The notes beneath the pieces are model-generated. The model worked only from the letters and a program-made list of their open reading frames with translations. It was not told where the DNA came from and ran no database searches. From positions 1 to 48,250 of the IMG/VR virus record IMGVR_UViG_3300025435_000029: a stretch of DNA of 48,250 nt. One strand, 5' to 3'. Positions 1 through 48,250 of this stretch are shown here, piece after piece (positions within the stretch are counted from its first letter, which is position 1; each line of letters opens with the position of its first letter). The position numbers were made by a program, and so were the translations under genes. Origin of the DNA: a virus.

Positions 1-50
1 GTGTTACAGCAGGCCATTGCCAGTGCACTGGCAATGGCCTGCTGTAACAC
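1..50. repeat. Perfect 50-bp palindrome at the window edge
   Basis: Positions 1-22 are the exact reverse complement of 29-50, and the central GTGCAC (23-28) is itself palindromic, so all 50 bases form one perfect inverted repeat. It begins exactly at base 1. It could be a real cruciform or terminator-like element, or a fold-back artefact at a contig edge; the sequence alone cannot separate these. Confidence 0.9.
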
Positions 51-178
51 TGCTGCACCTGTGGCAGCTATGACTATGGTTGCTGTGCTCATGGACTATA
101 GTGTGCGATCTGTGGCAGCAGATCAATTTCAGTCTGACCAACACAGGCCCCATGCCATCTGCTGTCTGACCTCACACC

Positions 179-207
179 AGTGCTGTGATCGCATGCATCA
201 CAGCACT
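179..207. other. Stem-loop at the 3' end of the first gene
   Basis: An 11-bp perfect stem (179-189 with 197-207) encloses a 7-nt loop. It overlaps the TAG stop (206-208) of the minus-strand gene. No T-run follows on the minus strand, so it is more likely a 3'-end-stabilising hairpin or factor-dependent stop than a classical intrinsic terminator. The rest of 51-178 shows no convincing gene. Confidence 0.5.
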
Positions 208-1447
208 AGGTACCAGCTGAAGGTCGACCAATGCGCCAGATGCTGCCCGGAGCTATGGTGTGCTGCGACAGCAGCAGTTCAATAGCTTGATCGGCTGAAC
301 TGGCCAGTATATCCACTATGCCGGGTCCTGGACCACGCTGATGTATGCGCATGCGTCGCGCATGGGTGCGTGCGTCGCTGATCTTGTTCTCAAAGTCCTG
401 GGCCAGCCATTGGCGCAGATCTGGTCGTATGCGAGCTATGCTGTCGCTGACAGGCAAGTTGGCCAACTGATCGTCCTGTGGGTGATCTGCAGCAGTGTCT
501 GTGGCACGACTGGCCCAGCTCTGGGGGAAGGTGTTTCTCAGGGCATTGACTGCTGCTGTGACATCATAGCTCTTGCCCAGTGTCTTTTTGCTGGCAGCTG
601 CAATCTCAGCCTTGTGACGCAGCATGCTGCGAGCTATGTCTGCCATCAGTCCCGGGAACAGCGTGGCAAATCGTTGGTCATTGCTGGCAGTGTTGTAGCG
701 ATTGTCTTGGTCGCTGTTGACTATCTGACGGGTGGGCGCATGCAGCTGCCACTTGCCATCTGCGCTGTTCACATGGGCCTTGTCCACTACCATGATCATG
801 GGGCCATCGGGAGCATAGTTGTCAAACCAGCGGGCTCCACTGCTGCCGCCTGTGCAGAAGTTTGATATATGACCCAGGTTGTTAAACACATAGCAGGCAC
901 CATAGTTCATGGGCACAGCTGCCCAGTAGCGGTCATTGTCCACCAACACCACATCCTGCGCATCTTGCTTCATCTTGGCAATCTGTGCAGCAGCCCTGAT
1001 GCGCTGCAGCTCTGCTGCGTAATTTCCACTGCGCATTTGCTGCTGCAGAGCCCGCAGTGTGCGAAATTGATTGAGGTCCTGATCCCTGGGCTGCAGCAGT
1101 CCACGGCTGCTGAGTGCATGCCAAGCGCCCAGTGCATCACCACCTTCGCCGCTGATGTCCTCCCAGTGAGCAGAGCCCTGAGTATAGAGTTTGGTAAGCC
1201 AGTCTGCAAACTTCATGTCACGGCTGAGATCACCGTAGTTGGTGCGTGTCAAGGCCTGTTGCAACATGTCGCTCCAGTGACGGGCCAAGACCTCAACACT
1301 GGGCTTGGGTCCCAGACGTGCCACGTCAACACGAGGCAGTGTGTGATCATGGCGCCAGGCCAGATTCAGCAGCTTGCTGCGCTGCGGATCTCTGATGATC
1401 TTGGCACTGATGTCTGCTTCTGCCAATGAATCTGCTGTGTGCCGCAT
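206..1447 (-). CDS. Unknown phage protein, 413 aa, probably late/virion
   Basis: I do not recognise a named family with certainty. The 413-residue protein starts at ATG 1447 behind a GAGAGG ribosome site and lies 1 nt after the stop of the upstream gene, so the two are probably co-transcribed from the TATAAATA promoter at 2399. It has no signal peptide or membrane segment. The N-terminal half is alpha-helical in character, with Arg, Lys, Asp and Leu. The middle has a Gly/Ser-rich stretch (FCTGGSSGARWFDNYAPDGP, about residue 200) followed by a hydrophobic strand (IMVVD), which suggests a folded enzymatic or virion domain. The coupling to a late-type promoter suggests a structural or packaged protein, which is inference. 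Confidence 0.7.
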   Translation of the reverse strand: MRHTADSLAEADISAKIIRDPQRSKLLNLAWRHDHTLPRVDVARLGPKPSVEVLARHWSDMLQQALTRTNYGDLSRDMKFADWLTKLYTQGSAHWEDISGEGGDALGAWHALSSRGLLQPRDQDLNQFRTLRALQQQMRSGNYAAELQRIRAAAQIAKMKQDAQDVVLVDNDRYWAAVPMNYGACYVFNNLGHISNFCTGGSSGARWFDNYAPDGPMIMVVDKAHVNSADGKWQLHAPTRQIVNSDQDNRYNTASNDQRFATLFPGLMADIARSMLRHKAEIAAASKKTLGKSYDVTAAVNALRNTFPQSWASRATDTAADHPQDDQLANLPVSDSIARIRPDLRQWLAQDFENKISDARTHARRMRIHQRGPGPGIVDILASSADQAIELLLSQHTIAPGSIWRIGRPSAGT

Positions 1448-1448
1448 G

Positions 1449-2393
1449 TCACTTGCCTCTCACTAGGTTCTGTTTGAAAAAGCCCAGCAGCGTGCTGAGT
1501 TTGGTTTGGTCCCCGCTCATGATGTCAGCAAAAACCTGTCGCACACCATCTTGCGCAATGAGAGTTGGTCGCCGATAGCCAAGAACATATTGCTGTGCGA
1601 ACCCACCACTGCTTTCGGGATAGTAATGCTGTGCAGTTTGGTCTATGGCATAAGTCAGAGCTTCACGCAATACCTCTATGTCCATGCCGTTCTCGCCATG
1701 TTCCAGCTGATCCACAGCAGTTGCTAGGTCATGCAGCAGCGTCAGCTTCCGCCCTGCAGGTTGGTAGTTGCGATTTTTCACCATGATGTTATGCCAACCG
1801 GCGATGTCAGCTATGGCAGTGTCCAAGCTCTTGATCCACAGCGGACGAAACTTTGCCATGAGGCGTTTGACAAACTCTGTGCGTTCAAAGGGCGGCAAAC
1901 TCCTGCTGCCTGGTGGCTGACGTTCACCACGGCTCTGTGTGTAGATGCCGCCCTGTCGCTCAGCCTGTTTGCGTTGAATGCTGTCGGTGTCTTGGCCCAA
2001 CCACAGCCCGGTGATTGGTCCCAAGCGCTGCTTGAAATACTGCATGCTGCGACCACCACTGTCTTCGATCTGGGAATCCAACTTGCCATCGGAATTCAGG
2101 GTGATCAGTGCATAGCCATGGTGTTTCACAGTCATCAGCACTCCAGCCCCATGCTTGCCGGCCACCAGCACTATGCTGCGCGGTTGGCTATACCTGCGCT
2201 GTTTGATCTCTGACCACGGTATGCTGTCAATCTTTTGATATTGGAGGTCTGCAGGTATCTTGCGTGCCTGGTGCAGCTGCTGCAGCAGGGGCACAGCACC
2301 CGGCACTCCACGCAGTGTGTCAATGCTGGTGCTGTCCTCCTGCACCATGGCTTCCAACAGAGATACAAATTTTGAGAGAGTGGGCTGTTTCAT
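1449..2393 (-). CDS. Unknown phage protein, 314 aa, late promoter
   Basis: A 314-residue protein beginning MKQPTLSKFVSLLEAM. An upstream in-frame extension exists, but ATG 2393 is preferred because it sits 5 nt after a T4 late-type octamer TATAAATA. No Shine-Dalgarno is visible there. The sequence has an N-terminal helical stretch, a central beta-rich part (SIVLVAGKHGAGVLMTVKHHGYALITL) and a basic Gln/Arg/Ser-rich linker near residues 150-185. Several T4-like virion-associated proteins begin with a similar Met-Lys plus Leu-rich helix, so a packaged protein is possible. It is followed 1 nt later by the 413-aa gene. Function unknown. Confidence 0.7.
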   Translation of the reverse strand: MKQPTLSKFVSLLEAMVQEDSTSIDTLRGVPGAVPLLQQLHQARKIPADLQYQKIDSIPWSEIKQRRYSQPRSIVLVAGKHGAGVLMTVKHHGYALITLNSDGKLDSQIEDSGGRSMQYFKQRLGPITGLWLGQDTDSIQRKQAERQGGIYTQSRGERQPPGSRSLPPFERTEFVKRLMAKFRPLWIKSLDTAIADIAGWHNIMVKNRNYQPAGRKLTLLHDLATAVDQLEHGENGMDIEVLREALTYAIDQTAQHYYPESSGGFAQQYVLGYRRPTLIAQDGVRQVFADIMSGDQTKLSTLLGFFKQNLVRGK

Positions 2394-2398
2394 GTGAC

Positions 2399-2406
2399 TA
2401 TTTATA
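2399..2406 (-). promoter_or_regulatory. T4 late-type promoter TATAAATA
   Basis: The minus strand reads TATAAATA, the canonical T4 late -10 octamer, then 5 nt and the ATG at 2393. In T4 the start point lies about 6 nt after this octamer, which here would fall on or next to the start codon and give a leaderless transcript (inference). Confidence 0.7.
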
Positions 2407-2465
2407 CAGCCACCAAGCTGGCCAGGGTCTGTTGACCTAAAGCACAACAGACCTTCGCTTGCAAG

Positions 2466-2473
2466 ATTAAATA
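2466..2473 (+). promoter_or_regulatory. Late-type promoter ATTAAATA, divergent
   Basis: ATTAAATA lies on the plus strand, 6 nt before the ATG at 2480. It is the mirror partner of the minus-strand octamer at 2399, so the 70-bp gap carries two divergent late-type promoters. Confidence 0.55.
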
Positions 2474-2479
2474 ACTCAC

Positions 2480-3265
2480 ATGACCCACAACACCTTTGTC
2501 ACAGCATTTAGAAGCAAGAATGGCAGCACGCTGCTGAGCACACTGCTCAACAGTCATCCACGGTATCGGGGCTATCGTATCAAGGGCCAGTCGGGCATAG
2601 GTCATGTGTTGGACCATGGTGATGCGCTGTTAGACGACGGAGCTCATTGGCCCACTGTGACACCTCCAGAATTTCTGCACAGTCTACGCACTTGGTATCA
2701 CAACTATGTGAATCCTCAGCATGTGCTGCATTCTGCCTGCAAATTCAACAACTTTCGCAATTACCGTTGGCTGCGGCATGTGTTTCCCAAAGATCCCATT
2801 TTGGTTGTGGTCAGACATCCCCTAGACAACTACATCAGTTGGAAGCACTGGCGCATCAAACACCAGGATCCACAGCCGTCACACAGTGACACTGTGCACA
2901 AATACTGGGACAAGTACATACCCATGGCCCATGCCAGTGTGAGCCAGATCACACTCTGTCATATTGTGTATTTTGAAGATTTGGTCTTGAAACCCCAGCA
3001 CACCATGCAGGAGGTTTTTGCCTGGTTGGGATTTGAACCTCATGAGGTGGATCTCAGTGAAACCACTGCCATCTATCAACACTATACCAGCTTTCCTCAG
3101 CTGCTCAGCTCTGATTCAGGTCTGATCCCAGCTGTGGTCAACAGACGGCATCTGCCAGGAGTCATATCTGCAGATGAACTGCACACACTGCAGCATTTGG
3201 TGCGCACCAGCGGCCTGTTGCAAAGCATATACGCAAGGTACAGCAGCGACTTCGCTACCCCCTGA
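2480..3265 (+). CDS. Sulfotransferase family protein
   Basis: A 261-residue plus-strand gene against the prevailing direction. The N-terminal FRSKNGSTLLSTLLNSHP (residues 10-27) is the PAPS 5'-phosphosulfate-binding loop of sulfotransferases, and VVVRHPLDNYISWKHW (around 110) matches the 3'-phosphate-binding motif with its Arg and Ser. The family moves sulfate from PAPS to a hydroxyl or amine of a sugar, lipid or protein; the acceptor cannot be read here. It starts at ATG 2480 directly after a late-type octamer, without a clear Shine-Dalgarno, so late expression is likely. Two more sulfotransferase-like genes lie at 26134 and 30662. It ends facing the next minus-strand gene, 72 bp away. Confidence 0.85.
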   Translation: MTHNTFVTAFRSKNGSTLLSTLLNSHPRYRGYRIKGQSGIGHVLDHGDALLDDGAHWPTVTPPEFLHSLRTWYHNYVNPQHVLHSACKFNNFRNYRWLRHVFPKDPILVVVRHPLDNYISWKHWRIKHQDPQPSHSDTVHKYWDKYIPMAHASVSQITLCHIVYFEDLVLKPQHTMQEVFAWLGFEPHEVDLSETTAIYQHYTSFPQLLSSDSGLIPAVVNRRHLPGVISADELHTLQHLVRTSGLLQSIYARYSSDFATP

Positions 3266-3337
3266 TCCCCCAATACACTGATGCCTCACATGCTGCAGTC
3301 CACAGACACACACGCGACCATTGGCTGGGCCCCAAGG

Positions 3338-3703
3338 TCAGTGCACATCACTGAACCGCAGCTTGTACTCTGTGACATCCTTGCGATCCATCTCACCTGT
3401 GACCAGTACCATGATGCTGTCGGTCAGGACATTGTAGGTTGCGCGTATGCGGGGGTTATGACAGCGTTCCAACATGAACTGACCCTGCTCGCTGTCTACA
3501 AAACTGCTGAGATGATCGAACAGCCGTTGCTCAGCACTGCTGAGCAACACAATATACACAGTGCTGAACAAGAAGGCCACAGGTTGATCTATGTGCAGTG
3601 CCTGGGATCTGAAGGTTTCAGATAGGTCCAGCAGATGACGGTTGCAGGAATCTTCCAGCTGTGCACAGAGCGAGTGCCTGTTGGGAAAGGTTGTGAGGTT
3701 CAT
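3338..3703 (-). CDS. Unknown 121-aa phage protein ending YKLRFSDVH
   Basis: The start is set at ATG 3703, which overlaps the upstream stop as ATGA. The C-terminal half (DSIMVLVTGEMDRKDVTEYKLRFSDVH) is beta-rich and ends in a hydrophobic-aromatic pattern that resembles the F-x-L-T-W tail of many small proteins in this window, with RFSD in place of TW. The gene at 28450 ends almost the same way (RLRFSDAVSD). The N-terminal 90 residues are helical, with SSAEQRLFDHLSSF near the middle. No enzyme motif is visible. It is the last gene of a minus-strand operon and faces the plus-strand sulfotransferase. Confidence 0.65.
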   Translation of the reverse strand: MNLTTFPNRHSLCAQLEDSCNRHLLDLSETFRSQALHIDQPVAFLFSTVYIVLLSSAEQRLFDHLSSFVDSEQGQFMLERCHNPRIRATYNVLTDSIMVLVTGEMDRKDVTEYKLRFSDVH

Positions 3704-4026
3704 TGCCATGCCTGTGAAAATTGCGTCAGCTGCTGATCTGTGGCCAGATAAATGCGGCCGCTGCTGATTGCAGCCCCGCGCCATTTGGCCGCATGCCAGC
3801 ACCACAGATATTCTGCATCTGTATAACAGCGCAGATTCATCCAATGCTCGGCTTCACAGCCCGGACCCCACTGTGACCAACACCATTCACGCGCTGCGAA
3901 AAAACCAGGCAAACTGCAGGTCAGCACATGAGTCATGCAGCCCTCTAGACCATGGCCCCTGCGCAGTGCTCTTGCGGTCCATGTCATGGTGTTGACTGTG
4001 GGGTGAGAGCTGCGCGCTACCACCAC
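3700..4026 (-). CDS. Unknown Trp/Cys-rich small protein
   Basis: The listed start is GTG 4026, which overlaps the previous gene by 10 nt; ATG 3987 is an alternative without a clear ribosome site. The protein has many Trp and Cys residues (FFAAREWCWSQWGPGC; EYLWCWHAAKWRG) and ends DQQLTQFSQAWQ, which fits the shared F-x-x-x-W C-terminal tail. The beta-strand stretch ISSGRIYLATDQQL before the end matches the position of a similar strand in other members. Its stop overlaps the next start as ATGA, which supports translation of this frame. Function unknown. Confidence 0.55.
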   Translation of the reverse strand: MVVARSSHPTVNTMTWTARALRRGHGLEGCMTHVLTCSLPGFFAAREWCWSQWGPGCEAEHWMNLRCYTDAEYLWCWHAAKWRGAAISSGRIYLATDQQLTQFSQAWQ

Positions 4027-4769
4027 AGTGATTGGTAGTATTTGGCAAACAAGCGGCGGCCATTGGCCATGCGCTCATGCCAGGCATCTGCAGCCGCAGC
4101 ATCGTACACATGAGTGTCATTGGGACCAGTGTCCATGCGATGATATTTCACACCTTGGTAATCTTCGGTTACAGGCTGTCCGTTGACATCCACTGCGGTC
4201 CATGTGATGTCATGAGTGCCGCTGTGAAACTGGTCTTGGTAGTGGGAATCTGCATGCTGTTCAAAAGCCCAGATCATCTCGTCCAGCACCCAGTCCCAGC
4301 CTGCGTGATACTTCTTGTCAATCTCTGATTTCTCAGCGTCTGTGCACTGCAGGGTCTGGTCCCAGTGACTGTCATTGAAGATCTTGGTATCACGCTCGCT
4401 CATCTGCAGCTCTGGTGGTAGGTCCACATTGTCAACCCAGGGGCTGCCGTTCTTTTTGGTTCTGAGCATGCGCAGCATGGGCGCGATGATCAGTGCCAGT
4501 GTGTGGTCTGCACAGTAGACATCTGTGGGATCAATGCGCACGCTCACACGTCGGTCGCCTGCGTTTTGCCAGTGGTTGTGGATCCAGGCACAGATCTTGG
4601 CCAACCAGCTGTCATTGCCATGACGATCCACGGCCAGCCAACGACCCAGCGCATGTTGGCGATCAGCCCAGGGACTGTGGTCATCGCACTTGTTGGCCCA
4701 GAAGATGATCTTCTCGGCAATTTGATAGGGCCCAACCCAGCAGGGATAGCGGCTGATTTTTACTTGCAT
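4017..4769 (-). CDS. Conserved T4-like phage protein, 250 aa
   Basis: It starts at ATG 4769 behind GAGG. MQVKISRYPCWVGPYQIAEKIIFWANK and the ending RLFAKYYQSLWW match a family I recognise from T4-like marine and freshwater myoviruses, with the conserved centre WDWVLDEMIWAFEQ and DPTDVYCADHTLALIIAPML. No function is established for that family that I can name. It has no membrane segment or signal peptide. It is rich in Trp, Asp and His, and the acidic/aromatic core could bind metal, but that is speculation. It heads a run of coupled small genes. Confidence 0.75.
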   Translation of the reverse strand: MQVKISRYPCWVGPYQIAEKIIFWANKCDDHSPWADRQHALGRWLAVDRHGNDSWLAKICAWIHNHWQNAGDRRVSVRIDPTDVYCADHTLALIIAPMLRMLRTKKNGSPWVDNVDLPPELQMSERDTKIFNDSHWDQTLQCTDAEKSEIDKKYHAGWDWVLDEMIWAFEQHADSHYQDQFHSGTHDITWTAVDVNGQPVTEDYQGVKYHRMDTGPNDTHVYDAAAADAWHERMANGRRLFAKYYQSLWW

Positions 4770-4790
4770 GTGTGCCTCGCTGTTTGTGAT

Positions 4791-4955
4791 TCACATGCCA
4801 GCTGGCATGCTGCTGTTAATAATTGCCACTCGAGCCTTGAGGTAGTCAATCACTCTGGCCCAATAGAGCTTGCCCCACTGGCTCTGGGCACGGTCTTGCG
4901 CTGTGTGTGCCAAATGCAGTCGCCGCAGCATGCAGTCCAGATCACCGAGATGCAT
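4791..4955 (-). CDS. Small 54-aa helical phage protein
   Basis: ATG 4955 follows AGGGAGATCTCAC and overlaps the end of the upstream exported-protein gene by 14 nt. The product (MHLGDLDCMLRRLHLAHTAQ...) is a short basic amphipathic helix with a WGKLYWARVIDYL segment. Translational coupling and the ribosome site support it. Function unknown; a regulatory or host-takeover peptide is possible but unproven. Confidence 0.6.
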   Translation of the reverse strand: MHLGDLDCMLRRLHLAHTAQDRAQSQWGKLYWARVIDYLKARVAIINSSMPAGM

Positions 4956-5142
4956 GTGAGATCTCCCTGGGTTCACAGCTGCCGTACCACACCAGGCCAT
5001 TGTGAGCTGTGTCATTGGCCTGATTGAGACCTCGAATCATGTTGAACTCTTGCCTACAGGTCTGATCCAAGGGCTGGATCACTGTGGTTGGACCCTGGGG
5101 TTGTGCATTGACCACAGCAAACAATAGAAAAACCTTAAGCAT
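4942..5142 (-). CDS. Small exported protein with signal peptide
   Basis: A 66-residue protein starting MLKVFLLFAVVNAQPQG, a short hydrophobic signal with a likely cut after VNA. The mature part holds two Cys (about 30 and 55), which could form a disulfide in the periplasm. A strong GAGGAG site lies before ATG 5142. It is coupled to the 54-aa gene downstream. Function unknown. Confidence 0.65.
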   Translation of the reverse strand: MLKVFLLFAVVNAQPQGPTTVIQPLDQTCRQEFNMIRGLNQANDTAHNGLVWYGSCEPREISHASR

Positions 5143-5168
5143 GCAGGGTGTCTCCTCTGTGACTCACA

Positions 5169-5630
5169 TTAGTCTATTGCGGGGGTTTTGTCAATCCACA
5201 CACTGATTCCTGCTTCTGCAAACAGCTCTGCGGCTTCGTCAAAGCTCTGCGCCCAAGTGGCACTGACTGGACCCTGCGCAGTTCTCGACACCACAGCTGT
5301 GATGCCACTCTGTATGATGGCTGCAGCACACTGGCTGCAGGGCCGCAGAGGTGTGACATACAGCGTGTAACCATGCAGCGGCTCGCGAGCTGTGAGTATG
5401 GCATTGATTTCTGCATGCACAGTGCGCAGACGTTTGCGAGGCTTGTCCCGATAGATCTCTGCATCGTCATTGGTGCCTCGGGGAAAACCATTGTAGCCAC
5501 AGGCAGCCACAGTGTGGTCAGGGCGCAGAATCACTGCACCAACTTTGACACTGGGATCTCTGCTGCGTGTGGCCACATGCTGAGCCAAATCCAGTGCCCA
5601 GGTCCTGAGATCAGGCCGTGTGATCAGCAA
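5169..5630 (-). CDS. dCMP deaminase (deoxycytidylate deaminase)
   Basis: This zinc enzyme converts dCMP to dUMP, feeding dTMP synthesis. The 153-residue sequence has the catalytic VHAEINAI motif (His72, Glu74) and PLRPCSQC (Cys98, Cys101), which together bind zinc and activate water. The N-terminal YNGFPRG segment is typical of the dCMP rather than the free-base branch. No ATG is in frame; the best start is TTG 5630, which overlaps the upstream stop and follows GGTGAG. It fits the dNTP-making set with RNR and glutaredoxin further right. T4 gene cd is the functional equivalent. Confidence 0.9.
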   Translation of the reverse strand: MLITRPDLRTWALDLAQHVATRSRDPSVKVGAVILRPDHTVAACGYNGFPRGTNDDAEIYRDKPRKRLRTVHAEINAILTAREPLHGYTLYVTPLRPCSQCAAAIIQSGITAVVSRTAQGPVSATWAQSFDEAAELFAEAGISVWIDKTPAID

Positions 5631-5860
5631 GAGCTCACCATCAGAGCCTTGTAGCGTTCATAGGGCAGGTACCATGACAACAGCTCAACCATGGCCGCCA
5701 CAACGCGGCGATTGGTGTCTAGATCCTCCTGCTGCCAGGGTTCTCTATAGGGCAGAGCAGACAGCTTGGCGATGTCGCCCAGCAGTGCCTGATAATCCTG
5801 GACCAAAATATCAGTGAACAGTTTGTCAGCTGACTCGTCGGTGATGTCAATCTTAACCAT
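5624..5860 (-). CDS. Conserved small phage protein, 78 aa
   Basis: ATG 5860 follows GGAGCATAAC; a GTG 4 codons earlier is less well placed. The sequence MVKIDITDESADKLFTDILVQDYQALLGDI ends in LLSWYLPYERYKALMV. This layout (acidic start, helix, then a Tyr-rich C-terminal helix) matches a small conserved protein I know from T4-like myoviruses, without a known role. It overlaps the dCMP deaminase start by 7 nt, so the two are translationally coupled. Confidence 0.7.
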   Translation of the reverse strand: MVKIDITDESADKLFTDILVQDYQALLGDIAKLSALPYREPWQQEDLDTNRRVVAAMVELLSWYLPYERYKALMVSSC

Positions 5861-5938
5861 GTTATGCTCCACAGTGTGTTGTGATAATAGCAGATCAGTG
5901 TCAGTTTGTCTACCCAGAGCTTGTGAGTCTAGTGCTGT

Positions 5939-6823
5939 CTAGAGGTCAAGACGCCGTTGCACATGCTGCACTATGGCCATGGCCACGTCAATACCCACGT
6001 ATTTTTCCATGCCTTCAAAACCTGGAGCGCTGTTGGCTTCACAGACTCTGTAGCCTTGATGATCAAACAACAGATCAATGCCGGCGATCTCCAGTCCCAC
6101 CACCCTGGCAGTGCTGAGACACAGCTGCTGAATCTCAGCAGTGACCGGCCAGGCCTCACCTGTGCCTCCCCCGGTGATGTTGGCACGGAAATCGCCCTCA
6201 GGACCAGTGCGCTTCATAGCGCCAATCACTTGGTCGCCCACCACCCACACACGCAGATCGCTACCGGCTTTGGCATCTATGAACTCCTGCACAATCATGG
6301 TCTTTTTCACACTGAGTGTTTCGACCAAATCCATGAGGTCTTCAAACAGTGCACGACTGTGACAGAGATGCACACCCTTGCCATAGCTGCCCTGCACCAC
6401 CTTGACCACACAGGGAAAGCCTATTTCTTGTTCTACCACTGCACTGCTCACTGGAAACTTGACCAGCATGGTGCGAGGCGTGGGTATGTTGCTCTGTGCC
6501 AGCAGCTGATGAGCCAGCAGCTTGTCGCGCACATTGTTGATGGCCGTGCTGCTGTTCACAGTGGGCACGGAAAACTGCTCCAGCTGACGCATGACTGCGC
6601 TGCTGAAATAATTGGTGCCTGCGCCTGTGCGAGTCAGGACCAGGCTGGGCATGCGTATGCTGGTGCCCCGATAGCGTATGCTGCGGTGCTGGTGACGGTT
6701 GACTATGATGTCAAAATCATCTGGTTCCATCAGCTGAGCAGTGATATCAGCTGCTGAAAAACAGTTCAACAGTCTGGTGTTTTCATAACTGCTTTGGTGT
6801 TGACTCAGGATCCACACGCACAT
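5939..6823 (-). CDS. RimK-like ATP-grasp ligase
   Basis: A 294-residue ATP-grasp protein. FPCVVKVVQGSYGKGVHL (about 140-157) is the ATP-binding Lys/Gly-rich loop, KTMIVQEFI the middle strand, and GIDLLFDHQGYRVCEANSAPGF the Mg-binding end with Glu and Asn. RimK-family enzymes add glutamate or other amino acids to a protein or small molecule; in phages the target is unknown. ATG 6823 is preferred over an upstream GTG. The preceding 68-aa gene ends 2 nt before it. In several T4-like phages a rimK-like gene sits beside a small partner in the same way, so the pair may work together, perhaps modifying a host protein. Confidence 0.85.
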   Translation of the reverse strand: MCVWILSQHQSSYENTRLLNCFSAADITAQLMEPDDFDIIVNRHQHRSIRYRGTSIRMPSLVLTRTGAGTNYFSSAVMRQLEQFSVPTVNSSTAINNVRDKLLAHQLLAQSNIPTPRTMLVKFPVSSAVVEQEIGFPCVVKVVQGSYGKGVHLCHSRALFEDLMDLVETLSVKKTMIVQEFIDAKAGSDLRVWVVGDQVIGAMKRTGPEGDFRANITGGGTGEAWPVTAEIQQLCLSTARVVGLEIAGIDLLFDHQGYRVCEANSAPGFEGMEKYVGIDVAMAIVQHVQRRLDL

Positions 6824-6825
6824 GT

Positions 6826-7032
6826 TCACCACTCATCGTAATTGGTGAGGTCCTTCCAGACCCCTTGGCCTTCTTGCAGTTCGATCTTGGCTTCCAGCGT
6901 CTGACCGATCCCTGTGTTACTTATCTCCAATATGATGGGTGTGCCATCTGTGACCTCTATGGAGCCGATCCAGGCTGCCACTGCTCGGATGTCTCGTATG
7001 CGCAGGATGATTTTGCTGGACAACTGTGCCAT
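6826..7032 (-). CDS. Small partner of the RimK-like ligase, 68 aa
   Basis: The protein begins MAQLSSKIILRIRDIRAVAAWIGSI and continues as beta-strands (TPIILEISNTGIG, LEAKIELQEGQGVWKDL). It ends 2 nt before the RimK-like start. I recognise similar short proteins next to phage rimK-like genes, but no function is known. The ribosome site is poor (CAGGGA directly against ATG 7032). No membrane segment. Confidence 0.6.
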   Translation of the reverse strand: MAQLSSKIILRIRDIRAVAAWIGSIEVTDGTPIILEISNTGIGQTLEAKIELQEGQGVWKDLTNYDEW

Positions 7033-7061
7033 TCCCTGATTGTTTTGGATCTGTGAGTGTG

Positions 7062-7286
7062 TTACTCTGCGGGATCATGCTGGTCCCAGGTCAGTAGAAA
7101 CTGCAGACGCTGAGCTGGGGTTTCAAAAAACACACACAGACCCTGTAGCTCAAAACTCATGCATTGATCAGCAAACCATTGACAAATATCTGATTCATGT
7201 TCCAGCCATTGATGCACGTTGCCAATGAACACTGCTGGACGCAGATCCCAGGTTTCTATAGAGTGGTAGTTGTTATTATACCTCAA
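7062..7286 (-). CDS. Small protein of the F-x-L-T-W tail family
   Basis: The reading frame has no ATG near its beginning; TTG 7286, overlapping the stop of the phosphoesterase gene by 11 nt, is the best start. The C-terminal part reads VHQWLEHESDICQWFADQ, then FELQGLCVFFETPAQRLQFLLTWDQ. This matches the shared tail pattern WL...W...F...RLQFLLTW seen in the 18-25 kb genes. Coupling to the upstream gene supports translation. Function unknown. Confidence 0.55.
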   Translation of the reverse strand: MRYNNNYHSIETWDLRPAVFIGNVHQWLEHESDICQWFADQCMSFELQGLCVFFETPAQRLQFLLTWDQHDPAE

Positions 7287-8115
7287 TGATCAGACCCGGA
7301 TCAAAGCTGTTGATCTCTCCCGGATAGCCATAGGGATTGCACACTATCCTGGTCTGGCCAATGTGATAGTCAAAACAGCTGTGCGTGTGTCCGTGAGTCC
7401 ACAGAGCAATCTGAGGATGGTCAAGGATCAGATCATCAAGATTGCTGGCAAAAGCTCCATTCATCAGCTGATGCTGCGGCCCACGATACTGCGGTGCTAT
7501 GCTGCTGAAGCTGGGGCAGTGATGACTCACCACCACAGTTTTGCCGGTGTGTGCACTCAGTTCACGGCTGAGCCACTGCACATCGCTATAGTGCTTGGCC
7601 AATGCAGTCTGCGGTCGCAGACTGTGACTGCTGCACAAGGGGTCCAGCGTCTGCTGTGGCTCGGTGATCACACGAAAGTCGTGCATGGCCGTGTGAGCCA
7701 CCTGCAGTGTCAGGGGATCTCTGTTGTTGAAATCTGTCCACAGACTCACACCAAGAAATGTCACATCCTCCACCACCACGCGATCCTGATCGCAGACTGC
7801 AATGTTGGGATAGTGCTGCATCTCCTGTTTCAGCAGATCAATGGTGCGATCCCAGCGGCCGTGATAGTGCTCGTGGTTACCTGCCACATATATCACCTGT
7901 GCCCAGTTGTGGTTCACATGCTGCCAGAAGTCGCGATAGCACTGGGCTTTGTGAGCATTCTCAGCATTGTTTGGCAGCGGGCCTCTGGGATGCCGGTAGA
8001 TGTGCTCTGCCACAGCAATGTCCCCACCGAGAAGTAGCACCGTGCTGCCCAGATTCTCAATCAAAGGCGGCGCTCTGAACTCCATGTGTAGATCTGAAAT
8101 CACCTGTATTTTCAT
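7276..8115 (-). CDS. Calcineurin-like metallophosphoesterase
   Basis: A 279-residue protein with the full metal-binding set: SDLHME (residues 8-13), GGDIA, GNHEHY, SHHCP and GHTHSC. These give a two-metal phosphoesterase; the substrate may be a nucleotide, cyclic nucleotide or nucleic acid end and cannot be fixed. ATG 8115 overlaps the upstream stop as ATGA, so the gene is coupled to two small membrane proteins and a second phosphoesterase. The C-terminus GYPGEINSFDPGLIIEV is of the type seen in predicted phage phosphoesterases. Confidence 0.85.
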   Translation of the reverse strand: MKIQVISDLHMEFRAPPLIENLGSTVLLLGGDIAVAEHIYRHPRGPLPNNAENAHKAQCYRDFWQHVNHNWAQVIYVAGNHEHYHGRWDRTIDLLKQEMQHYPNIAVCDQDRVVVEDVTFLGVSLWTDFNNRDPLTLQVAHTAMHDFRVITEPQQTLDPLCSSHSLRPQTALAKHYSDVQWLSRELSAHTGKTVVVSHHCPSFSSIAPQYRGPQHQLMNGAFASNLDDLILDHPQIALWTHGHTHSCFDYHIGQTRIVCNPYGYPGEINSFDPGLIIEV

Positions 8116-8240
8116 TGCACCCCCTGCAACATGTAACCAAGGACCTGTCCAGCCCAGGTATCACAGCCCAGTGATCCTGCTGCCCAGGCCACTGCCATGG
8201 ATATCAGAATCATCATCAGCAGATTCCACATGCTGTTCAT
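8112..8240 (-). CDS. Very small membrane protein, 42 aa
   Basis: ATG 8240 and the stop at 8112 are both part of ATGA overlaps with its neighbours. The product MNSMWNLLMMILISMAVAWAAG has one strong membrane helix (residues 4-24) and a short soluble tail. The double coupling is good support for such a short gene. Role unknown; perhaps a partner of the next membrane protein. Confidence 0.65.
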   Translation of the reverse strand: MNSMWNLLMMILISMAVAWAAGSLGCDTWAGQVLGYMLQGVQ

Positions 8241-8527
8241 CGCAGCAACAGCCTCAACAAACCCATGGTGTCTATGCCGATCAGCATGATGAATGTGGCC
8301 AACATGCCCACGCTGCCTCGGCTCCAAGCACACCAAGCATAGGCCACATTGCCCGTGATCCACAGTGGATAGAGCCACATCCATGGTAGGTCTGGCACTG
8401 TGGTATTGAGTATTATGGCACAGACCAAACTGTCGGTCCAGCACAGTGCTTCTATGCAGAATCTCCATGGATTGCCATGCCAATCCTGTTTGATCCACTC
8501 CACTACACCACGCATGGGATCTATCAT
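8237..8527 (-). CDS. Inner-membrane protein, 96 aa
   Basis: MIDPMRGVVEWIKQDWHGNPWRF leads into three predicted membrane helices (about 25-41, 47-66 and 72-90). The pattern LYPLWITGNVAYAWCAWSRGSVGML resembles small membrane proteins of T4-like marine phages, some of which are loosely compared with nicotinamide-riboside transporters; I would not claim that activity. It starts and ends with ATGA overlaps. Confidence 0.7.
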   Translation of the reverse strand: MIDPMRGVVEWIKQDWHGNPWRFCIEALCWTDSLVCAIILNTTVPDLPWMWLYPLWITGNVAYAWCAWSRGSVGMLATFIMLIGIDTMGLLRLLLR

Positions 8528-9027
8528 CGCGGTATCAGCTGTTCAATGTGCCGAGGCGTGTAGTCCATCTTCTCCACACACACGTTGAAGTATCTCGGAT
8601 CATTTATTGAATAATCATGTGTGTGTCCGTGGACGTTATACTGTACTTTGAAACCTAAGCTGCTCTCATGTAAAGGCGCGTGGCTCAGCACGCAGTTGAA
8701 CTCTGGGAACTGGCGCCACATCAGTATCTTCTGGAAGCTGTTGTAGAGGTACGGGCTTTTCACATTGTCGTGATTGCCTAGGATCAGTCGCTTGTGACCG
8801 TTGAGCCTTTTCAGCGCAGAGTGGCCATCTCCCATGAAGACATCGCCCAGATGATAGACCTTGTCACCAGGGCGTACCACGCTGTTCCAGCGCTCAATCA
8901 TGTGCTCGTCCATCTCTTCCACAGAGGCAAAGCGGCTGCCTCTGATCAAATTTCCGTCGCTATCTTTGAAACCAAGGATGTTACGATGCCCAAAATGTGT
9001 GTCGCTCACCACCCAGATATCACTCAT
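8524..9027 (-). CDS. Small metallophosphoesterase (phage type)
   Basis: A 167-residue calcineurin-like phosphoesterase. SDTHFGHRNIL (8-18), HLGDVF, GNHDN, LSHAPLH and VHGHTHD are the metal ligands in order. This compact form is common in phages and is often annotated as phosphoesterase or hydrolase; its substrate is unknown. It heads a run of four ATGA-coupled genes ending with a second phosphoesterase. Confidence 0.85.
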   Translation of the reverse strand: MSDIWVVSDTHFGHRNILGFKDSDGNLIRGSRFASVEEMDEHMIERWNSVVRPGDKVYHLGDVFMGDGHSALKRLNGHKRLILGNHDNVKSPYLYNSFQKILMWRQFPEFNCVLSHAPLHESSLGFKVQYNVHGHTHDYSINDPRYFNVCVEKMDYTPRHIEQLIPR

Positions 9028-9209
9028 CGCACCAGACCCAGTCCCACCAGCAGTGCGATGTATTTGCTGCGTATGGCCAGATATTCACCCCATCCTATGA
9101 GACCCAGCACAGACACCGCAGCATAGTGCCATTGGGCACCATGCGCAATCCACAGCATGGCAATGGCCAAAACGCACGCCAACGGCAGCCAAGTGTTGAT
9201 AAATTGCAT
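9024..9209 (-). CDS. Small membrane protein, 61 aa
   Basis: ATG 9209 follows AGGA by 9 nt; GTG 9215 is an alternative. Two hydrophobic helices (LPLACVLAIAMLWIAHG, and IALLVGLGLV at the end) predict a two-pass inner-membrane protein. The stop overlaps the phosphoesterase start as ATGA. No family recognised. Confidence 0.6.
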   Translation of the reverse strand: MQFINTWLPLACVLAIAMLWIAHGAQWHYAAVSVLGLIGWGEYLAIRSKYIALLVGLGLVR

Positions 9210-9237
9210 GATCACAGTTCCTATAGCTACTCACTAA

Positions 9238-9516
9238 TTATATGCTGACAGAGATCACACTGTCTATGCGAAAACTACGCCATGCCTGTTGGTCTGTGAC
9301 CCATGCTGTCAACACTGCTTGTTTAGGCTGCGTGCTGCACAGCTGTGTAGTGCTCTGAGCGGTTGCTGGCAGGAGATCTGCTTTCAGCGTGCAGGGCATG
9401 CTGCGCAGCTCACCTGTGACCTTGGTGAAGGTCACCTGCACAGTGTGCTGTTGCAACAACTCCACAAGCTGTGTGCGACGAATCTGATTGTCTGCTGCCA
9501 ACTGCACTTCAGTCAT
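9238..9516 (-). CDS. Conserved SH3-like small phage protein
   Basis: A 92-residue protein with VQVTFTKVTGELRSMPCTLKADLLP and the end AWRSFRIDSVISVSI. This pair of motifs defines a small protein, predicted SH3-barrel-like, found widely in T4-like myoviruses. Its job is unknown, though the fold suggests nucleic-acid or protein binding. The start ATG 9516 overlaps the end of the upstream 55-aa membrane gene by 8 nt. Confidence 0.8.
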   Translation of the reverse strand: MTEVQLAADNQIRRTQLVELLQQHTVQVTFTKVTGELRSMPCTLKADLLPATAQSTTQLCSTQPKQAVLTAWVTDQQAWRSFRIDSVISVSI

Positions 9517-9676
9517 GGCGCGATTCCCAAATGGTCCAAAGTTGCACTAGCCCACGTCCCAACAGCCATCCAGCTGCCAAGGCACTCAGGGCCCTGACCA
9601 AACCATCTGCCACCACAGCCCAGATCACCAGCACTGCCATGCCCACGGCAATGCTCACTAGTGTGTGCATCAGCAT
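9509..9676 (-). CDS. Small two-helix membrane protein, 55 aa
   Basis: A strong AAAGGAG site lies before ATG 9676. The 55-residue product MLMHTLVSIAVGMAVLVIWAVV... has a hydrophobic helix at 5-22 and a second at 29-47, then a short polar tail (WESRHD). It overlaps the next gene by 8 nt. A competing frame over the same bases gives a Gly/His-rich product without membrane character and is rejected. Function unknown. Confidence 0.65.
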   Translation of the reverse strand: MLMHTLVSIAVGMAVLVIWAVVADGLVRALSALAAGWLLGRGLVQLWTIWESRHD

Positions 9677-9760
9677 TGACTCTGTCTCCTTTCAATTGGA
9701 CTTGCATTTTTCTTGGGTGGCATGGCTGTTGTGAGGTTGTGTTGTGCCTTTGCTGCTAGC

Positions 9761-10165
9761 TCACCACAGCCCAGTCGCTCCCTGGCCAGGGTCCATCTTG
9801 CCAGGGAAGCCCAAGAGAATGCGTTCCTCCAAGGTCAGCTTCTTGAGTGCCCGGGCCTTGCGAGCCTCAAGCTCAGCAGCCTCTCGAGCACGACGCTGTT
9901 CATCCTTCTTCTTATGTTCTGTGAACCATGACGTAATCAAATCCAAGGTAACACCTGCTTCCTTCTCATTGAGGAGGGCCATCACACCAGCTATACTGCC
10001 ATACAATTCAAGGCAGGTCAAGACTCCACACAGCATGGCGTCACGCTCGGCCAGTTCAGCCTTGAGAACGTCGATCTCCTTGTGCAGTGGTCCAGTGATC
10101 TTCTGCTCGTGACGACGAGCAGCTTCGGCACGTTCTTCAGCAGTTTCATCTGTGATGCAGGGCAT
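9761..10165 (-). CDS. Coiled-coil phage protein, 134 aa
   Basis: ATG 10165 follows AAGGAG by 6 nt and is chosen over an upstream ATG. The protein starts MPCITDETAEERAEAARRHEQK and has two long charged helices (1-50 and 80-115), consistent with a coiled coil. Proteins starting MPC with a similar acidic helix are frequent in phages and have no known role. It is the last gene before a 25-bp palindrome and a change of operon. Confidence 0.6.
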   Translation of the reverse strand: MPCITDETAEERAEAARRHEQKITGPLHKEIDVLKAELAERDAMLCGVLTCLELYGSIAGVMALLNEKEAGVTLDLITSWFTEHKKKDEQRRAREAAELEARKARALKKLTLEERILLGFPGKMDPGQGATGLW

Positions 10166-10184
10166 AGCTGTCTCCTTGTTCAAT

Positions 10185-10209
10185 GACCACTGTGAGACTC
10201 ACAGTGGTC
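10185..10209. repeat. 25-bp perfect palindrome between genes
   Basis: Twelve-base arms (10185-10196 and 10198-10209) flank a single base. It lies between the SPFH gene and the coiled-coil gene, both minus strand. With no T-run it may be an operator, mRNA processing site or factor-dependent terminator. Confidence 0.6.
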
Positions 10210-10224
10210 AGCTCCGGCACCAGT

Positions 10225-11220
10225 CTACTTCTTGACCAGGTCCAATCCAGCACCCAGACCCAAGCGATTCAGCAAGCTGTCAATCCAACCTTGGCCCACT
10301 GATGTGATGCTGCTGGGCAGGGCAGGCACAGCCCCATTCCACTTCTTGATGGCCTCAGCCCGGGCATTGATCACATTGATTTCTGCTGTCACACGCTGAT
10401 AGTCCACAGCTGGCATCATGGCAGCCGCAGCCTGAGCACGCTGAGTGGCCACAAACACTGCATCAATGCTTTTCTGAATCTCGTCAGTGTAGGCCAGGGT
10501 ACCCGAATAGCCCATGTAGTCAATGGTGATGCCTTTTTCACCAAAGTGCTTGGTAATGTTGTTTCGCACAGTGTTCATGATGTCAGCGGCACGAGCGTTG
10601 CCTTCCACAAAGCTCAAACCCATGAACTGCTGACTGAGCTCGGCTTGCACAGCACCACGAACCACAGTGTCCATGATTTCACTGAGACTCTTGCCCTGAG
10701 CCGTGCTGGCAAACTGGCTGGCCACATCAGTGAACTGCTGGTTCTTGGTACCAAACCAGTAGAGAAAGGTGGCTGCATCCTCTTCCTTGACCATGGCACC
10801 AATGCTGATGCCAGCACCAATGGTGATGCCCTCTCGGCTCTGGAATTGGAAGCCTTCGCGACGGCTGCTGGTGCCTCGATCCGTGGCATCCACCCATTCA
10901 CGCATGTAGGGAGTGCGATCCACCAGGATCAACAGCACACTGGGCACATAGTAGTCTGCAGCACCCCAGTTGGGATTGTTGATCTTGATGTGTGGCACCA
11001 TGAATCGCTTGGTGGCCACCTTGGCATCGTCCAGAAACTTCTTGCTGCCAAAATTGGTTTGGCTGCTTTTGTTGTCACCCACCACTGGAATGGCAAATGC
11101 ACTCTGGTTGGCCTGGATCATGACAAATTCAGGCGAATCGGTTCGTTCGTAGTAGGCAAGGGCAGGATGGGCTGCCAGTGCAGAGATGGCAAACACACTG
11201 CCAAGTAGAAACTGTTTCAT
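10225..11220 (-). CDS. SPFH/prohibitin-like exported protein
   Basis: A 331-residue protein with a clear signal peptide (MKQFLLGSVFAISALAAHPALA, cut about residue 22). The body has the alternating strands and long Ala/Gln-rich C-terminal helix (IDAVFVATQRAQAAAAMMP, then AEINVINARAEAIKKW) of the SPFH/band-7 family, which forms ring-like membrane scaffolds. Phage SPFH proteins have been noted in large genomes, with suggested roles at the host membrane. The next gene upstream (96 aa) encodes a membrane protein 4 nt away and may be its partner. The family call rests on pattern, so it is moderate. Confidence 0.6.
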   Translation of the reverse strand: MKQFLLGSVFAISALAAHPALAYYERTDSPEFVMIQANQSAFAIPVVGDNKSSQTNFGSKKFLDDAKVATKRFMVPHIKINNPNWGAADYYVPSVLLILVDRTPYMREWVDATDRGTSSRREGFQFQSREGITIGAGISIGAMVKEEDAATFLYWFGTKNQQFTDVASQFASTAQGKSLSEIMDTVVRGAVQAELSQQFMGLSFVEGNARAADIMNTVRNNITKHFGEKGITIDYMGYSGTLAYTDEIQKSIDAVFVATQRAQAAAAMMPAVDYQRVTAEINVINARAEAIKKWNGAVPALPSSITSVGQGWIDSLLNRLGLGAGLDLVKK

Positions 11221-11224
11221 GGGA

Positions 11225-11515
11225 TCAGTCCTTGTGATTGGGATTGAGCAGGAGCCGAACTGGGCCTCGCCAGATCAGCCACAGCGCCAAGGCCAGCAGT
11301 GGCACAGTGACATAGCTGCTGACGCCGCCACCAGCAAATGCCTGACTCACCATCTGTGTGCCCACAAAGGCACTGTTGCTGTCAGTGAGCTGTTGTGCAG
11401 CCACGGGACCGCTGATCAGCGGACTCACCATGTTGTGAGCTGTGTCGGCAGCTCTATAGGCCATGACAGCACCCAGACTCAGCACTGCACGCACCGCTAG
11501 ATTCACACCAGTCAT
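11225..11515 (-). CDS. Membrane protein paired with the SPFH protein
   Basis: A 96-residue protein behind an AAGGAG site. It has an N-terminal hydrophobic segment (LAVRAVLSLGAVMAYRAA) and a second helix near the end (VTVPLLALALWLIW). The middle is Gly/Ala/Ser-rich. It ends 4 nt before the SPFH-like gene, so the two are probably co-expressed. Function unknown. Confidence 0.65.
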   Translation of the reverse strand: MTGVNLAVRAVLSLGAVMAYRAADTAHNMVSPLISGPVAAQQLTDSNSAFVGTQMVSQAFAGGGVSSYVTVPLLALALWLIWRGPVRLLLNPNHKD

Positions 11516-11582
11516 TTCGCTACTCCTTGTGTTGCTATGAGAATATAAACATGACTTCAGCAGCAGTCAACTGCCAACCAGT

Positions 11583-11741
11583 CTAATGGCAGATCCGCTG
11601 AATGTCCTCTGCAGTGCGCTGGGTCTGTGCCAGCTGTATGCGACATTGGTTCACACTCCAGTCACTGATGACCATAGCCACAAGCGCTGACACAAAAAAT
11701 GCAACACACAGCACCATGTACCACTTGAGATCACTATGCAT
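11583..11741 (-). CDS. Single-pass membrane protein, 52 aa
   Basis: ATG 11741 follows AAGGAG. The protein MHSDLKWYMVLCVAFFVSALVAMVIS has one membrane helix (7-26) and a soluble C-terminal part with Cys and Gln. It overlaps the upstream gene's end by 8 nt. The layout of short N-terminus, one helix and 25-residue tail resembles small phage spanin- or holin-like proteins, but nothing proves this. Confidence 0.6.
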   Translation of the reverse strand: MHSDLKWYMVLCVAFFVSALVAMVISDWSVNQCRIQLAQTQRTAEDIQRICH

Positions 11742-12066
11742 GGCTTGAGTGCTCCTTGAGTTGACAATCCCGAATCTCGTGGTCCCACTGTGTGGTTTCA
11801 CTGTGTGCACAGTGAAATGCATCAGAACCCTGCTGACCCCAGACACACACACTGGGTCCTGACCAGTGGTCTGTGAGACTCACAATGTGAAACACCAGAT
11901 CACTGGGTTCTCGCAGATCCTCGACCATGCCCATGAGATCAATTTGCACTCTGCGGCTCAGCTGTTGCGCTGTGTCTGGGTCTGTGTCATGCCATATCAG
12001 CTTGCAGGGCCTGACCCAGCTTTTGAGCCATCTGTAGCTGTATCTCAATCGCCATTGCCAAGTCAT
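11734..12066 (-). CDS. Unknown 110-aa protein downstream of RNA ligase
   Basis: ATG 12066 sits 6 nt after AAGGAGG and overlaps the RNA ligase stop as ATGA. The protein starts with a basic, aromatic stretch (MTWQWRLRYSYRWLKSWVRP). The middle (VQIDLMGMVEDLREPSDLVFHIVSL) is amphipathic and the end is His/Cys-rich (DAFHCAHSETTQWDHEIRDC). A metal-binding role is conceivable. A competing frame with a 27-residue product begins 4 nt away but has poor spacing. Confidence 0.6.
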   Translation of the reverse strand: MTWQWRLRYSYRWLKSWVRPCKLIWHDTDPDTAQQLSRRVQIDLMGMVEDLREPSDLVFHIVSLTDHWSGPSVCVWGQQGSDAFHCAHSETTQWDHEIRDCQLKEHSSHA

Positions 12067-13244
12067 GCATCGCCTCCTTGTGATTCATAGCTCCAATGGT
12101 GTCCGTCCCAGAGACTGCGCACACTGTCCACTCGAGTCTGGGTGCCCAGATTCTTGCGTATCTGTGCCAAGACCAGTTGCCGCGGATCCTTGCCATCAAA
12201 GCGTGCAAACACATAGGGCGGTGCAAAGGCATCACTGTCACGAATTGTGGGCAACCAGTTCACAGCAAAGCTCTTGCGGTCCAGCCCCGAGGCCACCACG
12301 GTTTGAAAATAGCGCTCATACCGCTCCACACTGTGGGCCACACCCTGCCAAAATGCAGCTTCAAACTGCTCCACCCGCTGCAGATCACACTGTGGCAAAA
12401 AGGCCTTGACATCATCCATGTGTTCATTGACCATGAGATCAATCACATGCTTTTCTTGGTTGAGGCTGTCCTTGGCACGATGCATGCTCACATAGGATTC
12501 AGATTTGATCTTGACCATGTGGCCATCGTGAAACCGTATGATCCAGCCCTCTTGTCCCTGCAGGCTGCGAGTTTCGGCCACCAGTGCCTGCATGCTGTCA
12601 GCAGTGCCCTGGTAGGCACGCACCACTTCCACGTCATAGGCCGCGCCATAGGTCAGCAGCTGCTGATAGCTCTTGTAATGGCCCGTGTTGTTGTCACGAA
12701 TGGCAATCAGCACCAGGCGATCCTCGGGATAGTCAATCACAATGCGCTGTTTGCGGCTGCACCATTCAAAGATCGGTGTTTGACCACGCTCGATATGCAG
12801 GCGTATGAAGTCGTCATAATTGGGATGCTGAGCCACCCAGACCTCAGCCTGCATGGCCACTTCGGTCAAGCCCATCTTGGTGCCAAGGCGATAATCCTGA
12901 CCCAGAGGTATGGGCCTGACCATGCTGCCATCCATTTTGACCAATATCACATGCGGTTGGCTGAGATCGATCTGATCCAACTGGGTCTCAGCACGTTCTC
13001 CTGCGTTGAAGAATTTGTGCAGCGGGCGGCTGATCAAAAAACCATTGGTATCAAAAATCAGTCCGCGACACTCACGACGCACTGCATCTGCCACAGTGTG
13101 CACTGCCGGGAAGGTATCGGGCCCACTGACCACATAGTTGATCACCGTGCCCCAGTCACGTGCAGCCACGATATAGTCATCGCAGCCCTGCACAGCAGGC
13201 AGCACGTCATTGATGTGAGTGATTGCAGGAAAAGCATAGCGCAT
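12063..13244 (-). CDS. rnlA: T4 Rnl1-type RNA ligase
   Basis: A 393-residue ATP-dependent RNA ligase. The nucleotidyl-transfer motif I is VKMDGS, with the adenylated Lys at about residue 103 (T4 Rnl1 uses Lys99). RRECRGLIFD and PLHKFFNAGE before it, EGWIIRF (motif IV) and VKIKSESYV (motif V) follow the family order. Rnl1 joins 5'-phosphate and 3'-OH RNA ends; in T4 it reseals tRNA cut by the host anticodon nuclease, together with polynucleotide kinase-phosphatase. Those two activities are encoded at 20344 and 20903. It starts at ATG 13244 after AAGGAG and is coupled to the next gene. Confidence 0.9.
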   Translation of the reverse strand: MRYAFPAITHINDVLPAVQGCDDYIVAARDWGTVINYVVSGPDTFPAVHTVADAVRRECRGLIFDTNGFLISRPLHKFFNAGERAETQLDQIDLSQPHVILVKMDGSMVRPIPLGQDYRLGTKMGLTEVAMQAEVWVAQHPNYDDFIRLHIERGQTPIFEWCSRKQRIVIDYPEDRLVLIAIRDNNTGHYKSYQQLLTYGAAYDVEVVRAYQGTADSMQALVAETRSLQGQEGWIIRFHDGHMVKIKSESYVSMHRAKDSLNQEKHVIDLMVNEHMDDVKAFLPQCDLQRVEQFEAAFWQGVAHSVERYERYFQTVVASGLDRKSFAVNWLPTIRDSDAFAPPYVFARFDGKDPRQLVLAQIRKNLGTQTRVDSVRSLWDGHHWSYESQGGDA

Positions 13245-13338
13245 GCCTCAGTGCTCCTTGTGTATCCAAACTCTAGCATCTCTGTATCACATGTCAAGAG
13301 CCATGCTGCAGGAATCTCAGGAATGGCCAGTCACTGCG

Positions 13339-14169
13339 TCACAATCCAAGGCAATTCTGCTGATACAGCTGGGTACAGGAGTGTCCTTGCTGTGTTTGAC
13401 CAGTGTGGCAATTCAGTGCCAGAACTGGAAGAAATTGATCATCTGCATATTTCATCACAAACCAATGACCCTGATGCGTTTCTACCAATGCTGTGGTGCT
13501 TTCACAAAAGTCTCCACAATTCAAATACCAAATGCCGTTGATGTCTCTGATATTCATGCTGTGAATGTGGCCACAGATCACACCATCGCAGCCCTGCTGA
13601 CGAGCATAGGCTGCGAGATTTTCTTCAAAGCTGCTGATGAAGGTCATGGCCTGTTTGACACTGCGTTTGGCCCAGGCACTGAGGCTCCAGGGCTGTGCAC
13701 CCAACCACCGTTGGATTTTGGTCAACAGTCTGTTGAGCCATATCAGCCAATCATAGGCCCAGCTGCCCGCATGCATCAGCCACTTGGCTCGCTGCATCAC
13801 TGTGTCAAACTGATCGCCATGCAGCACCAGATAGCGCTTACCGTTGACAGTGCGATAGACTGTGCGGTCACAGAGGCGTATGTTGCCCAGATCCAATGAT
13901 CCAAAACTGCGCAGAAACTCATCATGATTGCCAGGCAGATAAGTCACAACAGTGCCCTTGCGAGCCTGACGCAGCAGTTTTTGAATCACGTTATTGTGCG
14001 ATTGTGGCCAGTACCAGCTGCGATTCAAGGCCCAGCCGTCTATGATGTCACCCACTAGAAACAGCTGATCTGTTTCCATTGTCCGCAGCCAGGCCAGCAG
14101 TGCGTCAGCATTGCAGTGGCGTGATCCCAGATGCACATCACTGATCCACACACTGCGATAGTGCATCAT
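13339..14169 (-). CDS. LpxH-like metallophosphoesterase
   Basis: A 276-residue phosphoesterase with WISDVHLGSRHCN (8-20), VGDIIDGW, PGNHDE, HGDQFD and CGHIHS. The order and the HGDQFD spacing match UDP-2,3-diacylglucosamine pyrophosphatase-like enzymes of Gram-negative bacteria, which act in lipid A synthesis. Some relatives have other substrates, so lipid A remodelling is only a suggestion. The start ATG 14169 overlaps the upstream stop as ATGA. The last 40 residues are Gln/His-rich and probably disordered. It is the third phosphoesterase in the window. Confidence 0.8.
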   Translation of the reverse strand: MMHYRSVWISDVHLGSRHCNADALLAWLRTMETDQLFLVGDIIDGWALNRSWYWPQSHNNVIQKLLRQARKGTVVTYLPGNHDEFLRSFGSLDLGNIRLCDRTVYRTVNGKRYLVLHGDQFDTVMQRAKWLMHAGSWAYDWLIWLNRLLTKIQRWLGAQPWSLSAWAKRSVKQAMTFISSFEENLAAYARQQGCDGVICGHIHSMNIRDINGIWYLNCGDFCESTTALVETHQGHWFVMKYADDQFLPVLALNCHTGQTQQGHSCTQLYQQNCLGL

Positions 14170-15194
14170 AGATTGAACAGTGCTTGCACCATATGCAGTC
14201 CTTTGATGATCTTGTGTCTGTCTGAATCAGCGCGTGCCTGTGCCTCGGGTGTCTGAGCCTTGTGGCGTTTGGCACTGTTGACATCTGCCATGGCCTTGGC
14301 TTCATAGCGCTGCACAAACTTGGTGACAAAATCATCAGCATCTCTGAAGCCAGACAGTTGGCCCCGACCATACAGACCATTGGCAGCAAAGCTGCGAGCC
14401 AAACCTCGTATGGCATTGACCAACTTGCTGATCTTGACATCTTGTGGATCATTGCCGGGATACTGTGCCAACAGCGGATCTATTTTTGCCTGGCTGGGAT
14501 CCTGCCCAGTTATGGTCTGATATTGGTTGGTCAATATGTCGCGTATGAATGTGCGAGGATTGGTACTGATGGTTTGAACCACTGTGTCCTTTTGCTTGCT
14601 GAACGGCACATGTTGGCCATGCAGTGTTTTGAACTGCACCCCCGCATGCTGTATGCTCATGTCCAACAGTTCACCCAACACACTGTAGAAATTGCCAGCC
14701 AACAGGCCCTTGACTCCGCGTTCTGGTGTGGCTCTGGCCGCACCCCAATCCTGCAGACGCGGCGGATGCCACATGAAGTCAACCTGTACGTATTGATCTG
14801 GGCCAATTGCTATAATGGGATGGCCTGGTTTGCTTTGGCCCTGATGCACATAGCTGGGAGATCTGTCGCGAACAAATTCATCTGCCAGACGATTCCAATG
14901 GCTGCTGTATTGATAGTAGCTGGCACCTGGCAGATCCGGAGCAATGATCTGCAGATCAATGTCACCATAGATCTTGTGGGGATCTTCCTTGGCATCAATC
15001 TCATGATAGGTGCTGCTGCCTGTGGGGCGACCCAGCTGCACAGGGCCCTGATCCTGTGCAGCCAGCCAGGCATTGAAATCTGTTATGAAACGCTGTATCT
15101 GCGCCAATGCCAGCTTCACAGTTTCAGGACGGATCACAGTGTGCTGTGTGATTGCTGTGTCCCAACCGCCTTCTAGTAGGTCAAAGATTTTCAT
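14166..15194 (-). CDS. Nucleotidyltransferase-like protein
   Basis: A 342-residue protein. GRPTGSSTYHEIDA (55-68) followed by YGDIDLQII (Asp78, Asp80) and YVQVDFMW (Asp139) fits the polymerase-beta-like nucleotidyltransferase signature: Gly-Ser, two acidic residues, then a third Asp. The substrate is unknown. The C-terminal part (FIRDILTNQYQTITG; ISKLVNAIRGLARSF) is helical and ends in a charged segment. A TGTAAATA octamer lies 4 nt before ATG 15194, implying late, possibly leaderless expression. A virion or RNA-tailing role would be speculative. Confidence 0.6.
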   Translation of the reverse strand: MKIFDLLEGGWDTAITQHTVIRPETVKLALAQIQRFITDFNAWLAAQDQGPVQLGRPTGSSTYHEIDAKEDPHKIYGDIDLQIIAPDLPGASYYQYSSHWNRLADEFVRDRSPSYVHQGQSKPGHPIIAIGPDQYVQVDFMWHPPRLQDWGAARATPERGVKGLLAGNFYSVLGELLDMSIQHAGVQFKTLHGQHVPFSKQKDTVVQTISTNPRTFIRDILTNQYQTITGQDPSQAKIDPLLAQYPGNDPQDVKISKLVNAIRGLARSFAANGLYGRGQLSGFRDADDFVTKFVQRYEAKAMADVNSAKRHKAQTPEAQARADSDRHKIIKGLHMVQALFNL

Positions 15195-15198
15195 CTGC

Positions 15199-15206
15199 TA
15201 TTTACA
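15199..15206 (-). promoter_or_regulatory. Late-type promoter TGTAAATA
   Basis: TGTAAATA on the minus strand, 4 nt before the ATG at 15194, the same close spacing as at 2399. No Shine-Dalgarno lies between. Confidence 0.5.
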
Positions 15207-15240
15207 CTGGTGCAGGCTGTGGACAGTGCACATGTGGCAA

Positions 15241-15435
15241 TCAGTGTTTCAAGCAGATGGCAGAGCTGGTGTCGCCTTTGGTGGGAATAAAGCTGCCACC
15301 ACTTTCTGTGCAGCGATTCATAGCATCGTAGTAGAGTTGGTTGTTGCTGCTCACTGTGTAGGTGCAGCCCCCCACTCCAGCACAGGCAATCACCACTGTG
15401 GCCACAGTGATCAACAACGTGGTATGTAGACTCAT
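15241..15435 (-). CDS. Small predicted lipoprotein
   Basis: A 64-residue protein: MSLHTTLLITVATVVIAC is a signal sequence with a lipobox-like VIAC (Cys18). The mature part has further Cys residues and a Gly/Ser-rich ESGGSFIPTKGD. A TAGGA site lies about 10 nt before ATG 15435. It may be an outer- or inner-membrane lipoprotein, such as a spanin subunit or superinfection factor; neither can be shown. Confidence 0.6.
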   Translation of the reverse strand: MSLHTTLLITVATVVIACAGVGGCTYTVSSNNQLYYDAMNRCTESGGSFIPTKGDTSSAICLKH

Positions 15436-15436
15436 T

Positions 15437-15613
15437 TTATTTTTTTCCTATTTTATCCGTAATTTTAATTCTTTCTTTGGCAATTTGTTCAAGGAGATTG
15501 CCAAGGTCAAATTCTCTGTTCCATTCAAGAACTTTGGAATACTTTTCATCAAACAGTTTAAGGTCTTTTTTCATCTTTTGGTTATTCATGACCAACAGGC
15601 TCACTAGACTCAT
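15437..15613 (-). CDS. Small basic coiled protein, 58 aa
   Basis: ATG 15613 overlaps the previous frame's stop as ATGA, and the stop TAA at 15437 is 1 nt from the next start. The product is Lys/Glu-rich and helical (MKKDLKLFDEKYSKVLEWN; LLEQIAKERIKITDKIGKK). Base use is AT-rich compared with its surroundings, as for the whole 15.4-17.7 kb block. No family recognised. Confidence 0.6.
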   Translation of the reverse strand: MSLVSLLVMNNQKMKKDLKLFDEKYSKVLEWNREFDLGNLLEQIAKERIKITDKIGKK

Positions 15614-15723
15614 ACCGGGCGATAAGAAGTTATTGTTTTTTGGTATGGTTCTACTTGTACAATGTCAGATTGCTCTATTACTTTATCGCGTAGAGTCTTG
15701 TCATAGTTCTTTAGCTCCTTCAA
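15610..15723 (-). CDS. Possible 37-aa peptide, TTG start
   Basis: An open frame reading MKELKNYDKTLRDKVIEQSD... ends in an ATGA overlap with the 58-aa gene. The only start is TTG 15723, which overlaps the previous stop. Codon content (Lys, Glu, Asp) looks coding. It could also be the remnant C-terminus of a longer gene. Confidence 0.35.
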   Translation of the reverse strand: MKELKNYDKTLRDKVIEQSDIVQVEPYQKTITSYRPV

Positions 15724-16058
15724 CTGACGTGAGTGAATACCAGTAGATCAAATGGCCTATCCATATAATCTGCAAAGGTTGGAAACTTTTTAACAAATGC
15801 CTGTTTGTATTCAGCTTCAATTTTTGGCAGACTCACCATATCAATTTTCATAAATTGACTACCTTCTTTAACACCCCAGCGAAAATTACCACTGTCCCAG
15901 AGCAGTTGGCCAAATACCATATATTCGCCACACATGCCATCCATAATCACCTCGGGTGTGTCATGGTCATCATAGACGGCATCATAAGCATCTGAGAAGC
16001 TGTCATCCCAATCAACTTTTGTTCCCATCACTGCATATACGTTGATATCAATACCCAT
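15720..16058 (-). CDS. Unknown acidic phage protein, 112 aa
   Basis: The sequence begins MGIDINVYAVMGTKVDWDDSFSDAYDAVYDDHD, an acidic N-terminal strand-loop, and contains MVFGQLLWDSGNFRWG. Similar proteins with this MGIDI start occur in phages and bacteria without an assigned role. The ribosome site is weak (CAGGGA before ATG 16058). It belongs to the AT-richer block. Confidence 0.6.
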   Translation of the reverse strand: MGIDINVYAVMGTKVDWDDSFSDAYDAVYDDHDTPEVIMDGMCGEYMVFGQLLWDSGNFRWGVKEGSQFMKIDMVSLPKIEAEYKQAFVKKFPTFADYMDRPFDLLVFTHVS

Positions 16059-16121
16059 AATCTCAGTCCCTGAGTTGGAATTTTCTATTACTGTCTACTC
16101 ACCAAGACCCTGCGTGGATTA

Positions 16122-16385
16122 TCAGGGGCCTGTTGTCATATTACGAGCTTTTTCCACAAAGTCAACTCCCCAATCGCCCATGATTTGCCGAAAATGTTCA
16201 CGGCAAACATAAGCGGTTAGAGGATGGCGATTCCTGAATGGATCGTCGCTGGTTATGCTTTCCTCAACTTTGGCAGCAGCAGGTTTTCCACAAATAGAAC
16301 ACTGTTCGCCCTCACATGTAGGGTTTAGCCAATGATTGTTGTTTTCACTATCATCATTGTTGTGTGAGGGCGAAATAGTTGTCAT
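16122..16385 (-). CDS. Small zinc-ribbon-like protein, 87 aa
   Basis: ATG 16385 lies 1 nt after the upstream stop. The centre CEGEQCSICGKPA and the later YVCREHF form a C-x2-C ... C-x2-H arrangement that suggests one zinc site. The N-terminal 25 residues are Asn/Asp/Ser-rich and likely disordered. Such proteins may bind nucleic acid or a protein partner. No family recognised. Confidence 0.6.
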   Translation of the reverse strand: MTTISPSHNNDDSENNNHWLNPTCEGEQCSICGKPAAAKVEESITSDDPFRNRHPLTAYVCREHFRQIMGDWGVDFVEKARNMTTGP

Positions 16386-16386
16386 A

Positions 16387-16644
16387 TCACTTTGAACCTT
16401 CTGCGGGTGTAACCCACTGTGAAGTTTTTTCAACCACGGTCAAGCACATGTCACTGACTTTTTTCATATCTTCCATTGAGACAGGTTTTTGCATATGCCA
16501 CACGGTGTTTTCAACACAGACAAAAAATGGATTTGGCGTATGAGGCCCGTAGCCATTGGTCATCATCACCAAAACAAACAGTGCCAACCATATGGCAACA
16601 AAAACCATTGGAACCATTGGCCCGTTAAAACTTTTCAACATCAT
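16387..16644 (-). CDS. Single-pass membrane protein, 85 aa
   Basis: ATG 16644 follows AAGG by about 5 nt; an upstream TTG is less likely. MVPMVFVAIWLALFVLVMM (about 10-28) is a membrane helix. The remainder (NPFFVCVENTVWHMQKPVSMEDM) is soluble and probably periplasmic. Role unknown. Confidence 0.6.
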   Translation of the reverse strand: MMLKSFNGPMVPMVFVAIWLALFVLVMMTNGYGPHTPNPFFVCVENTVWHMQKPVSMEDMKKVSDMCLTVVEKTSQWVTPAEGSK

Positions 16645-16686
16645 AATTGCCTTGTTCAATCGTCATCAGACCCTAAATGGTCCAGC

Positions 16687-16929
16687 TCACAACAGCGTTT
16701 CATCAGCTGTGATTTGATACCACAGTCGGCTGGTTGGTGGTAGATATGTCCACAGTGCGAAGGTATCCACAAGATAAAACCCGTCAACAGAATCACCTTG
16801 TGCGTCAATAATTTCACCGCCGTCCAAGACCGTAAATAGTCCAGCACCACTACCATCATTGAAAATGGCTACAAAATGGCCCGACTCAGAGGGCAAGCCA
16901 CTGTAGGTGGTATTCCACACTGTGTTCAT
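16687..16929 (-). CDS. Unknown 80-aa protein
   Basis: It directly follows the stop of the 155-aa gene (TAGATG) and has an AGGGAG site. The sequence MNTVWNTTYSGLPSESGHFVAIFND is beta-rich and ends in a FALWTYLPP segment. An ALWTYLPP-type ending resembles small phage DUF551-like proteins, but the match is partial. Confidence 0.55.
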   Translation of the reverse strand: MNTVWNTTYSGLPSESGHFVAIFNDGSGAGLFTVLDGGEIIDAQGDSVDGFYLVDTFALWTYLPPTSRLWYQITADETLL

Positions 16930-17397
16930 CTAGCTGTTCTCCCTGTGGTCTTGACTGCACACAATTAAAGTTGATTTGGGGGAAATTGCCGAAATGGCAG
17001 CAAAAGCTGCTGACCATTTTTCTTCAGCAGCAGGTGGTTGACCATTTTCTGATAGGTATTTTACCACAACACCCTTGGCTTCTTCGGGAACATCAAAGAA
17101 AAAATCTGCGTAAGTCCAATCAAAATCACTGTCAGTATCGTGACGATACCCTGGTAGTTCACGAAGATTGCTGTTCCAAGGTCCTTCTGGATTTTCATCG
17201 GTTGGTTCATCATAGAAATCACGATTGCCGCCACCTGTTCGGGTATGAACAACAATAACTGGGTCAGAATTGGTTTCATCAGCCCAAGCAAAATAAGCGT
17301 CCCTGAAACGTGGCACTGAATCCCTATCAATACCCAGCATTTCAAGAGCAGAGTCTGCTACAGGATTGGAACCAAACAACATGTTATAAAGACTCAT
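16930..17397 (-). CDS. Conserved acidic phage protein, 155 aa
   Basis: MSLYNMLFGSNPVADSALEMLGI opens a 155-residue acidic protein with the centre GPWNSNLRELPGYRHDTD followed by SDFDWTYADFFFDVPEE. I have seen similar proteins in environmental phage genomes, always uncharacterised. There is no membrane helix. It is the largest gene of the AT-richer block. Confidence 0.65.
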   Translation of the reverse strand: MSLYNMLFGSNPVADSALEMLGIDRDSVPRFRDAYFAWADETNSDPVIVVHTRTGGGNRDFYDEPTDENPEGPWNSNLRELPGYRHDTDSDFDWTYADFFFDVPEEAKGVVVKYLSENGQPPAAEEKWSAAFAAISAISPKSTLIVCSQDHRENS

Positions 17398-17410
17398 TTA
17401 ATTTTTTCTT

Positions 17411-17623
17411 TTAATTCGAGTTCATGACATTGTAGGCCAGTCTCATGCGTTCAATATTACAACGATCCTGGAACTCTTGTTCATCGGTTCCACTCCATAG
17501 TTGCTGCTTTTCATAAGGTAGCCAAACATCACGCACAACATAGGTTTCACCGTAGCAAAAACCTTGAATACGGTCTGGCTTCATGGCATTGTGAGCTTTG
17601 AGCAGGGCTTCATCCGAAATCAT
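17411..17623 (-). CDS. Unknown 70-aa protein
   Basis: ATG 17623 follows AGGA by 8 nt. The product begins MISDEALLKAHNAMKPDRI and is mixed alpha/beta, with GFCYGETYVVRDVWLPYEKQ in the middle. It has no recognisable motif. It is separated by 13 nt from the next gene. Confidence 0.55.
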   Translation of the reverse strand: MISDEALLKAHNAMKPDRIQGFCYGETYVVRDVWLPYEKQQLWSGTDEQEFQDRCNIERMRLAYNVMNSN

Positions 17624-17636
17624 TGTTTTTTTCCTG

Positions 17637-17822
17637 TCAGAGGTCTGAGGCCACAACGTGGCCATTGCGAGGGTCTAGTTCATACTGGGCACAGACAATG
17701 CGCCAGGGGATTGAGCCGTCCTGCCGGCGCCATTGGCGGTAATAGGCAGCCTGTGCTTTGGCAAAACTGTCAAATGTCACGCAGCTGTTTTGAGTTTCAA
17801 TGTTGACCAACACGTAGTACAT
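17637..17822 (-). CDS. Unknown 61-aa protein
   Basis: GGGAGG lies just before ATG 17822. The sequence MYYVLVNIETQNSCVTFDSF is a beta-strand start, followed by an amphipathic helix (AKAQAAYYRQWRRQDG) and a strand (IPWRIVCAQYELD). This small alpha-beta fold could be a regulatory protein. No family recognised. Confidence 0.55.
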   Translation of the reverse strand: MYYVLVNIETQNSCVTFDSFAKAQAAYYRQWRRQDGSIPWRIVCAQYELDPRNGHVVASDL

Positions 17823-17840
17823 GTCTGTGCCTCCCTGTGG

Positions 17841-18128
17841 TTAGATAAACCATGCTTGACGTTCACGTGTGACACTTGCACCAAGATCACGCCAGCGATA
17901 GATCTTCCATGGCGCATAACCATAAGTGGCGCAAAACTCCAGATGCCAGCGCTGATCTGCTGCAGCAGAAGCCTCCGCAGCAGCTGCTGAATCATAGCTC
18001 CACTTCAGCACCCAAAGCTCGTGGGGATCCAGCCCATTGATAGAAATTTGTGCCAGCTCCTGTGCAGTGAGATTGGTCTCGCGATATTCAACCACAAAGC
18101 GATCCACCGTCTCGGTGTAGGTGCTCAT
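17841..18128 (-). CDS. Unknown 95-aa protein
   Basis: GGAG precedes ATG 18128. MSTYTETVDRFVVEYRETNLTAQELAQI is helical, the centre is Ala-rich (AAAAEASAAADQ), and the end YGYAPWKIYRWRDLGASV is aromatic and basic. It is the first gene downstream of the degenerate member of the repeat array. Confidence 0.55.
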   Translation of the reverse strand: MSTYTETVDRFVVEYRETNLTAQELAQISINGLDPHELWVLKWSYDSAAAAEASAAADQRWHLEFCATYGYAPWKIYRWRDLGASVTRERQAWFI

Positions 18129-18189
18129 TTGCTGATCTCCTCTGCTTCAACCATGTTAGCATCACAGCATCATATGTCAACGACATTCG

Positions 18190-18351
18190 GCTCCACACCA
18201 GCGCAAATTCCACCTAGGTGTTGCGGTCCCAGGGCCAAGTGACCTCTTGAGTTTTCATCCAGGATTTGACCTGAGAGGTGTTGTCTTGATCACGGAGCCA
18301 CCATTCTTGGGTAACATCATCGCCAACTTCACAAACTGGTTTGGGATTCAT
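18190..18351 (-). pseudogene. Truncated member of the MORN-like/LTW-tail family
   Basis: It starts at ATG 18351 in an ATGA overlap with the next array gene and reads MNPKPVCEVGDDVTQEWWLRD, one partial repeat, then WMKTQEVTWPWDRNT and a TAG at 18214-18216. Beyond the stop the frame still encodes VEFALVWS, the family tail. In the intact copies an Arg fills the stop position, so AGG to TAG is a likely single-base change. It also lacks the MORN-like repeats. It may still make a 45-residue peptide, or the tail if the amber is read through. Confidence 0.65.
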
Positions 18352-18869
18352 GCCCATGTTAATAAGAACTCCACTCGAGTTTCTTCATCGGGCCATGGCC
18401 AAGAAACTGCTTGGTCTTGCAGCCATTTTTCAACAGCCAGTGTGATATCTTCGCCGTTGAAAAACCATGCTGCTGTTCCATCTGCCAACACCACAGCAGG
18501 ACCGTCTGTTCTATGGCGTAGGTCATTCACCCACCACTGCTGTATTCCATCTGCTGATATAAAAGCAGGACCCGTGGTTCTATGGCGTTGGCCATTCTGA
18601 TACCACCACTGTGATCCATTTTCCCATACTACAGCAGGACCGTCTGTTCTATGCAGTTGGCCATTTTGATACCACTGCTGTGTTCCATCTGCCAATACCA
18701 CAGCAGGACCGTCTGTTCTATGGAGTAGGCCATTTACACGCCACTCTTGTGTTCCATCTGCCCATACCACAGCAGGACCCGCAGTTCTATGCAGTTGGCC
18801 ATTCGACAGCCAACGCTGAGTGCCACGGGCATCAACTCGACGAACTGGTTTGGGATTCAAATCGTCCAT
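18348..18869 (-). CDS. MORN-like repeat protein with LTW tail, copy 1
   Basis: A 173-residue protein with about five and a half copies of a 23-residue repeat, consensus HRTDGPAVVWADGTQEWYQN followed by GQ or similar. This matches the MORN_2/YwqK-like repeat, which forms a beta-meander and probably mediates binding. The C-terminal 40 residues (ITLAVEKWLQDQAVSWPWP..., ending EFLLTWA) are the tail shared with other small proteins here. The start ATG 18869 lies inside the stop of the next gene. No signal peptide. Bacterial YwqK has been called an antitoxin component; whether that holds here is unknown. Confidence 0.75.
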   Translation of the reverse strand: MDDLNPKPVRRVDARGTQRWLSNGQLHRTAGPAVVWADGTQEWRVNGLLHRTDGPAVVLADGTQQWYQNGQLHRTDGPAVVWENGSQWWYQNGQRHRTTGPAFISADGIQQWWVNDLRHRTDGPAVVLADGTAAWFFNGEDITLAVEKWLQDQAVSWPWPDEETRVEFLLTWA

Positions 18870-19312
18870 GTTAATAAGAACTCCACCCGCGTGGCTTCAT
18901 CGGGCCATGGCCAAGAAACTGCTCGGCTTTTCATCCATTTTTCAACGGCTCTTGTGATATTTTTGTCATTGAAATACCACTGCTGTGTTCCATCTGTTTC
19001 TATAACAGCAGGACCCGCAGTTCTATGGCGTTGGTCATTTTGATACCACCATTGTGCTCCATCTGCTGCTATAACAGCAGCACCGTCTGTTCTATGGCGT
19101 TGGTGATTTTGATACCACCATTGTGCTCCATTTGCTGCTATAATAGCAGGACCCGCAGTTCTGTGGCGTTGACCATGGACCCACCACGCCTGATACCCAT
19201 CTGCCAATACCACAGCAGGACCCGCTGTTCTATGCAGTCGGCCATTCAACAACCAACGCTGATTGCCCTGTTCATCAACTTCACAAACTGGTTTGGGATT
19301 CAAATCGTCCAT
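18857..19312 (-). CDS. MORN-like repeat protein with LTW tail, copy 2
   Basis: 151 residues, beginning MDDLNPKPVCEVDEQGNQRW, with four and a half repeats. Repeats 3 and 4 carry AAVIAADGAQWWYQN and are nearly identical. It ends ITRAVEKWMKSRAVSWPWP and a final FLLTWTI. Its start overlaps the previous stop by 13 nt. The near-identity with copy 1 at both ends suggests duplication of a whole gene followed by repeat gain and loss. Confidence 0.75.
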   Translation of the reverse strand: MDDLNPKPVCEVDEQGNQRWLLNGRLHRTAGPAVVLADGYQAWWVHGQRHRTAGPAIIAANGAQWWYQNHQRHRTDGAAVIAADGAQWWYQNDQRHRTAGPAVIETDGTQQWYFNDKNITRAVEKWMKSRAVSWPWPDEATRVEFLLTWTI

Positions 19313-19746
19313 GTTAATAAGAACTCCACTCGAGTTTCTTCATCGGGCCAGGGCCAGCTAATCGCTTGGCTTTTCATCCATTTTTCAACGGCTTTGGTGA
19401 TATCTTTGTCATTTACCCACCATTCTTGTCTTCCATTTGCACCGATCCAAGCAGGGCCATCGGTTCTATGGCGTTGGCCATTTGAATACCACTCCTGTGA
19501 TCCACCTGCCCATATAATAGCAGGACCGTCTGTTCTATGCAATAGGCCATTTTGATACCACCATTGTGTTCCACTTGCCCATACCACAGCAGGACCGTCT
19601 GTTCTATGGCGTTGGTCATTTTGATACCATTCTTGTGTTCCATTTGCTTTTATAACAGCAGGACCCGCAGTTCTATGGCGTTGGTCATTTTGATACCAAC
19701 GCTGAGTTCCACAGGCATCAACATCACACCAGGGTTCGGCGTTCAT
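19300..19746 (-). CDS. MORN-like repeat protein with LTW tail, copy 3
   Basis: ATG 19746 overlaps the upstream stop as ATGA. The 148-residue protein begins MNAEPWCDVDACGTQRWYQN and has four and a half repeats (variants WIGANGRQEW, IIWAGGSQEW), then ITKAVEKWMKSQAISWPWP and the FLLTWTI end. The N-terminal Cys in PWCxV is shared by copies 2 to 4 and may be functional. It is not a membrane protein. Confidence 0.75.
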   Translation of the reverse strand: MNAEPWCDVDACGTQRWYQNDQRHRTAGPAVIKANGTQEWYQNDQRHRTDGPAVVWASGTQWWYQNGLLHRTDGPAIIWAGGSQEWYSNGQRHRTDGPAWIGANGRQEWWVNDKDITKAVEKWMKSQAISWPWPDEETRVEFLLTWTI

Positions 19747-20351
19747 AGCCATGTCAATATCCACTCTGCCCGCGTTTCTTCATCGGAGAACGGCCAAGAA
19801 ACTGCTCGGCTTTTCATCCATTTTTCAACGGCTTCTGTGATATTTTTGCCATTTAGCCACCACTGCTGTGTCCCATCTGCTGATATAACAGCAGGACCGT
19901 CTGTTCTATGCAATAGGCCATTTTGATACCACCACTCTGCTCCATTTGCTGCTATAACAGCAGGTCCATCAGTTCTATGGTGTTGGCCATTTAGCCACCA
20001 CTGCTGTGTTCCATCTGCCCATACCACAGCAGGTCCATCAGTTCTATGGTGTTGGCCATTTTGATACCATTCTTGTGTTCCATCTGCCAATACCACAGCA
20101 GGACCGTCTGTTCTATGGCGTTGGCCATGGACCCACCACTCCTGTGTTCCCCTTGCCCATACCACAGCAGGACCGTCTGTTCTATGGCGTTGGCCATTTT
20201 GATACCAACGCTGAGTTCCACAGGCATCAACTTCACACCAGGGTTGGGAATTCAATTCGTCGCTGTCAACATCCGCGGTTCCTGCGCCGCTGCTGCAGGC
20301 CGCGGTGATGAAATTGTCGCGCTGTCCACTGCTGTGGCTGGGTTTACACAT
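19743..20351 (-). CDS. MORN-like repeat protein with LTW tail, copy 4
   Basis: The longest copy, 202 residues, with five and a half repeats and the end VSWPFSDEETRAEWILTWL. It has an extra N-terminal 35 residues of low complexity before the common PWCEVDACGTQRW. ATG 20351 overlaps the kinase stop by 8 nt; a TTG aligned with the other copies' Met is a possible alternative. This overlap ties the array to the RNA-repair genes. Confidence 0.7.
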   Translation of the reverse strand: MCKPSHSSGQRDNFITAACSSGAGTADVDSDELNSQPWCEVDACGTQRWYQNGQRHRTDGPAVVWARGTQEWWVHGQRHRTDGPAVVLADGTQEWYQNGQHHRTDGPAVVWADGTQQWWLNGQHHRTDGPAVIAANGAEWWYQNGLLHRTDGPAVISADGTQQWWLNGKNITEAVEKWMKSRAVSWPFSDEETRAEWILTWL

Positions 20352-20829
20352 GAGTCTGTACCACCCGCACTTGGTCAAAGCCTTCGGAGATCTGCGGCTG
20401 CACCGCTGTGGCAATCATGGTCTGCAGCACCTTGGCAGGAATGATCTTGCCGGGTCTTGCGGCCAAACGCTGTGTGAGTAGATCCGCCGGGGGTGTGGGA
20501 AACCACACAGCCACTCGACGATAGTGCTGAGGAACCTGCGCCAGTCGACTGCGGCGGCTTTTCACAGTGAGATTGGTCTGATCCCAGACCACTGACAGAT
20601 TCTTGGCCACAGCGGCGGAGAATTCACTCTGCATTTGAGCCACAGCAGGCCCGATGGCTCTGTCAAAGATTTCAGAATAAGTGGTGTGCTGCTGTGCTGC
20701 CCAGCGCTCAATCACCGCGTCGCTGCTGACCACCACTGTGGTTTTGGTGTCCCAGGGCTGACTGCTGACCCAGGTGCTCTTGCCAGAACCCGGCACGCCA
20801 CACAAGAGATAAAAAACTGGATCGGTCAT
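20344..20829 (-). CDS. 5'-polynucleotide kinase-like P-loop kinase
   Basis: A 161-residue P-loop kinase. GVPGSGKST (11-19) is the Walker A motif, VVVSSDAVIERW and VVWDQTNLTVKSRR give the Asp/Asn and Arg residues, and RPGKIIPAKVLQTMI matches the lid of T4 PseT/AAA_33 kinases. In T4 the kinase is fused to a 3'-phosphatase; here the phosphatase is a separate gene upstream (20903). Together with the RNA ligase at 12063 this would restore 5'-phosphate and 3'-OH on cut RNA. Start ATG 20829 follows AGGAG. The end overlaps the MORN-like array. Confidence 0.8.
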   Translation of the reverse strand: MTDPVFYLLCGVPGSGKSTWVSSQPWDTKTTVVVSSDAVIERWAAQQHTTYSEIFDRAIGPAVAQMQSEFSAAVAKNLSVVWDQTNLTVKSRRSRLAQVPQHYRRVAVWFPTPPADLLTQRLAARPGKIIPAKVLQTMIATAVQPQISEGFDQVRVVQTHV

Positions 20830-20902
20830 GTAGCTGCAGACTCCTGATGATATTGTCTTGATAGCAGATGTCACCGCGGCTGTCAAGACACAGTGACTCC
20901 CG

Positions 20903-21346
20903 CTAGAAATTACCCTGAGCCACCTGCAGAACCCGCACACCCTGTGCCCTGATGGCATCAACCACAGAGTTTCTGTCATCCAACCACAGCCAAGGCTCAC
21001 CCTGCTGGGCACGGATCTTTGCCAGCAGTTCAACCTTGACCTGATGGTCCGGCCTGTGGTCGGCCGCTGCACGCAGGTACAGTGCGGTGAACTCAATGCC
21101 CTGTTGGGCCAGCCAGGCTTGGGTAACCGCACGAGTTTCTTCGCCGCGGCCACTGCAGAGTATGATGTCACAGCCGCTGTTGCGCAGCACCGCGACCAAA
21201 TCGCAGATGTCTGCATGCGGCGCATCCCTGCTGATGCCTGCTGTGAAGGCAGTCCAATTTTTGGGCCTGTTGGCCACCCAGTGGCGACGATGGCTGATGT
21301 CTGCCAGTGTGCCATCTATGTCACATACCACGATCCTGTTGGTCAT
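20903..21346 (-). CDS. HAD-family phosphatase, PNKP 3'-phosphatase-like
   Basis: A 147-residue HAD hydrolase: VVCDIDGTLAD (Asp9 nucleophile, Asp11), ILCSGRGEET (motif II with Ser) and WLWLDDRNSVVDA (motif IV acids). The layout matches the C-terminal 3'-phosphatase half of T4 polynucleotide kinase-phosphatase, which removes 2',3'-cyclic or 3'-phosphate ends of RNA. ATG 21346 follows AAGGAG. It lies 73 bp upstream of the kinase gene on the same strand. Other HAD roles are possible, but the neighbour favours RNA repair. Confidence 0.8.
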   Translation of the reverse strand: MTNRIVVCDIDGTLADISHRRHWVANRPKNWTAFTAGISRDAPHADICDLVAVLRNSGCDIILCSGRGEETRAVTQAWLAQQGIEFTALYLRAAADHRPDHQVKVELLAKIRAQQGEPWLWLDDRNSVVDAIRAQGVRVLQVAQGNF

Positions 21347-21484
21347 GCTGATCTCCTTAGTCACACAATAGCATCACAGCAGTGCCTGTCAACACAGTGC
21401 CCTGACAGATCTTGCATTGCCGCAGATCCAAGGTTACATTAGCTGGCCAGACATGGCAAATGGTTAACCAATGAAGGAATACAC

Positions 21485-22003
21485 ATGAACAACACTTTAC
21501 TCGCCCTGGTGGCTGCAGCTGCCATGGCCACCACTGGTGCCGTGGCTCAGACTCTGCCAGCAGGGTTCTACATGGGCCTGGGTACCGAACTGGTTCAGAG
21601 CACTGCCAAGCATGCCAACAGCCAAGCAGCTGCTGGCGTGAACCTGGGCATGGACCTGAACCAGCATCTGGCTGCAGAACTTGATCTGCGCAATGCCTTT
21701 GCCAACGGCAATCGCAAGCAGACACAGACTGTGATGGCAGATGCCAAGGTTGGCGTGCCTGTGAATCTGGGCTTTGCCACTGTGAAGCCCTATGCACTGG
21801 TGGGCACAGGCTATGGTTTCAGCAGCAAGAGCAAGACCAACAACAGCACCACTGTGCAGCCCATCTACAATCTGGGTGCAGGTCTGGTGGTTCCTGTGGC
21901 TGCACATGTGGATGTGGACCTACGCTACACCCACAGTGCCACCTACAACACACCCAGCCGCGACAGCGATGTGCTGGGCATGAATGTGCACTATCGCTTC
22001 TGA
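21485..22003 (+). CDS. Outer-membrane beta-barrel protein (OMP)
   Basis: A 172-residue plus-strand gene with its own AAGGA ribosome site and a strong terminator. The signal peptide MNNTLLALVAAAAMATTGAVAQ is followed by alternating polar/hydrophobic strands (GFYMGLGTELVQS; AAGVNLGMDLN; HLAAELDLRNAF; VKPYALVGTGYGF; AHVDVDLRYTHS) and a terminal aromatic (NVHYRF), the insertion signal for Gram-negative outer-membrane barrels. The length suits an eight-stranded OmpA/OmpX/Lom-like barrel. Expressed alone and against the operon direction, it looks like a moron that could alter the host surface, such as by masking a receptor or resisting stress. Confidence 0.8.
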   Translation: MNNTLLALVAAAAMATTGAVAQTLPAGFYMGLGTELVQSTAKHANSQAAAGVNLGMDLNQHLAAELDLRNAFANGNRKQTQTVMADAKVGVPVNLGFATVKPYALVGTGYGFSSKSKTNNSTTVQPIYNLGAGLVVPVAAHVDVDLRYTHSATYNTPSRDSDVLGMNVHYRF

Positions 22004-22025
22004 ACCCAGCGTTTGGTCAGCGGTC

Positions 22026-22054
22026 AAACCCGGGAGCAATCCCGGGTTTTTTTT
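22026..22054 (+). terminator. Intrinsic terminator
   Basis: A 10-bp GC-rich stem (22026-22035 with 22040-22049) with a GCAA tetraloop, followed by a T-run to 22054. It ends the OMP gene and lies just before the converging stop of the QueC-like gene. Confidence 0.9.
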
Positions 22055-22060
22055 GGTTGC

Positions 22061-22702
22061 TCACAGGCAGCCAAACCCCCATTGACGTTCGCTGCAGAAC
22101 CAACACGCTCCACAGTGGCCATAGCCACAGGTCTTGCTGTTGCAGGATCTGGTGACAGGGAATAGGCTCTGCATGAGATTCAGCTCACGGTACATGCTGG
22201 CAATGCCCTGTTTGTTGACCATGGTCCATGGCACATACACACCGTCTGGTTCCCAAGGCTGTCTCTGCACCAGGGGATCTCTGATGTCGTGCATCAGCGC
22301 ACCGTCGTGAAATTGGCTGACCTGCTCCAACTGCGGATTGGCAGTTTCTGCCAGATACACGCTGTTAACCCATTGCAATTCCATAAACTGTCTGGGCATG
22401 GCCAACAGTGCTGATCTGTTATTGTTTTTTTCCACAAACCAAGTATGTTGTGTGACATTGATATTGCCTGTGAGTTCCATGCAGCGATGCAGTACCTGTT
22501 GACTGACTCTGGCAGTGGCGCGCAGTGTTTTTTGTGCACCACATGTGAATGCATGTATAGGCTGATCTGTGTGAGTCATCAGTATGTAGAGCAGCAGCGA
22601 GCTGTCCGCACCACCCGACAGACAGATGCCAATGGGCCCCTGTGCAATGTCTATGGGTATGCCTGCTACTGTCACGGTCTTGGCAATCTGCGGTATGGGC
22701 AT
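22061..22702 (-). CDS. QueC-like PP-loop ATPase
   Basis: A 213-residue protein. ICLSGGADSSLLLY (27-40) is the PP-loop pyrophosphatase motif. The end has a Cys cluster, SCNSKTCGYGHCGACWFC, followed by SERQWGF, like the zinc site of QueC (7-cyano-7-deazaguanine synthase). QueC makes preQ0, which some phages insert into DNA to escape restriction. No QueD, QueE, FolE or DpdA gene lies here, so it may act on a different substrate or with partners elsewhere. It starts at ATG 22702 after AAGGAG, with a CGTAAATA octamer 28 nt further upstream. Confidence 0.7.
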   Translation of the reverse strand: MPIPQIAKTVTVAGIPIDIAQGPIGICLSGGADSSLLLYILMTHTDQPIHAFTCGAQKTLRATARVSQQVLHRCMELTGNINVTQHTWFVEKNNNRSALLAMPRQFMELQWVNSVYLAETANPQLEQVSQFHDGALMHDIRDPLVQRQPWEPDGVYVPWTMVNKQGIASMYRELNLMQSLFPVTRSCNSKTCGYGHCGACWFCSERQWGFGCL

Positions 22703-22729
22703 GTGTGTCTCCTTGGTGCATGCATGAGG

Positions 22730-22737
22730 TATTTACG
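22730..22737 (-). promoter_or_regulatory. Late-type promoter CGTAAATA
   Basis: A CGTAAATA octamer on the minus strand in the gap before the QueC-like gene. Unlike the 2399 case, a leader with AAGGAG separates it from the start codon. Confidence 0.45.
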
Positions 22738-22743
22738 GCAGTC

Positions 22744-23058
22744 TCAGCCCCAAGTCATGACATATTCCACATGCTGTTCAGCAGTGAGTTCCACATAAAA
22801 TGTGGTCACCAACCTATAGGCATGGAGATGTTTGCAGCGCACATTCTCCATGACCATGTCAAGGTCTCGATCTCTCAACCACAGTTCTTGGTCCTGTAGT
22901 CCCACATGCGCTATGACCCAGTTGCGATACAGGGCGGTGTTGTAGGCTTTGACTGGGCCGCTGGCACTGACAGTCTCTCGGTAGATGATTTCACGTGTGG
23001 TAGGCATGTGGTTGGACCCAAATTGCAACCACATGCGCCAGTGCCTGTGGTTGTGCAC
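22744..23058 (-). CDS. LTW-tail family small protein, copy A
   Basis: A 104-residue protein if GTG 23058 is used; ATG 23034 or 23007 are alternatives. GTG directly abuts a GGTAAATA octamer. The body has a Tyr/Arg-rich strand (TTREIIYRETVSASGPVK), then WVIAHVGLQDQELWLRD, and the C-terminal AEQHVEYVMTWG is the shared tail. Other genes with this tail lie immediately upstream (B to E). No enzyme motif is visible. Confidence 0.6.
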   Translation of the reverse strand: MHNHRHWRMWLQFGSNHMPTTREIIYRETVSASGPVKAYNTALYRNWVIAHVGLQDQELWLRDRDLDMVMENVRCKHLHAYRLVTTFYVELTAEQHVEYVMTWG

Positions 23059-23066
23059 TATTTACC
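23059..23066 (-). promoter_or_regulatory. Late-type promoter GGTAAATA
   Basis: GGTAAATA on the minus strand ends directly before the GTG at 23058 and follows a 45-nt hairpin. The hairpin plus promoter looks like an operon boundary within the small-gene cluster. Confidence 0.4.
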
Positions 23067-23071
23067 AAAAC

Positions 23072-23116
23072 GTCGCTATCCATCCAGATGCCTTTAGGCC
23101 CTGGATGGATAGCGAC
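23072..23116 (-). terminator. Large stem-loop between small genes
   Basis: A perfect 16-bp stem (23072-23087 with 23101-23116) with a 13-nt loop that itself can pair (GCCTTTAGGC). On the minus strand a short TTTT follows. It lies between the LTW-tail genes B and A and may stop or process the transcript. Confidence 0.6.
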
Positions 23117-23122
23117 CAAGGA

Positions 23123-23326
23123 CTAACACCATGTGAGTTTGAATTGCAGCCAATGTGATTGCTGTTTGAACAGCCATGTGTTGCCAAAGCCACCAGTGAA
23201 TCTGCGTGACCACTCAATGTCCTCTTGACCTATATGTGCATTGCACCAAGCTGTCATAGTGGCCCAGTAGAGCCAATTGTCAACGAACACAGCATAGCGC
23301 CATGGAGGATCGCATGTCAGGACCAT
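23123..23326 (-). CDS. LTW-tail family small protein, copy B
   Basis: 67 residues from ATG 23326, which overlaps the upstream stop by 10 nt. The protein reads WRYAVFVDNWLYWATMTAWC, then an acidic DIEWSRRFTGG and the tail FKQQSHWLQFKLTWC. It shares the QQSH.L.F.LTW ending with the gene at 24625. No other domain is seen. Confidence 0.6.
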   Translation of the reverse strand: MVLTCDPPWRYAVFVDNWLYWATMTAWCNAHIGQEDIEWSRRFTGGFGNTWLFKQQSHWLQFKLTWC

Positions 23327-23679
23327 ACCAGCAAATATTGCACAGCATCTGCCTGCTGAGCAAAATGCAAACTCAAAATTTTTGTCAGTTGGGGCAGTGG
23401 TGGGTCACACATGACCCACTGATCTTGAGAAAAATTTGCCTCTAGCCAATCAGTCACTGACTGGCAATCAGCACGGGGCACTGGGCAATGCCATGGATAA
23501 TGAATAGACAACATCTGCTCTAGGCCATTGTCACTGAACAGCACAGCACTGCTGCCCCGCTGTGTCTGGCAGTGACAGGCCAGCAGTGCATGGTCACTCA
23601 TCTGCAGTGCCAGATGTGGATTGTGTATGATCCACGGCCACAGCGACCAGTCACCTCCACGATTGGCATGGCATATCAT
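23317..23679 (-). CDS. LTW-tail family small protein, copy C
   Basis: 120 residues from ATG 23679, coupled upstream as ATGA. The N-terminus is Trp/His/Cys-rich (GGDWSLWPWIIHNPHLALQM), with SSAVLFSDNG and the WLEANFSQDQW segment near the end. The end QQADAVQYLLVWS is a variant of the shared tail. Several His/Cys could bind metal. Function unknown. Confidence 0.6.
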   Translation of the reverse strand: MICHANRGGDWSLWPWIIHNPHLALQMSDHALLACHCQTQRGSSAVLFSDNGLEQMLSIHYPWHCPVPRADCQSVTDWLEANFSQDQWVMCDPPLPQLTKILSLHFAQQADAVQYLLVWS

Positions 23680-23894
23680 GCCACTGAGTCGGCAGCTATG
23701 GCAGGCTCACAGACCAACAGCCACCAGATGTGAAGCTGTTGCGACAGCATGACCACAGTGTGGTCACTGCCCAAGAGGTAGTCATCGCTGCTGGCATTGT
23801 GACACAGCCACTGAACACAGCGCCACCAATCGTGAGACAGCAGTTGCACACGATGGTAGTAGAGTGGTTTCAGAGGTGTGACAGTCCAGCGCAC
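23676..23894 (-). CDS. LTW-like small protein, copy D
   Basis: 72 residues from GTG 23894, which sits 1 nt after the upstream stop. HDWWRCVQWLCHN mirrors NGWWRCVVDT in copy E, so D and E are related. The end (VMLSQQLHIWWLLVCEP) has the tail shape with LLV in place of LTW. Coupling to copy C supports it. Confidence 0.45.
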   Translation of the reverse strand: MRWTVTPLKPLYYHRVQLLSHDWWRCVQWLCHNASSDDYLLGSDHTVVMLSQQLHIWWLLVCEPAIAADSVA

Positions 23895-23895
23895 A

Positions 23896-24186
23896 CTAAC
23901 CCCATGTCAAAGCAAACAGCACAGCATCGCAGCGGCGTTTGAATGCCCACTCATGTGTATTGGGCATGTGCGGCTTGCGCCAAAGTACACCAAGATCGCG
24001 CCACTTACCTTTAGGCAACTGCTGACTGCACCAGGTGTTGATGACATGACTGCGCAGCTGTTGCTGCTGTCCCTGCAGCGTCATCCTATAGATGTAATGC
24101 AGGCTTTCACCTGTGTCTACCACACAGCGCCACCAACCATTGGCATCCTTGTGCATCACCTGCTCCCAGTGCATCTGCACCCACAC
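23896..24186 (-). CDS. LTW-tail family small protein, copy E
   Basis: 96 residues from GTG 24186. MWVQMHWEQVMHKDANGWWRC opens a Trp-rich sequence; a Gln-rich region (LQGQQQQLRSH) lies in the middle, then WCSQQLPKGKWRDLGVLW and the tail RRCDAVLFALTWG. It is the first gene of a B-E run. A TGTAAATA octamer 370 nt upstream (24558) could drive it through antisense to the plus-strand gene at 24297. Confidence 0.55.
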   Translation of the reverse strand: MWVQMHWEQVMHKDANGWWRCVVDTGESLHYIYRMTLQGQQQQLRSHVINTWCSQQLPKGKWRDLGVLWRKPHMPNTHEWAFKRRCDAVLFALTWG

Positions 24187-24258
24187 TAGATGAAAATCGT
24201 GCTGGTGTCAAGTGCCAGTCACTTGCTAGCCGCCGTGACAGCGCTCCGCACAGGGTTT

Positions 24259-24277
24259 TAGACTGTCAAACAGTCTA
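24259..24277. other. Short perfect hairpin before the plus-strand gene
   Basis: Eight-base arms TAGACTGT/ACAGTCTA flank CAA. It lies between copy E and the late-type promoter at 24285. It may separate the two divergent units. No T-run follows on either strand. Confidence 0.45.
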
Positions 24278-24284
24278 CATAAGC

Positions 24285-24292
24285 ATTAAATA
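24285..24292 (+). promoter_or_regulatory. Late-type promoter ATTAAATA
   Basis: ATTAAATA is 4 nt before ATG 24297. The same octamer and almost the same spacing precede the plus-strand sulfotransferase at 2480. Confidence 0.55.
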
Positions 24293-24296
24293 CAGT

Positions 24297-24494
24297 ATGG
24301 TCTATTCTCTTCCAGTCACTGGCACCACAATTACAATGGGCGGCGTGTATCGAGCCTACTATGGAACCAGCTCTTTAAGCAACATATCACTCAGCGGCAC
24401 TCTGGGATCGCAGATAGGAATCACAGCTGGCACAGTGACCAGCCTGTCACAGAGTTTTGGTGGCAGAACCACGCCCTATCCCTACACCCCCTAA
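24297..24494 (+). CDS. Small virion-like protein, 65 aa
   Basis: MVYSLPVTGTTITMGGVYRAYYGTSS, then ISLSGTLGSQIGI and FGGRTTPYPYTP. This Ser/Thr/Gly-rich beta pattern, with SLPV..TTITMG...RAY and a Phe-Gly-Gly-Arg end, resembles small structural proteins of T4-like myoviruses, perhaps tail- or collar-related. The close late-type promoter supports late expression. It has no Shine-Dalgarno and is on the minority strand. Confidence 0.65.
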   Translation: MVYSLPVTGTTITMGGVYRAYYGTSSLSNISLSGTLGSQIGITAGTVTSLSQSFGGRTTPYPYTP

Positions 24495-24624
24495 TAGTAG
24501 GGACTGGGTCAGAACAACACCACAAACTACAGCAGTCCCAAACAGGTTGGTATAACATATTTACAGGTTTGGCCAGCGATAGCAGCTGAGGCTGCTACAG
24601 CGGTCCCGGGGGCATCATAGTTCC
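24495..24624. other. Intergenic 130 bp with short inverted repeats
   Basis: No convincing gene. GGGACT (24500s) pairs with AGTCCC about 35 nt later, and GCAGCTGAGGCTGC forms a small hairpin. A minus-strand TGTAAATA octamer lies at 24558-24565. It may hold the promoter for the minus-strand small-gene run. Confidence 0.35.
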
Positions 24625-24837
24625 CTAGCCCCAGGTCAGTGTGAACAGCAGGCAATGGCTCTGCTGCTGAAACACTATCTCAAATCGGCCCACAGCCCAG
24701 TCTTGATGCTCTGCGCCAACATGCTGCTCCAACCACAGCACCAGTTGGTTCCAATCCCAGACCGGGTAGCGGCAGACATAGCCATAGGGCCAGTTGAACT
24801 CATGCCCAGTGATGCTGCCTGATTCAGCAACACTCAC
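24625..24837 (-). CDS. LTW-tail family small protein, copy F
   Basis: 70 residues from GTG 24837, 5 nt before the end of the upstream membrane gene. The sequence SITGHEFNWPYGYVCRYPVW is aromatic, followed by DWNQLVLWLEQHVGAEHQDW and the tail FQQQSHCLLFTLTWG. The WL...W...F spacing is the same as in copies B and 7062. No known domain. Confidence 0.6.
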   Translation of the reverse strand: MSVAESGSITGHEFNWPYGYVCRYPVWDWNQLVLWLEQHVGAEHQDWAVGRFEIVFQQQSHCLLFTLTWG

Positions 24838-24841
24838 AGGC

Positions 24842-25051
24842 CTAGGTCCTGGTCTTGTGACCCATGAACACCAGCACATGCAGCCAGGCCATGGCCAACC
24901 AACTGCCAAAATTCAAAGGTATGGCCAACTGGGGCCACAGCTGATCCACAGCCAAGATGGTGAGACAGGGACTGGTCACTGCCCCCAGTGCCAGCACCAC
25001 ATAGGCCAGTGCCATGGTATCCTTGGGAATGGGGTCGTTGCTGGTGTTCAC
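24842..25051 (-). CDS. Two-pass membrane protein, 69 aa
   Basis: GTG 25051 is 8 nt from GAGGAG; ATG 25015 with AAGGA is an alternative. Hydrophobic helices at 13-35 (MALAYVVLALGAVTSPCLTILA) and 45-62 (FGSWLAMAWLHVLVFMG) predict an inner-membrane protein. The end (HKTRT) is basic, probably cytoplasmic. Function unknown. Confidence 0.6.
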   Translation of the reverse strand: MNTSNDPIPKDTMALAYVVLALGAVTSPCLTILAVDQLWPQLAIPLNFGSWLAMAWLHVLVFMGHKTRT

Positions 25052-25103
25052 GCTGCGTGCTCCTCACTGTTACATGCGCAGCATAACGTGTTGACACACA
25101 GTG

Positions 25104-25334
25104 TCAAGCTCGCAGACGTTCCTCAAGAGTGAAATGTTCAAGATTCAAGATGTCATCGCACCAGTTTTCTGCAGCGCATACGGCATAGGCCTGGGAACTG
25201 GCTGTGTCAAAATCTCTCTGTGCAGCTGGCCAATCATTGACAAAGAACTGCACTGACAGCACTGGACCGCCGCAATACAGCACTGCAGATCTGTTGGGGT
25301 TCATGCCAATGAAAGTCAGCTTAGTGTGATTCAC
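25104..25334 (-). CDS. Unknown 76-aa protein
   Basis: GTG 25334 start with no strong ribosome site. MNHTKLTFIGMNPNRSAVLYCGGP is beta-rich; VQFFVNDWPAAQRDFDTASSQAYAVCAAENWCDD is helical. It is a coherent small alpha-beta protein but has no family I recognise. Between it and the Nudix gene (25335-25448) I see no gene. Confidence 0.5.
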   Translation of the reverse strand: MNHTKLTFIGMNPNRSAVLYCGGPVLSVQFFVNDWPAAQRDFDTASSQAYAVCAAENWCDDILNLEHFTLEERLRA

Positions 25335-25448
25335 AACATCATTATGCCTGCTGTGACCTGTGTGTCAATCACCAGACCAAGATCAACACTGCAACACTGG
25401 GTTTGGCAAACCTATGCTGCTGAGATTCATAGACATTTTGCACACAAT

Positions 25449-25907
25449 TCAGCTGTTTTTGCCAGCCACATGCCATTGTGCTTGCCAAGTCTTGAGAGCC
25501 TCAGCTGCCGAATCATTGCTGAGCAAAAGGTTCACTGTGGTTGTGAGCTCAGTGGGCAGACCATCCAAACGGAACCAACGCCAGTCCACATTTTCCCAGT
25601 CCAAGCGCGGTTCAAACGCATGGGGCACACACACAGCATAGACCACAGTCTCAAATCGAGGTTGCTGTGTGATCAGGCTGCTGAGTCTGGTCACTGGCCA
25701 TCGAGCCAGATCCCAGTCCAGCTCTTGTTTGAGTTCGCGTCGCAGAGCCTGTGCAGCTGTTTCACCTGCCTCCACATGCCCGCCAGGCATGTCCCACTGC
25801 AGGGCACTGCTGACCAGCGTGCTGCGCAGCACCAAGAGATAGCTGTCGTCGCTGCGGCTCCAGATCAGAGCCTTGCTGCTGCCATGAGCTATGTCGCCAT
25901 ATCTCAT
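25449..25907 (-). CDS. Nudix hydrolase
   Basis: A 152-residue protein with a full Nudix box, GHVEAGETAAQALRRELKQE (residues 43-62): Gly, x5, Glu, x7, Arg-Glu. Nudix enzymes cleave nucleoside diphosphates linked to another group, e.g. oxidised dGTP, NADH or capped RNA. The sequence does not reveal which. The start ATG 25907 overlaps the upstream stop as ATGA. In T4 a Nudix gene (nudE) acts on ADP-ribose and related molecules; a similar role is possible. Confidence 0.85.
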   Translation of the reverse strand: MRYGDIAHGSSKALIWSRSDDSYLLVLRSTLVSSALQWDMPGGHVEAGETAAQALRRELKQELDWDLARWPVTRLSSLITQQPRFETVVYAVCVPHAFEPRLDWENVDWRWFRLDGLPTELTTTVNLLLSNDSAAEALKTWQAQWHVAGKNS

Positions 25908-26092
25908 GGTGTGAGTTTGGCCTGTCTGGCCAGCAGATAGTCTCTGACACAACAGAGGTCTACCAAACGCTGCTGTGCATCAGCAGTGTCACTGGCATTT
26001 TGCCTCAACCGGGCTATTTCCAAATCCACATGGTTGGTCAATTCGTATTGAAAAGCTGACTTCAACATATAATTCACACTGACATTGACCAC
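25904..26092 (-). CDS. Small helical protein, 62 aa
   Basis: GTG 26092 follows GGAGG by 7 nt. The product MLKSAFQYELTNHVDLEIARLRQN (after the first 8 residues) is a charged helix with Cys near the end. It overlaps the Nudix gene. A coiled-coil or regulatory function is possible but not shown. Confidence 0.55.
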   Translation of the reverse strand: MVNVSVNYMLKSAFQYELTNHVDLEIARLRQNASDTADAQQRLVDLCCVRDYLLARQAKLTP

Positions 26093-26133
26093 AGTAGGCC
26101 TCCGTTGACAGCACAGGTTTGGTCTGCAGTTAG

Positions 26134-26982
26134 TTATCGCCAGCTGTCACAAATGCTGAGTTTCTGTGTGGTTTGCGGCCTGTCATACAGGGCACGACCC
26201 TGCAGGGCAAACAGGTCAACCATGGGACAGATGTCTGCTGCTGCTGACTCACACAGTGCTGCTATGGCATCAAAGTTAGCCAGCACCTTGCGACCATTCT
26301 GCACATGATCAACATTCATGCGTGTGCTGCTGTGATGCCGAAGATCACTTGGAGCAAAACCCAGATCCGGATAGTGCTCTGTGTCCAATTGGTGATACCA
26401 TGCAATCTTGTGATATTTGTCTTGATTGAGCCAAACCCAGGTCCACCACAGCTTCAATCTCTGTATGTGCTGTTGCACTGTGTCTGTGCTCAGCGTGGTT
26501 TGAGTCTCATGCTGGGCAATCCACTGCTGGTCAGTCACACTCCATGTGTCTGTGGCCAAGCTGATGCAATGACTCAGCAGCTGCTGGCGTATGTCCCTGC
26601 GCACCAGCAGTATCTTGTAGAAACTGCGGTTGTGCCAAATGCGATCGCACACATGCTGTCTGTTGTGATAGCTGATGTCCAGTGCTGGAAAGATTTTGAA
26701 GATGGGAAAACCACCAGTGGCTGCGAATTCTGCCACAGAGTCTAGGCGATCCAATTCCATGGGATTTGGCCAGGGCCACGTGTGGTCAAACCATCCACCG
26801 TTGGGCAGTAGCCGACGGCTGAATCTGTCAAACGACGCTGCTGCAGGATTCAGCAGTTCTCCCAGCCACCACACACTGCTGTGCGACTGGCCAGCTGCAG
26901 TGTGCAGCTGATGGCTGAGATGTGTGCTGCCACTGCGTGGATGACTGATGATGCAGATGCCGTTGATCTGATCCAGTGTCAT
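26134..26982 (-). CDS. Sulfotransferase family protein
   Basis: 282 residues. ISHPRSGSTHLSHQLH (12-27) is the PAPS-binding P-loop with Arg-Ser-Gly-Ser-Thr, and LVRRDIRQQLLSHCISL matches the 3'-phosphate motif. It starts at ATG 26982 in an ATGA overlap with the topoisomerase subunit gene. The acceptor is unknown; phage sulfotransferases may modify host glycans or a virion protein. Confidence 0.8.
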   Translation of the reverse strand: MTLDQINGICIISHPRSGSTHLSHQLHTAAGQSHSSVWWLGELLNPAAASFDRFSRRLLPNGGWFDHTWPWPNPMELDRLDSVAEFAATGGFPIFKIFPALDISYHNRQHVCDRIWHNRSFYKILLVRRDIRQQLLSHCISLATDTWSVTDQQWIAQHETQTTLSTDTVQQHIQRLKLWWTWVWLNQDKYHKIAWYHQLDTEHYPDLGFAPSDLRHHSSTRMNVDHVQNGRKVLANFDAIAALCESAAADICPMVDLFALQGRALYDRPQTTQKLSICDSWR

Positions 26983-28343
26983 CGGCTGATGCTTGGCAGC
27001 TTTTTCAACGCCAAGACTTCTCGCTTGTAGATCTCACGCTGCCGCGCGGGATCTGCCAGCACCAGCTGGTGCTCAGCAATGACTGCGGTGAGATCTGCAA
27101 TCTTGGCTGTGACATCGGCCAAGGTATCTTTGGCCCAACGATAGCTGGGCAAACTGACCAAACGATCAATCTGATCATCATCCACTGTGACCTGGGCTGT
27201 GTCAGTGATGGTCTTGACTCGTGCCAACACAGCTGCGCGATCAGCAGCTGCTGGTAACCAGGCTGGCAGCTTGGCATCAATGCAGGCCTTGATGGCCCGG
27301 TTCCAATTCAGCTGATGTGTGAGATCTGCTATGAGTTTGGTATAGCGAGTGTTGTACCAGCCGAGGCGCCATTCCACAAATTCAGCGACCACCTGTTCAG
27401 CAGAATCAAACTGTCGCACACTGTTGTGGTTCCAGTCCAGGACCACGATGCGCTCCGTGGCCCGGCTGCGCAGCTTGAAGAAGTCCACAGCTGTGTCCTC
27501 GGTCCAATCTGCTATGGTGCCGCGTTTGAACCGAATCTCTATGCAGATTGTCTTGGTGCTGCGATCAATATAGGTCTGGATCTGATCCTCTTCCTCCATG
27601 GCATTGAGCCGAGACTTGAACTTCTCAAGACTGAGATCAGGCGGCAGTTCTTCTACCCACACAGTGCTGCCGTCTATGCGACAGCGTCCAGTGAACTCCC
27701 AGCTGTTGCCATTGATATTGCGCACACGGCAGTTGAGGTAATCATAGCAAGGTACCAGAGGCTTGATGGGTTTGCCGCCAATGGCAGCCACGGTGGCATC
27801 AATGATGTCTGCCAGTGTGCGTGGCAAGATGTCTGTGCTCCAACCCACGGCAATACCTGAGATGCCGTTGAGCAGCACCATGGGAATCAGAGGCAGATAG
27901 TTTCTGGGTTCCCAGACACTGCCATCGTAGTTTTCTTTCAGAGGCACAATGTCATAGTCCGTGAACACCAGAGCATCTGTGTAGCTGTTGCGCTTGAGAT
28001 AGGTGTAGCGTGCAGCACCCCAGTCTGTGGGTCCAACCTTGGTGCCAAATGCACCAATGCCCTGCAGCAAAGGCACGTTGTTGCAGTAGGGTGCTGCCAT
28101 GAGGCTCAGTGTTTCTGCTGCGCTGGCATCTCCGTGGAGATATCGGTTGGAGCTGATCATCAGACCTGCTAGCGAAATGGTCTTGATCTTGTCTGCCAGG
28201 GGCTTGATAACATCCAGACCTTTGCGCTGTGCATCCTTCAATCCGTCACAGATACTGGGAATGCCACGAGTCTGACACACATAGATACTGTAGTCTCGAG
28301 ATATGCCTTTGATGTAGTCTGTGGTGTTGGCGTATGTGCTCAT
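26979..28343 (-). CDS. 52: DNA topoisomerase II medium subunit (T4 gp52-like)
   Basis: 454 residues from ATG 28343 with GAGG. GAFGTKVGPTDWGAARYTYL gives the catalytic Tyr region (AARYT in gyrase A), and DILPRTLADIIDATVAAIGG is the following helix. It makes the DNA-cutting subunit and needs the ATPase subunit at 28736. T4 gp52 is 442 residues, so the length fits. The complex relaxes supercoils and is needed for normal phage DNA replication. Confidence 0.9.
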   Translation of the reverse strand: MSTYANTTDYIKGISRDYSIYVCQTRGIPSICDGLKDAQRKGLDVIKPLADKIKTISLAGLMISSNRYLHGDASAAETLSLMAAPYCNNVPLLQGIGAFGTKVGPTDWGAARYTYLKRNSYTDALVFTDYDIVPLKENYDGSVWEPRNYLPLIPMVLLNGISGIAVGWSTDILPRTLADIIDATVAAIGGKPIKPLVPCYDYLNCRVRNINGNSWEFTGRCRIDGSTVWVEELPPDLSLEKFKSRLNAMEEEDQIQTYIDRSTKTICIEIRFKRGTIADWTEDTAVDFFKLRSRATERIVVLDWNHNSVRQFDSAEQVVAEFVEWRLGWYNTRYTKLIADLTHQLNWNRAIKACIDAKLPAWLPAAADRAAVLARVKTITDTAQVTVDDDQIDRLVSLPSYRWAKDTLADVTAKIADLTAVIAEHQLVLADPARQREIYKREVLALKKLPSISR

Positions 28344-28449
28344 GAGCCTCGGTTCCAATCCTAGACACAGTGTAGCAGCTGTTTGTGTGCATGTCTAGAG
28401 CCTGTGTGGCTGGCCACAGTTGACTGATGTCAATTGCACAGCTGTGACA

Positions 28450-28743
28450 TCAGTCACTGACTGCGTCGCTGAATCGCAAGCGGGCTGCCACACGTTCGTC
28501 AGCTGTGATGCTGTGCAGTGCAAAGCAATATTCACTATGGGTCTGGTGCCTGTGCACGCGCACAGCAATGAGATCTGTGCTCCATGCTCTGACATTGGCA
28601 CTGCACCATTCTGCAACATCTGGGTTCAGAGTCAGAAAACTCACAATTGTGTTTTCAATTGCCCAGGTGAGATCTCTGACATGATCAATCCGCATTGTGC
28701 CCAATGGGACGGAAGGCTCACTGGCCTGCCACACACTATGCAT
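28450..28743 (-). CDS. Small protein ending RLRFSDAVSD
   Basis: 97 residues from ATG 28743, overlapping the topoisomerase stop; ATG 28695 is an alternative. The end (SITADERVAARLRFSDAVSD) and the one at 3338 (VTEYKLRFSD) share a -LRFSD variant of the window's C-terminal tail. AWSTDLIAVRVHRHQTHSEYCF is a beta-strand pair before it. It lies between the two topoisomerase genes, so it may be co-expressed with them. Function unknown. Confidence 0.5.
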   Translation of the reverse strand: MHSVWQASEPSVPLGTMRIDHVRDLTWAIENTIVSFLTLNPDVAEWCSANVRAWSTDLIAVRVHRHQTHSEYCFALHSITADERVAARLRFSDAVSD

Positions 28744-30622
28744 CCAATGCAATCCAAGCCTTGCGGGCATCTGCACCCCGGGGATCAAAGATCAACCTCA
28801 GTGCATCGCCAAGACCACCATCGTCTGTGATTGGTATCAGCTTGGGCTTAACCAGACTATGCCGCCAATCTGCTTCCTCCAACGAACCCAGACCCTTGGC
28901 GCGTGTGGGCTTGGGAGCGCCCTTCCAGTCCTTGGCATCATAGGTGTGATAGTCATCAGCATACCAGTAGTGGCGGTTCTTGCCCTTTTCCTGGATGATG
29001 AACGGTGTCTGCAGCGCCGAGAAGAATGTGGGTAATTTTGGGTCAAACAGCTCTGGCCAATGAAGATAGAAGAAGTTGACCAGCAGCGCAGTGATGTTGG
29101 CACCGTCTGGATCTTGGTCAGCTGCCAGCCATACCTGTCCATAACGCAAGTCGCCGCGTTCAGCACGCTGTCCCAGCGCACAGCCAATGCTGGTCATGAG
29201 ATCCATGAGGATCTGGTTGTCTAACAGTGCTTTGGGTGCTTCGCCTCTGACGTTGAGGATCTTGCCGCGCAGTGGCAGTGCACCATGCACTTCTGGATCG
29301 CGCACAGCACTGACCATGGTCTTGGCACTGTCACCTTCTGTGATCAGCAGAATGCACTTGCTGCGGTCCTTGCCATTGGCATCCAACAGCTTGGGCACCT
29401 TGGTGCGCATCATCTTGCGGGCCTGTTTGGCCAGTTCGGCATCGTCTTTTTTCTGCGTGCGAGCTGCGCAGCGAGCGTAGATTTGGTCAATCCATGGCTT
29501 GTGGTTTTTGATCACAGTTTTCAGCGTGGCATCATCTTCCAGCACGGTTTTGATGTAGCTGTCCACATCATCATTGATCAGCCGAGTCTTGCTTTGGCTG
29601 TCAAAATTTGGTGCATGCATCACAGTGACATTGTAGATCAACAGCCCATCTGCTATGTCTGAACGATTGGGCACCAGGCCTCGGCGCTTGCTTTCTCGTT
29701 CCAATGCACGGATCAGCCCACCATAGAACAGTCGCTTGAATGTGTCAATGTGCTGGCCACCATTGAATGCAGGAATGTCGTTCACTGTGGTGTGTAGATA
29801 CTCGCCCTCTGCAGCAAAGTTTGGCACGAGGTAGAATGTGCTCTTGAAGTTGCTGTGCTGAATGTCAATGGGTATAGTCACTCGCCCATCAAACAATGTC
29901 TTGGCCACTGTGGGCTTAACTGTGATGCGTTGCTTGTTGAAAGTGAAGCGGATTTTTGGATGATTTGCCGCAATTTCCATCATGCGTGCCTTGACAAAGG
30001 CCAAGGGCAACACAGCTTTCTTGAACACAGTCTTGCTGAGCCTGAAGGTCACAGTGGTGCCGGTCTTGCCTGTGTGGGGGACGATCACAGGATCGCGCAC
30101 ATCCAATTCAGGAAAGGTTTCGCTGCCCTCACGAAAGGTCTGCTGAAAGCGCTGGCCATCTCTGATGATGTCCACGCTGAACTGTTCGCTGCAGCTGACC
30201 ACAGTGCTGGCACCAATGCCATTGGTTCCACGCACCTCCTGCCTGGCACCAAAGTTGCGTCCAGCACGAGCCTGTGTGAGAGCCAAGGTGGCCTTGTGCA
30301 TGCCCTCGGCATCATCCCAGTCTATGGGAATGCCTCGCCCGTCGTCGCTGACTGAGAAACGCAGCTCCTTGGGATCATAGGTCACATCAATGGCACTGCC
30401 CTGAGCATGACCAATGACTTCATCCAAGGCATTGTCTAGAATTTCGCGAAATGCACAGTAGACCGCTGGAGTCCAAGTCACTTCCACGGGACTCAGCGCT
30501 TGGCCGTCCCAGTTGACTATGGTCTGAGTGTGTGGACTGCGACTGCCCAGATACATCTCCGTGCGCAGACGATGATGCGCGTAGTCAGTCAGTCTGGTGA
30601 TTTCGTTGGATTGGTTTTGCAT
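28736..30622 (-). CDS. 39: DNA topoisomerase II large (ATPase/TOPRIM) subunit
   Basis: 628 residues. The GHKL ATPase motifs are EILDNALDEV, SDDGRGIPIDW and GTNGIGAS (in the first 165 residues); the TOPRIM domain has ILLITEGDSAKT and DQDPDGANI. T4 encodes this as gp39 plus gp60; here both parts are one protein of ParE/GyrB length. It provides ATP-driven strand passage for the gp52-like subunit. The gene between the two subunits is a small unknown. No intron or break is seen. Confidence 0.92.
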   Translation of the reverse strand: MQNQSNEITRLTDYAHHRLRTEMYLGSRSPHTQTIVNWDGQALSPVEVTWTPAVYCAFREILDNALDEVIGHAQGSAIDVTYDPKELRFSVSDDGRGIPIDWDDAEGMHKATLALTQARAGRNFGARQEVRGTNGIGASTVVSCSEQFSVDIIRDGQRFQQTFREGSETFPELDVRDPVIVPHTGKTGTTVTFRLSKTVFKKAVLPLAFVKARMMEIAANHPKIRFTFNKQRITVKPTVAKTLFDGRVTIPIDIQHSNFKSTFYLVPNFAAEGEYLHTTVNDIPAFNGGQHIDTFKRLFYGGLIRALERESKRRGLVPNRSDIADGLLIYNVTVMHAPNFDSQSKTRLINDDVDSYIKTVLEDDATLKTVIKNHKPWIDQIYARCAARTQKKDDAELAKQARKMMRTKVPKLLDANGKDRSKCILLITEGDSAKTMVSAVRDPEVHGALPLRGKILNVRGEAPKALLDNQILMDLMTSIGCALGQRAERGDLRYGQVWLAADQDPDGANITALLVNFFYLHWPELFDPKLPTFFSALQTPFIIQEKGKNRHYWYADDYHTYDAKDWKGAPKPTRAKGLGSLEEADWRHSLVKPKLIPITDDGGLGDALRLIFDPRGADARKAWIALDA

Positions 30623-30661
30623 CAGCTAGTTATAGCACAATGACCGGACCTGCACAAGACC

Positions 30662-31297
30662 CTATTTCAACACTGCCACCTGCATGGCTTCAGCTGCGTA
30701 GTGCTGCCAATAGTCGCCCACGGGCGGGGTGATCTGCAGCTGTTCACAGAGATCCAACACATGAACCACGTTCCATTCTGCACCATGGCGCTGAGCAGCA
30801 GCCATAATCTGGCGATTTTGATGTGCGATGTGCCATGCCATGTTGTCCAGATCTTCATACCAGTGATAGCGAGGATAGCCACAGCGAAACTCACCACACT
30901 GCACCCAGTGACCCAGACAGGCATCATCTGCCCGCTGTGTCAAAACCACTGGACAGCTGGGCCAATTGCTGCGCAAGAAATCGATCTGTGCTGTAAACAT
31001 GTGGCTTTTGATCAATCGCACACCACCCTGTGCAGTGGCAGTCCAAGGTCGGTCGAATTCTGCTTCGCACAGGCCCACACTGTGTTGATCCAGCTGATCA
31101 AACCACTGACCAAACTCCATGCCAGGACCCCAGTGTGCACCAACATGCACACAGCTCTGCACAGTGTGATGTGCACTGTGCCATTCGCGATGCGGGCTGT
31201 GATCGCCACGATCCACATCTGGGCTGTGATAGATGTTCTTGACCAAACTGCCCAGCTTGCTGCCTGGTGCACCTGTGACAAAGATGTATTTTCCCAT
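30662..31297 (-). CDS. Sulfotransferase-like P-loop protein
   Basis: 211 residues. MGKYIFVTGAPGSKLGSLVKNIYHSPDVDR begins with a P-loop-like segment; CPVVLTQRADDACLGHWVQCGEF follows, and the sequence is familiar from T4-like marine phages, where it is loosely called sulfotransferase-like. GAEWNVVHVLDLCEQL is near the end. The PAPS loop is less canonical than in the genes at 2480 and 26134, so the substrate is unsure. GAGGAG precedes ATG 31297. Confidence 0.7.
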   Translation of the reverse strand: MGKYIFVTGAPGSKLGSLVKNIYHSPDVDRGDHSPHREWHSAHHTVQSCVHVGAHWGPGMEFGQWFDQLDQHSVGLCEAEFDRPWTATAQGGVRLIKSHMFTAQIDFLRSNWPSCPVVLTQRADDACLGHWVQCGEFRCGYPRYHWYEDLDNMAWHIAHQNRQIMAAAQRHGAEWNVVHVLDLCEQLQITPPVGDYWQHYAAEAMQVAVLK

Positions 31298-31393
31298 GCA
31301 ATCTCCTCAGTGCTGTGCAAAGCATAACTCATCAAGCACAGCAATGCAATCTGATGCGCTGACACATACCAATGACGGGTAGCAGTGTCAAAA

Positions 31394-31419
31394 AGAAAGG
31401 GCAGTGGCCTGCCCTTTCT
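31394..31419 (-). terminator. Terminator after the tmRNA gene
   Basis: An 11-bp GC-rich stem (31394-31404 with 31409-31419), GCCA loop on the minus strand, followed by TTTT. It lies 41 bp after the tag stop codon, as expected for the end of a tmRNA transcript. Confidence 0.8.
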
Positions 31420-31650
31420 CTGATCCGTTATGTTGCCAAGTGGATCAAACTTCGGAATAGTCACGCTGCTAGCAGCATGTCTCCAAATGCAATGTTGTCA
31501 TTGGCATTTCTAGTGTTGAACTGATGGTGGGTCGTGTCTTACCCGATACCTAAAGTTGGCCTTCATGCTGCCAATCGATCCCTTTCGGGCCCCTAAATGG
31601 TGGACCCGGGGGTATTGAAACCCCGTCTTGTTCAGCTCATTTGCCGTCCG
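31420..31650 (-). ncRNA. ssrA: Circularly permuted (two-piece) tmRNA
   Basis: Read on the minus strand. A T-arm (GGGG...TTCAAT...CCCC, 31609-31624) is followed by CGGGTCC, A and CCA (31598-31608). Five nt later comes GGGCCCG (31592-31586), which pairs with CGGGTCC as a 7-bp acceptor stem, then GAAAGGGATCGATTGG, close to the tmRNA 5' consensus GAAAAGGATTCGAC. At 31505-31461 an open frame reads ANDNIAFGDMLLAA and a TGA, a typical tmRNA tag with an -AA end. The order of CCA before the 5' end marks a permuted gene, as in alphaproteobacteria. CAGC (5' piece) and GCTG (3' piece) can form helix P2. Outer ends and T-arm register are approximate. The function would be rescue of stalled ribosomes. Confidence 0.88.
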
Positions 31651-31884
31651 TCAAACAGTATCACTGCTATGTATATGGATTTTTGCTATTCTGTCAACCT
31701 CATGTCTGGCCGTGGCACACAGAGCACCACAGAATCCCAGACCCTGTGCTGCATTGTGATACAGTGGGGCCCAGTAGCTCCATTTGCGATTGCCACTGGC
31801 AAATTCATGACACAGTGCAGTGGTTGGTTGGCCGCAGTGGCTGCAGGCCTGTCCCTGCAGCCACTGCATGATCACAGTGTTCAC
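31651..31884 (-). CDS. Small zinc-ribbon-like protein, 77 aa
   Basis: GTG 31884 overlaps the upstream stop (GTGA); ATG 31869 is also possible. CSHCGQPTTALCHEF and GLGFCGALC carry two CxxC-like pairs that could bind zinc. It ends about where the 3' piece of the tmRNA begins, so the tmRNA may be cut from the same transcript. Function unknown. Confidence 0.55.
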   Translation of the reverse strand: MNTVIMQWLQGQACSHCGQPTTALCHEFASGNRKWSYWAPLYHNAAQGLGFCGALCATARHEVDRIAKIHIHSSDTV

Positions 31885-32216
31885 AACACCAGACTGCTGC
31901 CTGATGACGGCATCAGCAGGCCAGTGGTGTTGCTGAGATAGGTGTTTTTCACACTGTCCTCAGTGGGTGTGATGGTCAGCACGTTGTGCAGTGCAATCTT
32001 CAGCTTGGCATCAGGATGACCTGTGAGCACAAAACCCGGCATCATCTGCAGACCCACGCGATTGGTCTGCGGATCCATGCTGATCTGTACCAACAGAGGC
32101 CTGCTGATGGTGATGTGACCATCAGCAGCATCTGTGATTTTGGCTATGATTTCCTCACCGCTGCACAGTTTCAGAGTGCAGACATCGCCCACTGACCACA
32201 ACTTTTCCAATAGCAT
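31881..32216 (-). CDS. Sm/SH3-like small phage protein
   Basis: 111 residues from ATG 32216 behind GGAG. LWSVGDVCTLKLCSGEEIIAKITD is a beta-barrel start of a type that I know from T4-like phages (a VGD.V.VKL.SGEEVIAK pattern), probably an SH3- or Sm-like fold. The rest (HITISRPLLVQISM) continues as strands; the last 25 residues are Ser/Thr-rich. An RNA- or protein-binding role is inferred. Confidence 0.65.
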   Translation of the reverse strand: MLLEKLWSVGDVCTLKLCSGEEIIAKITDAADGHITISRPLLVQISMDPQTNRVGLQMMPGFVLTGHPDAKLKIALHNVLTITPTEDSVKNTYLSNTTGLLMPSSGSSLVL

Positions 32217-32270
32217 TGATTTCACTCCTGTTATTTCACAGTGTAGCCGCAGTAATGCTGTAACACAACC

Positions 32271-33227
32271 TCAGCGAGTTTTCACAATGCTGCCGTTTTG
32301 CAGATTGCCAAGTATGGGCTTGTCAAATTCTGCAGGTACTGTCCAGTGCCGGCCAATGTAGGTTATGGAGCCGAACGTGTTGAGGAAGTTGATCTGTGTG
32401 ACATCGCTGCCTTGGTTGCCACCTATGAGGTTCACTCGTCCACTTGAGGGATCTGCTCCTCTGATAAATGCCACATGGTGTCCACCAGCTCCATTGATCA
32501 CACAGACATCGTTTCTACGCCAGGTGTTGGGCTGAGTCAAAGACAGAGCCGTGGCTCCGGTTTTGGCACTCCACTGGCTGCGATAGGCATCTGCCTGCAG
32601 CGTCTGTAACGCTGCCACACCTGCTCCCTGCAGCATGGTGCCTGCAAATGCCGCACACCATGCAGTGGCATCCCCAGCACCCAGTCTCTGTGCTTCCTGC
32701 ACTCCCACACTCTTCTGATAGCATTGCAGGATGTTGGGATTGCCAGGTGTGCCTCTGCGATGCCATTTGCCAGCCAGTGCTTCTTGCAGCACTTGGTTCA
32801 GCAGATTTTCCAACCTAGCAAAGGGTGTGTCTCCAGTAGCAGTGGGTATGCCTGACAGCACATCAGGATTGCCAGCTAGATCGTTGGGATCCGAGGTGTT
32901 GGTACCTGGAGGTGATCCCTGTGCCTGTGCCGAAAGAGCTCCTTGTGGTCCTCCGCCCAGGCCCACGCTTTCCAACTGTCCGGGATTGGCATTGGCTGCT
33001 GCCACGCTGGCATTGTAGTTGTTGATCTGCTCGGGATTTCCTGCATAATTCTGCACAGGCGGTGGTGTGGGGATAGCCAGCTGGCTCAGCACGCTGTCTC
33101 CGTACACAGGCGCATTCCATGTGGCAGCCTGCACACGGTTGATGTAGACATTGGTACTGCTGTATACGTCAACCACACCTGGATAGTTGGATCGTCTCTG
33201 AGGTGCACCGTCTGGTATATAGGGCAT
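32271..33227 (-). CDS. Virion-associated cell-wall hydrolase (CHAP/P60-like)
   Basis: 318 residues from ATG 33227. The N-terminal part (YPGVVDVYSSTNVYINRVQA) looks like a phage baseplate domain; a Pro/Gly/Ala-rich linker follows. The C-terminal domain has ATAWCAAFAGTMLQGAG (Cys nucleophile), NDVCVINGAGGHHVAFIRG (His) and NLIGGNQGSDV, a CHAP/NlpC-P60-like peptidase set. It probably opens peptidoglycan during infection. It begins 4 nt after the glutaredoxin stop. Confidence 0.75.
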   Translation of the reverse strand: MPYIPDGAPQRRSNYPGVVDVYSSTNVYINRVQAATWNAPVYGDSVLSQLAIPTPPPVQNYAGNPEQINNYNASVAAANANPGQLESVGLGGGPQGALSAQAQGSPPGTNTSDPNDLAGNPDVLSGIPTATGDTPFARLENLLNQVLQEALAGKWHRRGTPGNPNILQCYQKSVGVQEAQRLGAGDATAWCAAFAGTMLQGAGVAALQTLQADAYRSQWSAKTGATALSLTQPNTWRRNDVCVINGAGGHHVAFIRGADPSSGRVNLIGGNQGSDVTQINFLNTFGSITYIGRHWTVPAEFDKPILGNLQNGSIVKTR

Positions 33228-33231
33228 GTGC

Positions 33232-33498
33232 TTACTCTGCTGACAGATGTGCGACCAAATGGTCATAGCCGCCGATGTGCGTGCCATGCAACCAGATCTG
33301 CGGCACAGTTTTGGCATCTGGATAGGCACTCAACAGCTGTTCTCGAGTGCAGAGCTGCTGATTGGGTTTGAGCTTGAGGCTCTGTGGGTCAGCCACACCT
33401 ATGATCAGTTCTTGGTACACAATGCCTCGACTATCCATCAGTGCCTTGGCGCGAGTGCAATAGGGACAGTGGGTTTTGGTATAAATCACAGCAGACAT
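33232..33498 (-). CDS. Glutaredoxin
   Basis: 88 residues. THCPYCTRAKALMDSRG has the active CPYC (Cys11, Cys14), TVPQIWLHG is the cis-Pro loop, and IGGYDHL the glutathione-binding GG. It is the hydrogen donor for ribonucleotide reductase, whose genes lie just upstream. GAGGAG precedes ATG 33498. Confidence 0.92.
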   Translation of the reverse strand: MSAVIYTKTHCPYCTRAKALMDSRGIVYQELIIGVADPQSLKLKPNQQLCTREQLLSAYPDAKTVPQIWLHGTHIGGYDHLVAHLSAE

Positions 33499-33512
33499 TT
33501 GAATTCTCCTCG

Positions 33513-34205
33513 TTACTTATTGGCATGTGACACATGACACAGCGAACCATCTGCAGTGTGACTGATCCAAACTGCATGATCTGGTATGGGCCAGCCGGCC
33601 TGCTGGTAGTGCCATGCCCAGCGTGTGACATATACCACAGTGGGATCTTGACTGCGCACCAGGCCAAGGCCGCTGTGCAACACAGCAGCACTGAAGTGCC
33701 TGTCACTCCACAGACGCTGGCTAGGTTCAGTGATCCAAGCTGTCAGCAGATGTAGGCAGCGACGTGTGATGAACCAGCTGTTGGTATCCACCATGTTGAT
33801 GCCATTGCTTTCTATGTGGTCCACGTACATCTCACGGTCATCTTCGCTGTGTATCACTCGCGTGGCTATCACAGCATCGGCACTGCTGTGATTCAGCACT
33901 GCTATCATGTGCTGCACATGATTCAGTCGCAGATAGCAGTCAGCATCCAAAAAACCCACTGCATCATAGCCTTGGCTAAATGCACTGATGGCACCCAGTG
34001 CCCGAGGCGTGGCGCCAGCATCAGCATGTGACAGGGGCAGGCAGTAGTGATCCAGATCACGATGGTTCAGCACAGGGTGCGGACTGCCATCGCTGATCAT
34101 CAGATGCCGCACGTTGCTGTGGGTCTGATCACGCACACTGTCGCAGCAGCGTCGCAACACATCAGCAGATTCTCTGTGATAGGGTGTGACTATGGCCACA
34201 CGCAT
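33513..34205 (-). CDS. Family-2-like glycosyltransferase
   Basis: 230 residues. MRVAIVTPYHRESADVLRRCCDSVRDQTH and LMISDGSPHP form the nucleotide-sugar-binding Rossmann start; VGFLDADCYL is the DxD metal motif. Family-2 enzymes transfer a sugar to a lipid, protein or base; the target is not known. The start ATG 34205 overlaps the nrdB stop by 1 nt (TGATG), so it is part of the RNR operon. Confidence 0.8.
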   Translation of the reverse strand: MRVAIVTPYHRESADVLRRCCDSVRDQTHSNVRHLMISDGSPHPVLNHRDLDHYCLPLSHADAGATPRALGAISAFSQGYDAVGFLDADCYLRLNHVQHMIAVLNHSSADAVIATRVIHSEDDREMYVDHIESNGINMVDTNSWFITRRCLHLLTAWITEPSQRLWSDRHFSAAVLHSGLGLVRSQDPTVVYVTRWAWHYQQAGWPIPDHAVWISHTADGSLCHVSHANK

Positions 34206-35305
34206 CAGAGGCTGAACCCTTTGAAGCTGTCGGTGCCAACATCCTGCTTGGTACCGCCTATGACATAGCTGCTGAGCTGGACTTCTTGAGGTGCCACCTG
34301 CACTTCTGATCCAGCAATCCATTTGTGAGTCCAGGGCAAGGGATTGGCGCCACTCTTGTATTTGGTAGGCAGACCCACTGCAGTCATGCGCTTGTGGGCA
34401 ATCCATTCCACATAATCGCACAACAGCGAATAGTTCAGCCCAATCATACTGCCATCTTTGAACAGATACTTGGCCCAGCGTTTCTCTTGGCTCACAGCAT
34501 CCTCATACATCTTCACTGCTTCGGCCTGGCATTCTTTCTCGATCTGGGCGTAGTCGGGGTCATCCCTGGGCAACAGCTTGAGTAGGGCCTGTGTGCCAGC
34601 CAAGTGCAGATTCTCATCGCGTGCGATGAACTTGATGATTTTGGCATTGCCTTCCATCTTCTTGACCTCAGCAAAAGCCCAGCTGCAGGCAAAGCTCACA
34701 TAGAATCGCACACCTTCCAGGATGTTCACGCTCATGAGACAGAGCCAGATCAACTGCTTGTGCCTGTGGGCATCGTAGTCGCTGGCACTCACCGCCAACT
34801 TGTTGTTCATGGCAATGAGTTCATCATAGACCCGGCTGATGTCACCTGCACAATCCACAATCTCAGCAATGTCCATCATCTCATCAAAGATTCGACTGGG
34901 GTTGGGATAGATGTTGCGTATGATGTGAGTGTAGCTGCGACTGTGTATGGTTTCGCTAAAGGTCCAGGTGGTGATCCAAGTCTCTAGTTCTGGTAGGCTG
35001 CACACAGGGCCAAATGCCACTGCTGGTGCACGGCCCTGCACGCTGTCCAACAGTATCTGACGTTTGAGATTGCTGGTGAAGATGTGTTGCTCATGTTCTG
35101 TGAGATCTTTGAAATCCTTGCTGTCACGGAAGATATCAACTTCCTGGGGCTGCCAAAAGAATCCCAGCTGCCGCTCTGTGAGTTTTTCAAACTGTTTGTA
35201 TTTCACAGTGTCATAGCGTTGTATATTGGCACCTCCGTTGGTGTCCAGGAAGGCCAGATGCTTGGTATGATCAGAATGATTATTGGAATCAAATACTGTG
35301 CTCAT
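34205..35305 (-). CDS. nrdB: Class Ia ribonucleotide reductase, small subunit
   Basis: 366 residues. The di-iron/tyrosyl site reads WTFSETIHSRSYTHIIRNI (Glu, His and radical Tyr), EGVRFYVSFACSWAFAE and IARDENLHL. It is close to E. coli NrdB. It supplies the tyrosyl radical for NrdA. ATG 35305 follows a weak ribosome site. It lies directly downstream of the fractured nrdA, followed by glycosyltransferase and glutaredoxin. Confidence 0.93.
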   Translation of the reverse strand: MSTVFDSNNHSDHTKHLAFLDTNGGANIQRYDTVKYKQFEKLTERQLGFFWQPQEVDIFRDSKDFKDLTEHEQHIFTSNLKRQILLDSVQGRAPAVAFGPVCSLPELETWITTWTFSETIHSRSYTHIIRNIYPNPSRIFDEMMDIAEIVDCAGDISRVYDELIAMNNKLAVSASDYDAHRHKQLIWLCLMSVNILEGVRFYVSFACSWAFAEVKKMEGNAKIIKFIARDENLHLAGTQALLKLLPRDDPDYAQIEKECQAEAVKMYEDAVSQEKRWAKYLFKDGSMIGLNYSLLCDYVEWIAHKRMTAVGLPTKYKSGANPLPWTHKWIAGSEVQVAPQEVQLSSYVIGGTKQDVGTDSFKGFSL

Positions 35306-35355
35306 TGTGTGTCTCACGGGGTTGGAGTTGATTATGCTGTGAGGTCAACTCAATG

Positions 35356-35919
35356 TCAAAGCACACAGCTGTCGCAGTCGGCTTGCGAATCTGATGACTC
35401 GTCAGATTCAGAGTCAGCAACTGCCAGATCGTCAGCATCGGCCATGAATCGTTTGATCTGTATTTCACCTTGGTTGTCTTTGGTGTTGAAATAGTACAGA
35501 GTTTTGCCACCCAGCTTGTAGTGCAACAGCAGATGCTGCAGCAACACACTCATGGGAATCTGCTCATCTGCGTAGAACTGGGGATTGTAGCTGGTGTTGA
35601 CACTGATGGCCTGATCAATGTATTTCTGCAAGACTGCAGCTATCTTGATATAGCCTTCCGGGCTGTGCTGATCCCACAGCAGCTCATAGCGCTTGCGCAA
35701 TTTGCGGTATTCTGGGACCACTTGTTTGAGTATACCATGCTTGCTTTGTTTGATGCTGACAAAACTGCGAGGCGGTTCGATACCATTGGTGGCATTGGCA
35801 ATCTGGGCAGAGGTGTTATGGCTAACACATCCATTAGATAACCGGTATGTTTCGTTTGATGTGCTAACGTCCCAGGTATGCTCAATTCCAACTGCTCGTG
35901 TAATTCTTTTAATCTTCAT
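35356..35919 (-). CDS. nrdA: Intein C-half + NrdA C-terminal part
   Basis: 187 residues. The first 35 (MKIKRITRAVGIEHTWDVST, ending CVSHN) are the C-terminal part of a split intein with blocks F and G: penultimate His, final Asn. Residue 36 is Thr, the +1 extein residue. The rest TSAQIANATNGIEPPRSF continues E. coli NrdA at its SETSSQISNATNGIEPP motif and contains KTLYYFNT, ending in DCDSC, the C-terminal redox pair. After trans-splicing the ligated NrdA would be about 779 residues, near the usual 760. The gene overlaps the homing-endonuclease stop by 11 nt. Confidence 0.93.
   Translation of the reverse strand: MKIKRITRAVGIEHTWDVSTSNETYRLSNGCVSHNTSAQIANATNGIEPPRSFVSIKQSKHGILKQVVPEYRKLRKRYELLWDQHSPEGYIKIAAVLQKYIDQAISVNTSYNPQFYADEQIPMSVLLQHLLLHYKLGGKTLYYFNTKDNQGEIQIKRFMADADDLAVADSESDESSDSQADCDSCVL
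35815..35919 (-). other. Split intein, C-terminal half
   Basis: 35-residue intein C-fragment encoded as the start of its own gene. Block F is HTWDVSTSNETYRLSNG and block G ends VSHN, followed by Thr. It has the length usual for naturally split inteins. Confidence 0.9.
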
Positions 35920-36901
35920 TGTACAATTCCTTTTCGGTTATCTCACATTTGCCTTGTTTAACCACATTTTCTTTCCACGGTATCATCCTTAAATTTCGTA
36001 TTGATCCTATTAACTCTGGAGGAACACCATTGATGTATCCCTGGCTTATAGAATAATTATGATCTAAGTGATAACCGGCGTCTACTCCTGCTAATGCTCT
36101 TTTATCATAATTTTCCAATGACAACAAGTCGTTCGCATTTGTATAGCGCCAAACTTCTTTTCGATATAGTGCATAATCCGACATGTCTTTTAATGGAACC
36201 CATAAATTTTTAGATTCAAAGGTTTTTCTAGTTTTTTCTATCCTCTTATTGAACTCGTCATCGCCTAGTGCAGATCTAGAACAATGCCCTCTTGTTGTTT
36301 TGATTTGTTGAGATATCTCGTCTGATGTCATCGGCGTTGTATTTTGCAAATGCGTTCGATAACTGTCAATTCCTATTTTTTTATCGTGTATAGCACGTAT
36401 CTGTTTTTTAGCGTAATCTAATGATTTTCCACGTTTAATATAATAGTCTATATGCAATGGACTAGTTTCGTATTGATATTGTAATGCAAGTTCTCTGGCT
36501 TCCTCGTGAATATATCCCTTACGAATATAGTATTCAACTGAAAATTTCGATTGAGATTTACCATTTTTAGCAGCTGCTTCCCAACCTTTTTTCAGAGAGT
36601 TGTTGAACCATTCCTCATATTTCATCTTACCAACATCATTTCCGTGTCGTTTAATAAAGTTATCTAATGATGTTGCCTTGTTAGCTTTATATGCCTTGAT
36701 ATATTCAATAGCAGCATCATATGAACACCCTTCCCTCACCATAATATAGTTTGGATCATAGGGGCTAGGTCTATTGTTTATTTTTTTACCCTTGTTTACG
36801 GCATTCCTAGCCTTCATCTTGGATATTATTTGCAGCGCATCTTCATACGAGCATTTGTCTCTCTTCATTATGTAACTTGGATCGTATGGGTTGGATTTCA
36901 T
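35909..36901 (-). CDS. Free-standing HNH homing endonuclease
   Basis: 330 residues, AT-rich compared with its neighbours. The C-terminal HLDHNYSISQGYING, then ELIGSIRNLRMIPWKENVVK (278-318) is an HNH-type nuclease site (His, Asp-His, Asn, Asn, Lys). The first 200 residues hold repeats of YDPxYIMxRxxCSYExAxx (residues 4-30 and 45-70) and related YYIxxG units (about 135 and 165), probably DNA-contacting modules. It lies exactly between the two intein halves, so it presumably cuts intein-less nrdA and spreads the arrangement. A GATAAATA promoter and a 10-codon leader precede it. The Vsr-like family seen in other fractured genes seems different. Confidence 0.85.
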   Translation of the reverse strand: MKSNPYDPSYIMKRDKCSYEDALQIISKMKARNAVNKGKKINNRPSPYDPNYIMVREGCSYDAAIEYIKAYKANKATSLDNFIKRHGNDVGKMKYEEWFNNSLKKGWEAAAKNGKSQSKFSVEYYIRKGYIHEEARELALQYQYETSPLHIDYYIKRGKSLDYAKKQIRAIHDKKIGIDSYRTHLQNTTPMTSDEISQQIKTTRGHCSRSALGDDEFNKRIEKTRKTFESKNLWVPLKDMSDYALYRKEVWRYTNANDLLSLENYDKRALAGVDAGYHLDHNYSISQGYINGVPPELIGSIRNLRMIPWKENVVKQGKCEITEKELYNED

Positions 36902-36930
36902 GTAAACCTCGGCATTGATGCATAGTTCAT
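36898..36930 (-). CDS. 10-codon leader ORF before the endonuclease gene
   Basis: MNYASMPRFT followed by TGA, which overlaps the endonuclease ATG as ATGA. The leader's ATG is 3 nt after the octamer GATAAATA. It could couple translation and so allow the endonuclease to be made from a leaderless transcript. Speculative. Confidence 0.35.
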   Translation of the reverse strand: MNYASMPRFT

Positions 36931-36933
36931 GAC

Positions 36934-36941
36934 TATTTATC
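36934..36941 (-). promoter_or_regulatory. Late-type promoter GATAAATA for the endonuclease
   Basis: GATAAATA lies directly after the stop of the NrdA N-part and upstream of the endonuclease. It would let the endonuclease and the NrdA C-part be transcribed apart from the N-part. Confidence 0.6.
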
Positions 36942-36943
36942 GT

Positions 36944-39169
36944 CTACGGCATCAATGCCACAATATCATCATCCTCTGTTAGGTCTCGGACCTCTACCCA
37001 TATTTGTTTACCAGACCTAGAAACTAATAATTTATGATTTTCGGTAAACTTGTAGATGTTACCATCTTCAAATTCTATCTCAGTCATAGGCTGCGGGCCA
37101 TTATAATAGCATTCATATGCAGTTATATTTCCGCTTAGTTCAATTGGTTTATCAAAGCTATATCGCTGACCTGGCATAACATTATCATGTACAGCGTCTA
37201 TGTCAATGCCGCCTAGATCTTGTATAAGTTCAGCAAGTGATATAATGCTTCCATCTGCTAATTGCATTTCATTATTAAGAGATTGACATTCAGCAGGCAT
37301 TATGGCCATGAGTGTGCTGTTGCGAATGCCATGCTGTTTCAGCTCTTGGCGCAGTGTTGCCCAGGGCATGCGTTCCACATGCGGAACCAACTCGTCAATG
37401 TCGCGCTTGCGAGTGTCAATGGGCACGATGCCCAGCGAGTACTTGGTCTCATGGTTCTTGAGGCAACTGCCTTTCTCACGAGCCAGATCCACTGATGCTT
37501 TGATCAGCCAGTAGCTCATGGCCTCCATGTACTCATCAACCAAGGGCAGAGCCGCAGGATCTGTGTAGCTCACGCGATTTTTGGCCAGCCAATAGGCAAA
37601 GTTGATGATGCCTATGCCCAGGGGTCGGCGATTCATGGTGCTGAGCTGTGCGGCTTTCACTGGATAGCTTTGGTAATCCAAGAGATTGTCCAGGGCCATG
37701 ACAGCCAATCTGCAGGGTCGTTCAAAGTCTGCAGGACTCTTGATGTTGCCCCAGTTGATGGCACTGAGTGTGCAGAGGCTGATTTCACCATCTGGGTCAT
37801 TGAGATCATTCAGTGGTTTGGTTGGCAAAGAAATCTCTGAGCACAAATTCGACTGACGAATGGGAGCCAGACTCTCGATAAAACTGCCATGTTGGTTGGT
37901 GTTGTCCACATTCTGTAGGTAGATGCGCCCTGTGTCCTTGCGTTCCTGCATGAAACTGCTGAACAGCTCCAGGGCCTTCACAGTTTTCTTGCGAATGCGC
38001 TTGTTGCGCTCTGCTGCTTCGTACAGTGAGCGAAAGCGATCCTGATCGCTGAAGAATGCATCATACAGACCGGGCACGTCGCTGGGACTGAACAGAGTGA
38101 TGTCTGCACCTTGGATCAGTCGTTCGTAGAACAGCTTGCTGAACTGCACACCATAGTCCATGTGACGCACACGGTTGTCTTCTGTGCCACGATTGTTCTT
38201 CAGAACCAATAGATCTTCAACTTCCAAATGCCAAATGGGGAAATACACTGTGGCTGCACCGTTGCGCACCCCGCCCTGGCTGCAGCTGCGAGTGGCAGCT
38301 TGGAACAGCTTGAAGAACGGTATCACGCCAGTGTGGCTGGCATCGCCATTGCGTATGGGACTGCCCATGGCACGTATGCTGCCTGCACCAATGCCAATGC
38401 CAGCCTTCTGGCTGACATATTTCACTATGGCACTGGCTGTGGCATTGATGCTGTCCAAGCTGTCGCCTGCTTCAATCACCACACAGGAACTGAACTGCCG
38501 CTGAGGAGTGCGAACTCCGGCCATGATGGGTGTGGGCAGGCTGATGTCATGCCGGCTGATGGCATCGTAGTATTCACGAATCACAGACAGGCGTGTGGCA
38601 GGATTGTGATTGATAAACAGTGTGGCTGCTATCAAGGCATAGGCCATCTGTGGTGTTTCTTTGATCTCACCAGTCACACGATTCTGCACCAGATATTTGC
38701 CGCGCAGCTGTTCCATGGCCACATAGGTCAGAGCATTGTCGCGATCGTGATCAATAAAGCCATTGATTTCATCCCACTCGGCAGCAGTGTAGCACTGCAG
38801 CAGCTGGGGATCATAGAATCCATCGTTGATGTTTTTGACCAACAGATCCCTGATGTGCCAAGGCACAAAGTCGCCATAGACAACCTTGCGCAGATGATAA
38901 TTGACCAAACGTCCGGCCACATACTGATAATTTGGCGACTCTTCACTGATGAGATCAGCTGCTGCTTTGATCAGAGTTTCCTGCACAGCAGTGGTCTTGA
39001 TGTTTTGATAGAACTGGATTTGGCTTTTGATCTCAACTTCACTGGCGCTCACACCAGTGATGCCTTCTGTGGCCCAAAACACCACCTTGTGCATTTTTTC
39101 TATGTCCAAAGGCTCGCGAGTGCCGTCGCGTTTGGTCACTAGGATGTCTGTTTTGCTTGCCATGGCCAT
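36944..39169 (-). CDS. nrdA: NrdA N-terminal part + intein N-half
   Basis: 741 residues: 627 of class Ia ribonucleotide reductase large subunit then 114 of intein. VTKRDGTREPLDIEKMHKVVFW is the N-terminal ATP-cone; SSCVVIEAGD holds the first redox Cys, NLCSEISLPT the active Asn/Cys/Glu, ISLCTLSAIN the second redox Cys, and MAIMPAE is the extein end. The protein alone would lack the C-terminal redox pair and the NATNGIEPP loop, so it needs splicing. A CGTAAATA octamer lies 59 nt upstream of ATG 39169. Confidence 0.93.
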   Translation of the reverse strand: MAMASKTDILVTKRDGTREPLDIEKMHKVVFWATEGITGVSASEVEIKSQIQFYQNIKTTAVQETLIKAAADLISEESPNYQYVAGRLVNYHLRKVVYGDFVPWHIRDLLVKNINDGFYDPQLLQCYTAAEWDEINGFIDHDRDNALTYVAMEQLRGKYLVQNRVTGEIKETPQMAYALIAATLFINHNPATRLSVIREYYDAISRHDISLPTPIMAGVRTPQRQFSSCVVIEAGDSLDSINATASAIVKYVSQKAGIGIGAGSIRAMGSPIRNGDASHTGVIPFFKLFQAATRSCSQGGVRNGAATVYFPIWHLEVEDLLVLKNNRGTEDNRVRHMDYGVQFSKLFYERLIQGADITLFSPSDVPGLYDAFFSDQDRFRSLYEAAERNKRIRKKTVKALELFSSFMQERKDTGRIYLQNVDNTNQHGSFIESLAPIRQSNLCSEISLPTKPLNDLNDPDGEISLCTLSAINWGNIKSPADFERPCRLAVMALDNLLDYQSYPVKAAQLSTMNRRPLGIGIINFAYWLAKNRVSYTDPAALPLVDEYMEAMSYWLIKASVDLAREKGSCLKNHETKYSLGIVPIDTRKRDIDELVPHVERMPWATLRQELKQHGIRNSTLMAIMPAECQSLNNEMQLADGSIISLAELIQDLGGIDIDAVHDNVMPGQRYSFDKPIELSGNITAYECYYNGPQPMTEIEFEDGNIYKFTENHKLLVSRSGKQIWVEVRDLTEDDDIVALMP
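36947..37288 (-). other. Split intein, N-terminal half
   Basis: 114 residues from Cys1. Block A is CQSLNNEMQLADG; block B is GNIYKFTENHKLLV with the Thr-x-x-His pair, then IWVEVRDLTEDDDIVALMP and the stop. It has no endonuclease domain. Confidence 0.9.
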
Positions 39170-39227
39170 GATTCTCTCGCTTTCTACCTCAGATTGTAAC
39201 GCAGTTGATTGTGTTCAGCAACAGGTG

Positions 39228-39235
39228 TATTTACG
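39228..39235 (-). promoter_or_regulatory. Late-type promoter CGTAAATA before nrdA
   Basis: An octamer CGTAAATA 59 nt before ATG 39169. A leader containing GAGAG follows. Confidence 0.45.
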
Positions 39236-39240
39236 CAATG

Positions 39241-39342
39241 TCAGATGCCGCAGTTCCTAGGTGAAACCGTTGGAAAACTGGCAAAAATCACAGGTCTGAG
39301 GTGGTGCAGTCCGCCGCCGCAAGCAATCAAAAAACTCAGCAC
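39241..39342 (-). CDS. Possible 33-aa peptide
   Basis: A frame from GTG 39342 reads MLSFLIACGGGLHHLRPVIF and ends RNCGI. It has a short hydrophobic start. It lies in a 217-bp gap and no better gene is visible there, but the evidence is only the open frame. Confidence 0.2.
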   Translation of the reverse strand: MLSFLIACGGGLHHLRPVIFASFPTVSPRNCGI

Positions 39343-39386
39343 TAGACCGTTGAAAACACATCGTCAATCTCTGGATTCCACACGGG

Positions 39387-39875
39387 TTAAACTGCCAGCA
39401 GACCCTTGCTGGTGTCTAGAAATCTGCGCTTATGCATATCATAGACGTAGCTATGCATGCAGACTATGTCTTGAATATCTGTGATGTGTGTGGGTCCCTG
39501 TCTGTCATGATTCAAAACCCATTGATTGTCCACTACCAATACCAGTCTTTCCCAAGACTCTGTGCGATTTCTCAGCAACAGCAGCTGCAGACGATCAGCA
39601 GTCCACACAGCATCATCACTCAGCAGCAGCGTCCAGCACATGCCCAAGGCAGTGGTGTTTCTGTCCATGTTGCCACAGTCCAGCAGCAGCCAAGGATCTG
39701 GCCAACTTGCTGGGTCTAGATTATTGAGACTGGCATTGCCAATAGGCACTTGATTCCACCAATCTACTACCATCTGCAGCACCTGCTCTGCGGGCCTATC
39801 AGTGGCAATATCGTGTCTCAGCGCTCGCCACTGACGTTGCAGCTGTTGACTAGTCGGTACCAATACAGTGTGCAC
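39387..39875 (-). CDS. Conserved phage protein, 162 aa
   Basis: GTG 39875, 3 nt after the spike gene's stop. The central ASWPDPWLLLDCGNMDRNTT followed by ALGMCWTLLLSDDAVW resembles a conserved protein of T4-like myoviruses (a SWPDPWQLL...CALG pattern) of unknown function. The end DMHKRRFLDTSKGLL is basic. It is followed by the nrdA leader region. Confidence 0.65.
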   Translation of the reverse strand: MHTVLVPTSQQLQRQWRALRHDIATDRPAEQVLQMVVDWWNQVPIGNASLNNLDPASWPDPWLLLDCGNMDRNTTALGMCWTLLLSDDAVWTADRLQLLLLRNRTESWERLVLVVDNQWVLNHDRQGPTHITDIQDIVCMHSYVYDMHKRRFLDTSKGLLAV

Positions 39876-39878
39876 TGA

Positions 39879-41405
39879 TCAGCTCTGCCAAATGCTGTAG
39901 ATATAGCTCATGGTGCCACTTGTGGCATTGCCACTGCTGCTGGTGTAGAGCAGTTGTAGGTTGGTGCCAGACACCGCGACATCAAAATTCAATACCAATA
40001 CACTGTTGAGCTGGGTGTTGGTATCAGATACTGCAGCTGTGTGACCATCGCTGATTATCTGCAGCTGCCCTGTGCGTCTATAGGTGCCAAACGTGATGCT
40101 GTACTGCAGCTGTATGCTGACACTGGTCAGACCTGCCACTGACCAAACTATACCAGTTTGACCATTGACAGTGTTGTGTTGCAGAGTGGCAGTCAACATG
40201 CTGGGGCGTGCCACAGTGAACCCAGCCTGCTGTTGGTCTAGGATCAAACAGGTCGCGGGATTGCCGTTGTATATGCGTTGCAAATTGCCTGTGGAGAAGG
40301 TATCACCAATGCTAGATGCTGTGACACCAGCTGTCCAATAGATCACAGGCACTGCTGCAGCCTCTCCCACAACGTTGAAAGTATTGCCCAGACTGGTCAT
40401 GCGTTTGGTGGTATTGACATAAATACCATAAGCACTTACGCTGTCAAACACACATTGAGAAATCTGTGTGTACAGAGGGCCGGCGTCGCCTCCTTGTAGA
40501 TTCACACCAATGTAGCTGTTGCTGATCTGCGACAGCTGAATCAGCAGTCGCGACACAGGATCGCTGCACTGTATGCCATAGCTCACAGAGGTCACTAGGC
40601 AGTCTCGTATCACTATGTCTCTGGTGACCACTGCTGTGCCCAGCGACTGTACTAGCACTGCACCTTTGTATGTCAGGGGATCAGCCAAGCTGTTCCATGC
40701 TCCTACCAGCCGACAAAATTGGATCAATACTCGCTGACATCTCTGTAGCAACACCACATCGTGCAGGTGATCAGCACTGCCGTCTATGGTCATGGACAAC
40801 ACCGATATACCAATAGGCAGTATGGCGCCGTTGGTACCAATATTGGCATCAGTTTGTCCCAGACTGTCTGCAGTTCTAAACACCGGACCACTGGCACCAG
40901 GAGCCAGACTCACACTGGTGTTGTATACACCCTCTCCCTGTAGTGTTATATAGGGATACAGCAAGATACTTTCTGATACCAGATATTTGCCTGCAGGAAA
41001 ATGTATGGTGTTGCGGCTGCTCAACGGGCTGGCAGGCGCTTCGGATATCCTAGCCCATTCATCGGCAATGGCCTGCTGTATGGCAGCAGTGTCATCTGTC
41101 AGACCATCGCCCACTGCTCCGTAGTCCAGCACACTGAGGCTGTCATCCAGTATGTTGCCAATGGGTCTAGGTGTGGTACCCGAGGCATTGACTCCAGAAA
41201 ACCCCATATAGGCATGAGTTATGATCTGATCATTTGGACTCCACTGTGAGAGTATCTGACTATTGCCGGTGTAGGTGTTGCCATTGCCTATAAACAGCTG
41301 ACGAGTGTCCAAACACCATCCCAGTTCTCCTTCATAGAGATCTGCTGGTAGGTCTGAATACAGTCCTCTGCGCTGCTGTAGCCTGCTGATTGATACAATG
41401 GCCAT
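39879..41405 (-). CDS. Tail spike/fibre with pectate-lyase-like domain
   Basis: 508 residues from ATG 41405 behind GGAG. The N-terminal SISRLQQRRGLYSDLPADLY, then ELGWCLDTRQLFIGNGNTYT is a phage fibre attachment segment. From about 90 the sequence SVLDYGAVGDGLTDDTAAIQ starts a pectin-lyase-like beta-helix. The C-terminal 100 residues are Ser/Thr/Gly-rich. It is probably the host-glycan-binding or degrading spike. A GATAAATA octamer is at 41433. Confidence 0.8.
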   Translation of the reverse strand: MAIVSISRLQQRRGLYSDLPADLYEGELGWCLDTRQLFIGNGNTYTGNSQILSQWSPNDQIITHAYMGFSGVNASGTTPRPIGNILDDSLSVLDYGAVGDGLTDDTAAIQQAIADEWARISEAPASPLSSRNTIHFPAGKYLVSESILLYPYITLQGEGVYNTSVSLAPGASGPVFRTADSLGQTDANIGTNGAILPIGISVLSMTIDGSADHLHDVVLLQRCQRVLIQFCRLVGAWNSLADPLTYKGAVLVQSLGTAVVTRDIVIRDCLVTSVSYGIQCSDPVSRLLIQLSQISNSYIGVNLQGGDAGPLYTQISQCVFDSVSAYGIYVNTTKRMTSLGNTFNVVGEAAAVPVIYWTAGVTASSIGDTFSTGNLQRIYNGNPATCLILDQQQAGFTVARPSMLTATLQHNTVNGQTGIVWSVAGLTSVSIQLQYSITFGTYRRTGQLQIISDGHTAAVSDTNTQLNSVLVLNFDVAVSGTNLQLLYTSSSGNATSGTMSYIYSIWQS

Positions 41406-41432
41406 CGTGAGATATTCTCCGGGTATACCGGA

Positions 41433-41440
41433 TATTTATC
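41433..41440 (-). promoter_or_regulatory. Late-type promoter GATAAATA before the spike gene
   Basis: GATAAATA on the minus strand, 27 nt before ATG 41405, with GGAG in the leader. This is a late-type promoter with a normal 5' leader. Confidence 0.6.
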
Positions 41441-41448
41441 GCAACCAG

Positions 41449-42894
41449 TTAAAGATTTCTGCTGAGGTCCCATTGATGTTTGTGATCCACGGCCTTTTTG
41501 AGATCAAACGCTATGCGATGTGCCCTATCACCAAAATTGATCTTAGAGCATTGTCCAAATAGGTAACTGTCAGGCGATTTGGCAGCTATGGCATCTGCTA
41601 GATTCTCTAGACTGCTGTTTAGATTGTTGGTCCCAAACTGAAGCATATTTTTCTTAAATAAGAATATATTGTTGACCCAAATACAATTAACACGATTAGG
41701 TTCAAGCTGATCCACCAGCTTTGCGTGTTCTGTAACTATGTTGATGCAATGATATCTGTGCTGAAGTCTTTGAAAAAGCTTCCAGTGTTTGTGAAAATTT
41801 TCTCTAGAACCAAAATATCCAATCATATCATTTTCTTGTCTATCGCTGCATTGCCTGATTGATTCATTGGCCTGTTTGTTGCCCCAGCAATATGTGCTGT
41901 TGCTATCGCAGTTACTGTCATAGGCCTGCATGAAATCATATAGATCATTGCCATCCCAATTTGCATGAATGTGTTGCCAAACTTTGATAGATCTGCTGTT
42001 GAAATCATAAGTTTCAATGGAGCATTCAGCCGGAGCGCCGCCCATATACCATTCGACGAATGATTTGAATCCACTGGCAGTGGTCCAAATGGTATCAGGT
42101 GTGATGTTTCTGTGATAGCCTTCTCGCCAAAGCGGTGATGTGTTGTATATGAAGACATCTGAAGAAGCATCTTGCAGGTTGAAACGCAGTCTATCAATAA
42201 AAGCCTGTTGTGATGAGTTGGCAAATGTTTCTATGTCAGCATCAGCATTTGATCTCAGAATTTTCACAGCATCGGCCAATTGTTGACCATTATCATCGGG
42301 GTAGACGTAAAGTTTAAGTTTACGGATATCAATTGGTAAATTCGTGATTTCAAAACCATTGGCCAATGACGCAGCTATTATGTTCCATCCAAATTTACGT
42401 TTATTAGTGAGCAATGCAGGTTGGTCGTTGGCTTTAATCCAAAGTGGTGTGTAATCATCGTGTATGTTTTCATGGCTTCGAGCATATGCAGGCAATAATT
42501 TGCTGCCATTTTTGGAGTATCCAATTTCAGGCCTGCCTAATATCTTCCAAAGCTGTAGATTTATGGCAAATGCCTGCTCATGTAAGCAAGGATACTCTGC
42601 AGATGCTTTCAACATGATATGGCCAGACACAAGCCAATTCTTACCACAGTGTTCTAGCCATAGGCTGTCTAACAGATAGCGTAGTCGCAGAGTTGTACCA
42701 CTGGCATATATAACCGCATGGCTGCAGACTGTGTTGTCTGCCATGTAGGCTATCAGAGACATAAGATCGCTGTGCACGTATGGTCCTATGATGTTATCGA
42801 GTGACAGATCAATATCAATCAGAAGATCTCTCAAATCGGCTTGATACTGATCTCTGCGATTCCACAGAGCATAGCCAATCTTTATCTCAGTCAT
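41449..42894 (-). CDS. Unknown 481-aa protein beside the oxygenase
   Basis: ATG 42894 is preferred over an earlier frame extension because it overlaps the upstream stop and follows GGAAAAG. MTEIKIGYALWNRRDQYQADLRDLLIDIDLS is helical; many Asn/Tyr/Asp residues occur in the middle, with a beta-strand core. It is not membrane-bound. The close pairing with the Asp/Asn hydroxylase-like gene suggests they work on the same target. Confidence 0.6.
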   Translation of the reverse strand: MTEIKIGYALWNRRDQYQADLRDLLIDIDLSLDNIIGPYVHSDLMSLIAYMADNTVCSHAVIYASGTTLRLRYLLDSLWLEHCGKNWLVSGHIMLKASAEYPCLHEQAFAINLQLWKILGRPEIGYSKNGSKLLPAYARSHENIHDDYTPLWIKANDQPALLTNKRKFGWNIIAASLANGFEITNLPIDIRKLKLYVYPDDNGQQLADAVKILRSNADADIETFANSSQQAFIDRLRFNLQDASSDVFIYNTSPLWREGYHRNITPDTIWTTASGFKSFVEWYMGGAPAECSIETYDFNSRSIKVWQHIHANWDGNDLYDFMQAYDSNCDSNSTYCWGNKQANESIRQCSDRQENDMIGYFGSRENFHKHWKLFQRLQHRYHCINIVTEHAKLVDQLEPNRVNCIWVNNIFLFKKNMLQFGTNNLNSSLENLADAIAAKSPDSYLFGQCSKINFGDRAHRIAFDLKKAVDHKHQWDLSRNL

Positions 42895-43582
42895 GTGTCT
42901 TTTCCATGGCAGCAAAACTATCAAACAGATAGCTTTTCCACACATCGCTGCAAATTCCATGCACTATGATATGATATCTGTCCTCATCACTGCCATTGAA
43001 CACTGCATGCATGTTACCCACTGCCAGCATGTTTGCCGATCCAGCACTGAATGGTATAGTGCCCCAATTCTGCATCACAAAATCACAACCTCTTGGATTA
43101 TTCAGTGCTATATTTATGGGAGATAGACGCTGGTAGTCAACATCTGCATGGGGAAGTATGTACCCACCGGGCTCTAGTAGCATGAATCTCACGCGATCGT
43201 AAGATTCATATCCAAACATATCTCGAAAAAATTGTGTAGTGACAGGACAGAATCGACTGATGTCAGTCCAGCAATAACCAGCAGATACTCTGTCTATAAA
43301 ACCATATCTATCATGGTTTTCAGTATGTACACTGCTGATTCCATGCAAACAGAGGCTTCTCCATCCTTGGTGACGACCACCTGATCGATGATAAACATAG
43401 TAATCTTTGAGCGCAGCAGCTTCAATCAACATCTCTTTGTACGGAATATCAAATGGCAGCTGCAATGGCAAATAGCCTAAAGATGCACGAATATTGTCTG
43501 ACGTTTTATTTTCTATGACGGGCAGCGCGAATTTATGGTTTTGCCATTGGTTGAAAAAATCGTCCAGTTGCTGATATACCAT
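42887..43582 (-). CDS. Asp/Asn beta-hydroxylase-like 2OG oxygenase
   Basis: 231 residues. LEPGGYILPHADVDY carries the HxD iron ligands, INIALNNPRGCDFVM and SANMLAVGNMHAVFNGSDEDRYHIIVHG give the second His and the 2-oxoglutarate Arg. The sequence resembles aspartyl/asparaginyl beta-hydroxylases; cyanophage relatives exist without known targets. It overlaps the 481-aa gene by 8 nt. ATG 43582 has a weak ribosome site. Confidence 0.7.
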   Translation of the reverse strand: MVYQQLDDFFNQWQNHKFALPVIENKTSDNIRASLGYLPLQLPFDIPYKEMLIEAAALKDYYVYHRSGGRHQGWRSLCLHGISSVHTENHDRYGFIDRVSAGYCWTDISRFCPVTTQFFRDMFGYESYDRVRFMLLEPGGYILPHADVDYQRLSPINIALNNPRGCDFVMQNWGTIPFSAGSANMLAVGNMHAVFNGSDEDRYHIIVHGICSDVWKSYLFDSFAAMEKTHD

Positions 43583-43615
43583 GTGATCGCTCCAAAGTTA
43601 CCTTACATGATATGA

Positions 43616-44299
43616 TCAGAACACAAATCGCTCATAATAGTCTGCTACCTTTTGGCTCCATAGCATGGTGCTTTCTTCAAATTCAGCGCCTTCCCAGACA
43701 AACTTTTGGAACTCGCATTCTCGGCTGCACATCAGCACAACCGTGGTTTTGATGTCTGTACCATAGATATTGTTATGTGCCATAGCATAGGCTGCCAGCT
43801 GCAGGCGATAATCTTCCACCCACTCCCTTTTTTTAGGTTTGATAGTGGTCTTGAAATCTATGATAGCAGGGCGGCCCATATACATGCCAACCAAATCAGT
43901 GGTGCCGGCCCAGAGGTTCTCATAATACAGATGGCTTTCCACACCCCAGACTTCATCCACGTCTATGAGGCCCTCGGCGATGATGGTGTTGGCCATGCGC
44001 TCGGCCATGACTCGCCCATAGTTGTTGCCTTTGGGTCTGGCTTGTCCCAGTATATAGGCTTCCAGATGTGCGTGCATGGTAGTGCCAAGACCAGCAGATT
44101 CTTCTGTGATCTGCTGGGCCTTGTGCTCACCAATGCGCTTTTTCCATGCCATGAGATGAGTCATGTCTTTGGTTCGTGACAGTATTGATGTCACTGATGG
44201 GATCTTGTTACCCAGATCATCCACATACACACGGCCCTGAGCACCTCCATCCTGTCTATCCAGTTTCTTGTATTGATAGATTGGATTGTGCTTGACCAT
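43616..44299 (-). CDS. PD-(D/E)XK exonuclease
   Basis: 227 residues. GVESHLYYENLWAGTTDLVG (Glu, then Asp), AIIDFKTTIKPKKREW (D-x-K: Asp, Lys) and YRLQLAAYAMAHNN (QxxxY) are the RecB/Cas4-like nuclease motifs. Such phage enzymes act in DNA recombination or repair. GAAAGAG precedes ATG 44299. It is flanked by a small gene and the oxygenase pair. Confidence 0.85.
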   Translation of the reverse strand: MVKHNPIYQYKKLDRQDGGAQGRVYVDDLGNKIPSVTSILSRTKDMTHLMAWKKRIGEHKAQQITEESAGLGTTMHAHLEAYILGQARPKGNNYGRVMAERMANTIIAEGLIDVDEVWGVESHLYYENLWAGTTDLVGMYMGRPAIIDFKTTIKPKKREWVEDYRLQLAAYAMAHNNIYGTDIKTTVVLMCSRECEFQKFVWEGAEFEESTMLWSQKVADYYERFVF

Positions 44300-44337
44300 G
44301 TTGTGCTCTTTCTATTACTGCCCTATTGTATTCTGTG

Positions 44338-44592
44338 TCAGGGCATCTGTCTAGCTAGGTTTGGATGATGTGCAGCAGTCATCATGTCTGCGTAACGCTC
44401 TGCCACCGTGGCTGCATGTGACTGGTCATTCAATTTGCGTATGTTCAGCAGTGCTTTGATCACATCGGGTTTCTCAGGCAGTGCACAGATCTCAGCTTCG
44501 GTCAGTGACTGAGATCTGGCAATCAAAGCCTGCACATGCGGTTTCTTGCTTTTCAACAGCAGCACTTCTGGCCCATGTAGAGTGCTGCGCAT
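44338..44592 (-). CDS. Small helical protein, 84 aa
   Basis: ATG 44592 is the second base after the fibre stop. The sequence LLLKSKKPHVQALIARSQSL, then TEAEICALPEKPDVIKALLNIRKLN is a helix-loop-helix pattern that I associate with small T4-like phage proteins of unknown function. No ribosome site is strong. Function unknown. Confidence 0.6.
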   Translation of the reverse strand: MRSTLHGPEVLLLKSKKPHVQALIARSQSLTEAEICALPEKPDVIKALLNIRKLNDQSHAATVAERYADMMTAAHHPNLARQMP

Positions 44593-44593
44593 G

Positions 44594-47107
44594 CTACCAC
44601 TTGACATTCCACTGGAAGGTTCTGTTGGTGTTGGGATTGGTCTGCTGCTGTATTGTGTAGCCCAGATTGGTAAAATAGTTGAGTATGGTGCCCATCTGGT
44701 CAGCATAGGGCCTGGTCTGGTTGGGGTCCAAGGCATTGCCTCCCTGCCATACTTGAAAATAGTCATAGCTGGCGGGATAGCCCAGCACTATCATGGTGCC
44801 CGAACCATAGCCAATACCAGCTGTGGCAGTGGCAGCATTGCCGCTGGCCAACTGAGGTGCACTGATGTTTATGGTGGGTGCTGAGGTATAGCCCTGTCCC
44901 TGACTGGTGATATTCACTGCGGCTAGACTGCGGCCTATCAGCACATTGGTGCTGGGCTGGGTTGGCACAGTGGATTCGCCTGCACCTGCTATGACATTGA
45001 CCTGAGGCGCACTGCTGTAGTCTGCACCGGCATTGGTAACCACTATCTGCTGTATGCCGGTGCTGTAGAGGTTCACATTGCCAGTGGCTGCGCCATCTAT
45101 GGCCACAATGGGTATGCTGGTATAGTTGCTGCCAAGATTGGTCAGTGTGAGACTGGCCACACTGGTAGCAGTGAGTTGCGCGTTGGCCTCTGCACCCTGT
45201 CCATCGCCATATATGGTCACAGCTGGTGGTTGCACATAACCATGGCCACCAGCTGTGACCACTATGTTGTTGATGCTGCCGCCACTGATCACTGCAGTGG
45301 CCTCGGCCCCAAATCCATATTCACTGACAAACACCACGCTGGCCGTGGTATAGCCGCTGCCGCTGTTGCTGACATTGACAAACTGCACACTGGTGGCTGT
45401 GAGATTGCTGACTGCTGTGGCCCCGCTGCCGCTGGTCAGTGTGATCACAGGAGTTTGGTCATAGCCCATGCCTGGACTGGTAACCACAACATTGCTCACA
45501 CTGCTGCCATCCAACAGCGCATATGCTGTGGCGCCCACACCAATGCCATCTGGCGGTGTGACAATCACCGTGGGCGCAGCTGTGTAACCGCTGCCACCTG
45601 AGGTCAACTGCACTGCATTGAGGCCAGCTGTGAGATTGAAAGCTGCAGCCTGTCCCCTACCCCCAAAGGCAGCATTGCCCTGCATGGCTGGCAACACAGT
45701 ATACAAGCCGCCTGTCAGCAGAGTCCAATTCACTATGCTGCCTGCACCATCTACCACATTGACCACCAGGGTGGCACTGGCAGATCCCGTGCCACCGCTG
45801 ACTGTGAGGATATCGCCCACAACATATTGACTGCCTGCACCACCTGTGGTCAGTGTGGCAGTGAGAATGCTCATGTGTACCGTGCCCACTGTGGCACCAC
45901 TGCCCGATGCAGTGATGGACACAGCAGGTGGTGTGGTATAGCTAAGGCCGCCATTGTTCAGCAGACCAATGGTTCCCACAGCAGTGGGCTGTAGATAGGC
46001 CACTGCTGTGGCACCCCCGCCAGAAGTAATGGCAATGGTGGGCTGAGCCATGTAGCCCATGCCTGCAGCACTCATGCCGATGGTGTTGACTGATCCTGCT
46101 GACAGACTCACATAGGCCTGTGCACCAGTGCCTCCACCTCCGCTGATGGCTACCAAAGGAGGTGCTGTGTACTGTCCGCCACCATTGGCCAAAGCTATGC
46201 TGCCTATGCCCATGCTGAGATCCAAAGTGCAGCCGTTGCCACCTCCGGGACTCACACTGGTGGCCACATTGCCCAGACTGGGCAGCGTGGCATAGAGCCC
46301 GGGTCGGCTAATGGCCACTGCCAGCACAGAGCCATTGCTGTCTATGCCTGTGATGGTGCACTGTGTGGCAGATCCACTGCCTCCCAGCACTGTGAGTGTG
46401 GCACCCTGTGTGTAGTTGATGCCACGCTGATTGACCAATGCCGTCACTGCCACAAAACTGGCTAGACCAGCAGCTGCGCCACTGCCTTGGCTAGAGATCT
46501 CAACTGATGGCGGATAGTGATAGCCGCTGCCGTGGCTGCCAACCACAATGTAGTTCACACTGCCATAGGCAGCCAACACAGCCTGCGCTGTGCCAGCCAC
46601 TGCGGCATTGCCACCGCTGACAGTCACAGCCGGCGTACTGGTGTAGCCATTGCCAGGATTGGTCAGTGTGATGCTGTTGAGACCATTGCTCAGCATGATG
46701 TTGATCGGACGAGCTGCCAATGCAGCCGGCTTGCTCACAGCCAAACGTATGTTATCGGCATCTACAAATATCACATAATACAGTGTGGCCAATTTCAGCG
46801 GACTGGGCAGTGCTCCTGTGCTGTTGACAAACACCGCATCACCGTTGTTCCATGGATGATTTAGCACAGTGAACGTGCTGGTCACATCGTTGATACTGCT
46901 GACCTGTTCGCTGACACCTTGGTTTTGTGTCATCACAGTGCCGCCATTGATCAGTGCACTGTAATATCCAGTGCGCACAGCTTCCAATATGGCACTGCTG
47001 ATTTCTGTGCTTTCGTCAAAGATCACACGTTCGCGTATGGGATTCTGTCTGGCATCAGCAGCTGTAATGAACACAGTGCTGGCTGTGGTGCCACCATTAA
47101 CTGCCAT
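44594..47107 (-). CDS. Repetitive tail fibre protein, 837 aa
   Basis: 837 residues from ATG 47107. The N-terminal 120 residues (MAVNGGTTASTVFITAADAR...) look like a phage attachment domain. The rest has many copies of a Gly-rich strand motif, GSGYTSAPTVTVSGG and variants, about every 40 residues, alternating with short variable loops. This gives a long beta-structured shaft, typical of myovirus fibres. The last 60 residues (YPASYDYFQVWQGGNALDPN) form a distinct tip. It overlaps the 114-aa gene by 11 nt. Confidence 0.75.
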   Translation of the reverse strand: MAVNGGTTASTVFITAADARQNPIRERVIFDESTEISSAILEAVRTGYYSALINGGTVMTQNQGVSEQVSSINDVTSTFTVLNHPWNNGDAVFVNSTGALPSPLKLATLYYVIFVDADNIRLAVSKPAALAARPINIMLSNGLNSITLTNPGNGYTSTPAVTVSGGNAAVAGTAQAVLAAYGSVNYIVVGSHGSGYHYPPSVEISSQGSGAAAGLASFVAVTALVNQRGINYTQGATLTVLGGSGSATQCTITGIDSNGSVLAVAISRPGLYATLPSLGNVATSVSPGGGNGCTLDLSMGIGSIALANGGGQYTAPPLVAISGGGGTGAQAYVSLSAGSVNTIGMSAAGMGYMAQPTIAITSGGGATAVAYLQPTAVGTIGLLNNGGLSYTTPPAVSITASGSGATVGTVHMSILTATLTTGGAGSQYVVGDILTVSGGTGSASATLVVNVVDGAGSIVNWTLLTGGLYTVLPAMQGNAAFGGRGQAAAFNLTAGLNAVQLTSGGSGYTAAPTVIVTPPDGIGVGATAYALLDGSSVSNVVVTSPGMGYDQTPVITLTSGSGATAVSNLTATSVQFVNVSNSGSGYTTASVVFVSEYGFGAEATAVISGGSINNIVVTAGGHGYVQPPAVTIYGDGQGAEANAQLTATSVASLTLTNLGSNYTSIPIVAIDGAATGNVNLYSTGIQQIVVTNAGADYSSAPQVNVIAGAGESTVPTQPSTNVLIGRSLAAVNITSQGQGYTSAPTINISAPQLASGNAATATAGIGYGSGTMIVLGYPASYDYFQVWQGGNALDPNQTRPYADQMGTILNYFTNLGYTIQQQTNPNTNRTFQWNVKW

Positions 47108-47441
47108 TTTTTATGCCTTTCTTGGCGGCCTTGTGAGCCATCTTGTCCACTTTTTCTTGGCTTTTGTGTGACTCGGCATCGCTGATTTCTCCGCTATTCA
47201 GCTGATCCTGTTGCAGTTCCACACGATCAGGCAGGATCCTTGCCACACCACTTTTGCTTTTCAAGCTATCCATGACCCAGCGTGTGTTGGCATCAAATCC
47301 TATGTTGTGCAAAGTGGTGAGAATTTCCTTCATAGGGATGTTGGCCTCATCCTTGCTGCGATAGGCACTGACCAGATCCATGAGGCTGTTCTCAGCTTCT
47401 TCTTGGCTGATGGGCAGGTTTTGTATTTCTCTATAACGCAT
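47097..47441 (-). CDS. Unknown 114-aa protein
   Basis: MRYREIQNLPISQEEAENSLMDLVSAY, helical, with a Lys/Ser-rich C-terminus (HKSQEKVDKMAHKAAKKG). It could be a DNA- or protein-binding structural adaptor. It ends inside the fibre gene start. Function unknown. Confidence 0.55.
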   Translation of the reverse strand: MRYREIQNLPISQEEAENSLMDLVSAYRSKDEANIPMKEILTTLHNIGFDANTRWVMDSLKSKSGVARILPDRVELQQDQLNSGEISDAESHKSQEKVDKMAHKAAKKGIKNGS

Positions 47442-47455
47442 GTGCTGTGTGACCG

Positions 47456-48250
47456 TTAGCGTCGCACAGCAGCGTCTAGATGCTTGGGATTGATCAGATC
47501 AACTTTCAGTCCATCGTTGGCACGCAGCTGTACCCAGTAGTCTCTGGCCTTTTGATCTTCAAAGAACTGGCTGCATCTTTTTCCCTGTGATTCATACATC
47601 ACTCCCCAAGGCTTCTGAGCCCTGGCTGCGGCAAAACGAGCAGCACGACGCTCTTCCTTGATTGCAGTCAACAGCTTGCTCCTGCTGTCAGCTTCCAGAA
47701 CCCGAATCTGCTGCGTGAGATTATGTTGCATACCACGGATCTCACGGATCTTGTTTTGCAGTAGATCGCCTTCCAGTCCCTGACCAGATAGCAGCAGGTC
47801 CTTGGTGCTGCCTTCTGACACCTGTTGTGCAAATGACTTGCGATGCGCAGCTAGGCTGCGCTCATATTGACGCTGACCGCGCTGAGCCTGCTCCAGCAGT
47901 CCCTTGAGTCTCTTGACACTTTCATCAGTGCCCTCAATGCTGGCTCCAATTTCATGTGCACGAGTTATGATCTTTTTGGGCAGATCATGTGCTGGCTTTT
48001 TGGGATCAAGTCCTGCTTCTTTCTTGGCCTGATACATGCCAATTGCATAGGGACTCTTGTTTTTTCTAACAGCCTCCATGGCTGGCTTTGACTTCACTGG
48101 GTTGCCGCGCACGTCTACCTGTGTGACTGTGGTCTTGCCTTTGATCTTGTCTGTGGGCTTGGCCGCTGCCATGGGATTGCCGCGCACATCTACCTGTGTG
48201 ACTGTGGTCTTGCCTTTGATCTTGTCTGTGGGCTTGGCCGCTGCTATGGG
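47456..48250 (-). CDS. Repeat-bearing phage protein, start outside window
   Basis: The gene runs off the right edge; the frame is open to 48250, so an internal GTG (48187) is not the true start. The visible part begins with copies of a 25-residue unit, VDVRGNPMAAAKPTDKIKGK and TTVTQ. The middle is a long charged coiled coil (RLKGLLEQAQRGQRQYERSL; EIRGMQHNLTQQIRVLEADS), ending AQKPWGVMYESQGKRCSQFF. It may be a virion scaffold or a DNA-linked protein. Confidence 0.7.
   Translation of the reverse strand, partial: PIAAAKPTDKIKGKTTVTQVDVRGNPMAAAKPTDKIKGKTTVTQVDVRGNPVKSKPAMEAVRKNKSPYAIGMYQAKKEAGLDPKKPAHDLPKKIITRAHEIGASIEGTDESVKRLKGLLEQAQRGQRQYERSLAAHRKSFAQQVSEGSTKDLLLSGQGLEGDLLQNKIREIRGMQHNLTQQIRVLEADSRSKLLTAIKEERRAARFAAARAQKPWGVMYESQGKRCSQFFEDQKARDYWVQLRANDGLKVDLINPKHLDAAVRR
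48102..48250 (-). repeat. 75-bp tandem repeat (25-aa coding units)
   Basis: Two adjacent 75-bp units (from 48102 and 48177) differ at very few bases and code for VDVRGNPMAAAKPTDKIKGK plus TTVTQ. The array continues beyond the window. The unit is Lys/Thr/Pro-rich and probably unstructured. Confidence 0.85.

Follow-up and report, generated by a model that had tools for sequence, protein, structure and literature searches.

A large family of small proteins with F-x-L-T-W endings in Phosso-like jumbo phages

Small genes with F-x-L-T-W endings in the window

The window analyzed here (positions 1 to 48,250 of IMG/VR virus record IMGVR_UViG_3300025435_000029) derives from a jumbo phage genome, of which it covers 48 kb, and carries nearly all of its genes on the − strand. 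Among 50,697 phage records, the nearest matches to its topoisomerase large subunit were found in Sinorhizobium phage Phosso (54%) and Agrobacterium phage Atu_ph07 (51%), and contigs of 453 and 519 kb are among its relatives in IMG/VR. Two sulfotransferase-like proteins (2480–3265 and 26134–26982, with SHPRSGSTHLS and FRSKNGSTLLS motifs) were recognized by eye, as was a ribonucleotide reductase large subunit gene (35356–39169, − strand) that looks interrupted by a split intein. Its first ORF (36944–39169) runs past ...MAIMPAE into an intein-like N-terminal part, within which it stops, an ORF for an HNH-type endonuclease (35909–36901) lies between the two halves, and a third ORF (35356–35919) opens with an intein-like C-terminal part ending in SHN and followed by TSAQIANATNG; judged from the sequence, the gene looks fractured, its halves separated by a free-standing endonuclease.

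An initial annotation of the window had proposed that a set of its small proteins share an F-x-L-T-W C-terminal tail, and all of the endings it quoted are present on the − strand at the positions it gave. A DNA pattern for F-x-L-T-W matched seven times on the − strand and never on the + strand, with no match on either strand in a backwards-read control, while a looser C-terminal pattern applied to every ORF of the window gave 15 matches on the − strand (a few of them chance ORFs) and none on the + strand. The endings are real, are confined to the coding strand, and occur far above chance. An alignment scan of IMG/VR with the tails alone showed no sufficiently conserved stretch. Since queries with two of the window proteins (23896 and 23317) and one MORN-like protein found no relatives in IMG/VR, the wider family was traced from the topoisomerase locus and with a DNA pattern for AMLFKLTW.

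Five core members, all on the − strand, matched a 65-column profile built solely from other phages (relatives-only profile) with E values from 3.7e-10 to 2.9e-5 and were aligned to the family by hhalign with probabilities of 85–97%; the best E value in 20x shuffled window ORFs was 0.11. These are the genes at 23123..23326 (67 aa, ending FKLTWC; E = 3.7e-10; hhalign 95.9%), whose product consists of the domain over almost its full length, 24625..24909 (94 aa, FTLTWG; E = 3.4e-8; 96.6%), 23896..24186 (96 aa, FALTWG; E = 6.8e-8; 96.6%), 23317..23679 (120 aa, YLLVWS; E = 4.3e-6; 85%), and 7062..7286 (74 aa, FLLTWDQHDPAE; E = 2.9e-5; 94%). For these genes the proposed family stood; the genes at 22744 and 3700 and the MORN-like genes, which had been included with them, could not be established as members by the profile tests.

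The gene at 22744..23058 (− strand; 104 aa, ending YVMTWG) is a possible distant member, with an E value of 0.1 against the relatives-only profile and a profile–profile probability of 16%; its orthologues (in L040, L006, L007, L017, and L021) end variably, as LQLTFG, LKLTLG, or YRLVWG. Another small gene within the cluster (23676..23894, − strand) has a vaguely similar layout, and its membership is unsupported (hhalign 11.6%). The gene at 3700..4026 (− strand; ending FSQAWQ) was rejected on sequence, as it showed no profile similarity to the family (E = 87–200; profile–profile 0.7%); its orthologue in the related phage G004 (44% identity) adjoins a true member. The adjoining gene in the window (4017–4769, − strand) matches phrog_11543, which is of unknown function (E = 5e-37).

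Four tandem genes at 18348..20414 (− strand), mutually very similar, encode beta-hairpin repeats of MORN-like type (HRtDGPA, read in the sequence) and end in FLLTWA, FLLTWTI, FLLTWTI, and WILTWL, respectively; a further truncated copy, ending VKSWMKTQEVTWPW, is found at 18214–18357. These genes have weak Pfam matches to DUF6745 and MORN_2. Their inclusion in the family was not supported: their tails gave E values of 0.02 to 7 against the relatives-only profile, profile–profile comparison gave 25% over 38 columns (shuffles ≤2.9%), and homologues in G004 (235785–236449) end in LLKYG or ILQYG. Core members have neither HRtDGPA repeats nor a MORN match, and in the window only the four genes at 18348–20414 carry the repeats. 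The LTW end of the MORN-like proteins is, as judged from these sequences, probably an independent C-terminal cap.

Tail, domain, and predicted fold

The shared ending had been taken for a module carried by unrelated N-terminal parts. We therefore compared bodies alone, using a profile from 186 tail-bearing proteins outside G012 (a 417 kb contig) whose ends were cut from approximately six residues before F-x-L-x-W, and scoring held-out G012 ORFs with ends likewise cut. This tail-less profile separated tail-bearing G012 ORFs from the rest with an AUC of 0.98, and the top-scoring “negatives” were mostly family members with variant ends (e.g., FKLTF); the bodies are thus homologous, and those of the core members are not unrelated as had been thought. 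In the window, the tail-less profile matched 7062 (12.7 bits; E = 0.0095), 23896 (E = 0.019), and 23123 (10.3 bits; E = 0.054), and by itself gave no clear score for 24625, 23317, or 22744.

The best tail-less match in the window was a gene that the initial annotation had not listed (28450..28788, − strand; E = 0.001), located between two topoisomerase subunit genes. This sixth member, which aligns to the family together with its orthologues (hhalign 84%), has a degenerate tail (VAARLRFSDAVSD); the gene in the same slot in related phages ends in FQLTWT or FYLTWA (syntenic L012:11883–12176 and L020:751–1065), showing that a gene can persist after its tail has decayed. The slot between the topoisomerase large and medium subunit genes is occupied in most related phages (L001–L020) by a small gene with very variable sequence and tail; in G004 it is empty, the medium subunit following directly, and in Phosso it holds four small genes.

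AlphaFold models, run with 101 family sequences, were obtained for a distant 78-aa array member (L050:6325–6561; pLDDT 86.6, pTM 0.73) and for the window protein at 23896–24186 (pLDDT 80.5), with moderate confidence over the N-terminal half. Both models have the element order beta-alpha-beta-beta-alpha, and in both the A-x-L-F-x-L-T-W stretch lies within the last helix. Both also retrieved overlapping, uncharacterized structures from uncultured phages, some with a probability near 1 (E = 3e-3 or weaker), and the 23896 model additionally retrieved Atu_ph07 proteins. In the modeled layout, the first strand carries a conserved aromatic residue and the first helix an invariant Trp (W-L/C-x-E-N); another Trp precedes strand 2, strand 3 contains F-x-F, and the final helix reads A-M-L-F-K-L-T-W(-G-G). 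The looser pattern of Trp and Phe residues noticed ahead of the tail belongs to the family. The F-x-L-T-W motif is accordingly predicted to be the C-terminal helix of one compact domain of approximately 65–80 aa that makes up most of each protein, the proteins being approximately 60–150 aa long with one dominant domain.

Across the 101 members, the near-invariant columns are all aromatic or aliphatic, namely W/Y 11, W28, W/Y45, F62, A68, L70, F71, L73, and W75, and the main conserved polar residues are K72 (92%) and T74 (70%); no conserved polar set suggesting catalysis was found among these members. Net charge is spread around zero (about −10 to +7, with a median of about −1 to 0), a range unlike that of a uniformly nucleic-acid-binding or DNA-mimicking family and as expected for diverse partners. 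This is the signature of a core that is conserved and a surface that is free. In the arrays of two contigs, L091 and L050, many members end in -W-G-G plus one residue; the plain reading is a glycine helix cap, and this ending may also represent a processed di-glycine end.

These results make it very improbable that a sorting, assembly, or partner-binding tail has spread onto unrelated proteins, as the initial annotation had suggested. Conservation is highest in the tail (A, F, K, L, and W each at least 90%), the domain ends no more than six residues from the C-terminus in 179 of 214 members, and a similar end occurs on the MORN-like proteins, all of which would fit a grafted tail; this idea is already largely refuted, however, by the homology of the tail-less bodies, by the many proteins that consist of the domain alone (57–70 aa), by true members with degenerate tails, and by the MORN-like homologues that lack the tail elsewhere. 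Chance or convergence, giving short hydrophobic C-termini that contain Trp in a phage rich in this residue, would account for 3700, the MORN-like genes, and 22744, which fail the profile tests, and is refuted for the core members, where it has practically no likelihood given profile E values down to 4e-10 with no comparable shuffle and purifying selection between orthologues.

Copy number, distribution, and evolution of the family

An iterated profile identified 214 ORFs across three complete contigs or genomes and 120 kb of G002, with no shuffled match at 1e-3 among 11,346 ORFs and one at 1e-2. G012 carries 93–101 copies, Phosso 49–61, and the 519 kb contig G004 28–39 (ranges reflecting two profiles and cut-offs), while Atu_ph07 has three members by profile; copy counts in the family-bearing phages were 93, 79, 75, 69, 49, 28, 12, 5, and 3. 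The family thereby represents approximately 16% of the genes of G012 (from a total of approximately 637 non-overlapping ORFs of at least 60 aa), 9% of those of Phosso, and 6% of those of G004. The arrays run head to tail, and the longest, in G012, comprises 48 consecutive family genes. This ranks among the largest expansions of a gene family seen in phages, and we regard the homology of the copies and their expansion as nearly certain. The expansion does not extend through the whole clade, since the closest relatives of the window hold only about 3–5 recognizable members.

The family is widespread in related phages. No copies were found by profile search in T4, P-SSM2, RaK2, HTVC008M, phiKZ, or phage G. 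Against the 50,697 phage records, tblastn with one array member gave no match, and tblastn with nine Phosso members matched only Phosso and Atu_ph07; divergence among the members exceeds what BLAST can bridge, and the family may therefore be present in further cultured phages. Among bacteria, two of 190 genomes sampled from the class of Novosphingobium carry the family (one of them already known to match), as compared to none of 101 from the class of Paenibacillus. Two of the four bacterial matches to the AMLFKLTW DNA pattern, in Vreelandella and Paenibacillus, were coincidences. As far as sampled, the family is restricted to phages and a few alphaproteobacterial genomes, in which the copies are probably prophages. 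One or two family genes each were also seen in small IMG/VR records (33–36 kb) and in Rhizobium and Novosphingobium contigs (L092 2001–2680, which equals L104; L106 2034–3295; and L076 7280–7585), probably prophages or plasmids.

The family is previously unnamed and undescribed, in agreement with the initial remark that no named domain was known for it, and nothing in PHROGs, Pfam, NCBIfam, PADLOC, or solved structures matches it credibly. When 101 members were scanned, PHROGs gave no match, and the matches elsewhere were isolated ones, each by a single member, in Pfam (E = 0.009–0.01), NCBIfam (E = 5e-4 and 2e-3), and PADLOC (E = 0.006); no match was found in the PDB by sequence. No paper naming the motif was found in the literature, and a term search of the Atu_ph07 paper (PMC6102473) and of that on AP-J-162, a related phage (PMC11242549), found no mention of such a family. 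The hypothetical proteins of Phosso (PV764938) and Atu_ph07 that are direct members by profile are annotated just as hypothetical in the regions read. In Bacillus phage G, a lineage-specific expansion of zinc ribbons to approximately 35 copies has been called unprecedented (Iyer et al. 2021, PMC7824862); in both cases a small domain has multiplied many times over within a single jumbo phage genome, but the family described here is an unrelated domain with no Cys ligands, reaches approximately 95–101 copies per contig with a run of 48, and is absent from phage G itself.

The copies are conserved as individual genes. L050 and L091 hold 27 and 37 members, respectively, among which 20 reciprocal best pairs occur in matching order with a pooled dN/dS of 0.167, and therefore each copy is maintained as itself; values for the collinear orthologue pairs range from 0.06 to 0.46, with frames intact. 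Such purifying selection between orthologues shows constraint rather than an arms race. G012 and G014 (101 and 81 members) share 46 pairs with a median identity of 39%, as compared to 63% for their large ORFs; family orthologues diverge faster than large genes. Paralogues within one genome are highly diverged and are not recent copies.

Possible functions of the copies

The family would represent a stable non-enzymatic scaffold that was duplicated in the Phosso-like jumbo-phage lineage, with divergence of the copies after duplication, each copy now binding a different partner; the copies, which appear to sit in blocks of closely spaced accessory genes, would most likely have host proteins as partners, during takeover or counter-defence. 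A non-enzymatic scaffold with different host targets is considered likeliest because nearly all of the conserved residues belong to the hydrophobic core, and neither a catalytic set nor a consistent charge is seen. Lytic phages rich in small accessory genes usually turn them against the host, which is why host takeover or counter-defence is proposed. The host-takeover clusters of T4 and SPO1 are blocks of many small, variable, mostly dispensable early genes, and the family arrays resemble them in being blocks of many small variable genes; the T4 and SPO1 genes are mostly mutually unrelated, however, while a family block consists of copies of one domain. As an overall explanation, an expanded scaffold family whose copies may act as host-directed binders is about an even call; the mechanism itself, binding of host proteins in takeover or counter-defence, falls slightly short of that, and the fuller proposal, that one scaffold was multiplied to as many as approximately 100 copies and diversified into an armoury of proteins that bind host proteins and defence systems, is a tentative one.

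It is unlikely that the proteins are RRM-like RNA binders, with the RRM fold minus its last strand and with copies acting on different host or phage mRNAs or tRNAs. The order of strands and helices corresponds to the first five RRM elements, tRNA genes are interspersed in the Phosso arrays with translation genes nearby, and the weak matches topping a Foldseek search of the PDB include the telomerase p65 xRRM (4erd) and several RRMs. None of these matches was significant (best E = 0.37), however, and the fourth strand, which would complete the beta-alpha-beta-beta-alpha-beta order of the RRM/ferredoxin-like fold, is absent in both models. The family is also not basic, as its median net charge indicates. 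The strand-3 F-x-F, compared with the RNP1 and RNP2 aromatic signatures of the exposed RRM sheet face, is conserved (F60 and F62) and may lie on either face of the sheet; positions 59 and 61 beside these residues are not conserved aromatics.

A role as virion or intracellular structural proteins (internal head, decoration, or compartment proteins) in many variants is less likely again. The proteins are small, numerous, and apparently non-enzymatic, and large phages package many small proteins, but a copy number ranging from 3 to approximately 100 among related phages and the great divergence of the copies both misfit a stoichiometric part of a particle. Selfish or neutral amplification, in which recombination grows the arrays and the individual copies have no function, would explain head-to-tail arrays and copy numbers that differ greatly among relatives; the intact collinear orthologues under purifying selection and the high divergence of paralogues within a genome argue against it and leave it a slim chance.

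New domain families of unknown function are common in phages; the scale seen here is uncommon, in that a single undescribed family accounts for approximately 6–16% of the genes in some jumbo phages. Small genes without an explanation abound in jumbo phage genomes, and hundreds of these orphans thus become one testable question, for which Phosso on Sinorhizobium meliloti provides a cultured model. If the copies are anti-host binders, they would offer a wealth of new inhibitors directed at bacterial proteins and defences, and the family would parallel, on the phage side, the large gene families that big eukaryotic viruses devote to host interaction.
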